From positions 930,001-994,000 of the forward strand of contig JAHLKF010000006.1 of NCBI GenBank assembly GCA_025558075.1: a stretch of DNA of 64,000 nt, read 5' to 3'. Below the pieces are notes generated by a model. It worked only from the letters and a program-made list of their open reading frames with translations. It had not been told where the DNA came from and made no database searches. A program made the position numbers and the translations under genes. Origin of the DNA: Gaertneriomyces semiglobifer. Lineage: Eukaryota > Chytridiomycota > Chytridiomycetes > Spizellomycetales > Spizellomycetaceae. Below are positions 1 through 64,000 of the stretch, in pieces (the stretch's first letter is position 1; each line of letters opens with the position of its first letter).

Positions 1-1521
1 AGCGTCGAACGGGTCGTACTGGTCGATGGTAGGAATGCGATGTTGAAGACAACGGCGAATTCAGCGGCATGTTCCATTGCATCTCTGTGGAGACGCCATC
101 ATACGTATGTCCCACACAATCGCAGTCATGAGAATGTCCCGGGGCGTCCATTTGAAAGTTCTGGCTCACATTGAGTAAATCTGCCGCTTGGTTGTTGGCA
201 AAAGAATCTTCCCTAATGGGATCCCGCAGCGCGTCCATCATCATATGCGAGTGCGCTTGCTGCTGAGGATGTACGGCCCTCAATGGGCTTTGTGGCTGCG
301 ATGCCACGCACATCTTATCAAATGAGGCTATAAATTCGGACGGGCATGAGCCTCTTCGGGCGGATCCCCAACTCATCGGTGTTTCGGATGGCGCGAAGCA
401 AACTCCAGGTGGAATAAATGATGCACCTGGCGTCATAGGAGTGCTGGCAAACGCGCTCGATGGTGTTCCAGTTGGGGTGCATGAAGTGGTGACTTGGCCT
501 TGACCCCAGCTTGTTGTAGGAATCGTGATAGTGAGGGCACGCTTACGGAGGGCAGGACGGATTCCTCTATCCCTGCTATGCCCAGTGACCGCTGTTTTTC
601 TGGAAGCATTCTGCGTCGTCCCATCAGGCGGCAGCTTATGGATAGTAGCGGGACCTGTAGGTAACATTACGTAGGACGATCCTGAGCTGTGCGCACGTGA
701 CATCAACAGACGAGCTGACGGCTTTTCATCAACAATGCATGCCTCCGGCAACGAGGTTGCCCGTTCTCGAGAGTAAGGATTTCGTCGATGCTGAGTGGTG
801 AGCTCACTCGATGTCGAGCATGCAGTTGCACGGGAAGTTGCATATATGTGGTCGTCTTGTCGGGGCAACGACAGGGGCGCAACAGCAGGGAATGTGTATG
901 ACGCTGACAGCGCATCCTCGGGAAAAAACGATACTGTTCCATTGATGGAAGTCACATGAGGCACGTAGTCCACCTGGCCAGCATGCTCAGGTACGGCCGC
1001 CGATTTGTCTTCCGTATTAGATGTTGTTTTCTCGGGTACCGAGGTGCTGGCTTCACTTTTCGCATTTTCCGCGCTGTTTCCACCATCATATCTCTCCGTA
1101 ACGACCTTCTCCAGCGTGGCTTTCAGTAATCCCTTTTCCTTTGCTCTCCTGTTTTGAAACCATACCTGGACGCTGCGTGGTAGCATGCCCAGCTGTTCGG
1201 CAAGCCTTTCTCTCATTTTGGAGGTCGGCTTCGGATTCTCACGGAAGACAGACTCGAGAACGCCTAGTTGGTATGGTGTGGTTTTGCGCCGGGTCTTATG
1301 TTCGTACGGATTGTATGACTGTAGGAGAGATGACGGAACCGTCAGAGATGCATCGCAAATGCGAGACCGGTTATAGCCGGTCGGCGGGCGGAACTACAAC
1401 TCACATTCCCTGCGACGACAGGCGGCGGCGGCGTGGGCCAATACGTAAGGATAGGATACCCGTCACCATCCAATGGGATACTCCGCTCCGTCGGCGGCGA
1501 GTCGGGTGCGTACGCAGCCAT
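1..1521 (-). CDS. Homeodomain transcription factor (3' end off window)
   Basis: A sequence-specific nuclear DNA-binding protein. Two exons are visible on the minus strand: 1521-1405 and 1318-1, with an 86 bp intron (gtgagt..cctacag) joined in phase 0. Exon 1 is short and proline-rich, ending near residue 39. The homeodomain spans about residues 49-102. It begins RRKTTPYQL, has helix 3 with WFQNRRAKEK (about 92-101), and carries no TALE loop insertion, so it is a typical 60-residue-class fungal homeodomain. After it the frame stays open to the window edge for about 370 residues of low-complexity Ser/Thr/Pro-rich sequence with His and Gln patches and several S/T-P sites, as expected of a regulatory tail. 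The stop codon is not seen. The target and the exact family (PHO2/YOX1-like or another) cannot be told. The start is the first ATG upstream of the splice-consistent frame. Confidence 0.85.
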
Positions 1522-3738
1522 CTACCTGTTGTGTTGATGAGTGGGAAGATCACACGCGTTAAGAAAGAGCGAGCTGGAACTCACTTTCTCAAAACTCTAC
1601 AAGAATTCCTATAACCAGCACTGAATAGACGATGAGACGTCTAGAGGAAAGAAGAGGATGAGCAGTCCCGTCGCTGACTCTAGATTTATGTTGCTTGTGG
1701 GATTCTGACCAGTTGTAATGAGGCTTTCTAGTAGGTATATCTCTGGTCTCTGTGGGCCCTCTACACCAGCTCCAGGTCTTTCACCACAATGCTGGATATA
1801 GCCGAGTGAGCCTGGACGGTGGCTGTTTCAGAAATAAGGGACGGATCCTTACTCTGGCGGGGGGAGTTGAGCGCGAGGAAGGGTGCAGGGTGCAAGGTAG
1901 ATGGAGGCTCAGAAATGGCCCAATATGAGGTCAAGATCGAGGTTTGGGAGACTGCAACCACTGTAGCTGGCAAAGCAGGTGCTCTTCATACAGCAGAGCT
2001 GAGCAGCTGGGTTGGTGAGTGGGTCTCTTTGAATTGACTAGCAAGCAAGCAGCCCAACCGAATGATGATGATGATCAAGTGGCCCGTCCCTCCTTTGACG
2101 ACAGCCAGCCTCAACGAACAACGCCGGCGAACAACTTGCATATGCCCGTGTGTTTGGCCGATGCAAGCTAATGCATGGCCAGGAGGAGCAGGCGGACGCA
2201 CATGGCCATGACATGCGTACACAGTACATATAAGATCGAGATACCCAATGGTCGCCTGAAAGATCAGTTATTTGTTAATAACTCTTCAATCAGTCCAGCG
2301 GCCAGGATGGTGGCTGGAAATTCCCTCAAAAGCCAAAAAGGCGGGAGGAGGGGGCCATCCACCAAGGAGGTATTCCCGTGGCCGCCCACAATTAGCAAGT
2401 TGGCGTTTAAGCATGGAGTTTTCGGCTTGTCTGTTGGAGACATGGGAGCTCGGGCTTTCCGGACGTCACGGTGCACCGGCCGCCTGCACAGTGCAACAAC
2501 ACACCAAGGGTACATACAACAACATTAACAGGGATGTGACTGGCCTTGCCTGCCCCCCCTTCGGCACACTTAAAAGCGACCCTTTTGGCTTCCAAAACGT
2601 GACCCGCGTTGGATTTTGGGAGTCCTGGGTTGCAACCAGCTGGACGTGATGAGTTTGATGATGAGGTGGGGATTATAATCTGCAATGTACCACCACATGT
2701 GAGTTCCCAGCCCACGATTTTTGTGTGTTTCCGAGGCATCACCCGATGCCTGGTGCGAGAACCGAATTTTCGTACTATTTTTTTTTCTCCCCTCTGTTTT
2801 TTTTGAATCATGTTGGTGATAGACGGTACAATAGTCTGTTTCACTGGGAAGAATGAAGTTTGGTGTGATAACCAATCCTCCTATCAGCGGCCGCAAGTTC
2901 GAGGTCCACCTCTTTTTAACGATGCCAGCAGCATCAAGCGGCGATTCAAGCCAGCGCTTTCCTCCCGCACCACTTATCATTAGTATGGGGAGACAAACAG
3001 GGCGAGTTCCGCTTCCGTGACGGGTTTGTCCCAAGGATCAATGACACTTCGCTCAGCACGCTCGCTACCCTCGCCACAGTTCATTGTGCGACAGGCAACA
3101 GTCCATCCTTTGCGAGATCCCATCATAAGGGATTCTCAAGAAGCTATTAGAGCCTCCCCCACACACGTGCACACGCTCATCGGCAGCAGGACCAGCCTGT
3201 CCATTGTCGCTTCAAGAGTTGCGAGATCGCTTTGCTTTCCTGCCTCTGCGGACTAATTGTGCGCGTGTCTGACGTAAGCAAGGCCTTAGCAATAAGGAAA
3301 AAAGATAAAATTGATAAAACGATTGGTGGCTTAATTAACAGAATAACCATCGCTTTAAAGAGGACCAGTTGGATCTGGACCTCGTAACTGGGCATGGAAC
3401 AGTTCACACCGAGAGTCATTTCACTCGTTCAATCATTGCGCTGGACATGGCTGCATCGAACCAATTCAAGCTCTTGTCATCATCACAGCACTGATAAGTG
3501 TTCCTTTTTCTCACTGCACGCAACATACTCCGTTATCGCTGAAACCCTATTTAAATTACGCGTGAATCATCGCCAAAGAAATGCAGCGAAGTTGAGCGAA
3601 CCGCGCGGAACGCTGCGGGTGTGTGTACAGTCATTCCACGTGACTTACAAAATGTATCGACACCCAACACCATAGAAGGGGTGCCGTAGCAAGATCCTCG
3701 GTTTCTAGGCGCTAACTCCCGTTGTCAGGCCTCGCGAA

Positions 3739-3744
3739 TATAAA
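3739..3744 (+). promoter_or_regulatory. TATA-like box upstream of HSP60
   Basis: The sequence TATAAA lies 111 bp before the HSP60 start codon, in otherwise GC-rich DNA. Its position fits a core promoter element. Transcription start is not known. Confidence 0.4.
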
Positions 3745-3768
3745 GCTAACGACCTCGTGCCCCCTACG

Positions 3769-3787
3769 GAACGGACGAAGGAACGAA
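3769..3787 (+). promoter_or_regulatory. Cluster of GAA units, possible heat-shock element
   Basis: Four GAA triplets start at 3769, 3777, 3781 and 3785, about 60-80 bp before the HSP60 start codon. Heat-shock factor sites are arrays of nGAAn units, usually alternating or evenly gapped, and HSP60 is a classic target. The spacing here is not a perfect canonical element, and the cluster may lie downstream of the transcription start, so the call is weak. Confidence 0.25.
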
Positions 3788-3849
3788 CGACGATTTCAGC
3801 CAGGGAACGCATATTATCGCTTCCATCATCCACTAACTCAGCTGCAAAG

Positions 3850-4543
3850 ATGTTGCGCACTGGGATCGCCAGAAGGGGTAGGCTGCTGGGTGACAACCCG
3901 TTTTTACTTACTCTCAAAAACAGTTATTGACACATTCGTGATCGCCCATAGTGCTTTCCCGCCCCGTCCAAGCTCGCGCTTTCGGCACGCACAAGGAAAT
4001 CCAGTTTGGTCAGGATGGACGCGCTGCTATGGCAAAAGGTGTCGACATCCTCGCAAAGGCTGTCGCGGTTACCCTCGGTCCCAAAGGTCGTAATGTCATC
4101 ATTGAGCAGAGCTATGGCTCTCCCAAAATCACAAAGGACGGAGTGACTGTCGCCAAGTCCATTACGCTGCCCGATCCGTTTGAGAACCTCGGTGCTCGCC
4201 TGGTTCAAGACGTTGCAAACAAGACAAACGAGGTCGCTGGTGACGGTACCACCACAGCTACCGTATTGACACGCGCTATCTTTATGGAGGGCATGAAGAA
4301 CGTGGCGGCTGGTGTGAACCCCACGGAAATGAGAAAAGGTGTGCAAATGGGTGTTAAGGAGGTCGTCAAAGTACTTCAAGTAAGTCTTGCAGATGTAGTG
4401 AAGCCTCACGTGCGCCCAACGGAGATTGATTCGCAATCTCATTTTATAGGAAAACAAACGCCCCATTACCACTTCCCAGGAAATCGCGCAGGTCGCCACT
4501 ATTTCTGCCAACGGGGACAAACATGTAGGAGCGCTGATTGCCC

Positions 4544-4574
<31 letters not shown>

Positions 4575-5942
4575 TATCACTGTTCAGGAAGGAAAGACTC
4601 TGAACGATGAATTGGAAATCACCGAGGGAATGCGGTTTGACCGTGGGTTCATCAGCCCGTACTTTATCACCGATGCCAAAGCTCAAAAGGTTGAGTTTGA
4701 GAAGCCCGTCATCCTCTTGTCCGAGCGCAAGATCTCTTTGTTGCAGGATGTTCTTCCTGCGTTGGAAATTGCAGCAACCAGAAGAAGGCCTCTTTTGATT
4801 ATTGCTGAGGACGTCGATGGTGAGGCATTAGCCGCTTGCGTTTTGAACAAGTTGAGAGGACAGGTGCAGGTCGCTGCTGTCAAAGCTCCTGGATTTGGAG
4901 ACAACAGGAAGGCTATGTTGCAGGTATGCAGTCTCGTTCAATCCCACATGATTTCATATCGGACCAGGACTGAATACCCACTTTCTATAGGATATGGCTA
5001 TTCTCACCGGTGGAACTGTGTTCTCATCCGATCTCGATCTCAAACTCGAGAAATGCACTCCGGAAGATCTCGGATCGGCGGGAAGCGCAACAATTACCAA
5101 GGACGATACCATCTTCTTGAACGGCGGAGGCAGCAAAGATGCCGTTAACGCTCGTGCAGAACAGTTGCGCTCTTTGATCGCTGAAACTACCAGTGAATAC
5201 GAGAAGGAGAAGCTACAGGTACGCACCATTAGGCGCGACGACGTTGTCAGTTTGCAACCAGCAAGATTCTCACATCTCCGTCTTCTCGTAGGAGCGTCTC
5301 GCAAAGTTGGCCGGTGGTGTTGCGGTGATCAAAGTTGGTGGTTCCTCTGAAGTTGAGGTCGGTGAGAAGAAGGACCGTTTTGTTGACGCCCTGAACGCTA
5401 CCCGCGCTGCCGTTGAAGAAGGCATCGTCCCGGGTGGAGGTACCGCCTTGTTGAAGGCTTCCAAACATCTTGCTCAGTTGCACCCGGAAAACTTTGACCA
5501 GTCTCTTGGACTTGATATTGTTAAGAAGGCAATCCAGGCGCCGTGTAAAACTATCGTTTCCAATGCGGGCGAGGAGGGTGCCGTAGTTGTTGGCCGTCTT
5601 TTGGAAGGTTACGACCCGAGCAAGAAGGGTGAAGGTGTAGGGGCCTTTGATTTCGGATACAATGCCGCCGAAGGCAAATACGTGGATATGATCAAGGAGG
5701 GCATCATCGACCCTCTCAAGGTGCGTTCTCATGAGGCGTGATGGCTAGATATTGTTTACTCATCAAGTGCTAATATTTAGGTTGTACGGACGGCGCTTGT
5801 GGATGCCTCTGGTGTGGCTTCTTTACTGACGACCACAGAGTGCATGATTGTTGATGCTCCCAAGAAGGACGCCCCAGCTCCGCCAGGCATGGGCGGCATG
5901 GGTGGTATGGGAGGTATGGGAGGAATGGGAGGAATGATGTAA
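3850..5942 (+). CDS. HSP60: Mitochondrial chaperonin HSP60 (GroEL type)
   Basis: ATP-driven folding chamber of the mitochondrial matrix. Six exons: 3850-3877, 3952-4379, 4450-4923, 4991-5218, 5292-5720, 5781-5942, totalling 582 residues, the usual family length. The 28-nt first exon supplies the start of a basic presequence (MLRTGIARR), and the mature part begins near [10 protein letters not shown]. Conserved marks include the TLGPKGRNV nucleotide-binding loop, [11 protein letters not shown] with the catalytic Asp, the apical-domain APGFGDNRK, and VPGGGTALL near the end. The C-terminus is the typical Gly-Gly-Met repeat ([11 protein letters not shown]). The start was chosen because splicing 3877 to 3952 gives a continuous targeting peptide. 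A GAA cluster and TATA-like box lie just upstream. Confidence 0.97.
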
Positions 5943-6555
5943 GCCTTCCGAAAAGGGATCCGTCTGAGTGGAAAGAGAATTCACTGGGCACGTTTGTCGC
6001 GAGTTTTGAGCGACTTGCATTATGTGTGGGCAATCCCACGCGTCATAGCATTACTAGGGTAGATTAGTTTCCTTGTTCATCCTTCTTTCAAAGCATAACT
6101 TAGTAGCTTTTCACAGTTTGAGTTATATAGTTTCCTTTTTTTGTTTGGAAAGTAATATTATTGATGATCTTCTGCTGCAACGACGACGGTTCTAATTCTG
6201 CGACTACCAGGCGTGAGATAAGCCAGTTACGTAAGTCCGCTTCGGAGTCGTGTGTCGCGTGTTGGCAGAAGTACTTTCCTCAAGGCGCGAGGTTTATTCT
6301 TAGAAAGTTACTGGACAGGCGATCGTTGATGTTATGGTTAAGACTCGGGGACGTAGCTGTGGGAGGACGTTGGCTCTTCGGGGATTAAGTGCCTCAAAAA
6401 CATTCACGCCCACATCTTATACCTTTTAGAAGGTCTGCACTGCCGGGCCGCTAGCAGACCAATCCTGACCTATCAGCTGGTATCAATTGATCGCTGAAAC
6501 CATCGCGGTTTGGGGCAAACCTGCTCTCATCCATCCTTTGGGCCACACATACAAT
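5943..6555. other. Intergenic: HSP60 3' region and kinase 5' region
   Basis: 613 bp between two plus-strand genes. The first part is AT-richer and presumably holds the HSP60 3' UTR and polyadenylation signals. I see no conserved reading frame or RNA gene. Confidence 0.4.
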
Positions 6556-9520
<2,965 letters not shown>

Positions 9521-10039
9521 ATGACTGTTTGCCAGACATGGCGTAGACGGCAAGTGGCCTTGTAAAGTTTTTGGGCTATGACTGGGTTTGGATGACTCTT
9601 TGTGAATTTACGGGCTTTTATATATACCGATACTTTCCGGTATGCTCGGTGAGAAGAAGACGCGGAGGCTTGAGGCGCTTGACCTTAACCGTAAACTACG
9701 TATCCAAACACAGATTAAGCAAAAGCTACCAGAAAACCTTAACAGCGTTGATGTTGGTTGTTCGCCGTGCACCAAAGCGGTGGACAAAGTAAATGAAAGA
9801 AGAGTACGCTCACCGGTGAAAGTTCATCGACGCGGGTGTGTTATGCGTACATGTCGGAGTTACGTAAGCGAGTTCGCGCTTGAAGGCCCTCGATAGCCAA
9901 AAGCTGTTCTACGAATGTGCGGTTTCGGACCTGTTGGCGCCTCAATTACCTCGATGCAATCGGAACAGGCGTTGCACGCATCTGCCCGCCATCTTCAACT
10001 TCCAGTAAATTTTGCACTTTGAGTGGAGGTAGAAGCAGG
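9521..10039. other. Intergenic: MAP4K 3' region and CFAP57 promoter
   Basis: 519 bp with no supported gene. It carries the kinase 3' UTR and the upstream region of CFAP57. No TATA box or RNA gene is evident to me. Confidence 0.4.
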
Positions 10040-13000
10040 ATGTCCATTGCTGCTGTCTCCCACCGGTCTGTACACCCGTCCTTTACTAGTGGATTTCACT
10101 ATCTCATGCCGCAAACATACTGAATTCGCTCGGCAATATAGCCATGTGTTCGGGCTTCATCCACATAATCCGTCCATACATTACTTGGATGAGTCTACCC
10201 TTCTATATCCATCGGGTAACAACACCGTTCTTTACAACACAGAAACCAAGCTTCAACGGTTCATCCCCATTCAAAGTGGAATCAATCTTGCGGCTGCAGA
10301 CAAAACCAAGGATGCGGCCGCTGCCACACCTGGAGGAGGGACGGGGTATTTGCCGGGGATTACAGCATTAACAGTAAGCGCAAACAAGCGATACGTTGCT
10401 GTTGCCGAACGTGGAGAGCGAGCGGTGGTCGGTGTCTATGACCTCGGTACACTACGACGAAGGAAAGTGCTTGGTGCTGAGGGCGGTGAGAGCAAGGTAG
10501 GAAAGCGTGTTTTACGCCTGTGTTTCAATTTGTCATTACCTGCGGTGGTGATTGATGACATGGCGTATGCAGGAAATCATTTCCCTTCGCTTCTCGACCG
10601 ACGCGAAATACATTCTGACGTATTCCAGTGATCATATGCTTTCCTATTGGAGCTGGGAAAAAGCGAAAGTACTGGCTTCTATCAATTTGGCGCCTCCGCC
10701 TAATTCCCAGACTTCAACTGCAACGGTACCCCTCTCTCCGACCATAAGCTTTTCGCCATCAGATCAATCGCACTTGACAGTCACAACGTCTAGTGGCTTA
10801 CGTATATTAAGGTACTCAGAAGGCACACTCAAGCTTTTGAGACAAGACGCCAAAACGTACTTAACCCACTGTTATCTCAATGAGAACACGCTGCTGTTGA
10901 GCACATCGACCGGACTGACAGTTATAGATACCACTGCGGGTGCAGGAGAGCGTGAAGCACAAGTTTTACAAACGACAATACCGCACACTTGCCTGGTAAC
11001 CTGGAGCAAGGGAATCATCGCTGGCAGCGTTGGTAGCGTCCTTGTATATGAGTGGGAAGATGAAAACTTGCGTACAGGAAGTGGCAATGCCGAAGCGTCG
11101 AAAGAAAAGAAAGATCGAAAGGATTGGAGCATGAAAAAGATTAGGGAGATTAGCTTGGATGGAAATGAGGGTGGGAAAGAAGGGCAAGGCGTGAGGGCGA
11201 TAGCTACGAGCCCGAGTGAGGATACTTGTGTGGTGCTTACGGGAAACCTTCAGCTACTGGTCATCTCCTTGACTGGAGTGGCACCAATATCCTCATCATC
11301 AAGCGTTCCGACCATATTACCTACACCCGCTGCGGCATCTGGACAACAATATCTTCTCACACCTTTTCCCACTGCCCAACTTACGTCCCTATCTTTATGT
11401 CTAACCAAACCGCTTCTGGCCGTCACATCGCTTGACCGGGCAGTTCGTTTGTACAACTACGTGGATTTGACTTGCGAGCTCGTCAAATATTTTCCGGAGG
11501 AAGCCTATAGCTGCGCGTTGCATCCGAGTGGTTTGTGGCTTGTTGTCGGATTTGCTGACAAATTGCGAATGTTCAGCGTTGTTGCCGGAGACCTACGGAT
11601 GGGTCGAGAATGGGGAGTAAGAGGATGTAGAGAAGTACAATTTTCTCAAGGCGGTCATCTGCTGGCGTTGACACACAGCACGTCAATCCAAGTCTACACA
11701 ACGTACACTCATGAGCTTTTGTTTACCTTGAAGGGCCACACTTCAAAAATTCGCTCTTTGACTTTCTCAGCAAATGATTCGCACCTTATTTCGGCAGGTA
11801 TGGATGGTGCGATATACGAGTGGGACCTGAAAGATGGCCGACGATCCGGAGAGTGGGTCAATCGAGGGTGCGGGTACTCCAGCGTCGTCAAAAGCATTAG
11901 CGGGGTCCTGGCTGGTGCACCTGGCAGTGTGTTAGCGGTCGGTAGCGACAAGACGTTGCGAGAAATCAGCGACAATGGGGTGGCAGAATTCACGTTAAAT
12001 ACCACATACACCTCGCTAGCTATTTCCAATTCTGGTCGAATGTTATTCGCTGGAACTGTGACGGGCACCATTCGAAGCTTGAAATATCCTTTCATGAATT
12101 CTCTAACTGGCGGGGAGTATCAGGAACATCAAGCGCACTTAGGGGCTGTTGTCAAGCTGAAAGTGAGTTATGATGATCAATACCTCATATCGGCAGGGGA
12201 GGACGGGAGCGTTTGGGTATTCCGCATTTCAGATCGCGAGGGCCCGAAAGTTGTGCGAACGTCGACGTGGGCGGATGAGATATTGATTACGAAGGCGGAT
12301 CTAAATGACCTCCATTCCACCCACAAGGATCTGCTAACACGGGTCGAAGAGTTGAAGTTAGAAAATGAATATCAACTTAGATTGAAAGATATGACTTATA
12401 ATGAGAAGTTGAGGGAATTGACAGAGAAGTACACTCAAGAGATCTCCGCGCTTCGAATCTCGCTCTCTGTTTTGCGCTCAGAAAAGGAAAAAGAAGCCAT
12501 TCGTTTTGATGAGGAAGTCCAAACGGAACGGGAGAGATTCCGCGAAACGGTTGCGGAATTAGAAAGTAAATCGGCGGGAAAGTTGATGAAGGAATACGAG
12601 CGATATAGTGAACTTCAACAGCGAACAGCGGACTTGCAGGCGAGCTGGGAAAAACAAATGCGCGAGATGACTGAGAACAAGGAGGAAGAACTGAAGCAGC
12701 TTACAGAATACTTCGAACAGAAAGTCAAGGAAAAGCAAGCTGAGATTGCGACGCTTCAACAACAAATACGCGAAATGAATACAGAGCATCAAACGCTCCA
12801 GAAGTTGACAGAAGATGACGCTGACGTAGAAGTGTTGCACTTACGGACAAAGTACGAGACCTTGCTAAAGAATGAACGTGACATGGGTCTTCGGCTAAAA
12901 GGCGAGAATGGCATAATGCGCAAAAAGTTCAATACGCTTATGAGTGAGATTGAAGCGCACAAGTCCGAGATTGCGAAACTTATCAACGAGGAGAAGAAAC

Positions 13001-13934
13001 TTCAAGGTGTCATTAAGGGCCTCGAAAAGGACATAGGCGCACTGAAGAAAGAGATATCTGAGCGTGACGAAACGCTATCTGACAAAGAACGACGTATTCA
13101 CTCGTTGAAGAAAAAGAATACAGAGCTGGAAAAGTTTAAGTTTGTCTTGGATTATAAGATCAAGGACCTAAAACGTCAGATTGAACCTCGCGAGTCGTCA
13201 ATCATTGGAATGACCCATCAGATTCGTGAGATGGACACAGAGTTGAAGGATTACCATGACCGAAATACAAAGTTAGAGCTTGTGATTGGAGACTTGAAGG
13301 AAAAGTTGAAGAGTACCGAGAATGAAGTGAAGCGAGAGAGGCAGCGGCGCGACACTATGTCTAAGGTTCTTGAGCGGTTCCGGGTGGACCTGAATGATGT
13401 CGTTGGAGTTGTCCAAGAGCCAAAGCTCCTGAAGGTACTAACTACTGAATAGGTGGCATTGAATTTTTGGGTTATTTACTAATCCATTGCTTTTCGATTT
13501 AGAGCGGGGTTAAATCGCTCTACCACAAGTACTGCCTCAACAATCAAACCACTATTTCGCGCACCGCATCGGCAGACGAGTCTCCACAATCATCTGTTGA
13601 CGCCCAATCCGAACACAACCGCCATCTCCATCACCTGCATCACACACTCTCTTCGCTACGGCAAAAGTTACAGAAGGACACGGCGTTACATCGTGGTGAC
13701 AACGTGAAGATCATGCTGGAAAATGTTCAACTCATCAGAGAAATCAATGGTTTACGCAGAGATGTAAAAGCGAGTAGGAGCATTGAAGTAGGAATGAGGC
13801 GGCAAGTTGAAAAGGGACTTGCCGGCAAGCATAGTGCTGAATCTGGCGCGGCTATTGCATCTGGGGATGTTGGAACATTGCCGCCGTTGCCGACCCTAGC
13901 GGTACAGAATGAAGAGGCGCTTGTTGCACCCTAA
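10040..13934 (+). CDS. CFAP57: Axonemal WD40/coiled-coil protein CFAP57 (WDR65)
   Basis: An inner-dynein-arm-associated protein of motile cilia. Four exons: 10040-10065, 10142-10496, 10573-13434, 13503-13934, giving 1224 residues, close to the animal length. The tiny first exon joins to give MSIAAVSHRHVFGL, matching the start of the family. Residues 1 to about 690 are WD40 repeats (for example FTLKGHTSKIRSLTF and SAGMDGAIYEWDLK). From about 699 a long coiled coil follows, rich in Lys and Glu, with a short conserved helical tail containing VQLIREINGLR. The last splice avoids an early stop at 13450 and restores that tail. Its presence says the organism makes a motile flagellum, as chytrid zoospores do. 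Confidence 0.93.
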
Positions 13935-14143
13935 ATAATGTTTTCGTTTGCAAAATAATGTAATTTTTCATAATCACGTAGTAGAATGTCAAACAAAGTG
14001 TCCGTCTGCCACGCACGTCGGCTATCATATGGAACACTCCATCCTGCATCTTGAGAAATTTACACTAAGCGAGCACATAAAGTTACATCTCTACCTTACG
14101 CTATGAGAAATGCGCATCAATATCCTAATCCAGAATTCCTAAA

Positions 14144-15705
14144 TCATTTGAGCTCCACTCCTTCGTCCCACAACCGACTGCCGCGTTTCCATTGTTCTGC
14201 TCGGCCACTTGCTCGGTCTCGCAACATCCACCAGGTACTTACAAGCTCGGGCCAGAAAATCCAACCCATGATGGAACCAAATAAAAACACCAGCGAGAAG
14301 AACGTAATAGACAAGGCGCTCGCATGCGTCTTGCGTGATTCATGACTTCCGCCAGAGGACGGCGATTTCGATGCGACACAGTCAGAGTCTGCCAGTTGCA
14401 AATGCGGGAACGCGGTCACGTTGGGGTTGGTGCATTGTATCTGTTTTGGCGTGTCCCCTATTACAGGCAGTGTGAGTTCAGCACTGGCAAGGAATCAGCG
14501 TACACAGTGATGGGCGTTCAGTGTGCTCACCTTCATTCAAGCTTCTGAACCACCACCACACTTCGGAGCTGCGAAAAGCATCGTCGAAAACTCGACGGAG
14601 ATCCCACAACAGATAATCAGGATACGCCCATACTTCTTGGAGAAAGGCATCATGGCCATCATCATTGATTCGCTGATCTGGTCTTAACGCGCGCCCATGA
14701 ATACGATTCATGCCAAATGGGAATAAGTTGGGACTGATATCGAAGGACCTCCCGAGATCTGATAATACGTAAACTTTTTGATTGCCGAGCTGCCAGGGAG
14801 TGGTGTCGATGAGGTAATCGGTCTTCATTAACAATTCATGCAGAGCATCGTGTTGGCTTGCTGGCGGAAGGGAATGCGGCTTGGCCCCAGCATGCGTTAA
14901 GATGGCCTTCACGTAATCATCATTCAGCGATCCGTAGCGTTCGCTTTCGTAGACCTTGTTACTAGAGTCTGCCCTCAACCAAGCTACCCGTTCTCCTTCC
15001 TTCGGAGCCGTAGCACCCTTCTGCAAGCACTCGTAGTTCTTATGCAGCGCGTTCCACAGCTGGTTGACGGATCTTTCGGTATTCGTGAAAGCAGCCAGCA
15101 ATTTCAAATATTCACCACGCGCAAGCGGATTAGACTCCGACAGCATGGTACCATAGACATCCAATGTTGGCACTGAAGAATTGGCTGAATTCGAGAATAG
15201 GATATCCGGTTGCGGTCCGGAAAGAAGATTACTGATATCTCCTGAAGCAAAACGTTGTTGTACACACTCGGAGGTGACTGTGGACTCCGGTGTCAGAATA
15301 TGTGATACTGCAGGCAAGCTATTGAGTCGCTGTTGGTTGACATCTTAGGTCATTAGTCGTAAGTTTACTATATAACTGGGACCCGTTATTTACCTCGAAG
15401 AAGCCAATGAGTCCTTCACTTCCGTTGTCAATCGCAATTTTGCCCGCTGGTATTGCAACAGTACCCAAGCTACCATCCACCCCGTCCACCTGAGCCCCAC
15501 ATAAACTACCTACAACTTTTTTTCCACCAATTTCGATGACTTTATACCATCCATGGTAGCTCACTTGAAACCCCTTTGCAAACTCAACTTTTATCTGGGC
15601 ATCGTCTGGAAAATGATCGACACTCGTGTCGATACGGCAGGGGATTTGCGCAAGTGCCAGTGGAAGGAGGAATGAGGTGAAGGAAACCAGCGGTGCGAGC
15701 CGCAT
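14144..15705 (-). CDS. FecB-like periplasmic-binding-fold protein with C-terminal TM anchor
   Basis: Three exons: 15705-15394, 15329-14531, 14457-14144, giving 474 residues. The N-terminus is a clear signal peptide (MRLAPLVSFTSFLLPLALAQ). The body shows the order seen in iron-siderophore-type substrate-binding proteins: FAKGFQVSYHGWYKV early, a substrate-box Cys in SLCGAQVDG, then a GFFERLNSLPAVSH helix and a Trp-rich second lobe. A single membrane helix (ITFFSLVFLFGSIMGWIF) lies near the C-terminus with a short basic tail. It is therefore probably an exported, membrane-tethered binding protein at the cell surface. The ligand is unknown; iron chelates are only a guess from the fold. No ABC permease lies nearby. 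An upstream TTG frame is ignored in favour of ATG at 15705. Confidence 0.7.
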
Positions 15706-16057
15706 GTTCAACAAGCGACGTCAGCTATACAGTAGACCCAAAAGAGATAACTTGGAGTGCATCAAAGCATTAACCGCCAGCAGTGGCTTTTTTCGTTCTT
15801 TTCCCAAAGACCCGCTATGAAGATGTCAAGGCCTCCCCAAAACACCTTTCGCGCCCAAAAAAAACTTAGTCGCGTAGACGCAGATGGATTTGAAAAAACG
15901 AGGCATGGAATCCACAATGAAATGTACAATGGAGATGGCGGCGAACCAGAATGAAGAAGGAATTGCTGATGTTGTCAATATAAATATTACTTTCCTAGCG
16001 GTTACGTGCGTATGTACAATTAGAATTAGCCCCAAAATTATAGGTCACCGAAGGTTT
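15706..16057. other. Short intergenic region, nothing recognised
   Basis: 352 bp between two minus-strand genes, containing the promoter of the FecB-like gene and the 3' region of the BRWD-like gene. Short A-rich runs are present. No supported gene. Confidence 0.4.
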
Positions 16058-19000
16058 CTACAGTTCAAACTCGGAACTGCTACTCTCGAGCTCCCGCAGT
16101 TTCGCCTTCTTTCGAGTCCTTCCTTTTTTTAGCCTACCACCCCGTACCGTTGCTTCCTGACGCCCCTCGCTTCGGCTCAAGTCGGGAGGACTTGGTAAAC
16201 TCCTTACACCGCTGGCAAACTCATCTCCGTGTGACGGTGCCTTCCTTTCCCTTTTAGGTGGACTTTCATCAACGGCACTATCGTAATCATGACTTCCATC
16301 GTGCCAACTATCGTCATCGGAATCCTCATCTACAGCCGCCCTTCGCTTGCCACGAACTCTCGCAGACTCTCGAAAGTGCAAGTCGTCCAGATTGTTTTCA
16401 AGCGAAACTTCGCTATCCGTTTCTCCTTCAGCGTCTTCCTCCTCGCCGCCCCACGCGCCCATGTTCCATTGATCTACCATGTCAACACTCGCATTATCAG
16501 CTGCAGGTGAGGCTGAATTACAGTTACAAGGAATGCCACGGGCAGCGCTTGCAACGCATTTTCTCACATCGGCAACGCCACTAGCACACTTCCAAACCAA
16601 ACTCCCAGCCTCATTGAAAAGTTTGGCGTTTCTCTCACATAACTCAAGATCTTCTAACACGCCTTCCACCGTGCGGTAAAATCCGGCCCTCAAACGCGTA
16701 CTAATCAGATCGAAATACCGCGGTGCCCCCACAGTGCCCAAGTATGTTGGATACTCGTCGTAAGGAGGAGCGTGCAGAAATAATGCCAAATTTTCATTCA
16801 TTGAATGTGAATGCAGAACCTTGAGAAGTAGGTCGCTCAGAGAGGTTGGCAACGACGGCGTACTGCGCGCAGACTTTGGACGGTAAAGTTCCCAAGGCGA
16901 GAAAGAGTCCATGCCTCCGTCATCCCAGCGGACACTTATGTTAGCCCACATATCGTCGACGGTTAACATGGGGCCTTTGCCGTTTCTCGATTTGTTTCTG
17001 CCGACTTGACAAACAACGCCCTCAAACAAGCCTTCTTCGTACATTGCGGCGCATCGATCCCCAACAACCCATCCCTCGCACATGCCCCGCTTCCACTCCC
17101 AAAAAGGGATCAAAAACTCGGGTCCGTCGAAATGCCAATAGTGGAGCTTTATAATGTCTTTACGACCGCTGACCTTGACCTCTCTAAGGTCCAATTCGGT
17201 CAATTTGCCATATATGGTCCAATCAGACTGGCCAGATTCACGGAGCACTGATACTACCGCTTCGTCAAATTCCCACACACCCACCCAGACCACCACGCTT
17301 GCCTTGCTATCGTTTGCGATCGGAGGCACGTATTCTACGCGTTCAACGCGACCAAAAACTACCGGTCCACGCTCTTCATCAACGTCAAATATTAATTTCA
17401 TCTCGGCCCTATCCGCAAACTCTTGGTGACCACGTTGAATGTACACAACCCAATCCCGCATCTGTGGCAAAAAAGTCATCTGACGAGATATGGACGAGGA
17501 GGTGCAAACAACCCACGGATCCGGAGTTGTGATTTCCGGAAGGATCGCAGGAAGGACGAATGATGGCTTGTAAGACTTCAATTTCCCGACCCCAAAGATA
17601 TTTATACCGGTGCCGGATAACGTCTTTCTAACCTTCGGTTTATTTTGAAGTTTCTGCTTCCGCCTGGGTGCACGATCACTACCGTGCAATGCTGTGTTAC
17701 GACCATAGTCGCTATCGACGACGCTATCATCGTCATCAGCCTTTCGCGATCGTTTGCGAGGACTCGAAATTCGCTCTGCTTCGTCTTCACTTTCCGAAAA
17801 CAAATCGACGGTGTCCCCGGCACTTTGACTTTCAGTTTCACTATCACTCCTGACTACCCTTTTCCGCTTCCCATTCTTGGAAATCATCCGACCCAAGCCG
17901 CTAGGCCCCGCACTTGCCAATTCCAGATCCATGTCGCTATCGCGTTCTTTGGAAGCTCGTGAACGCAGAGACCTCGCGGGTGACGGTTCACCATCTGGAC
18001 GCCCCGTGTCAGAGCTAAGACTACGTCGTTTCCGGCGTCGCATGGACAATGATTTCGCCGCTCTCGGTTCGTCGTCTGACTCTGACAGTGCAGTCCGCCG
18101 GCCCCTCCCGGAGCGTGATCGGAGCGACTTTGCAGGCGATGGCTCATCATCCGAAAAGTCGATATCTAGTGACAAGCTACGTTCCCTCTGCCGTCGCTTA
18201 CGCAACGGCCTTGAAGGCGAAGCACTGAGGTTGATTTGGGCATCCTCGTCGTCTTCTTCTGCAAGGTTAAACTGGTCAATCTCAGCGTCGTGACCAAATG
18301 AGCGGCTTCTATTTCTTCGTCGCGACTTTGAGGTAGCCTCCTCGTCACCAGAGACGTAGTCCTCATCGTCTTCCTCGTAGTCACTTTCACTCCTAATTTC
18401 ATCCATGTTTCCTTCGTCCAAAACATAATCCCCGTCGTCTTCGTCGGCGTGATCCAATTCAACCACGACCGGCTCTTCCCAAAACGCATCATCATCAATG
18501 GCACTTTCAACTTGTTTACGAGCCTGTTTGCGCATTTTTGTCCACACGGGATCTCGCTCGCTCTGGCCGCCGTCTGCTACAGGATCGTCAAACAATGAAT
18601 GCAGAACCGTAGGCTGAACCGGTGCCAACCCTTTCCCAATGCCATACGTCTCGACATGCTTTGCCCAGCCATCCAGTAGGAAATATGGAGTTTGCCTGGA
18701 GTCAACTAAGCCGGCTCCCACGCCGGTTGGCACCTCCCATGGCGGACAATTGTAGGTCGTGTCAATCAGCCAATTACTCACGCTGCGCGCGTTGTCGCCA
18801 TTATGCGCACTCCATATGTTAAAGGCATTCAAACCCACCGCAGGTTGAGTTAAGGCAGGAGATAAATGAACATTCACAACTGTTCCACTAGTACCGGTCA
18901 AGGCGATATCTGTCCCACTGAAGGCGGCTAACGCTGACGTGCTCCCTGAGACATCCGTAGTAACAGTGCCAGGGGTGGCACTGGAGCCAACATCGTCTGT

Positions 19001-21130
19001 TTCGCGGATCACGCTCCAGTCTGACAAGAAATATTGCTCATAAGGTGTCCCACATGCTGGCGAAGCATTGCCCTCCCCGAAACTCCTTGGTGAGTGTACT
19101 GTCGGCTCGAACCCAAAGAAAACGCACTCCCCAAGCTCATTAACACCTGCAATTCGCCCATCTTGCGACCAGCTTGCGTCGAGCCATTTGTATGGGTTAT
19201 CATTGGCATCCGACCCAGTGGCGACAACATTCGAGTTTGGAGTTGAGTTTAGCGTTGAAATGTCAATTTCTAAAGCCGATGCCTCAGCAACCCCATTAAT
19301 GATACCAGGCGGTCCTATATTTGTAGTAACGTGGGGGAATGCATTGTTGGGGCTTAGCAGCTCCTTCAGCTTGATACCCGAAACAACATCCCAGACAATG
19401 ATTCTGCCGTCGTAAGATGCCGAAAGCACGATTCGCGAGTCAGTAGGATGAGCATCCAAGACGTAGATAACGGCTGTGTGGTCTGTTAAAGTGTGCAATA
19501 AGCTACCGTCGACAGCCGAATGGACGCGCACCACACCGTGGAGTATTTTGTCCACACAGGCGGTGACCACTCGCTGATCATCGCAAGTGAACGCTACAGC
19601 GGTAATTCCGCTCAAATCTTCGTCTATGTTTGATTCCATGCCACCTGTTCCCGAAACAGAAGCCAACGCGTTTATGTCTGCGGATCTAGTTTCATCTTCC
19701 ATCGTTGTGGTCGAACTCGAAGTTACGGGAGTTTCATCTTCCAAAGCCATGCCTTGCCATCGCCCGGCAGCAAGGCTCCCATCGAGCTTTTCGTACTTCC
19801 AGACTTTAGCAGTTCCATCGATGCATCCGCTGACGAACATTTCATGCGTCCATGACCATTTAATCTCCCGAATGGTGATCCCTGTTCTTCTCTTCTTCTT
19901 CGTACGACTTCCGACGGGCGGCAATAAAAGTGACGAACCATCCAGTTGGGTGTGCAGCGAAATCCTTGGCACGTCGCGACCTGATGCACTGGCAGGCCGC
20001 GCTGATAGTCGTTCGGCAGTGCTGCCACGCTCTATAATCGCATCAATGCTATTATCCTGCAGATCGTTCCAGTCGATCCTGTGGACCCAGCATAGGCCAT
20101 CCGTCCCTCCAACAGTGAACCACCGACCCGTCGCAGCGAACCCAGCAGTTACAACTTTATCCCCACGCTTTTCACTAGTATTCAGAACTATCGGCGGCGT
20201 TTCAGTAAAAGACAAATGTCCATTGTGATTGACAGACGACTGATAAATGCGAGTCTTGCCATCCTTGCAGGCAGCCAGTAGTAGCAGAGTATTGTCAGAG
20301 GACGACGGAGAGAAACATACCCGGCTGATATCTTTGCCGACGGCTAGAGAAGCGACCGGATACCAATCTGAGGTATTCCATACTGTTACCCTCTGATCTC
20401 CCCCTGCAGCGGCCAAGTATTTATTGTTGTCACTTAAGCACATATCGAGGATCACATTAACTTCTGGCGCGCCGCCAATAGCATTGCTGTTGTATGTCGA
20501 GTGGCCTCGCAAAGACTTGACGAGCCACCCGGAGGAGCGGTCTGCTGGACAAGACCAGACTTTGACAATCCCGTCATCAGCCCCAGTTATAAAGTGCGAG
20601 GACGTCTTGTCCCAAAAGGCGGTATACGGTGCGCATTGGTGACCACGGATCACGGAGTTCGGTTGGAGTCTGGTATAAATAAAGGTATTGAGGGCGGGAT
20701 GAAGTGACACAAAATGCGGCCGTCGGCCAAGGGATCGGTCCAAAATACATCGACTGATGTTCAGGGATTCAGTCCGTCTTTTGAGTGTCGTCTGTTCTCC
20801 GAAGCGCAATCCGAGAAGAGATGAACTGGAAGTAATCATCGTAATCGCACGAAGTAGATTCGGCAGCGACCGACCGGTGACGGTTGGGTAGGAGCGAACG
20901 AGCTCGTTGTAAGTACATGGGTGTTGCTGTCCGGTATAGTCCAATCGCGTGGGTAGGCACTCGCCGTGCGAACGTTCAAGATCTTCACGGAGGGACTTGT
21001 ATGTGCGTTGGAACCGGCTGCAGCCCTCGAAGAAGCGGGATATTATGAACATCAGCTCTACAGCGGTAGAAATAAACACGGACAAAAGAAATGGACAGAG
21101 TAAGGGCAAAAGGTCGTCGGAATCTACCAT
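16058..21130 (-). CDS. BRWD/PHIP-like WD40-bromodomain chromatin protein
   Basis: A single open frame of 1690 residues with no intron, unlike its neighbours. The N-terminus (FIISRFFEG and YTGQQHPCTYNELV) matches the helical start of BRWD/PHIP. WD40 repeats follow from about residue 150 to 640 (RGHQCAPYTAFWDK, DGIVKVWSC, DGRIIVWDV). Acidic and basic low-complexity stretches fill the middle. Near 1330-1410 is a segment like the crypto-Tudor module (FWEWKRGMCEGWVVGD), then a bromodomain at about 1425-1530 (YFDLISTRL, ERNAKLFNEAGS). The Asn of the NAKLFN motif, which contacts acetyl-lysine, is kept, but the usual Pro-Met-Asp loop is altered. The tail is Lys/Ser/Glu-rich. The protein likely binds modified histones and may recruit a CUL4 ligase as in animals; that is inferred. 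Confidence 0.88.
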   Translation of the reverse strand: MVDSDDLLPLLCPFLLSVFISTAVELMFIISRFFEGCSRFQRTYKSLREDLERSHGECLPTRLDYTGQQHPCTYNELVRSYPTVTGRSLPNLLRAITMITSSSSLLGLRFGEQTTLKRRTESLNISRCILDRSLGRRPHFVSLHPALNTFIYTRLQPNSVIRGHQCAPYTAFWDKTSSHFITGADDGIVKVWSCPADRSSGWLVKSLRGHSTYNSNAIGGAPEVNVILDMCLSDNNKYLAAAGGDQRVTVWNTSDWYPVASLAVGKDISRVCFSPSSSDNTLLLLAACKDGKTRIYQSSVNHNGHLSFTETPPIVLNTSEKRGDKVVTAGFAATGRWFTVGGTDGLCWVHRIDWNDLQDNSIDAIIERGSTAERLSARPASASGRDVPRISLHTQLDGSSLLLPPVGSRTKKKRRTGITIREIKWSWTHEMFVSGCIDGTAKVWKYEKLDGSLAAGRWQGMALEDETPVTSSSTTTMEDETRSADINALASVSGTGGMESNIDEDLSGITAVAFTCDDQRVVTACVDKILHGVVRVHSAVDGSLLHTLTDHTAVIYVLDAHPTDSRIVLSASYDGRIIVWDVVSGIKLKELLSPNNAFPHVTTNIGPPGIINGVAEASALEIDISTLNSTPNSNVVATGSDANDNPYKWLDASWSQDGRIAGVNELGECVFFGFEPTVHSPRSFGEGNASPACGTPYEQYFLSDWSVIRETDDVGSSATPGTVTTDVSGSTSALAAFSGTDIALTGTSGTVVNVHLSPALTQPAVGLNAFNIWSAHNGDNARSVSNWLIDTTYNCPPWEVPTGVGAGLVDSRQTPYFLLDGWAKHVETYGIGKGLAPVQPTVLHSLFDDPVADGGQSERDPVWTKMRKQARKQVESAIDDDAFWEEPVVVELDHADEDDGDYVLDEGNMDEIRSESDYEEDDEDYVSGDEEATSKSRRRNRSRSFGHDAEIDQFNLAEEDDEDAQINLSASPSRPLRKRRQRERSLSLDIDFSDDEPSPAKSLRSRSGRGRRTALSESDDEPRAAKSLSMRRRKRRSLSSDTGRPDGEPSPARSLRSRASKERDSDMDLELASAGPSGLGRMISKNGKRKRVVRSDSETESQSAGDTVDLFSESEDEAERISSPRKRSRKADDDDSVVDSDYGRNTALHGSDRAPRRKQKLQNKPKVRKTLSGTGINIFGVGKLKSYKPSFVLPAILPEITTPDPWVVCTSSSISRQMTFLPQMRDWVVYIQRGHQEFADRAEMKLIFDVDEERGPVVFGRVERVEYVPPIANDSKASVVVWVGVWEFDEAVVSVLRESGQSDWTIYGKLTELDLREVKVSGRKDIIKLHYWHFDGPEFLIPFWEWKRGMCEGWVVGDRCAAMYEEGLFEGVVCQVGRNKSRNGKGPMLTVDDMWANISVRWDDGGMDSFSPWELYRPKSARSTPSLPTSLSDLLLKVLHSHSMNENLALFLHAPPYDEYPTYLGTVGAPRYFDLISTRLRAGFYRTVEGVLEDLELCERNAKLFNEAGSLVWKCASGVADVRKCVASAARGIPCNCNSASPAADNASVDMVDQWNMGAWGGEEEDAEGETDSEVSLENNLDDLHFRESARVRGKRRAAVDEDSDDDSWHDGSHDYDSAVDESPPKRERKAPSHGDEFASGVRSLPSPPDLSRSEGRQEATVRGGRLKKGRTRKKAKLRELESSSSEFEL

Positions 21131-22138
21131 TAGACAGAGCTCACAAACGTATGATTACCTCTCTCTGCTGTATCCATTCCCAGATTTCCAATGCTATCGA
21201 TATCCATTCTGGGTTATATCAAGCCAGCCGGAAATGAAGTCTGCGGAGGGTATACACTGCAGCCAGAATGACTGAGATAGCAGATGCTTTCCAGCAACGT
21301 GGTCGTCGTCGACTCTTTCTCTCTCTCTCGCTCTCGCCCTCGCCTCTCTCACGGTTTTCTTTTGATGGGTTGCCGATGACCTCGAACGAGGGCTCAAGGA
21401 ATATTTGGGCGCGACGGTGTCCCGCATAAATGACCGGCGTTGCGTGACTGTGCCAAAGAAAACGGTGACTGTGCCGCCATGACAATCGACGCTTTTGTTC
21501 GAATGTTTTGGGCGTTTTTGAAGAAACTGGCGGCGTATTTTCAATTGTCGGGTCTGCGTAGGGACTGCAAACGAGGCCGGAAGCAACGGTTGTGTACTGA
21601 CTGCGTCCGCAGCACCGACTTTATTGCTGTGGTGACCATCAGGCCTCCGTTCCGCAGAACAGTTAATGTGATGTATATCAAAGATGGACTGCATGCAGCC
21701 ATAGCCAATTTTTGAGCGGATTTTGATTTTCGCAGCGAGCGTTGGCCAAAACTCTGTGGCGCTCGCATGGCTCATCTCCGCGGATTAAATCGTATATTAT
21801 GCTGCTGCCCTGCAAAGCCTATCCTGCGTACATACACAGCGCTCGTACACCTAACTATGGCATACACCACTACATTCCACTGTGCTTGTTCTCGGTAGAC
21901 ATACTCCTCAGCTGCCCTCAATCAATTCAACGCATACCCACTATGTCCCAATTGAGCGTACGACTCAACGGCCGCGATGACTGTGCGTCTATCGATAACA
22001 AAGTGGCGAGACGATTTGCCCACAAACGACAAGTTGCAGATGCAAAGCGTTCAACGGCCATTAGCGGCATCAGTCAAGGCAGGAACAGCAAGCCAGCGAC
22101 GATAAGGACTACGTTGAGGTTTGACAGAGGCAGTCACG
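21131..22138. promoter_or_regulatory. Divergent intergenic region between BRWD-like gene and MRE11
   Basis: About 1 kb between two outward-facing genes. A pyrimidine-rich CT tract runs at about 21313-21350. No reading frame here has support from splice sites or domains. It should hold both promoters. Confidence 0.45.
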
Positions 22139-25031
22139 ATGCGAAGAACACGGCTAAGAGCGGCCGCTGCCCAAGCTACTATTGACCCCCGGCAAGATCC
22201 TCTCAACGCGAGAACCACCACTGAGGAGATTCCTCCCACACCAGACGCCCAACCGAATCATGCTGTCATAGAAAGCTCCGCAGCAGACTCCGATTCCGAA
22301 GCGAATGTATTCAAGATCCTCCTCGCGACGGATAACCACATTGGATTTATGGAAAAGGACCCCGTCAGGGGCATGGACTCCTTTGACTCCTTCGAGGAAG
22401 TACTAAAGCTTGCCACAGAGTCGGATGTATGCGCGTAGACATTCTTGTAATTACGAGGTGATACTAATAGCAGCGCCCGGCTATGTTATAGGTTGACTTC
22501 ATCCTGCTCGGAGGAGACTTGTTCCACGACAACAAACCATCGCGTAAAAGTCTGCACACCACCATGTCTCTGCTCCGGAAGTATTGTCTTGGCGATCGGG
22601 TGTGTCCTATAGAATTTCTGAGCGACCAGAAAGAAAACTTTCCGAATGGGTAACACTGCATCGCCCTAATCGCATCCAGTTGATTCGTGCTAAACAGATC
22701 GTATAAGGTTCAACACGGTCAACTACCAAGATCCAAATATCAATGTAGGATTGCCCGTGTTTTCCATTCACGGCAATCACGATGATCCTTCTGGGGTGAG
22801 CGCCATGTTCCTACCACTCCCACCCTCAAGTTCTCAATTGTTTCTTGTAGGACGGCAGTTTGTGCGCGCTAGATTTGCTCAGTGTGGCAGGCCTGGTCAA
22901 CTATTTCGGTAAGCAAGTCGATGTAGACGACATTGCGATAAAACCGTTATTGCTGAGAAAAGGCACCAGTAAACTGGCTTTGTATGGGTTGGGAAACGTG
23001 CGGGATGAACGGTTGAATCGCACATTTCAAAGGAAAAACGTGAAAATGTACCGTCCACAAGAATATGCAGACGAATGGTTCAACTTGATGGTGATTCACC
23101 AGAATAGGTAAAGTCGGCTCTGCCCCATGTAACTTCGTCCCATAAGAGGCCAACCCTCCGTCTAGAGTACCGCACGGTCCGAACAACCATATTCCGGAAC
23201 AGTTTTTGGACGACTTTTTGCATCTTGTTCTGTGGGGCCATGAGCATGAGTGTCTGGTAGACCCGGTGCATGTTCCCTTGCAAGACTTTTGGATAACACA
23301 ACCTGGGTCATCTGTCGCCACATCGTTATGCGAAGGCGAAGCAACCCCAAAGTATGTGCGCACCAGCCGATTTTCAATTGCCCACAACTGAGCATATTTG
23401 ACCAGAACGCTTCGTTAGGCACGTCGCAATCTTAAAGATCGATGGCCAAAACTTCAACATAGAGAAAGTGCGCCTACGAAGTGTGCGACCATTCATCATT
23501 GATGAGGTCTGCTTGAAAGATCAAGATGATTTGAGCCCAGCAGATCCCAAGACAGTGAACCAGTTCCTGCAGGATAAGGTCCCTGTGATATATTCAACGG
23601 TTGCATCTGACCATGTGGTATTAACAGGTCTCTTGGTAGGTCGAGGAATTGATGGAAAAGGCGCTCGCAGAATGGAACGAGTTGAATCCGGGGGTCTCGG
23701 AGCAGAATGTGCCGAAACCCCTTGTACGCTTGAAAGTAAGTGCTCCCCGCCGCTCAGGTATGCCATTTGTAGACCCTACTAACCCCTGGACTAAAGGTTG
23801 AATATAGCGGAGGTTTTACTACTTTCAATCCTCAACGCTTTGGCCAGGCTTTTGTCGACAAGGTGGCAAATCCCAAAGATATCCTACAGTTCTACCGTCG
23901 GCGAGCTCCGCCACAGTCCGCTGGTAAGGTTTCCTGCTGAGCGTGTCCGACCATGACTGCGATTAAGCACATCTTGTAGGAAAACGAAAAGGAATCACAA
24001 GGATAGATGTAGGCGCGTTTCTCCCAGATAAACTTGAGAACTTCCGCGTGGAAGATTTGGTTTCCGAATATTTGAACTTGCAAAACCTGGAGATTCTTCC
24101 GGAAAATGAGCTTGGTGACGCAGTGCGGACGTTTGTCGAAAAAGATGACAAGGATGCAATCAAAGAGTACGTTCATCGCCGATTTTTTACCTGTGAACGA
24201 GGTCTAACATGGCTCATAGTTTTATCACCGAGTCTCTTAAGAAGACTCGAACCTATCTTCAAGGCGCCGTTCCAACGGCAGTTGAGGATGAAAGCCGACT
24301 CAAGGAAGAAGTTGACAAAGAAAAAAAAGCCCGCAGCGCCGAGTTCGAAGCCAGTGTCGAACGACGGAAGCAACAACCGCAGTTGCTTTCGGCCACTAGA
24401 GGTGGAAGAGTACGTCTTTTTTGACCGTTTAGTCACACCGATCGCGTTTCTAACTACATGGCGATCGGCAGGGGCCGTCTACATCGTTGTCGGAGGATGA
24501 AATGGAAGTGGACGGCATGGAGGGCAATGCCGACGAAGAGCAGTCTGATCCAGCACCCAGAAGAGGAAGGGGTCGGGGCCGTGGTGCTACGACTAGTAGA
24601 AAGCGAGCCGCCCCAGCCACTGGGAGATCGAGAGCAACTACGAGCAGAACGAAAAAGGTGAAAAGCATCTTAAGATGTTTTCGAAGCGTCAGGTAAATTG
24701 ACCGCATTTTAGGCGACTCACCTTGAGGAAGAGATTGCGGACGTAGTCGATGATGAAGAGCTTTTAAGTGACCGGACTTCAACGCCGACGTCTAAGAAGA
24801 GAAGGATGCCAAGGTTTGTGCTTTAGTCACCTGTCTCTCCGTGGCATACACGCATCTCACTTTGTTTCATTGGTCAGTTCTATATCTGGCATACCTGCCA
24901 AGCGGGGACGAACGGTAGCCTCGGCAAGCGGGACTCGTCAAAGCAGACTGAATTTTTCGCAGTCGGGAAATTCACGGCCGATTGTCCTAGAGGATGACGA
25001 GGACATGTCGTTCTCGAATTTCAAAAGGTAG
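22139..25031 (+). CDS. MRE11: MRE11 double-strand-break repair nuclease
   Basis: Mn-dependent nuclease of the MRN complex that processes DNA breaks and telomeres. Thirteen exons: 22139-22426, 22492-22649, 22708-22795, 22851-23107, 23166-23351, 23419-23578, 23640-23735, 23797-23923, 23980-24166, 24220-24409, 24472-24657, 24713-24813, 24878-25031, totalling 725 residues. Metallophosphoesterase motifs are in order: [37 protein letters not shown] and WGHEHE. The capping domain follows ([15 protein letters not shown]). The tail has a Gly-Arg run (RGRGRGRG), like the methylated GAR motif of animal MRE11, then basic patches. An N-terminal extension of about 55 residues precedes the nuclease core. 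The last splice (24813 to 24878) was picked by phase and is the least certain. Confidence 0.95.
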
Positions 25032-25430
25032 CACGTTGGTCCGTCATATCTGAAGCATCTATGTATCAACGTTATAATGAGCTACTCGTCCGTGAAACCT
25101 TGCGAATCTCTTCGTGTCGCTGGGCACGATATACTGCCCTTCCAAGCGGCATACTTCATCTCTTCTAACGCCCACAGCCCTCAAAAGCTATGTGACAGCT
25201 CCACAGTGCCGATAAATGAGCTACCAGCTTTGCCTGATGCGTAGGAGAGCGTACCGCTGAAAGTGGTCCGTATGAGTGTCATCAAAATCAGTGTACTCGT
25301 CTGTGGCGTGGCCACAGAAAATTCCAAACGTTCGGATCTGGCATCATATGCGGATATAAATTAAACATTGGTGACTGGATCACCGGCGTTATATACATAG
25401 GCTGTTCATAGAATCGCGAACGTACGTTCT
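25032..25430. other. Convergent intergenic region
   Basis: 399 bp between the 3' ends of MRE11 and the minus-strand small gene. Expected to hold both 3' UTRs. Nothing else recognised. Confidence 0.4.
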
Positions 25431-26161
25431 CTAACCAGTCAGAACGTGAAGGTAGTGTCCAGGACACCCTTGGCGGCACTTTTCGCAGTCACGGCGATAC
25501 CCCATCCGAAAACCGATCATACGGCGCTGGGTGGATGGAGATTCCGGCTGGTCTTTGCGCGGCGATGTCTGTGGCGATGACATGGGGGTATACAGAGGCG
25601 GTTGACTTGAAAGCTGGCTGCTGGTAGCACTAAATTGCTGGAGGACACAGCGCTGGCGTTAGACTAAAGCGGCACGGTACAAAATCTGGGGTCACAGAGA
25701 GCCCTTAGGAATGACAAGCAACGTACGTTGTTTAGCTCAAGTGAGGCGTAGTTGGGAAGCTCATGATCAACTTGGGAATTGCCAATCAACACCCCAGATT
25801 GCTTCGGGGACACGAGCTGTTGCAATTCCCTGGCTAAGCGCTCCTGGAAAGTAAAGGGCGCTGGCTGTTGCCGTGAAGTGACGTCGGTGTTCGGGGTAAC
25901 ATCCATGGCATGATCACCTGGGGAAAATGCTGCATTGCATGTGGCGGGTGGTGATGGCGTTTGCACGCGTTGAATTCGTTTCTGATGAGGAAGGTACGAT
26001 AATCAGCGGTGTGAACCTTAAGGCCTTGACAACATGCAACCCACCGTCCGAACAGCGTCGTACTGCTCATCGTCTTCGCCGCAGCGGAGCCTTTTGCGCA
26101 AATTATGCATACCCGGCGATAACCCATACATTCTCATAGGCTCCACATCCATGGCGTCCAT
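25431..26161 (-). CDS. Small conserved protein ending in a Cys/His motif
   Basis: I rebuilt three exons: 26161-26045, 25981-25727, 25652-25431, giving 197 residues. Donors are gtgggt and gtacgt, and both introns are phase 0. The N-terminus (MYGLSPGMHNLRKRLR) and especially the C-terminus (GFRMGYRRDCEKC followed by GCPGHYLHV) look strongly constrained, while the middle is Ser/Pro/Gln-rich and disordered. The terminal DCEKCRxGxPGHYxH pattern resembles the end of small fungal proteins of unknown function, and its Cys and His could bind zinc. An in-frame ATG at 26218 would add 19 residues. No function can be assigned. Exon 3's acceptor was chosen because it opens the only frame carrying the Cys motif. 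Confidence 0.6.
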
Positions 26162-26735
26162 GTTCGGCGCACTTGAAGGCTCTTGGGGAAAATATACAGC
26201 AGAATGGTGCGTCCACATCTGAGTGAAGTTCTCCGACAGCAGGCACTCCTGCCAATCCAGTAAATTCCCACGCGTCTTTGCGCTGAAACAGTCTCGCCTG
26301 TTGATGAATAACTTTGAAGGTGTCCTATTGCAGGTATGTGAAGCGCCAATGAGGTAGAAGCGAGTCGTCAACGAGCTTTCAATACTGGTGCTTTGAGTTG
26401 CTATTGCATAACATGGAGTTCACCGTATGCCAAAGCAGACAGGCTCGGCTGGAGGCACCAACGATCTCTGAAAACAAAGCAGGTGGTCGAAATAGATAAC
26501 TTCCAAGCAATCACGACCACGATGACAGACTGCGTGCACCGAACCTCCAAGTCTACCCATCTACTATCCACAGGTAGATCCACGTAAGTGCAACGAGTCT
26601 TCATGGCCTTGTTTCCCCGCAATTGCAGCTTCGCTGGTTGGCTTACGTACGCCGCCCCATTTTACGTAATTGAGTATTACATAAGGCGTATGGCTGGCTG
26701 GTTTTCCCCGCCAGGGGTTGAACAAAGGCCTGTCG
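26162..26735. promoter_or_regulatory. Divergent intergenic region
   Basis: 574 bp between the start of the minus-strand small gene and the plus-strand Arg/Asp-rich gene. An open frame continues upstream from the small gene's start to about 26371 but has no earlier ATG except at 26218. Likely 5' UTRs and promoters. Confidence 0.4.
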
Positions 26736-27779
26736 ATGAAGTGGGAGACAAGCACAACAGAGCGTTTGATACCCACTATGTATCCGTATGAGAAGGAGTC
26801 TTATTCTTCACCGGTATCGTCTCGTTACCAGCCGTATCATAGGGATAGAGAGGGTAGGGATGCATCAGACCGAGAGAGGCGTGACCGACAGAGTGCTGAC
26901 GGCCGGCATGCGGTAAGAGATTACCATGGGCGATCAGAACGGGACAGAGACAGAATTGGAAGGGCACATGGTTATTACGACAGACCACTTCGAGATAAAG
27001 GGGACTCGCGGTCACCCCGCGAAACGGGCGAGATTCGTGAAAACCGCGAAAGAGAACGAGACTTAAAAGAGACCAGAGACCATAGGAATTGGGATACAAA
27101 GGAACTTAGAGACTCAAGATATCCAATACCAACACCGCCAGCGTCGTATCAGCGAGAGAGACGTCGTTCAAGCGGTTGGTCTGGCCCAGACCAGGACTCG
27201 TGGTCAGGTGGTGCAGCGGCTCCTTCCGTATTCTATGACTCTCCCAGAAAACCTCCCGCAGATTATCGCGCACATAATAAAGACGACAGCTTCGCCTCCT
27301 CGGAGTATCGGTCAAGTCCGTATGCTCGACGTCCGCGAGCTCCTTACCCGCCTCGCGCTTACCCGCAACATGAGCATGTACCGCGGGAATACCCTACGCG
27401 GGATTGCTTGCCCACGCGGGTGCCGCCGCCTCGGTCACCGTCTTACAGATCACCGCACCCTTCGGTAACCACCCAGTCGCCCGCCCTTGCGCCGGCAGGT
27501 CGTCCACGAACTCGGACGCGCACCTTTTCATTTTCCCAACTCCCGGACACGCTGAAGTTTGTTTATACAGAGAATTCAAATCCGGAGATAATTCGTTGGT
27601 CAGAAGAAAGAAAACGATTGAGGGCGGAAGAGGATAGACTGCAAACCGAAGATCGAAAAATCAAGTTCGAACTGTTCCTGGCCAGTTGGGAGGTCGAGAA
27701 GCACGAGAGTCTTTACGCGCAAATTGAACATCAAATGGAAGAGTTGGATAAAGGCTTAGGTCCGCAGAGGAAAGTCTGA
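26736..27779 (+). CDS. Arg/Asp/Ser-rich low-complexity protein
   Basis: A single-exon frame of 347 residues. The first 130 residues are dense in RD, RE and RER repeats, followed by a Pro/Tyr/Arg-rich stretch (ARRPRAPYPPRAYPQ) and then a compact C-terminal part of about 75 residues. That end begins FSFSQLPDTLKFVY and finishes in a charged helix with heptad spacing (WSEERKRLRAEEDRLQ, IEHQMEELDK). The composition resembles nuclear RNA-associated proteins with mixed-charge domains, but I do not recognise a family. The first in-frame ATG is 26736; an alternative at 26778 (MYPYEKES) is also possible. Its neighbours TGS1 and MPP6 are RNA-processing factors, which is only suggestive. Confidence 0.6.
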   Translation: MKWETSTTERLIPTMYPYEKESYSSPVSSRYQPYHRDREGRDASDRERRDRQSADGRHAVRDYHGRSERDRDRIGRAHGYYDRPLRDKGDSRSPRETGEIRENRERERDLKETRDHRNWDTKELRDSRYPIPTPPASYQRERRRSSGWSGPDQDSWSGGAAAPSVFYDSPRKPPADYRAHNKDDSFASSEYRSSPYARRPRAPYPPRAYPQHEHVPREYPTRDCLPTRVPPPRSPSYRSPHPSVTTQSPALAPAGRPRTRTRTFSFSQLPDTLKFVYTENSNPEIIRWSEERKRLRAEEDRLQTEDRKIKFELFLASWEVEKHESLYAQIEHQMEELDKGLGPQRKV

Positions 27780-27816
27780 AGCCAACGGTTTATGTGTATA
27801 TGTAGATATTCTAAAT

Positions 27817-28659
27817 TCAATCGTACATGCCTGGGTCGTACTGTTCTGGTACTTCTTCATCAACTACATCAGACTGGTAGTTCACCAAATTCCCAAAATA
27901 AACACCTAATGCTTTGCAACGGTCGTTCAGGTACTGGCTTTCTATCTCGCAAACCCCGCCTGGTCCAGCCAGTTTCGTCAGTTGATCAATGTCGGAATTG
28001 CGCGGCATGAACAGCATAATATTGTCGGACAAACCTTTGGCGGCTTTGAAAAGCGCCGACATGCTCAACGGAAGGTTCTCATGTATATCGAACGTTGTAG
28101 CAGAGGTGTAATTAGGCCCTCCCCATGGTGGTGAAAGGAATACCGCTTCCGGGTTGTACTTGCGTAGAGAAGGCGCAAGCTGAAGAAAGTCTCCGCATAT
28201 GAATTCAATAGAGTTCGCCACATTGTATAACTCTGCATTCCTTCTTGCACATCTCAACTTTACAGGATCAATGTCGACCGCTATCACTTTGCCACATGTT
28301 TTGGCAAACTGGATTGAGTTTCCACCTGCACCACAAAACGCATCGATGACGACGGAGCAAGCTAAGCGGCGGGCATGATACGCTGCTAATTTCTCTGGTG
28401 TGACGGAGAACCACGACTCCTCATCAAGAAGAACACCGGAGTCAAATTGTGAGAATAGGGTATAGCGAGCAATCCAGTACTTCTTGAGCTTGTTGGGTAT
28501 AATATCTTCAGTCCACAAAAAGAGTTCATCATCTAATTCTACGGCTTTCCTCTTCTTGTGTGAAATGCCGCCTGGTCGTTCACCTGCCGTCGCCTGAATA
28601 GCTTCTTCCTCGCTTTCAAGCGCCCTCTTGCGGGGCGATTTTTCCGAACTACCCGTCAT
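27817..28659 (-). CDS. TGS1: Trimethylguanosine synthase TGS1
   Basis: Converts the m7G cap of snRNA and snoRNA to the 2,2,7-trimethyl form in the nucleus or nucleolus. One exon, 280 residues, compact as in yeast. The SAM-binding Rossmann fold shows VIDAFCGAGGNSIQFA (motif I), IAVDIDPVKL, then FICGDF, and the family signature LSPPWGGPNY, whose Trp stacks on the guanine. An upstream helix holds KKYWIARYTLFSQFD. The N-terminus is basic and Ser/Glu-rich. ATG at 28659 was chosen; an upstream GTG is ignored. It is head to head with MPP6, with 179 bp between the two starts. Confidence 0.95.
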   Translation of the reverse strand: MTGSSEKSPRKRALESEEEAIQATAGERPGGISHKKRKAVELDDELFLWTEDIIPNKLKKYWIARYTLFSQFDSGVLLDEESWFSVTPEKLAAYHARRLACSVVIDAFCGAGGNSIQFAKTCGKVIAVDIDPVKLRCARRNAELYNVANSIEFICGDFLQLAPSLRKYNPEAVFLSPPWGGPNYTSATTFDIHENLPLSMSALFKAAKGLSDNIMLFMPRNSDIDQLTKLAGPGGVCEIESQYLNDRCKALGVYFGNLVNYQSDVVDEEVPEQYDPGMYD

Positions 28660-28838
28660 CTGTACTCGCACAGTAAAGTAGGTTACCAGCGCTCACGGAT
28701 GTGATGAACTATTTTTTCCCACTTAAATATATTTTGTTCAAAATCCACTTGGGCAACGCGCGGGAGAAAATCGCTGGTTCAGCACTTTTTCTGAGCATGA
28801 GCTGCTGATTTGCTTTAAGATCGTTAACATAATTAACC

Positions 28839-29535
28839 ATGGCCGATAAAAAAGTGAAGCAGCTTTCAAGCAGTGTGCTTTCGCTGAAGGTATGTATGAC
28901 TTGGGTTCAACTCTGTTTTGGCTTGCCGTGTTACTGAACGTTAGATGGTTATAGTTCATGCATCGCGCTGAGGAAGCCAAACAGCGACAGACTCTCGCCG
29001 AGCAACAGAAAAGGGCGCAAGAAGAAGCCGAATGGGTGGTTGCTGACTTTGATCGAGATGATTTCGGCTTGGACGCCGGTGTGGAGTATGAGTACGAATC
29101 GTCTTTCCTACCGTTTCTTGACTCCACCTACGGAAGAAAAAGTTTTGGCAAGTTCAACAAAGAGATCGAGGTAAGTCTTAGCTCTAAGCCATCATTGAAC
29201 TTGTTTCGTTCTCTTACGGCCGGTGTTAGTCGATCTCCAAAGAAGCCAATACTGCCGCAAGACTTGCCCAAGCTGAAGAGAACGAAAAGCGCGATTCGGT
29301 CTCTGATAAAGAGATGGCATCCAGGTTGCAAGAAATCAGAGAAGAACGGTCAAACATAGATAGCACGAAAAAGAGAAAACGAGACCGAGCTTCTTCGGAG
29401 GAGGAGAAGACAGATAAGACAGACTGGAACAAATTAAGAGGGAGACAAGCTACACGGTTCAACGCAGGCAAAGGATGGGATGACGAGAAGCCACAATCTC
29501 ATGTCCAAAAGAGCTTCATGAAGCCTCCGGAATGA
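28839..29535 (+). CDS. MPP6: M-phase phosphoprotein 6 homologue, nuclear exosome cofactor
   Basis: Binds the nuclear RNA exosome and helps recruit it to structured pre-rRNA and other substrates. Three exons: 28839-28889, 28955-29170, 29230-29535, giving 190 residues. The start (KKVKQLSSSVLSLKFMHR) matches the short family N-terminus SKN-L-KFMQR. A middle LDSTYGRKSFGKFNKEIE corresponds to the conserved YGR.SF..FNPE box. The later SVSDKEMASRL matches the DVSDEEMA motif. The tail is basic, ending VQKSFMKPPE like the animal protein. Both introns are phase 0. It shares a 179 bp promoter region with TGS1. Confidence 0.9.
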
Positions 29536-29792
29536 AAGTGCACGATCGTGTCGTCTGATGCTCGCCAACAATTTTGAAGTGAACGACGTCGAAAGAGATT
29601 GCCGGCTCGTGGCATGGCGCTTGCCAGGCAAGTATACTACCTGGAGCTGAGAACATGAATTTAATGTACATAGCGTAGGCCTTTGTGAGAGAATACGGTA
29701 AATTATTGTAAGGATATTACGACGAGTCGCAGTCAAAGGAAACGAACGATGCCTACGTGCACTCTATATAGCTATCTGACGTCTTCTATACC

Positions 29793-30466
29793 CTACTCGC
29801 GCGGCCTGTCGAGGTCATCAGGTCCAAAACTATCGGGCAACAGTTCCTCCAGGCGATACTTGCGGAAGCTACCGTCGAGCTTGAAGTTGTAAACCTACGA
29901 GTTGTCGATTTGTCAGCACTGACTGGGACTCAACAAACAAAGAGCTTATATATATACCCAAAGCTTTTTGCCGAACTCCACCATGAACTGCCTGCAAATA
30001 CCGCACGGAGAAATGTACCCATCCGTGTCCGTAGCAACGCCGACGGCGATGAATTGCTTCTCACCTTCACTCTGCGACGATCGTTAAACAGATGCATTCA
30101 TTGTTCTCTGTGTCGCATACTTACCACCGCCTTTTGAACCGCAGTTTGCTCGGCGCATCGTGTGGCACCGTAACTTGCACTCTCAATGTTGCCCCCAAGC
30201 CACACGTTTCCCGTTGAGGAAATTAATGCGGCACCGACCCGGAACTTTGAATACGGCGCATACGAGCGGTCTTTGGCAGCAGTGGCCCAAGCGAAGAGTT
30301 GTTTTTCAGTATCAGAGTCAAGATGACCTATTTCAAAGCGAAACGATCCGTAAGTCTATCTTCGTATTTCGAAGTACATTACAAGCAGAGCACTACCTGC
30401 TGACTTGATTTTTTCCAACACGCCTTCGTCGATGCGGCTGTTGGCAGACATGTTGTGAGAAGTCAT
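29793..30466 (-). CDS. CDD1: Cytidine deaminase
   Basis: Zinc hydrolase converting cytidine and deoxycytidine to uridine and deoxyuridine in pyrimidine salvage. Four exons: 30466-30397, 30327-30125, 30071-29958, 29894-29793, giving 162 residues, of which about 135 form the enzyme. Diagnostic parts are SYAPYSKFRVGAAL, then NIESASYGATRCAEQTAV with the zinc Cys and catalytic Glu, and ISPCGICRQFMVEF with the other two zinc Cys. The C-terminus LEELLPDSFGPDDL is typical of the homotetrameric class. The start is ATG 30466; a second ATG at 30451 is five codons in. Confidence 0.94.
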
Positions 30467-30699
30467 TTTAACGTCGGATGGGAAGAAGGGGCTTCCGACA
30501 CGGGTTTACATGTTGAAGATGCGGTTGGAAAATGCTGTTATCATGGGCGACGCGTCCCGCCAAAAAAGCCCTACCAAGTTTTGGCATCACGCCCTACAAC
30601 TGGATATTGGCTATATGCTACCGTTGTCCCGACATTCGATTCGAATGCTACGCTCTCTACCTCATGGCTAGTGAATCCCAACCATAACTGTTAAATGCA

Positions 30700-32049
30700 T
30701 CAAACTGCATTGTCAAGCATTTCATTCTCTGATGCCGAAAGGTCATCTGGTTCTTCCGGTTCGCTGTCTATGATATCATCATCATTGTCGTCTTTCTTCG
30801 TGAGAAAAGCACTCAGCGCCTTATCTCAGAAATAGGCCATGTCAAACTCGAAAGGGAAAAGAATGGAAGTACTTCAAGTTACACTCACGCTATTCATGTG
30901 CCATGCGTGCACTCGCTGTGTCTTGAAAACTCGCTTGAGCTTGTCATCACAGAAAAAATAGCGGCGGTCCTTAGGATCCTGAAGGTTGTTCGCCTTTATA
31001 TATATCCACAGCTGACGGACAACCTGAGGTCGGGACATTTCCGTGGCACCCAGGACATCTGCTAAGGCTGGGCTCAAGAACAGGGGTCGCATGAAAGGGT
31101 TGTTTTTCCGCTCCTTGGTATCGCGCTTCTCCTTTACTTTCTGAGATTTAGGTGGCCGTACTTGCGTTTGGTCATCTGCTGGCCTACTGCTGTCCGCACT
31201 GGACGAGTTTCCACCAACGATATCATCCTTGCTGATAAGATGTTTGGATAATATCTTGTTCATAGTGAACATGTGCACCCTAGCACCGGGTCCTAATACA
31301 GGCTGCAAACCCTCATCGAGAACAATGTAACGCCTATCGGATGGATCCTGTAGACCCTTCGATTTGACATATTCCCATATGCGTTTGACTACTTCTGGTC
31401 GTGACATTTCGCTGGCGCCCATGAGCTCTGCCAATGCAGCGCTCAGCACCAGAGGCTGCGTAAAGCCGGAGGCACGGCCAGACGAAGTGGATGACGACCT
31501 GGTCGCACGTTTTTTAGGCTTCGAGGTCGAGGCCGACCTCGCGTTCCTGGTACGCCGAACCCCGTTCTCTTCTTCTTGTAAACGACGGGCCAGTTCAGCG
31601 TCACCTTCGGTGGATGGGTCTGTGACGCCTACCTCCTCGTCAGAGGAATATATGAACTCGCTAGATTTGACTTTCTTACTCCTGGTCCCACGGTTGGTTG
31701 CAGTACTTTTCCGCTTTTTTGATGAAGCAACTTCCTTTGGTGTCTCTGTGCTGGTATGTGGTGATGTCGCAGCCGTGGTAGGCTGCTGTGCGACTGCAGT
31801 GTCATCGTGGTTGTGATCGTCATCATCGTCTTCTGATGGTAGATCATTCAGCAATTCTACTATAAGGGTATCCATCTCCACTCTCCATTGTGAAAGATCC
31901 ACATTGAACTCTTTCTCAAGTTGTTTTCTAACACTTCGTGCAGTCGTCTTATCGAGGTCTGCTGATTCCAAAATCTGCTGTATCCGAGGGACGTATTGCT
32001 GAAGCGCTTCAGCGCTCTCAACCTTTGGCGACACCACAACGTCGGCCAT
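30700..32049 (-). CDS. DEK_C plus two SWIB/MDM2 domains, chromatin-associated
   Basis: Two exons: 32049-30889 and 30819-30700, giving 426 residues. The N-terminal 60 residues fit a DEK_C-like helical domain (TARSVRKQLEKEFNVDLSQW). A long acidic and basic Lys-Arg linker follows. Two SWIB domains come next, each beginning with a PL.LSxALAxxxGAxEMSRP pattern (about residues 205-285 and 315-390) and containing DPxDRRY. Two SWIB copies occur in the plant and fungal relatives of yeast UAF30/TRI1. UAF30 acts in RNA polymerase I upstream activation and SWIB proteins join remodelling complexes; which applies here cannot be told. The last exon adds an acidic tail. Without splicing the frame would end four codons after the second SWIB. 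Confidence 0.85.
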
Positions 32050-34239
<2,190 letters not shown>

Positions 34240-34496
34240 ACGCGGCGGAATGTCGTCTTCCCATATTTGACTCTACCCAATACAAAGGTTGAACGGATTG
34301 CAGCAGAATAAAGTGCGGTGTTTTTTTTTGGACACCATCTTTGCGTCTTCAATGTTTATGTAGTTTAAAGTACCAAAATCCAAATCTACTTCCGAAACAT
34401 TGCCTGGTGTTTATTGTTGCGCTCTTACTCGTCACTGCTCCAGTTAAATGTGGAAGGACACCCTGTCGCGCGTATGTCCGAGCTGCGCTGATCCCC

Positions 34497-37174
34497 ATGT
34501 CCGAGTTCAAAGATAATTTCACTACAGAAATGCTTCCTGGGGGACAAGGACAACCTGACCAGTCCGAGAGTCCACGGAGCTCCCTGACTTCGTGGTTGCG
34601 AACTGCTGAACATCATGGGCAGGGGGACCACAGTAGAAAGCGTAGCTTTGGATACGATTTGAACGAGGACTCGAAACTTACCACTATGTCGCCAAAGGAA
34701 CAACGAGGCTTACCCGTCGGTGTGAAAAGGAAACTCAATGACGCCCGAGAGATCTATGTAGAGCTTCCGAACAAAGGACGACGTACGTCTCAATGCGCAA
34801 CAAGTGCGACAGTGCCGAGCCTGCAAGTGGACAGCGAGAATATCGCGGATGCCCGGACGGTCCCTGGCAGCAAAGACCCCTGCGGAAGCAGGGGTCGAAA
34901 GGATGCTAAACTTGTAAGCATTTAGTTGCGCCTTACATCACTCATGCTCTGACCGCACTCTCCGCCAGTCTACCAGCCGAAATGGCCTTCGGCAGGCGTG
35001 CTTGAGTTTTCCCAGCAGTACATCCGATGGGCAAGGAATTTCAACGCGAGACTCTCCACAGACTCAACTAACGTTCCAAGCAACCGGGTCGCCAATCAAT
35101 ATGCTTCGCAGGCCAGCCAACGACCTCTGCGCCCAAGTTGAGCCGTTCACGAAGCAATTGCCAAATTTGAAGGAGCTACCCCTGGGTGCCGATCTTAAGG
35201 AAAGCGCAATGCGCAGGCTCACGATCAACGAAGCACTAGATCTGCTGAGCGTAGTGGACTTCATACGTACCTTTGCTGAGCCCGCATTCATGATCAGTCA
35301 AAAGGAAAGCGTCAAATATTCCTTTGGTAAGTCCATTTCACTCTAATCCATGATATGCCTAGCTCATTTTCAGTTAAGGCATGATCGAAACTGCGCTGTA
35401 CGCATTACCCACACAGTTTGGCTGCATCCAAGAAACATATGCCTTGCTAGTGAGATGCCTCTGCGATGAATCAGTCGAAGCTGAGAACGCGACTGCCATG
35501 GTCGTTAGCATGTTGCCAGAAAACTCCGAGCTTAAGCGATGGTTTCAAGATCACGAAATACCAGCCATCCCGCCGTCTGTTCACGTTTCTACCCTCAAAA
35601 CCTTAGTAGACACTATCGTCGCCGGCCCAAAATTCAGGAACTTTATAAAAGCAACAAAGGATACTTTGTCAGAAATGCGTGCACAGAAATGGTCATCTGA
35701 CGTGCTCAAAAAAGAGCTTCGCCATCAGATAGTTAATCTCAACAGCGATATTGCAAGCGCTGACGAAGGGATACGCGACCTGGATAAACAATTGGAATGT
35801 CTGTTGTCAGCGGAGACCCGCTCGCACGAGGAGCAGCAAAACGACGGTTACGAGGACACTGCCGCACGTCGAGCGATTCGCAGGCTATTGAGCAGACACA
35901 AGGTTGACGAAACGAAAAGGGCTGTAGGAACATGCAGGATGGAGGTGGCGCAATCAACGAAAAAACGAAATGCGCTGATAAGTCAGCTTGCGAAATGTGA
36001 GAAACAATTAGCGGAGGCCGAAGCAGAAGACTTGACGAGAAGAGCGAGGCACGATAAACTTAAGGCTATGTTGAGTGAAAGCCGGCTCTTAGGGCAAGAT
36101 CGTTTTGGGAGACTATATTGGTGGTGTCACATCCGGGGCCATGACCCAATGGCAGATGGCCACGCGATGGACGCTTCTAGATCACTGCCAGATGACTCCG
36201 CATGTGGCGTACTGGTGGAAGAGGTTCAGTACACTTTCGACGGCGCTGATAGTGGTACAGGTTATGATGACCGTGGTGAAGCCAAAGAGGAAGACGCTGC
36301 TCCAATGCACCCAAAGTGCTTCAGCAAGTGGTATCTCGTGGACGGGTATAACAGTTTGGTGAATGTCTATCGCACATTGAGCAGCTCCGGACTTCTAGAG
36401 CGCGACTTGAGGGCCGAAATACAACGAGTGCTGGCCTGCTACGGAATCAGTGTCGATCCTAAATCCAAAGGTCCGCTGAAGAGTGCCAGTGCTCAAGCAT
36501 CGCGCTGGATGTCGCAGGCCATGGGAGCTTTCGCTGAATGGGCTAGCGCTCGCAATGAAGAATTGGAGGCTCCCCCGTCAGAGCATGGCAATTACTGGGA
36601 TATACAACGCAAACTGATGGTTGAAGACGTGCGCTGCTTGGCCGTTGCTTTTGAATCGGAGGAGTTAAAAAGCTTTGCGGATGACCAAGAGTCCACTGAG
36701 GCGGGCGTGGTCCTGCCTCAGGCTGCATTTTGTGCCCGCCTCATCAAAGACGTAGTGGCGCATCCGCAACTCTTACACATTGACACCGTCCAGCGGCTGG
36801 ATGGCATCAAGATTCATGCCAGCCTTCATAGGTGGAGCTTGGACGCATTAAAGGAAATATCCAGGAAGAATGCGGTTGATCCAATTGCAATATCTGAACC
36901 ACAAGAGGTTATGCAGACCTGCGTGGGTGGCTCTCACTCCGGAATTCGTGATTTGAGTAGTGGGACGGAACCCGTCGTGACAGCAAAGAAGGATGCTGTG
37001 ACCGATGCAATAGCTCATTATGAGCGAAGGACACGCTCAGGTCGTCTAATCAGCCAGGGCGCAATTAGTAGGCAGCAGTCAGGGGCGACTTCCGCATTTT
37101 GGGGCCAAGCAGAACCACCGCTGAACGCACGACGTTCTCATCGGATAAGCGGCAGGAATTTGAAACCATCTTGA
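34497..37174 (+). CDS. DDT/WHIM-domain protein, probable ISWI-type remodeller subunit
   Basis: Three exons: 34497-34913, 34969-35326, 35379-37174, giving 856 residues. A disordered N-terminal 180 residues is followed by a DDT-like helical segment (LTINEALDLLSVVDFIRTFAEP). Helical WHIM-type sequence continues through about residue 500, including a coiled-coil stretch (LDKQLECLLSAETR). The segment SRLLGQDRFGRLYWWC matches the WSD/WHIM3 signature in which a glycine, Asp-Arg and aromatic pair follow a helix. These motifs occur together in ACF1/BAZ- and Itc1-like partners of ISWI ATPases, which set nucleosome spacing. No PHD finger or bromodomain is seen. The start exon is weakly constrained, and the 35379 acceptor was chosen by phase. 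Confidence 0.72.
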
Positions 37175-39894
37175 TACTTGTAATTATTATCCATTAGAAG
37201 CCCATTGCCCATGCCTACCGTTCAACTGTTGCATACGGAATCCTGGTCTACATGGATATTGATCAATTCATCTTCATCCGTAAGTGGATCTTAGTAGGCA
37301 TTTGTTTCTAACCGTTCTGGCTTTATGTGACGCCCTTATATCATAGCACCTGTATCTGCAAACAAACATTTGAAACATATGATGAGCAACTATTAAGATG
37401 TGATAAGAGGGGTACCTGCTAGTTTTCATTCCAGAGATCCAAACAATATTGTTTTACATTGGTGAAAATTTTGGATGAAGCTTTGTGATTATCATCGATC
37501 ACTCGAGTGAACAAGGAAGAACCAGGTAGCACATGGGTACTGATGGACCCAATCTCTTCCAAAAGTCTTGGTGCTTTACTTAGGACTACAATTTCAATAA
37601 GTCAGTACTAGCCTCATGTTTAACTGGCCCCTTCTCATTTGGCAATCAGACTACAGTCATGGGCCCTTGGTGAACCAAACAGCTCAAATTGGAGCACAAG
37701 CTCTGAAAGATCAAAACGATGCGGTAGGACTCATTGCTTTGCTTTGTTAGCGCCAAATGTTCCCCTTGTGCATTGCTCAAAAGATGGACCTAACAGACCT
37801 AATCAAGATGACCCCTTCTTGAATCTGTTGAACAATTCAATGGCCGTGCTTGGCCTGGGACAGAGTGCAAACAGCCACTGGTAACACTTTAACAATCATT
37901 ATGCCAGAGTCCTGTTGGTGCCTGAAATATTCCTCTGTCTACCACAAAATATGAAAGCATGTGGAATGGATATTGTGGGTTATGAAACCTGTTAGAGTAG
38001 GTTCCATGTTACTACTCAAATACCTGGATTGTGAAGCTAGTTGCTGATAAAGGAGCTACATTTTGGTGTCACAGCCTAGCCATGAGTAGCATGTGGGCTA
38101 ATTCACAAGCCCTCTGTGGCAACAGAAGCAGCACCAAGTTGTTATTACACACAGCATCAGGCAGGCGTTACTCAAGTGTGTCCCATCCTGAGGACCTCAT
38201 AAGCCCTGCACTGTCATATCGTTGGAATGCAGAGGCTTGTAAAGCTCAGCACAGCAGAAACACAAGTGCATTAGGAACTCGAGAATTGATCTCACCCCTG
38301 TGTGTAGGGCGCTGCATCTGATTATGAATGTAGTGCTGGACCACGACCATTGTTGCAATCACAATGAGAATACTACAGGCTTATACTATGCTGTAGGCAT
38401 TGTGTCAACAGGACTCTATTATTGTTTCAAGCAAAATGTGGACCTCACCATGCGGTACATCCTGGATAACACACTCCAACATCATTTTCCTGCACTATTT
38501 CAAACCTTATTGTGCCATAAACAACTGTGGATGGCACTTTGTGAAGTGAAAGACTAGTCCTTGGAATTGCTAGACAATTGATTTTCTTGTGAAAGTGAGA
38601 GTTTATTCAATGACATGGAACCACAATTCTACAGCTACACATGGGGAAAACCTGTGCCATATGGAGAATACATGGCACACCTGGTTTAGGTATGTCATAT
38701 GCCAATACTGTAAAGTATGAACCTCAGCGGATCGGTGCTTTCATTGCAGCTCCATACTTGGTCAGTAAGCTCAAGCATTTATGATACACAAGCAACTCCA
38801 ATGAACTTCGCCTCCTGCAAAGTTTGCTCCACTGAAGGTGCAGTGATGCAGACCACATGGTCTCTGTCATTTATCAAATGCAAAGTGCCACTACATTTTA
38901 CAGAGCCCACAGTTCAGTTTCCTGGTTGGAGACCATATCCTTTTTGATCATTCATATTTCAGGATCTTCATGAGGGAGGTTGTAACTCCTGTACTTTGGG
39001 AATTCCTTGCTTCAATCGGGAGTGGCCATAAAAAGTCCCCTCTGCTGAGTACAAAGAAATTTCACATCGTATTCTTGTCTGATAAGTACATTTAGGTGGC
39101 ATCCCCCCTTTCCATCAAAACTCATGCAATTGAACACGAGTATGCTTACAATATTTGAATTTGAAAAATGATATTTGGCGTTCTGGTGTTGTTGTGCATC
39201 TTGGCAAGCTGAATTCAACTGAGTTCCCTCTCTGGCAGTCCTCATGTGCCTGAAAATGCAAGCCAAACTGGATTAGCACAACACTACTTCCAGTCAAGCT
39301 GTACACCTTCCCCAAAAGGCAAGACTGAATGTGCCTAGGTTATAAAGCCAAGGATTGGAGCTTGTGAACATGCTTTCCCAGCCAACAGCATCAACCATTG
39401 TTGCAGCAAGAACCTTTGAGAAGTGTTATTAGGTTCGAGGGCACTGAAAGGGCACTCATGACTGTCAAATGACCTAGCAGACAAAGACTCATCCTCAGGC
39501 CAATGGCACAGCATTCCCCTTATGAAATGACCACAAATGGCACTAAAACAGCTGTTTTTGGTCGCACTGGTGACTGTGAATAATTTGGGAAGTTCAGTGT
39601 GATTACACTTAATAAGCACCCATATCCTCATAAGAGGATGATTGGTTGTTGATTTACATATTGTGTGGCCGCAAAGTATTGCAGTAGCTCTTTTCACATG
39701 GAAAGTAAATAACAGTTTTAAAATGTTTTGCTCTTAAGGTGCCCCCAACTTTCAGGCTCCGTAGCAAGTTCAAATAAATGAAAGACAGAAATTGCCTCTG
39801 ATATCTAGCCATAGCTACAGCATAGTGAGCTACCCTTCTGTCTATTTCTTCATTTTGCAATTTAAACTGCAACTCCAAGGTGCAAGCACCAACT
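37175..39894. repeat. CpG-depleted, gene-free block (probable decayed insertion)
   Basis: A 2.7 kb stretch without a supported gene. From about 37,340 to 39,980 I count by eye only about two dozen CG dinucleotides, roughly one per 100 bp, while neighbouring genes often carry four to six per 60 bp. TG and CA are correspondingly common. Frames on both strands are short and broken. The pattern fits an old inserted element that lost CpG by methylation and deamination. No terminal inverted repeats or target-site duplication were found by eye. The right edge seems to fall inside the last codons of the chromodomain gene. Confidence 0.6.
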
Positions 39895-41079
39895 CTATTT
39901 GGACTTGCAAAGCTGTCCAGCAATATGATTTTCTTTCTGTTCCCACTTATCTAAAGCTTCAGTCTGCTTCAAGTTACAATACGGCTCCCATGTGTCGCCT
40001 TCTTCCCCATAGCCCTCCCAGCGGACTAGGTATTCGATACGCCTGCCTTTACGTCGCTCGTCAAGGATTGTCTCAATGACATAATGCCCTTCCTCAAGCT
40101 CTTCAACATCGTCAGTGTCCGTGAGGTTTTCCACCACCTCCGCTGTGCCGTTTATCCGTGCTCGCTTTCGCAGCCTGTTCGGGTCCTCCGATATGCGCTT
40201 GCGTGAAATAGACTCTGCTATGGTCATGCTAGGAGCGCATTTCGGTATGTACTTTCGCGGAACATGGCCATGGTGGAGCGCTCTATGGTATTTTTGAAAT
40301 TCGCACAAAGTGTGTTCCATATCAATGGGGGTCATTCGTAAGTGTAAATCAGAGGGAAGTGCGGCGTTTACCCGTCTGGTCAACTGGATGATAACCTTGT
40401 CAACGTCGCCTTCGCCCTCGCCCAAGCCGAGGAGATGCAAACCTTTCAATGCACCCGGCCCTGGAGAAATGAACTCTTCATCGGCAGGAATAGCGTTGTA
40501 CATGACGAGGTCTTGCGTTGCTTGGTATGCATGAAATCGTCCAACACCAAAAAATTCTTTAAGCACCGAATGCATTTCCCTGGCGGTGGTGGTGGCGGTA
40601 CGGCCTAGGCTTTTGGCGTATTGTTGAGAAAGCTCCCAATTATCTCTCAAGCAATTCATGAGTTTTCCAAAAGGCATCGAACTCTGAAAAGCTGAAGTTC
40701 TCCAAGTTCTTGAACCAGCGTGCTTTTCATTTTCCCATTTGTTGATCATCTCCAGGGCAGTATCCAGATCGCTAACATAACCTAACATTTCATTAAACTT
40801 GGCATTGCTGATGAAGCGGTGAGTGATCACATTCCAGAGATACCAAGGATCCGTCACGCAAGTACCAGCGAACACCTTTCGCAAAACCACACTATTATTA
40901 TCGTCCTCCCTCCGTATATTGCAAAAACGGTAGTTGGCAAGGATACTGTCGTCTGTCCACGGCGGTGCTGCTCCAGATTGTTTTTTGATAGCAATCAGAT
41001 GCCGTTCAGAGATATATTTCAGAAGCAAATCGTAAGCCTTCAGTTTGGAATCGGCTTTGCTCGGCTTACGCACCGTCAT
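39895..41079 (-). CDS. Chromodomain fused to 5-hmdU-kinase-helical/aGPT-Pplase-like domain
   Basis: A single exon of 394 residues. The N-terminal 270 residues begin YISERHLIAI (22-31), then PWTDDSILANYRFCNIRRE (40-58), the signature I associate with the helical domain of phage 5-hydroxymethyl-dU DNA kinases and the alpha-glutamyl/putrescinyl-thymine pyrophosphorylase clades. Those enzymes act in DNA base hypermodification. The C-terminus is a chromodomain (329-380: HYVIETILD, YLVRWEGYG, TWEPYCNL) with the aromatic cage kept as Tyr333, Trp354 and Tyr357, so methyl-lysine reading is likely. A basic patch (ISRKRISEDPNRLRKRARI) may be a nuclear localisation signal. The catalytic state of the N-terminal fold is unknown. 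The last 25 or so codons lie in CpG-poor DNA. Start is ATG 41079; an upstream GTG frame is ignored. Confidence 0.75.
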   Translation of the reverse strand: MTVRKPSKADSKLKAYDLLLKYISERHLIAIKKQSGAAPPWTDDSILANYRFCNIRREDDNNSVVLRKVFAGTCVTDPWYLWNVITHRFISNAKFNEMLGYVSDLDTALEMINKWENEKHAGSRTWRTSAFQSSMPFGKLMNCLRDNWELSQQYAKSLGRTATTTAREMHSVLKEFFGVGRFHAYQATQDLVMYNAIPADEEFISPGPGALKGLHLLGLGEGEGDVDKVIIQLTRRVNAALPSDLHLRMTPIDMEHTLCEFQKYHRALHHGHVPRKYIPKCAPSMTIAESISRKRISEDPNRLRKRARINGTAEVVENLTDTDDVEELEEGHYVIETILDERRKGRRIEYLVRWEGYGEEGDTWEPYCNLKQTEALDKWEQKENHIAGQLCKSK

Positions 41080-41828
41080 CGTCCCCACCGCTACCAGTGC
41101 TCGGTAGCTGGCGAGGAGTATTGAAGAAATTCAACCACAGTGCAATGCGCGTCAATTGAAAGTGACCCAATATTTCTTCTTGTCATTCACGAAACGATCA
41201 TGGCAGTTCCAGGCTTACTGTTGGACTAAACGAGATCAATTTGCATTCAATGCATAGCTAAACGAGCCCGAACAAGGGTAAGGAGAACGGGTTCTGTGTT
41301 CTTGTAATCGTTGTCATATTACACTTTTGAGCCCAGTGTCTTGAAGCTTCATAGTGGCGACATAAAGGTTTGGCCTCAACAGCGCTTTCAACGCCGAACT
41401 TCCAAAGAAAACCCTTGTGTTTCCGTTGCCTTACCAAACGCTACTCTCTTTACTTTCCATACCAGCATGTCACTGATGTGTATGTTTTGAGAATCATTAG
41501 TGGGCCTCCGGGTCGCTGCGTTATGGTCAACATATTCGGCGTTTTGTGACGAAGACATGTCTGATATCCTAAGCGTTCCAAAAATCCGAGCAATGTAATG
41601 CGACTGATGCCTATCCATGGCCATATTTGATGGTTCGACATCTGCCTCGCCCAGTAGACCATCTAGCTTCCTCAACAGCCGCATGGGTTGAGAGTGCAAC
41701 TGACTTTGAGGTGACCCATCAGCGAAGCTGCAATGCTCAATCAAAAGTCACATAATGCAGATACTTGTATATTAAATAATCGTTAGCTCAGTAACTAGAA
41801 TAAATACATAGCGAAGTGTTGACAACTG
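41080..41828. other. Intergenic region, nothing firmly recognised
   Basis: 749 bp between two minus-strand genes. A 118-codon minus-strand frame (41388-41744) lacks an initial ATG and any recognisable domain. It may instead hold the IPI3 3' region: splicing after the IPI3 codon for Lys near 41865 to about 41773 would add a short different tail. Confidence 0.35.
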
Positions 41829-43237
41829 TCACAGCTCACACGTAACCACTCTACAGCTGACCTTTAGTAGTTCCTCTCCTATCTCTTTCAACTCGCCATT
41901 TCGGCGAGAAAGTTGCATGACCTTTTGTCGCAACAGCCCAAGCTCGTCATCTTCACCTTGCTTAGCCGCCAAGCGCCCAAGACCGCTTGTCAATCTCTGC
42001 TCCACCAAGCTCTCCAAGGCTGAAGGGCGTGGCGGAACCGGAGGTGAGGAGCTCGCATCCTGTTTCGTTTGCTGGCCATCCGTAACGTAGCGTTTGAATT
42101 GGGGGGGTGCAACCGAATCAACGTTGGCGTCCATTAGTCCAGGGGCTTGCAAGAGCACTTGAACATTCGTAATTGGCCCTGCATGTTGAGTGAAAACCCG
42201 TATGGCCTGTCTGGAAACGGTGTCCCATACGATGGCTTTCCCGTCTTCTGAACCGCTGACTAGTAAACTGCCATCCATACTCAACGACATACCAGATACG
42301 CATGCCGTATGGCTATTCATTTCGGACGAGTATTTTGCCGCATCGGCAACCGTTCGTACGGGTAGGGCGTTACACAAATTCGATTGGTAAATGGTTCCAG
42401 TGCTCGTTCCGCAATACAAACGAGTTTCAGTTGAATCAACCGTTGAGCATGTCAGAGGTTTAGGGTACAATAGCGTCAAGAGGTTCTGCGGAGTCGTATC
42501 CCATATCTTACAGGTTCGGTCCAAAGATGTTGTATATATGCGTACGGAAGAACACAGAGTTTTGGAAAGTGTCAATGAAGTAATCGGAAGGGTATGCCCG
42601 GATAACGAGTTGCGGGGCGTTGGGGGTGCCCCGGTAGAAGTTGGGGTTAGTACGGCGGAAAACATCCACATGTGTATAGTTGAATCTTGTCCAACTGTGA
42701 TGAACGCATGGTCGTCAACCGTAAAAGCAATTGCGGTTACTTGTTTGTAATGTGCATCAAATGTGGCCCGGAGTTCGCCGGTTGCCATCTAAGGGAACTG
42801 AATAAGAATTCGAAAGCAAAAGCCATGATGGGTAGATGCCCACTCACATGCCATACGTATAGTGTGCCGCTCATACCACCACCTATACACCACTCCCCAC
42901 TATTACTGACAGCCAGAGCACTTATTTTTTCTAATAATGGCATTTTAACTGCCATATTACTCTAAGGAGTGGAACGGGGATTAGGCCCATCACCAAAGAA
43001 TTCACACAATCAGCGTTAAACCTTATTGAATCCCCAGTAGCCAATCAACGCTCCAATATTTTGAGCAGAAATAGCTCCCTTTTCGGACCAGATGCATGCT
43101 CGGTCCTTGACGAAGGCAATTGCGTCTGCATCACACTTGTTTCCCTTGAAAGAGCCCAGCACGGTTCCCGACCGCAAATTCCAGATATAACTCGTAGGGT
43201 CAGTAGACGAAGTCGAAATCACTATCTCTGCTGGCAT
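41829..43237 (-). CDS. IPI3: IPI3/WDR18, Rix1-complex WD40 protein
   Basis: Subunit of the Rix1-Ipi1-Ipi3 complex that drives ITS2 processing and late 60S assembly in the nucleus. Three exons: 43237-43022, 42961-42848, 42788-41829, giving 429 residues. WD40 repeats include SYIWNLRSGTVLGSFKG, GTLYVWHMATGELRATF (created by the exon 2/3 splice), DSTIHMWMF, RTCKIWDT and GKAIVWDTVSRQAIRVF. The C-terminal helix LLRQKVMQLSRRNGELKE is the conserved tail used for complex assembly. The donor of intron 1 (gtttaa) is weak but the phase and repeat continuity support it. The last residues may change if a further small exon exists. It is head to head with PRP16, 184 bp apart. Confidence 0.85.
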
Positions 43238-43421
43238 TATTGGTCGTTGCCTAGCAGAATTCCTAAATCGCACTAGCCAGAATTGCGATTATGTGTATCT
43301 TTGTAACATCAACCAAGACAAAAAAGAAGTAAACGCGCGCGCTTACCATTTTGCTGCCCGAGAGGGCGAGAAGGCTACCTACCAGCTATCGGAATCCGGA
43401 GCATTACAGGAGTGATTATCT
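43238..43421. promoter_or_regulatory. Bidirectional promoter IPI3/PRP16
   Basis: Only 184 bp separates the two outward-facing start codons. Alternating CG (cgcgcgcg) occurs near 43335. No TATA box is obvious. Both genes act in RNA maturation, so shared control is plausible. Confidence 0.45.
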
Positions 43422-46400
43422 ATGGCTACGAGGAAGAGAGATGCCGCTCCAGACGGCTTCGTTGCCGACGGTCGGCCAGACATTTTGGAAAGTGCTATCC
43501 CTAAAGCGGGAGGTCTTATGGTGAGGAACAAGAAACAGTCCGCGGCTAGTGGAGAACAGCATGTGTTTAAAGCTCCAGCACCGAAATCCTCAGTTTTAGG
43601 ATTGGATCGCCTAGCTGCTGAGAAAAGAGCGGACAGAGAAGCACGAGAGACGAATGCCAAAAGAATGCGGTTGGATACCTCAGATGAGGGGAGTCTTGCC
43701 TTGACCACGACATCTACTCGGCACTATCGCGAACGACGGATGGATACGCCTAGCAACACAGGTGGAGTTTCAAGTGAGGCATGGGAGAGGTTGGGTCAGC
43801 ATAAGAGAGAAAGAGATCGGTATAGAACTGGTGGATTAATTATGTCTTCCAATGATCGCGCCGGGGATCAGCGAGGCAACCAAACATCTAATAGCATCCC
43901 TGGAAGTGAATGGGAAATGACTCCCAGGCGATCAGAAGGAAACCAAACTCCGAGGAGGGAAGACCGTGGATCCAGTAGCCTACGTAAAGCTGCAGGGCAG
44001 TGGGACTTCGCTACTCCGCGAGCAATTGACCTCAGTCCATACGACGGCGATATACATCGACTACCCAATTCTGATTACGCTCAGTGGGAGGAAGAGCAAA
44101 CAAAACTTGACCGCGAATGGTATAATCTTGAAGAGGGAGGTGTCATGGATGAAGGGCATAATCAATATGCTGAATTTGACGACTATTACAAAAAGAAGGA
44201 AGAAGAGCTCGCCAAAAAACAAGTCAAACGCTTATCGGCGCGACAAGCGCAATTCAATCGCGATAATGATTTGTGGGAGACCAATCGGATGTTGACCAGC
44301 GGTGTGGTTCAGCGACGCGAAGTGGATACGGACTTTGATGATGATCAAGAAGGGAGGGTCCACGTACTCGTCCGCGATCTCAAACCACCCTTCTTGGATG
44401 GTAAGATTGTTTTTACTAAACAACTGGAAACAGTTCAGTCGGTTCGAGACCCGACGTCTGATATGGCGGTCGTGGCTCGCAAAGGAAGCATGCTTGTTAG
44501 AGAAAAGCGCGAACAGCAGGAGCGTGCTAAGGCTGCGAAGGCGCTAGATGTTGCTGGAACATCTTTGGGTAACATCATGGGCATAAGAAAAAAGGATGAG
44601 GAGGATACCAAGGTGGAGGACGAAGATGCCAAAGGAGAGTCTAAATTTGCATCACACTTGAAAGATCAATCAGATGCCGTTAGTGCGTTTGCAAGGTCTA
44701 AGACTCTTCGTGAACAACGAGAATTTTTACCGGTATTTTCCGTTCGCGAAGAACTTCTCCGAGTAGTTAGGGAGAATCAAATCATCATTATCGTTGGTGA
44801 AACCGGGTCTGGTAAGACGACCCAACTCACACAATATTTGCATGAGGATGGATATACGCGATATGGACGCATCGGTTGCACTCAACCTCGAAGAGTTGCT
44901 GCCATGTCCGTTGCGAAACGTGTCAGTGAAGAGATGGAATGCAAATTAGGATCCAAAGTGGGTTATGCGATTCGTTTTGAGGATTGCACTTCTGAAGAAA
45001 CGGTCATCAAGTACATGACCGACGGTGTTTTGTTGCGCGAGTGTTTGAACACGCCCGACTTAGACCAGTACAGTTGCATCGTCATGGACGAAGCACATGA
45101 ACGCGCACTCTATACTGACGTGCTGATGGGGTTGATCAAGCGAATTCTCACACGTCGAAGGGATATGAAACTCATTGTTACGTCTGCTACTATGAATGCT
45201 GAGAAATTCGCGAATTTTTTTGGAAATGCTGCGCTCTTTGATATCCCTGGAAGAACGTTCCCCGTTGATATAATGTTTAGCAAGAACCCCGTGGAGGACT
45301 ATGTCGATGGTGCAGTTAAGCAGGTCTTAGCCATCCATCTGTCTCATCCTCCCGGTGACATTTTGGTGTTCATGACCGGTCAGGAAGATATCGAGATCAC
45401 TTGTCAAGTTGTTGGAGAACGATTGGCACAATTGGACGACGCCGCCCCGTTGGCGATTTTGCCAATTTATTCTCAGTTGCCCGCAGATTTGCAAGCAAAG
45501 ATTTTTGAGCGAGCAACTAATAGTGCTCGCAAGGTCATTGTGGCGACTAATATTGCCGAAACGTCACTAACTGTTGACGGTATTATGTACGTTGTTGATA
45601 CGGGCTATAGCAAGCTCAAAGTCTACAATCCGAAGATTGGAATGGATGCCTTGCAAATTACGCCTATTAGTCAAGCGAATGCAAATCAGCGATCAGGGCG
45701 GGCAGGTCGCACAGGGGCTGGAACGTGCTACCGTTTATATACCGAGTCGGCGTACAGAAACGAAATGTTTCCGAACAACATTCCTGAGATCCAGAGGACG
45801 AATCTGGCCAATGTCGTGCTTTTGCTGAAGTCGCTCGGTGTGAAAAACACCTTGGAGTTCGACTTCATGGATCCGCCGCCACAGGATAATATTTTGAACT
45901 CTATGTATCAGCTTTGGATTTTGGGCGCTTTGGACAACACTGGGGAGTTAACAAGTCTGGGTCGCAAAATGGTCGAGTTCCCATTGGACCCGTCGCTTTC
46001 AAAAATGCTTTTAACTGCCGAAGGGCTTCACTGTACTGAAGAGGTGCTGACAATAGTCTCAATGTTATCCGTGCCGACTGTTTTCTACCGACCTAAAGAA
46101 CGTGCAGAAGAAAGTGATGCGGCGAGAGAGAGATTCTTTGTTGGTGAAAGCGACCACCTTACTTTGCTGCACGTCTACACTCAATGGAAGGTGCATGGCT
46201 ATAGAGACGGTTGGTGTACAGAGCACTTTGTCCATCCGAAGGCGATGAGAAAGGCTCGAGAAGTGCGGACGCAGCTGCTTGACATCATGAAATCTCAGAA
46301 GATGACTCTTTCTTCATGTGGAAGCAATTGGGACATCGTGCGAAAATGTATCTGCTCAGCTTACTTTCATCAGTCTGCCAGGCTAAAGGGCATTGGTGAA

Positions 46401-46875
46401 TACGTGAACATGCGAAATGGCATGCCTTGCCACCTCCATCCTACGAGTGCCCTTTACGGGAGGGGTTTCACACCAGATTACATTGTGTACCATGAACTGG
46501 TGATGACGTCGAAGGAGTTCATGCAATGCGTCACAGCTGTTGATGCTCACTGGCTAGCCGAGCTTGGCCCAATGTTCTTCAGTATCAAAGAGAAAAACTT
46601 TAATCATATGGTACGCGCGTTGCTCTCATCTTTTGCATAGCACAAATCTACTTGCTAACTGGTACCAACAGGAAAAGCGGCGGCAGGATCGCGAAGACCT
46701 TAGATCCATGGAGGACGAGCTACGAGTGGCCTCTGAAAAAAGAGCTTTAGAGGAAAGGGAGTCGATCAGCGTTCCTACTCCCCGATCCAGAATAGCCACG
46801 CCGGGCACAATGACCCCGGGCCTCAATCGGCGTGAACCAGGTACTCCAGCACCCCGACGGCGTTTCGGCTTGTAA
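43422..46875 (+). CDS. PRP16: Splicing DEAH-box ATPase PRP16 (DHX38)
   Basis: RNA-dependent ATPase that remodels the spliceosome after the first transesterification. Two exons: 43422-46610 and 46672-46875, giving 1130 residues. The N-terminal 430 residues are charged and include the family segment DWETNRML-like ([14 protein letters not shown]). The RecA core shows [10 protein letters not shown] (motif I), [15 protein letters not shown] (Ia), MDEAHER (DEAH, II), [10 protein letters not shown] (III), [11 protein letters not shown] (IV), [13 protein letters not shown] (V) and [12 protein letters not shown] (VI). Winged-helix, ratchet and OB-fold parts follow ([34 protein letters not shown]). The last exon adds a coiled and Pro/Thr-rich tail ending PAPRRRFGL. 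Confidence 0.95.
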
Positions 46876-47320
46876 CTTATGAAAACCTGTATGGACGTGT
46901 ACATAACTGCAAAATTGTTTCTTTGTCCTTCGAAATGCCCTTCCCTGCTCGCTCAATGACATACATTACGCACCGTCTCATGACAACGCAAATAAAAAAT
47001 ATCTGGTGACGGACACTCACTCATACGACCTCATTCCTGAGATCGATATTCGCCCAATTACCTCATTATACCCAGCTGGGTGCTTCCAAAAGCAATGAGA
47101 ACTACAATGGGCATGCGAATCGTTATCATGCTGTAAAACTCCCAAAACTGAACTAACCTGTCTGAAAATGTTCAGTTTCAACCGATCTCACAGCCATGAA
47201 AAGTAGTAGTAATAGGGCATGTTTGTAGGTACAGGTACATCTTACACGGATACTTTGATAGACGATATCATGCCACCGAGCCGCTTGTTCCCGCTCTAAA
47301 GCTCTATATATATACACTTT
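46876..47320. other. Convergent intergenic region
   Basis: 445 bp between the 3' ends of PRP16 and the CHORD gene. AT-richer, with TATATATA at about 47307-47314 just past the CHORD stop, probably in its 3' UTR. No gene recognised. Confidence 0.4.
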
Positions 47321-48705
47321 CTATTTCGTGAGTAAATGGAGGGGCACGTCTTGAGCAACAATAGCCTCCTTGCCGCCGACCGTCCCTACCGTCCCTGGAT
47401 TGCGTAAGGGCAACATGAGTAAAGGGAGCATATTTTGCAGTGACAGCTTAACGAATGCGTACCAGTGGTGCCGAACGTCGTCCACACCATCACATTCGTA
47501 TTGGGCTCGATCGAAGCCCAACTGATCCCATTGGCCTTCTTCAACGCTAGTTCGATTTTGGTGGACAAAATTTCGAACTTGGAGGCCTCCGGGTCGATAG
47601 GTTGCGATAGTGGGGTATGAAACTGGAACATTTTTCCGTCAAGGAAGTGTACATCCACTTTCAGCTGTTGGAGGTTCCCGTTAATCAGTATGGGCCGTAC
47701 ACGTTGAGCGCGCAATGCATACCTCATTCTTTGCGAATGTGACGGAGGTCTTTTCCTTGTTGACTTTTTTTGCAAAAATAGATATTATAACGGATTGTGG
47801 CGTCTGGTACCAATCATGCCTGCATTCCACCTTCTCTGGTACCTCCTGATGTTGCTGGGTTAGCAAATGACTGCCGAGGACGTACAAGCATCGCACGCAC
47901 CAAGACATCTGTGAACCGGTGCTTTCCCGTTTTGCAGCCCTTGATCTTCAAAAACTCATCAAATTCTAGCACCTTACGCGAACAGCACGAGTATCCCTTG
48001 CTGCCTTCATGGAAGACTGGTTCACCCGGATGAAAGACACACTCTTGATCTCGTGATTGTGCATCGACATATTCGTGTCCACAAGCACGTCGCTTGCATT
48101 TGGTGCCAGGTGTGATAACGTCATCAGCGGCATCGTGCAGATCTTCTTCCTTTACCACAGGTTTGTTGTCCGCCGCAGCTGGGACAAACTGCTCGGCAGC
48201 CACAACTGCTGGTGTACCGTAGCTCTCCGTACCGTCCTTCCCTACGCTGGAAGGTGCTGGCGTTGATTCTTGGACCGGTTTTGGTTGTTCCGGTGCAGCG
48301 GTTGAGTGGCGACCCACCGTACACGGGGGGATCTTAAAACGATTTCGGTATAAATACACGCTATAATCCCGACAGCTTCTCTTCTTATGAGTCATATCGT
48401 ACCTTCAAAAAGTCATCAAAATCTGTGACCTTCTTAGAGCAGCAGGACCATGACTACTCAAGGACAGGCAGGCATAAGTAATCCGACTGATCCTCATTTA
48501 GTTAAACCGGGTACTACCTTTAGACCTTCATGAAAGACGGGCGCGCCAGAGTGATATTCACAGGCAGTATCGCTGTTGTCGGCTTCGTTGAACGTTTTCC
48601 CACAACCTATGTGATGCGTTAAAACCATATGCCAGATCCTAAACATTCCGTCAGTACAAAGTCGACATGCACACGCATCTCACCTTTGTTGGTGCATACG
48701 GGCAT
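47321..48705 (-). CDS. CHORD-CS protein (CHORDC1/RAR1-SGT1 type), HSP90 co-chaperone
   Basis: Seven exons: 48705-48684, 48606-48518, 48453-48403, 48332-47901, 47845-47723, 47664-47463, 47394-47321, giving 330 residues. Two zinc-binding CHORD domains are present: residues about 3-60 ([36 protein letters not shown]) and about 130-195 (CKRRACGHEYVD, CVFHPGEPVFHEGSKGYSCC, KIKGCKTGKHRF). A C-terminal CS domain follows (CRHDWYQTPQSVIISIFAKK, LKVDVHFLDGKMFQFH), the p23-like fold that binds HSP90. This is the animal/fungal single-chain order, unlike plants where RAR1 and SGT1 are separate. The last exon ends in a short Gly/Val-rich tail. Exon 5's acceptor was chosen over one 9 nt upstream because of branch-site spacing. 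Confidence 0.9.
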
Positions 48706-49081
48706 CTTGAATTCCACTTTTCCGGCGTTGGTCCGTCTTGCCCTCTCTTCCAGCCGATCACGAACTCGTTCTCCTCGTTCGTCGATGCTTAACCAGTTGC
48801 TTAAGTAGGATATGACATTCGTTGGAATTCGCAAGTTCCAAATCGTTCCAACATTTCCTGTTATTGATATCTAAACAGGGTGTCACGTGCCTCCAATACT
48901 TGTTGGCATGGGGACGAGAGGGGCGCCAGCGAACGGCGACAAGATCTGTTCAAATTCAGCGCAACGACAACCGGTTTAGCAGTTGACATACACGGACTGT
49001 AAGCACCTGCCGTCCGTCCGTCTCGGACCATCGAAAAGAGCTTCTCGTTTCTACGCACTCGGATTCGTGCCCCTCATCACA
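48706..49081. promoter_or_regulatory. Divergent promoter region CHORD gene/rhodanese gene
   Basis: 376 bp between outward-facing starts. An in-frame extension upstream of the CHORD start (to about 48834) exists but the protein start MPVCTNKG matches the family, so it is taken as 5' UTR. Confidence 0.4.
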
Positions 49082-49865
49082 ATGTTGTCAGCCACAAGGA
49101 CACTTGCGCGTCGGATGGTGCGTAATGATTCAACGAGCAGATGCCAAAGAAACCAACCATATTGATCTCGACGTATAGGTTGCGCGTCCGTCTTCTGCGC
49201 CATCAATTCGTGCTTTCTCCCAGGTAAATGGGAGATGTTCAATTGTCATGGCCAAAGCCGTTTTTCACTCATCGCGGACGTTACATATAGACTCCGGCAA
49301 CCCTCGGCCTTTTTAGCGACTACGTTAACCAGCTAAAACCGAATGTGAAGGAAATCTCTCCAGAACAACTCCACGCTAAGTTAACAAAGGACCCTGCCAA
49401 TGGTCCCCCACCTACTCTCCATGTTTTGGATGTACGGTATGTTGGAAGCCAGCGTTACCGGACACTGCGCCATATGCGGTAGTTGACAGACCCTTTTCTT
49501 TTATCACAGTGAAACTTATGAGTGGAACGAGGAGCATCTTCCGTTTGCCGTGTACACTGGACGTGGATGCCTGGAGCGGGATATTGTAAGTCTGGCAACT
49601 CGGCAATCTCCATTCCTTGGGAAACTGCAGAAGAGAAAGCTCATAAATTATTTTCTTACAGGAAAGCCTGGTTCCGGACTTGTATGATGAGGTTATTTTG
49701 TACTGTGCAGGTGGAAACCGCTCCATAGTAGCAGCAGATACTTTGAAGAAAATGGGATACCAGAATGTGTCCAGTTTGGCGGGTGGCATCGGAGCGTGGA
49801 AGAAGGCTGGACAGCCTCTTGTACAAAATTTCCAAATGTACTCGGAGCGCGCCCAGTACGACTAG
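49082..49865 (+). CDS. Mitochondrial single-domain rhodanese
   Basis: Sulfurtransferase-fold protein. Five exons: 49082-49117, 49179-49223, 49333-49436, 49510-49585, 49662-49865, giving 154 residues. The first two exons encode an Arg/Ser/Ala-rich presequence (MLSATRTLARRM, SIRAFSQ) typical of mitochondrial import. The rhodanese domain shows ISPEQLHAKL, LHVLDVRETYEWNEEHLPFA, and the active-site loop ILYCAGGNRS with the catalytic Cys, then LAGGIGAWKKAGQP. This loop is of the thiosulfate-sulfurtransferase type rather than the longer phosphatase type. The exon 3 acceptor is uncertain: an AG at 49318 with a better pyrimidine tract would break frame, so the one at 49331-49332 was taken. Confidence 0.82.
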
Positions 49866-49996
49866 AAAATGACAGGCATACAATGAAGAGATTTGCAAAG
49901 TGATTGAACAGTGACCCCTGTACGAATACATATACCATATTCGCTACTTTACATTAGAGGCCCAGGAGGGTCTCAACTTGGAGGATAGTGGCCTGC

Positions 49997-50620
49997 TTAC
50001 AGGCAGAGCGGGATGACAGATAGGATCGCGCCAAAGATGTCTGCGTGGGTTACGAACAATGATCAGCCTCCTACAACACCCGGTTGAATCAGGAAAGACG
50101 CCTTACATGTTCCTACGGCGCCAATTTTCCGTTGGACAGGACCATCATTCAGGCTGCTGCATGTGGCGAGTGTGGCTACCAAACTGAATATGAGGTATGA
50201 TCAATTTCTGCGATGGGCAGGAAAGCAGACCCGCGTTTACGCATCGAGGTTACATACACTGTTCTGGAGACAGCAGCGCCGACAATGGACCATTCAGCGA
50301 CGGTCCTCAGTGCACTGCCGGGCAACAGACGGCTTGTTCTCGCATCAACGAGCAAGATGAGCGGGATGAGAACACCGGCGTACTCTGCGGCGTTAGCGTG
50401 AGCACGGACGAGCTTTGTGAGAGGGTCCGCAGGGTCATCTTTGCAGCCAGAACCACGACCCTGCTTTATTCTCATAAGGGATACGCCCAAGCCCAGTGCT
50501 AAATAAATAAATGAGATTCGTTATAAACAAAACCGAAGTATCCATGATTGGGCGGCAACACAAACCAAAGACCGGGGCACTGATTGCCGTGATAGAGAGA
50601 AGCGTTGTATTTTGAAGCAT
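49997..50620 (-). CDS. MAPEG-family membrane protein
   Basis: A small four-helix membrane protein of the microsomal glutathione-transferase/eicosanoid (MAPEG) family. Four exons: 50620-50566, 50498-50241, 50175-50107, 50040-49997, giving 141 residues, the normal size. Helix 1 is hydrophobic (LLSITAISAPVFALGLGVSL). The signature region is GSGCKDDPADPLTKLVRAH followed by ANAAEYAGVLIPLILL. Helix 4 ends the chain (GTYIFGAILSVIPLCL), preceded by PVQRKIGAVG. Splicing of exons 2 to 3 was chosen by phase (donor gtaaac) and is the weakest joint; exons 3 and 4 are supported by the restored last helix. The likely role is glutathione-dependent detoxification at the ER, inferred from the family. Confidence 0.78.
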
Positions 50621-51520
50621 CTTTGCTGTATATTGTAGTTCGCAAGTTTCCGAAAAGATGGGTTTGTCCGATGCGCAATCTGAACAGATGGTTGCGCAGC
50701 TCTTGGCAGCAGTTACGGGCGCGTCTGAGACCTAACGTTTATTGATTAGAAAAAGGTGTCCTGCGAAATCATGGTATCAGATTCCACACAAATTAATCTA
50801 TTTACGCCACATACCCAACATTGCTGCCAGTACTTATTATCATAGACTAACCAGGCCAATGTGAATCTTTAATCATTCAATATGGACCATCAGATGCGAT
50901 CTGCAAGGCCATAATTAGTAAGTCTATGCAGGAGAGGTATTATCAAAAGCGAGTTGCGTCACGCGCGGAGGAAATCGGACAAGAGTGGAGTCGCACGCGG
51001 CCTCACTTGCACGAAAGATAAACCTGTTGTGGAATCGATAAGATTTGGGGCAATCGCCGGCGTCTTTCCCAGGAAAATTGCCTCATAAGGGCGGCAATTG
51101 ACTCTGCGACGGAATGGCAGACAGATCCTTTCAATTCAACAGCAGCAGCAAGCAGCAGCAGCAGCAGGATCGCCCGAAGGGATAGAAACCACAGGTTACA
51201 ACCCAGTCAAAGGGTATCGATGTCAGGGTGGTTCAAGTAACAACATTCCTCGAGAAGAAACCGTTCCCTTTCACAAAGGTAGAGTAAGTATTTTTTTGTA
51301 TGTTGCGAAAGAGAAAACCATGGAGTCGAAGACCGCTAGGCCCAAACCTTGGAAGTTGGTGTCGAGGATTGTATACCTCAGGTTTAGTCGTGAAGGAAGC
51401 GCGTTTGTTTGTCACCATGTCCCGTGCATGCTTGCTATTGCGTGCTCTCCCACACATTACCAATGCCAGTTCGTCACGCGTTTATTGATTCATTGCTCTT
51501 GGCAGTAGAGCCATCTCGAT
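50621..51520. promoter_or_regulatory. Divergent region MAPEG gene/transporter gene
   Basis: 900 bp between outward-facing starts. It holds a CAG repeat (listed separately) in a 136-codon frame without recognisable domain, and a 25-codon plus-strand frame at 50658-50735. Neither is well enough supported to call a gene. Confidence 0.4.
51140..51167 (+). repeat. CAG trinucleotide repeat
   Basis: Nine CAG-type units interrupted once by an extra A, which shifts the phase halfway. It lies about 350 bp upstream of the transporter start and is probably in its promoter or 5' UTR. Confidence 0.8.
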
Positions 51521-54500
51521 ATGGAGTCCCCTCAAAGATCATTGCCCAGCACGCCGATTGCACCAGCGCCGCCTGTTCGCCGCGTAAGCTCAGGCAGAGG
51601 TCTTAAGAGTGTTGCTCGTTCGCACTATTCGAGCAGATCAGACGACTTTGGTACGTGTCACGCTTATGCGTCCTTATTCATTTCACGGCACTGACTCTTT
51701 TGTTGTTTGGCAGGTGCTGGTTCAGTAGACGGTCCCACGCTGTCAGCCGCTCAAGTGCGCCAGCAAACGCTCTCTTGGACTTATGCAGAACTTCATCTGG
51801 CGACCACTCCGCGCGGTGGCGACGGTTTTAAGAGGCGCCCAAACTCCGCTTACAGCTCGCGTGGTGTGAATAGGTCTACTGTCGATGAGCCGCGCCCGTC
51901 TTCGGCTGCGGACCCAACTTTTGCCTTCCCCGAGCTTCCATTAGATCCTCCAAATCAAGAAGCCCGCGATCTTCTCAAAGTCAAGGTTGACGGATTTGCT
52001 CGACAAGAACCTTGGCCTGCCGCTTCCAATCTAAGCGCGCTCAGTCAATTGTCACTGTCGATTGAGCAAGAATCGGCAGCAACGGATGTGGAAAACTTTC
52101 AAGAGCAACGTCAGCAGATGCCGCAAGCCTATTACCGGCGAAAGCTTTCGGATGCCCATGGCTACCATCATGATGAACTGAGGCATATGGCTCCTGCCAG
52201 CCCATTTGAAGAAGCCGGTTTCGTGGAAAGAGGACTTGACGCGTACGACCAACTTATGGAGGAGCAACCGCTACTTCCTGGTGCTGCTTCACGCAGGCAA
52301 CGCCCCATAAGCAACCCTCATGTCACACGCGCTTCGAGGGGTTATTTTCTGAAGTCCTGCATGCAAAGGTTGCAGCAGTTTCGTGCAACTGATATCCTCG
52401 TCGGTGCCGGCCATGCAGCAATGGTCACTCCAGCGGTGATTCTTGCATTGATTTTGAACGTCTTGGATGCGGTAGGGACAGTCATGCGATTTACACGTAC
52501 ATCATGCGTTCGATGTGATACTCACACCGAAGTAACGATAGATGTCCTACGGCATCATCATCTTTCCTCCATCTGACCGCATGCCGAACACGACCGTTCA
52601 AGCCGGCCTAGCCTTATTTTTGGCCAGTACCCTTGTATCACAACTCACGTATACCCTCGGCGGATCTAAATTTCGGGGTGCTGTAGGAAGCATGATGATT
52701 GAAGTCATGCCTTTCTTGCACATTTTTGTTCGAACCATTGAGGCTCAAATGAAAGACGCGAGTGACCATGCGGTCCTAGCTACTATTATGTGCGTCTTTG
52801 CGATGAGTACTGTTCTGACTGGGATCGTCTTCGGTGTTCTGGGTTACTTCCGTCTGGGAAATTTGATTCAGGTAACCTGGACTACGTGTTCTCCTGTTTG
52901 AACACCGATTAATACCACTGGCTTGCTAGTTCTTTCCGAGGCATATTTTGGTTGGATGCATAGGTCAGCACTGCGTTGGTGAGCTTTCCTTGTACATTGA
53001 TTAACGTTTGATTGGATTTAGGCGGAATTGGTTTCTTTCTTATGCTGACCGGAATTGAAGTGACGACGCACATTTCAAATGAATATTCGATGCATTGGGT
53101 GAAGCGGATTTTCGAGCTGTATGCACTGAAACTCTGGGGTGGAAGTCTACTTCTAGCCCTCTTCCTCAAGGCGCTTCAAAGAAGAGTTCACCACCCTTTA
53201 TTTGTGCCTCTTTTTTACGTATGCATTCCCATCGCATTCTACGCAGTTGTCTTCATCGGCCGGTGGCCCATCTCAAAAGTGCGCGAGGCTGGATGGCTAT
53301 TTTCACTGCCCGGTGGTGGTGGGGCACCGTTTTACGAATTCTGGAAGTACTTTGACTTTACAGTGAGTTGCCAATTTTGCTTGCTAGTGACTAGGCCGAC
53401 TTGACAAAGCGTATCTCGTTACCAGGCGGTGCAGTGGAGCGCCATACCAGGTAAATTTCCTTCTCCCAGTTCACGATACTAAAGACTTGTACTAACCTTG
53501 AGCATTAGCAACCTTTCCAACCCAGTTGGCGCTTGCATTCTTTGGCGTTCTGCATGTCCCCATTAATGGTAGAGCCATGAACCTCGCGCGTGGATGTGGC
53601 CATCGAAGTTGCTGATTTTTTTCTTTCGCTTCTAGTGCCGGCTCTCGCTGTCTCAACCCATCAGGATGTTGACTTGAACAAAGAGCTAGTTGGACATGGG
53701 GTCAGCAACCTAATTGCGGGACTATTAGGTTTGCCACAGGTATGTTCATTGTCAGATGTACAACTCGCGGGACTGCTATCTCACTATCATCGCTTCGTCT
53801 GCAGAACTACCTAGTTTACTCCAATTCCCTGCTCTACATACGGTCGGGCGGTGACTCGCTCTTTGGAGGCTTACTGCTTTCGCTTTGTACTGGACTGGTG
53901 TGGGTTGCTGGCGGTAATTTCGTAGAGTTCGTCCCGACGATTGTGGTTGGCTCGTAAGCTGTGTTCGACCGGTTACCTGATATGTTGTGCCCGTCCCATC
54001 TAATCCTACTGCTTCTTTCATTCAGTCTCATCTTCCACCTTGGCATTGACCTTATGAAGGAGAGTCTGTACGATACATGGAACACTGGAATGCATTCCTT
54101 GGAGTATATGACAATTTTGATGATTGTTGTGGTCATGGGTAGGTGTACCTACATTCTGCTCTTTGCTAAACACTCAGGTCTGATTTGTGTATCCCATGTA
54201 GGTGTTGTTGGGTTCACCGAGGGGATTGGTGTAGGGGTTGTATTAGCGTGTGTTTTCTTCGGTAAGCAGGGCACTGTTGCGTCGAGAGTGGATCGATTCT
54301 TACTCAACCCTTACAGTCGTTATGTACTCTCGGAAGTCTGTCATTCGTGGGACGTATTCTGGGACACAGCTTCGTTCAACTGTACATCGCATGTATAGGC
54401 AGCAATGTTTTTTGGACCAAGTGGGTGATCAGATCCGATGTATCAAATTGCAAGGATTTATGTTCTTCGGCACAGTCAATCAACGTGAGTGCCGCTGTCT

Positions 54501-55722
54501 CCACCGATATGACGCACTCTGATGCTTTTCATTTCGGCAAGTCGACGAACACATTGGGCAACTTCTGTCCGAGTCTCCACGCATGCGATTTCTAGTGTTC
54601 GACTTCTCACTGATATACGGGATTGATTATTCTGCAATTGAGAGTTTTCATCGCATTAAACGCCTGCTTGGCGATAGCAATACGCACCTCGTCCTTGCAG
54701 GTGTCTCGGCCTTTTCGCGGATTCTCGCTCAGAGTGGCATTTTTGACGAGGTCTCGTTAGTGAATGAGGAGAGCGTTGAAGTTCCTGTTCACAGCTTTGA
54801 CAATATAAATGAGGCGTTGGAATGGTTAGTACCAATGCTCAATTTTTTCTGATTTAGTCTCACAATGGCGATACAGGTGTGAAAATCAGCTACTGACGAC
54901 ATATTACGAGAAATACGCGCTTCAGAGTGCAAGCGCAAGTGCAGCCAGTATCGGTGCGCATCCTTTGGCTTCGCGCTCGTGATTGTCTTACTTGAACTGA
55001 CGTGCCTGTGCCCCATAAAGACATCCCCGATGCATTTACAGATGCTGCAGCGGCCGTTCCGTATTCCATTCTTACCCCACGTCGCGTTGAAGTGCAGCAG
55101 GCGGCGTCTCTGATATTGCGGGGTGAGTTGGTCCAAGCGCACTCTTGCCGAAGTTTTTTAGTGATCGTGAAGCACCACAGAGGCGCCTCTTGTTCACCAT
55201 GCTCAAGAAAAAGAGGAGTTACTGCCCGTTGCTATTCTGTTGCAAGCATTCAGTGATACGGGAGATTGTGACGACGAACTGCTTCGCTTCTTCGAAGGCC
55301 GTTTTCAACGTGTCGCTGTGAAAAGTGGCACGGTATTGTGGCTCCCAGGAGAAGATGCCAACGAGCTGTATATTGTTGAAAAAGGGGAATTGGTCATGGG
55401 AATAACGGAGAGTGATGCGGGGAGGATAAAGGTGGTGGAGACTCTATTGCCAGGGACAATGGTGAGTTGCGTTGCATCATTTTCGCAGAAACACGTTGAT
55501 GATGACATTGCGCAGGTTGGTGAACTTGAGATGTTTTGCGGGCGTCCCCGGGCCTGCCGCCTCATTGCTAGCGACGATTCTCTGCTGTGGAGTCTCACAA
55601 AGGAAGCATTTAACGCAATGAGTGTGGAAAATCCGCAGCTGGTGCTTAAGTTTGTGACGAAGGTTGCTTTGTCCTTTGATGCCGTCAGATATCACAATAC
55701 AGTGTATCATTATGTGAGATAG
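51521..55722 (+). CDS. SLC26/YGR125W(VSB1)-type transporter with STAS and cyclic-nucleotide-binding domains
   Basis: Seventeen exons: 51521-51650, 51714-52471, 52542-52871, 52930-52963, 53022-53362, 53426-53450, 53509-53568, 53636-53739, 53805-53953, 54026-54138, 54202-54261, 54317-54484, 54542-54824, 54877-54953, 55021-55122, 55181-55461, 55516-55722, giving 1073 residues. A 240-residue disordered cytosolic N-terminus precedes the SulP-like membrane core (FRATDILVGAGHAAMVTPAV, SYGIIIFP). A STAS domain follows at about 740-850 (RCIKLQGFMFFGTVNQ, FLVFDFSLIYGIDYSA), then a cNMP-binding fold at about 915-1060 (LYIVEKGELVMGI, GTMVGELEMFCGRPRACRL). Yeast YGR125W/Vsb1, a vacuolar protein linked to basic amino acids, has this layout; vacuolar location is inferred. 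The last intron is 54 bp and in frame. Confidence 0.86.
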
Positions 55723-55991
55723 CAACATTACGGCATGTAGTTAATTAGTTTCTGTAGCTAGTATTAATAGCGATATCTCAGCCTTTTACACACTTTCCTT
55801 CCAAGTAGTACAGCGTGCGTGTACTCCGAATATGTTTATATAAAACTGCCCCCATAACGTCCCCTCTAGGTTTGAGAGGAACCTGCAGAAGGCCAAAGGC
55901 AAAGAAAACCCGGAATGCGTATGGGAAAAAAGTGGCTCCATTGGAAGGACACCTTACCAAAAGGAAATGCTCACTGATTACTTTCTTTTCA

Positions 55992-58812
55992 TCAACCTCT
56001 ACAACGACTGTTGTCCTCCATCATCATCATGTAAAACCGCCGCTCTCTTTCTTCCAGTACTTGGTGGCTCTCCTCGCGGAGCTTTTTGCAACGTTCGTGC
56101 ATATCCTTTTCTCGATCTTGCGTGACACGCCAGACGGCATTCAGCAACGCCGCGTCATGTTCGACGGGAAAAATGCCCTCCTTCTGGAGTGATCGATGCA
56201 GTGCACGGTACGTTTGGTGATGAAGTACGGGTAAATAGTGCTCAATCTAGAGACGGAAGGATCAGCGAACATCACGCTACATTTGCCTGCATTTTCCTCA
56301 CATGTATCGATGTTTCACGCTGGTCAACTGTGAGGGAAGGGAGGGCACGTCCAAAGTCAAAGTAGGAGGCAAGAGCATATAGTTTTGGCTAGGCGAACGA
56401 TGCTTTCGGTAAACAACATTCCCAGTCAATATCAAATTTGCCATACGATCTTACCCGGATGTCATCTGTCGCCGCCCATCGTCCGTCCCATTCGGCCTTC
56501 CATTCCTCGTCAACATCATTATGCCCTTGCGCAACATGATTCTCTGCTTCACACCACAGTCTCGTCAACAGTGTTCCGATGTCATGCGCCCCTTCATGGT
56601 TGGTTCTCCATTCGAGGACATGAACTTTGGTGCGCGAATGCTCGAGCAGATCCAAAAGTACTCCAAGCGCGTGCGATTGGATTGACATCGAGGTGGTTGT
56701 GGACAGTAGATGGAGGATGCAGGGTATTCCTAAACAAAGTAATGTGACTCAGTATGCTATGGCTCAGGGTTGACGTACTGCTGGAGCTGCTTCTTACCAC
56801 CAAGGTCTGTGAACGTGTCGACAAATTCTTCACTTTCGCATAAAGACCAGCATAGGTCCAACGTTGCGAAATGAATTTGGCTTTGCTGATGCAGGTCTGG
56901 AGACGTGTATTTCAGATAGTCCAAAACGTTCTCCACGCCAGCGTGAATGACAAACAAATGCTGGCTTGGCTTGTATTCCATGAGAGAAGACAACAACAAT
57001 TGTATGTTTGCAATGTGGATGCTGACTTCTTGCACCCGATCTGGCATAAAAAGGTATCAGGCTCCTGGGATCCCCACTGCGGATCTACAAGGTTTTCGCG
57101 TATACCTAGAAGCAACGGAATGGCGTCTGCCTCCCCTAGACCTCGTGGGCCATCTGGCAATCTGGCGATACGATGTAGGAGGGCTAACATTGGTGACATG
57201 TGTCGCGCCGTAGAGGGAAGATGTTGGAAGAAACGAAGAAGATGGCTATTGAATGCTGGGGATGGCAAGGGCAGAGCTGGGAAAGTTTGAAGAATCTGTA
57301 GAAAGTTGATATCAGTCGCGCCACAGGTGCTCGTGCCAAATGCCATGCCGGCAGTACCGTCAGCTGTAACTGTCCAATGGCTCTCTGCCGGTACGGCTCG
57401 AGCGTGGAGGGCATCGGTTTCAGATGCTTCGTCAATAACTTCATAAGCTCGCCCTACATCATAGGAAAAAACCTTCTTTCAGCTGTATACCCTACGTCGC
57501 ATTTCTCATGCTGAAGACGTACCTCAGCAAACCATCCCCACCAAGAAACGTCTCGCGCCAACTCACCAAATGCGCGAATTATGGACCCGTTCCATTCTTC
57601 TTGTCCTTCAACGTCCCACCGCTCTATGAATAAGTCCCATAGAACATCACGTCGGCACCACAACTCTGCCCAGTCTTCTTCCTGCGTCACTTGTGTCGCC
57701 AAGAGAAGCACTTCTGCGGCATCCACATTCTCTAAACACTTCATCAATAGATCCACGGAATCAGCAGATAACAGAGCTTGGGCCAGTGACGAGGCTTGCG
57801 GAGTTTGCAAAGCGGCGTGGACGGATGAGAGGGTATGGGGAACGTGCTTCATTAGCACAGGCAGAGCATTTTCTGCAGGTGCTGTTAGCCTAGGATGTGG
57901 CACTAACAACCTTCAGTGTTCTCACCAGTAAAGAGAGCTCTGGTGCCGGACTCAACCGTCGCAACTCTTCCCAGCAATCGTGCGACATCAGTGCAGTACC
58001 TGGCGTCCTCTGGAGCCGTCTTCAACAGATGTACCAAGATTTTCAAGGCTCCGCTGTGTATATCTGACTGTTAGTGAACCATATTGTGGTGGTGCGCGCG
58101 GCAACACGTACGCATCACAAAGCCCAGCCACCCAGTTATCAAGCGCTTTTACCCGGGCGGCTTCTTCGTCTCCGTCGGCGTTGGGGTCCGCCCTCCCATG
58201 CTTCAACACGCCTACTCCCCTCTTGAATGTTGCTTCACCGCTAGCGTTATACAGAATTCGTGGGATCAGTTGAATAAGGTGATAGGTGGTTGGTGAAGTA
58301 ATTTGTGGCCCGCCAAGAACGGCGTACAAAATCTAATCACTCAGTATGAGTACCCGATCAACCACCGTTTGGGAGCACACATTCTAATAAGTACCTACAT
58401 CTACACTCTCTTCCGCATATTGCTCCCCCTTTTCCGTTTGCGTAACGAGGCATGTCAGTTTTCGAATGAGCTCCAGAATTCCATCAACTTCCGTAGAGGT
58501 AGCAACGAGATCTTCAGTAGCGTTGAGTACAGCCCCAAGCCCATTGGCAATTATCGGATCATGTGCGGTTTCCAGCAGTTCATCTATGACCTGTGCAATC
58601 TCTTTCAACACATTCCCTGGAGCTTCTCCTTTGCTTAAGACTACTGCTAAACGACTCAGCACCCAGCCCTTGCGCTCTAATACTCCAACACCATCACCGG
58701 TGGTCAAAGTACGGTGAACTGCTGACCAGTTGATGGACGGTGTCTTTGGACGGGTAAAACTTGGGACGATGCTGTGAATTTTGTGACGAGGTGATGGGAG
58801 TACGGCGGCCAT
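55992..58812 (-). CDS. ARM-type protein, probable CFAP69
   Basis: Nine exons: 58812-58399, 58332-58112, 58053-57926, 57872-57523, 57472-57106, 57040-56798, 56729-56455, 56388-56302, 56246-55992, giving 779 residues. The whole chain is armadillo-like helical repeats (LIQLIPRILYNASGEATF, GALKILVHLLKTAPED, ALGVLLDLLEHSRTKVHVL), ending in a charged coiled coil (EKDMHERCKKLREESHQVL). The stretch with TLDLCWSLCE, DLGGIPCILHLLS and HVLEWR resembles animal CFAP69, a protein of the sperm and ciliary axoneme. That identity rests on memory of the family and is moderate. The exon 4/5 joint (50 bp intron ending at 57473) is the least certain; it was needed to enter the long open frame that continues to 57106. 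Confidence 0.65.
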
Positions 58813-59075
58813 TACTGGTTCAGTCGTTAGCTAATTCGTCAGTACACCGGGTCACTCATGAGGGATGTATGAAAGCATTCAGGCGGACAATAAATCTCCG
58901 ATGTCGTGCGCTCAATAAATGCAAGGACTTGTGAGGGAAAGGCGTTAAGCGTGTCGCGCAACGTAACTCCGCCTGATTACGCAATCACCGCGGAGCTCGC
59001 TAAATCAATCACGCGGAAGATGAGGATACGTTTGTTCAAAACTTATATTTACACATGACGCCCATAGGAACGCAA

Positions 59076-60940
59076 TCAGTCTTTCCGCCTGCCATTTCTT
59101 TCATCCGCATCATCAACGTTCTCACTCATCCATTCTAATACGTCGTCGTCATTGTCATGGGGCGGTGTCCCGTTCTGGTCGTCTCTTTCGTCGTTGTCCA
59201 CGACCACCTTTTGTAGGCTGATGTCTTGACCTAATCCACTCTCATCATCCATCCGGTCTAACCCATCGTCATCCTGCGCCAATTCTTCCAGCCCATATCG
59301 TTGATTGTTTTCCGTCGGTCTCCACAAAATGGCAATGCCAACGAAAACACCAAGGTACAAGAGATTTAACCAACCATCCAACATAAACCACCACCATTGC
59401 CAGTGCGTTGGAAGCCAATCAGGTGAATCAAAGTTCATGAAGTAGAACTGGCACGGTCCAAGTGAGAAATAGAGCTTTACAGACCTTAGAGAAGGAGGAA
59501 GTGCTTACCGTGTCAATCACAAACATGCCCAAGATGACAAGCAATGATCCACCCAAGATGCTTTTGAGGTCTGCGTCGCAAGGGTCAATATACCACTACT
59601 GATAAAAATTGCCGAGTCTGGCGCGCCAACTTACTCTTGTACATCTGCAGCTTCCAGACCTGTCTTCGGTTCTCGAGATGAGTCATTGACTCTTTGATAG
59701 CTACGTACAGAATATGGTCATTAGCACCAGTAAAAGGTTCCTGGAGTGTTCGTGCGACGTGGCATACCCTTGATTATCCAGAAGTAGAACACACTCATTA
59801 GGCCGGAAAGAGGCAGGACACAGAAGAAGAAAACCGAAAACGAAACATCTGTCACAAGTAACGTACTTGCGGCATACGCAACGCCGAATATGAAATGAAC
59901 CGCGGTTAAGGCAACCACTCGTTTCATGGTATCTCCAAGGCTTGGCCGGACCACTCCATATCCGAGCCCTACTATCAATAGTAGAAAGAACGACAAACTG
60001 GTTCTAGCTGCATTGATCACAGCTACGCAAACTAGCAGGGCTGTAGAGCTGCGTCCCCAACGGTTGTAATCCTCAAAGTACCCGTAGTTGAACGCCATCT
60101 CCAGTGTCAACATGATTGCGAGACCTCCGACGTAGTTCTGCACAGGCAAAATGTCATGCCAGTATTTGAAAGAGAAGCCAACCCATGCTATCCCAATGAG
60201 TAGATAGACGATGGAAAGAAGACCGTAAAACTACACCAATTCACTTAGTTCAGTATTCTCAGCGGCAGCCCAAAATAACGATAGATCACTAACCACAAGC
60301 TTTGGATACTCGATCGCCGGCATTTTTCCATAAGGATTAATAACCTCCACGGGCACATCAAAGTCGCCCATCTGCATATTGCTTGGCAAAATAGCAATGC
60401 AGTACAGCCCGGACTCTTGAACGGCATAAGAGACTTGCGGCGTGCTGCTAGAATCGACTATCACACTCATAATCTCCGAGTGCTTTGTTCCATTGCGGAC
60501 TATCCACTTGCCACGATCTGCTTGCAAGCATTCGCCGCTCCCAATCGTGTCGCGTTCACCGCATATCCACGGCTGGTAGGTCTCTGGATCCAAGGTGAGC
60601 GCCGCATCCAGGTAGTTGAAGATGAGCACACTGAGACGGCGGGGTTGGCTATCCTTGAGTGATGTGAAGTGGGCTGTGATGGTTCCGTTCTTTGACTTGC
60701 TCAGTCCAAAATCACGGCCGTGTATCCCACGACAGCTTGTGGATCCGTCTGCACTCTAAGTGTCAACAAACGAAATATATTTTCAGCAGTGAGCATAATG
60801 TAGAATGCAAAACGAACATGGGAGACATCCCCTTCCATTGCGATACTTACAATCTGGACTGTATATCCACTGACGGAACACACCAAACCCAAAGTCAATG
60901 TCAGCACCTTCAACAGCCTGTTAAACCTGATGGTCACCAT
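59076..60940 (-). CDS. GPR107/TMEM87 (LU7TM)-type Golgi seven-TM protein
   Basis: Six exons: 60940-60851, 60755-60294, 60230-59768, 59700-59635, 59570-59509, 59447-59076, giving 504 residues. A signal peptide (LLKVLTLTLGLVCSVSG) leads to a luminal domain of about 150 residues with Cys pairs and Asn glycosylation sites (KNGTITAHF). Seven membrane helices follow, beginning FYGLLSIVYLLIGIAW, with the family motif WKD-like (KYWHDILPVQNYV) after TM1, and LEMAFNYGYFEDYN. The cytosolic tail is very acidic and rich in Asp and Asn. Members (PTM1, TMEM87A, GPR107/108) act in Golgi and endosome trafficking. Divergent from BUD20, 307 bp apart. Confidence 0.88.
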
Positions 60941-61247
60941 CCTTGCTTCCCCTTTCCCTCGTCTCTCCGCTGTCTGATCTCTGCTTCACTCGCTCTCGCT
61001 CTCTCTCGCTTTCTCTATCGTGCGTTTCCTCCACACGGATTGCAGTTGCCGCTACGTGTTAAACTTACGTCGTCGAAACTGAGTCGTCACTTGGCGCGCG
61101 GCCAGCGGATTTCTTTTTTACAGAGACTTTTTGCTAAAAGAGCGCATAACAAACTGCAGACACAAACGGTATTTGAGGAGTTCTATTCTAGTAGAGGTTT
61201 GGCGCAACTGGGAGGAGAACAACAAGGAACGCAGCAGTAGCAAGTAC
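60941..61247. promoter_or_regulatory. Divergent promoter region LU7TM gene/BUD20
   Basis: 307 bp between outward-facing starts. A CT-rich microsatellite-like tract runs from about 60955 to 61020 (plus strand), next to the LU7TM start. Confidence 0.45.
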
Positions 61248-61817
61248 CATGACGAGATATAGGCGCACAAAGACACACAAGGGGTATGTGGCGCCACTGA
61301 GCAGCGCTCAGTTGAACATTTGTACACGCTCTTTGCGCAAACGGGAGGCCTAATCACTCGTCTGATGAATAGCATCCGGGATGTCAAGCGGGCAAAGCGT
61401 ACGAGGGCTCGCACCAAGGACCTCGACCAAATTCATGACGATATGGCACAACCGGAAAAGTTCGCCAGTCAACCCATAGACGCAGACTTGCCTGGTCTTG
61501 GTCAACATTACTGTCTTCAGGTATGCCTAGATATGTCCTTGCCCCGCAATTCGGTAGTCGACCGAGTTCTAAACCGTTTGGGGTTCAACTAGTGTGCACG
61601 CTACTTCACAGAATCTTCCGCCCTCAATGACCATTATAAAACCAAGCTTCACAAGAAACGTCTGAAGGTTCTTAAGGAAGCGCCGTATACGCAAAAGGAG
61701 GCAGAAGCTGCTGTTGGCCTGCAGACGGAGAATGGACGACCTGGGCTGACACAGACACAGACCGCGACAGCGCCCAGCGCTGCTAGTGCAGAGACGGAAA
61801 TGCAAACTGGAGCGTAG
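61248..61817 (+). CDS. BUD20: BUD20/ZNF593-type C2H2 zinc-finger ribosome assembly factor
   Basis: Shuttling factor that accompanies pre-60S particles out of the nucleus. Three exons: 61248-61282, 61373-61520, 61593-61817, giving 135 residues. The N-terminus is the basic family signature (MTRYRRTKTHKG, then RDVKRAKRTRARTKDLDQ). The single finger is split by an intron between its two Cys: HYCLQ|CARYFTESSALNDHYKTKLH, followed by the conserved KKRLKVLKEAPYTQ. The tail is Thr/Gln/Ala-rich and not conserved. All phases close. Confidence 0.95.
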
Positions 61818-62004
61818 ACGTGATGCTGTTCAATACTTTATTTATTCTTTTCCTTCAATTCACCTCGCCTTTTTGTTTTGTCTCTGTTTAATATCATCCT
61901 ATTACGCCAGAACCCGACGAATTTGGAGTTTTCTATTTTGTATGTACATACTCATTGGGTTTGTAGAGCGCATTTCATCATTTACAGAAAAAGTGAACCA
62001 CCTA

Positions 62005-64000
62005 CTATTGGCGGCTCGTTCGTTCATTATCTACCAGTACGCCCGAATCCTGATGAGGACCCAGCTTCCGCGTAACGTGACTTGCGGATGAACGGTTTTC
62101 CGTCACGAATCCAGAATTCTCCAGGGCACCCACATCTTCAGACTCCGAGTTTACGCAGACCACTGCCTCGGCGGGTTGTTTGGCGAGATCCTCCCCCAGG
62201 TCATCGTTGTTCGAACCGCGAGCGACGCCTGCACCGTCCATTGGCGTGTCGCTCTCATCGGGGTGATAGGTAACTTCTGCAGGCACATCCTCCACTTTAG
62301 GGATATCCATCACACTTGCCGCCTGGGCGTCTACATTCGCAGACGCTCCATTTTCGCCGTGAGGTTCCTGATTTTCAGGGGCATGTTCAGTCTGCACCGC
62401 TTCATCCTCCTCAGGTACTGATAGCGCCTGCACGCCTGCTGGTACCGCGAGAATCGGGGTTGCATTCAAATTTGAATTGTCGTGCTGTTCAGATTCCAGT
62501 TGCGGTGGCTGTTCCTCATGTACATCCTCCGCCACGCCGCAATCACTATTAGGTCGCTCCTCCAGCGCTGCCGTCTCCTCCTGGGCGCCACGCCTTAACG
62601 TGCCAAAGGTAGCGCCAAATTCGCCTTCCAATCCATGATCCACCGTAACCAACGCCGCCGACCGCCGGCGTCTCGTAATGTCGTCTTCATTGTCTTCAGG
62701 CGCCGACAAGGCTCGCCTATGCCGCGTCCCAAGTGCCACCGGAGCAAATGTCGGCGTGATCTCTGAAATCTGCGGCCGAATGGATCCAGGATCAGTGCTT
62801 GATCTCGGACGTGTCAAGGGTGGCCTCGGCATCTGATTTGGTGTAACATTCACATTCACCGGAGCACCTGCTGGTCGTCGGTGTTGAGCGGGAATCTCCG
62901 GTATCGGCGGTAGGTTTTCAACTATTGCTTCCCATTCTGGACCAGCCACGAACGGTTCTGTTTCCCCAGTACTTCTGCTCCTACGTCGTCCATTTCGGCC
63001 CATACGTGTTCCCAATGATATCAAACTCGCCACGCTCCCTCTCCGGCCCTGCGGTTGCGACTGTGATGATCCGCCAGATCGCGACCGCCTACGCATATGT
63101 GCCCATTCTTGACTTATCCTAGAAATCAGGCCTACGGCTCTATTATCCGTTGTTTCGTACGCCGGCAATGTTTCGGTGCTGGTGCGAAAGACGTAGTTGT
63201 CAAAGTAAACTGCTGGGAAACCGGCTATTACAATAGGCAATTCCACTTTCACGGGTTTGCTAAGTCTCGCTCTACTGACGACTTTGACGATGATGACGTG
63301 AGATACGTCTAGGATGGAAGTTGTGATGGTGGGAGACATAATACTGGTAGACGGGATAGGGAAGTTGATGACGCGATTAATACGGCGTGTCAGATGAGAG
63401 TAGTGTTCGCTGAAGGATAATCTGTGAATCCGTTCCGTAACAGGACCACGCACGTCCTCGGCGGTTCGATAGGTTACGCGCTGCTTGAGATAGATCTCTT
63501 TCAAGCAGGCACCTGCCCCCGAATGATTCGTAATCTCCACTTTTAGTGGCACAACCTCCTCTTGTGAACGGAAACGGATCAAAATTCATTGACACGGAGC
63601 GAATGGTATGCTCATCAACGCTCCAAGCTTACCTGAAGCAAATCCAGTCTTGGGTGCACTGACAGTCACTTCTAAATGGCCCGACTTCCAAAGCCAAAAA
63701 CCTACCGGTGCCTGCCCCATGGCTAGTGACGGTTGGATTAAATCCAAGTCCGTTGCATCGGTGGTGGATGGCACCGTAAGGTTCAGAAAAGTAAGCTTGT
63801 TGAGGTGATGGGGCCGGGCACACACGGCGGCAACTTCGTATCGGACACGACCATATGGACCCTGGGGTGCTTGTAGATGAGAAATTGATCGCGCTGATAT
63901 GAATGAAAACCAGATATATACCTCAAAGGATGCTGGTAGCTGAGATGGCGGAACTCGGAAAGCAAACGGGAACCGCTGTTCCCCTGCGGCAACAGAGACA
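62005..64000 (-). CDS. Arrestin-fold protein (N-terminus off window)
   Basis: Three exons are visible: 64000-63922 (partial), 63861-63633, 63560-62005, about 620 residues in all. The frame opens in the arrestin N-lobe (FPFAFRVPPSQLPASFE, GPYGRVRYEVAAV) and continues through the hinge to the C-lobe (TVSAPKTGFASGEEV, VPLKVEITNHSGAGACL, KEIYLKQRVTYR). A strand near residue 200 of the visible part (VELPIVIAGFPAVYFD) ends the fold. The last 380 residues are disordered, Pro/Ser/Glu-rich. Such alpha-arrestins act as adaptors that bring ubiquitin ligases to membrane transporters. A clear PPxY ligase-binding motif was not found by eye, though LPAYETT lies just after the fold. The start is outside the window. 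Confidence 0.85.

What the first reader, a model, noticed from the sequence alone, without database searches (positions are those of the whole stretch)
39895..41079. Chromodomain joined to a DNA-base-hypermodification-type domain
One open frame carries both a chromodomain with an intact aromatic cage (Tyr333, Trp354, Tyr357) and an N-terminal domain with the PWTDDxIL..YRFxNxxRE signature. From family knowledge that signature belongs to the 5-hmdU DNA kinase helical and alpha-glutamyl/putrescinyl-thymine pyrophosphorylase families of phage base hypermodification, related copies of which have been predicted in fungi near TET/JBP oxygenases. Inference: the protein is guided by histone methylation to chromatin where it modifies, or senses modified, thymine- or cytosine-derived bases. 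This would be a eukaryotic base-modification effector without known function.
Basis: partly seen in the sequence, partly recalled or inferred. Interest (0 to 1): 0.88.

Follow-up and report, generated by a model that had tools for sequence, protein, structure and literature searches.

The report
Histone-reading DNA-base-modification protein in chytrids
A chytrid fungus carries an intact gene that joins a histone-mark-reading domain to a domain otherwise found in phage and bacterial DNA-base-modification gene clusters; the same pairing occurs in many mushrooms, its job is unknown, and it suggests that some fungi may handle unusual DNA bases at silenced chromatin.

Summary
The minus-strand ORF 41079-39895 (394 aa) has a full-length Pfam HMUDK_hel domain (119.8 bits, cut-off 25) and a chromodomain (43.6 bits) with cage Tyr333/Trp354/Tyr357. 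A 90%-identical relative exists in Gaertneriomyces sp. JEL0708; both domains are more conserved than the linker.

The fusion is not unique: a search limited to longer proteins listed 36 (query included), all with both domains, 28 named. These mushroom-type copies group with bacteria; chytrids form a separate clade. Independent fusion is possible, not shown.

Best reading: a base-flipping modified-pyrimidine reader or modifier of prokaryotic/phage descent, tethered to methyl-lysine (probably H3K9me) chromatin; substrate and chemistry inferred.

The parts
39895..41079 (-). Whole CDS, 394 aa, single open frame (ATG at 41079)
   Evidence: full-length relative P0001, 396 aa, 90% identical over 99% of the query
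40270..41037 (-). HMUDK_hel domain (PF18723), residues 15-270; all-helical, HhH-glycosylase-like predicted fold
   Evidence: AlphaFold2 model, VIA-align 2
40507..40554 (-). Motif FFGVGRFHAYQATQDL (residues 176-191); F182 in 254 of 255 and D190 in 225 of 255 family sequences
   Evidence: reading it as the HhH hairpin is inference from the fold
40453..40461 (-). GPG (residues 207-209) at the start of the next helix, by eye at the place where HhH-GPD glycosylases carry the catalytic Asp
   Evidence: G207 and G209 in 255 of 255 sequences; helix 208-216; the equivalence is by eye against L130/L131
40282..40323 (-). C-terminal signature DMEHTLCEFQKYHR (residues 253-266); C259 and E260 in 255 of 255, K263 in 253 of 255
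40156..40203 (-). Basic stretch RKRISEDPNRLRKRAR (residues 293-308), looks like a bipartite nuclear localisation signal
   Evidence: sequence; inference, not tested
39934..40083 (-). Chromodomain (PF00385), residues 333-382, cage Y333/W354/Y357
   Evidence: predicted fold and chromodomain matches

Best explanation
A chromatin-tethered modified-base reader or modifier. The chromodomain binds a methylated lysine of histone H3, most likely H3K9me. The linked HMUDK_hel domain, a helix-hairpin-helix base-flipping fold, then grips a C5-hydroxymethylated (or otherwise C5-modified) pyrimidine in the adjacent DNA and either holds it as a mark or acts on it. The domain comes from the pool of phage and bacterial genes in which it often works beside 5-hmdU DNA kinases, and was recruited to heterochromatin. 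Shown: domain identity, full-length homology, both folds by prediction, conserved pocket residues, intact cage, no kinase in the ORF. Inferred: H3K9me binding, DNA binding, base flipping, the base recognised, any chemistry, and the route of descent.
Confidence: 0.5

Rival explanations
1. It is half of a two-protein 5-hydroxymethylpyrimidine DNA kinase: a P-loop kinase encoded elsewhere phosphorylates the base that this protein flips out at heterochromatin.
For: In Ab18, Sonora and MP1412 the solo HMUDK_hel gene directly follows a P-loop kinase gene (the Ab18 kinase is below the PF18748 cut-off). 12 of 23 IMG/VR loci have such a kinase in the fetched stretch. In bacteria 42 of 80 loci have the kinase fused and 12 of 80 as a separate ORF (the 80 were ranked by likeness to a kinase-fused query, which favours fusions).
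Against: PF18748 0 matches without a working control and one PF02223 match in the genome; in 26 of 80 bacterial loci no such kinase was seen in the fetched stretch, so the domain does not seem to need one in cis.
Confidence: 0.12
2. It is a DNA glycosylase-type repair enzyme that excises an oxidised or modified base in heterochromatin.
Against: No PF00730 match at E <= 1, while the genome's own HhH-GPD proteins are found. By eye the catalytic Asp is replaced by GPG, with G207 and G209 in 255 of 255 sequences.
Confidence: 0.1
3. It is a non-catalytic reader or an evolutionarily decaying relic: a chromodomain protein whose second domain merely binds DNA.
For: Mushroom-type relatives have lost D190 in 30 of 35 and R88 in 34 of 35.
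Against: Chytrid copies keep these residues in 12 of 12, near-duplicates among them; 94% identity over the domain against 74% in the linker between window and P0001 shows continuing constraint.
Confidence: 0.2
4. It acts on free nucleotides, as the nucleotide-metabolism partners of the bacterial relatives (thymidylate synthase-like, MazG, dCTP deaminase-like) might suggest, and the chromodomain only localises it.
Against: A chromodomain would be of little use to a free-nucleotide enzyme (inference); phage copies lie in clusters known from hypermodification of DNA.
Confidence: 0.08

Closest known systems
HMUDK_hel + chromodomain proteins of mushroom-forming fungi (e.g. Agaricus bisporus P0141, Serpula lacrymans P0150, Auricularia subglabra P0122)
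   Same: Same two domains in the same order; cage conserved; both domains precomputed by Pfam in public databases
   Different: Their helical domain groups with bacterial sequences and scores 316-382 bits in 10 of 10 scanned against 120 here; most lost D190 and R88; chytrids form a separate clade with 100/100 support
Solo HMUDK_hel genes of phages (Ab18 gp13, MP1412 gene 14, Sonora gene 42, PaMx11 gp50)
   Same: Family by Pfam for the first three, by tblastn for PaMx11; shared signature motifs
   Different: No chromodomain; next to a kinase gene (PaMx11: a gene in the same place, not scanned); about 24-30% identity to the window protein
Bacterial dTMP-kinase-like + HMUDK_hel proteins with thymidylate synthase-like, MazG/MazG_C, dCTP-deaminase-like, Nmad2 and ThsB-TIR genes nearby
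   Same: Homologous helical domain
   Different: Kinase fused in 42 of the 80 loci kept; gene content recalls, by domain names only, a validated anti-phage system (PMC13092281, passages seen)
PUGT, phage PaMx11 gp46 (PDB 8z2m/8z2n; Ab18 relative falls with the ADDT proteins)
   Different: Not matched by the window protein's profile scan; 8-12% identity; a profile comparison of HMUDK_hel with four ADDT sequences was not significant (E 0.17)
HP1 / Rhino / SUV39H1 chromodomains
   Same: Sequence (HP1 alpha E 8.3e-10), predicted fold and aromatic cage (cage positions in HP1 recalled)
   Different: No chromoshadow or SET domain in this protein

Membership tests
HMUDK_hel (PF18723) | Profile match above the gathering score over nearly the full profile | tested here: met
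   119.8 bits against 25, profile 3-277 of 281
HMUDK_hel (PF18723) | Family-conserved residues present | tested here: met
   Residues constant over all 255 sequences (R57, D60, G207, G209, C259, E260) and D190, K263 present (the window protein is one of the 255)
5-hmdU DNA kinase (enzyme) | P-loop kinase domain in the same ORF | tested here: not met
   No kinase family at E <= 1
5-hmdU DNA kinase (enzyme) | A kinase partner encoded elsewhere in the genome | tested here: inconclusive
   PF18748 0 matches, no control rang; PF02223 one match
alpha-glutamyl/putrescinyl-thymine pyrophosphorylase | Profile match | tested here: inconclusive
   No such family among the three listed at E <= 1, but that the library holds one was not checked; two of nine BFVD fold matches at E <= 0.001 bear this name
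ADDT (PF18724) | Profile match | tested here: not met
   None at E <= 1; the library holds the family
HhH-GPD DNA glycosylase (PF00730) | Profile match | tested here: not met
   None at E <= 1
HhH-GPD DNA glycosylase (PF00730) | Catalytic Asp after the hairpin | tested here: inconclusive
   GPG stands there by eye; no residue-by-residue superposition was available
Chromodomain (PF00385) | Profile match and three-residue aromatic cage | tested here: met
   43.6 bits against 25.1; Y333, W354, Y357; the cage positions in HP1 are recalled
Chromodomain (PF00385) | Binds methyl-lysine H3 peptide | not testable with these tools
   needs a binding assay
TET/JBP-linked base-modification system | TET/JBP dioxygenase in the same genome | tested here: inconclusive
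   PF12851 0 matches, but no control genome rang either

The most novel reading that the evidence does not exclude
Fungi twice, independently, took a prokaryotic or phage DNA-base-modification helper domain (in mushrooms from a bacterial lineage whose operons look like phage defence, in chytrids from a separate source) and fused it to a methyl-lysine reader, making a genome-defence device that marks or senses unusual bases on H3K9-methylated, transposon-rich DNA.
Probability: 0.22. Interest if true: 0.82.

Novelty: new member of a known kind. Interest (0 to 1): 0.52.

Why it matters
If the protein reads or makes a modified pyrimidine at silenced chromatin, it would tie histone methylation to a DNA base other than 5mC in fungi, a link with no worked example known to me. 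It can be tested directly: both domains are compact and confidently modelled here, and relatives occur in cultivated mushrooms such as Agaricus bisporus. It would also be a case of phage or anti-phage chemistry reused for eukaryotic chromatin.

Tried and rejected
TET/JBP idea: no match in the genome, not decisive without a control. aGPT-Pplase membership: not listed by profile. Kinase partner: PF18748 none (no control rang), PF02223 one. Independent fusion in chytrids and mushrooms: a 79-row quick tree put them apart, but the tree with them held together was better (p-AU 0.817; the free search had missed it). A careful 48-row tree put mushroom-type copies with bacteria (95/97) and rejected one fungal clade at p 0.029; without three long phage rows p was 0.169, and the mushroom-type rows were then not one clade. 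Left open. Rows: 255 of 256 domain hits passed an 80% coverage cut; the trees used 79, 48 and 45 of them, thinned by identity and capped by group. Profile comparison of HMUDK_hel with four ADDT sequences: E 0.17, not significant. Contamination or foreign DNA: rejected, since neighbouring ORFs carry eukaryotic nuclear-type domains and another isolate holds the gene. NCBIfam: no match for the window protein at E <= 0.1; PADLOC: one weak match in the chromodomain. A scan of viral contigs with the bacterial/mushroom alignment gave nine loci, not followed up. Literature: Iyer et al. 2013, which I recall as founding the prediction, is not held; Lee et al. 2022 and Wen et al. 2024 are recalled only, nothing of them seen. 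I saw passages of PMC13092281, PMC12730594, PMC13297926 and PMC8889193, and otherwise only listings (open-licence papers). No title in these listings concerns this protein; no search was made for its name, as it has none.

Full report
What is there. The ORF at 41079-39895 on the minus strand is intact and encodes 394 aa. It lies in a 20.86-Mb genome of 66 contigs. The closest protein found is from the chytrid Gaertneriomyces sp. JEL0708, 396 aa, 90% identical over 99%, so the window very probably comes from that genus (order Spizellomycetales; inference). Pfam finds HMUDK_hel over residues 15-270 (119.8 bits, cut-off 25) and a chromodomain over 333-382 (43.6 bits). One HMUDK_hel match is reported for the whole genome. 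Neighbouring ORFs carry a WD40 repeat (41832-42788, -), a DEAD/DEAH helicase (43416-46637, +) and SWIB and DEK_C domains (30877-32070, -).

Is it constrained? Between the window protein and P0001, identity is 238/253 in the HMUDK_hel region, 55/58 in the chromodomain and 43/58 in the linker. A basic stretch at residues 293-308 looks like a bipartite nuclear localisation signal (not tested).

Relatives. A chytrid-based profile search scored 7,995 candidates and listed 120 of 123 hits. Eleven are named chytrid proteins (Gaertneriomyces, Geranomyces, Spizellomyces, Chytriomyces, Obelidium). Four have a precomputed Pfam chromodomain (P0001, P0007, P0008, P0010); of the other seven, one (P0011) shows a partial one with my own profile and six show none. 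A search with one unnamed fusion (P0023) listed 36 proteins, itself included, and 36 of 36 have both domains. That search took only candidates of about 374-1,190 aa, so solo-domain proteins were excluded by design, and the 36 of 36 is no measure of how often the domain is fused. 28 of the 36 have a named source, all Agaricomycetes by my knowledge of the names. Ten of them scanned again score 316-382 bits to HMUDK_hel. The architecture is thus common and precomputed in public databases. That it was described in basidiomycetes is my recollection of Iyer et al. 2013, which is not held.

Phage setting. tblastn of the window protein at E <= 0.01 hits 186 phage records, none over 80% of the query. 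In Ab18, Sonora and MP1412 the HMUDK_hel gene directly follows a P-loop kinase gene, with ADDT-type and thymidylate synthase genes close by (the Ab18 kinase scores below the HMUDK_HMUD1 cut-off). PaMx11 has the same order, with gp50 at the HMUDK_hel match and gp46 as PUGT. Of 23 IMG/VR loci, near-duplicates among them, 12 have a kinase of this kind in the fetched stretch.

Bacterial setting. With that bias, a kinase is fused to the helical domain in 42 of 80, is a separate ORF in 12, and was not seen in 26; in two of these 26 (L094, L121) my ORF caller found no helical-domain ORF either, and some loci end at a contig end. Recurring neighbour families, by single-linkage clustering and named from one scanned member each, in loci of 80: an M78/IrrE-like peptidase 62, a 274-aa protein without a Pfam match 61, HTH 44, a 98-aa protein without a match 38, thymidylate synthase-like 38, dCTP-deaminase-like 25, ThsB-type TIR 17, Nmad2 14, radical SAM 11. 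In others a MazG + MazG_C protein follows (two scanned; not counted). DefensePredictor (PMC13092281, passages seen) names a 5-hydroxymethyluracil kinase and a thymidylate synthase among domains newly validated in anti-phage defence. Whether that tested system is this operon was not checked.

Conserved residues. Over 255 sequences (12 chytrid; 35 mushroom-type, i.e. the list less one, some unnamed; 81 bacterial; 127 phage or unassigned), R57, D60, G207, G209, C259 and E260 never vary. D190 is Asp in 12/12, 5/35, 81/81 and 127/127. R88 is Arg in 12/12, 1/35, 1/81 (Lys in 80) and 126/127. R266 is Arg in 8/12, 34/35, 81/81 and 124/127. Near-duplicates are among these rows. Where HhH-GPD proteins of this same genome read VDTH or VDGN this domain reads GPG (by eye), which speaks against a plain glycosylase.

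Chromodomain. The best PDB sequence match is HP1 alpha, E 8.3e-10. The cage is aromatic-Trp-Tyr in 43 of 44 chromodomains of the 42 proteins examined (35 Tyr, 8 Phe, one row cut short; Trp 44/44, Tyr 44/44). That this means H3K9me binding is inference.

Rest of the genome. C5-cytosine methyltransferase: 16 matches in about eleven places; six proteins scanned in the matching frame were confirmed, L037 was scanned in another frame and gave nothing, L035 was not scanned. Chromoshadow: two matches, the better one an HP1-type protein with a chromodomain. SET: 17 matches. HhH-GPD: 3, one below the cut-off. dTMP kinase: 1. Pre-SET 0, TET/JBP 0, PF18748 kinase 0: no control rang in any of these three, so they do not show absence. 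A review states that early-diverging fungi, Chytridiomycota included, have largely replaced 5mC by 6mA (PMC13297926, passage seen), which counts against a 5mC-derived substrate here.

Evolution. Chytrids form one clade (100/100), and mushroom-type copies group with bacteria plus one unassigned row (95/97), in the careful 48-row tree; the mushroom-type clade itself is weak there (82/70). One fungal clade is rejected at p 0.029 in that set, not without three long rows (p 0.169), and not in a quick 79-row tree (p 0.817, where the joined tree was better). Two independent fusions are a possibility, not a result.

Verdict. A real, conserved, uncharacterised protein with a sound family link to DNA-base modification. 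It belongs to a known fusion type, in a divergent chytrid clade that keeps pocket residues most mushroom-type copies have lost.

Noticed in passing
L049-L128 (bacterial contigs): Recurring bacterial gene cluster with a dTMP-kinase-like + HMUDK_hel protein, an M78 peptidase-like protein, HTH, a 274-aa family without a Pfam match, and thymidylate synthase-like, MazG/MazG_C or radical SAM partners; some copies lie near Nmad2 and ThsB-TIR genes, which points to phage defence.
   Followed up: partly
L002:5414-5983, L129:5218-5787: Phage genes annotated 'terminase small subunit' directly before the HMUDK_hel gene; the L002 copy looks like a P-loop kinase by Pfam, so the annotation is probably wrong; the L129 copy was not scanned.
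   Followed up: partly
L031-L038 (genome G000): C5-cytosine methyltransferase matches in about eleven places of a small chytrid genome; six proteins scanned show no other Pfam domain at E <= 0.001.
   Followed up: partly
P0124, P0141 and other mushroom-type fusions: Loss of D190 in 30 of 35 and R88 in 34 of 35 mushroom-type copies suggests a change or loss of activity there.
   Followed up: partly
window 16061-21154 (-), 35378-37171 (+): Other chromatin-type ORFs nearby: a BRWD-like WD40-bromodomain ORF and an ORF with a sub-threshold WSD match.
   Followed up: no
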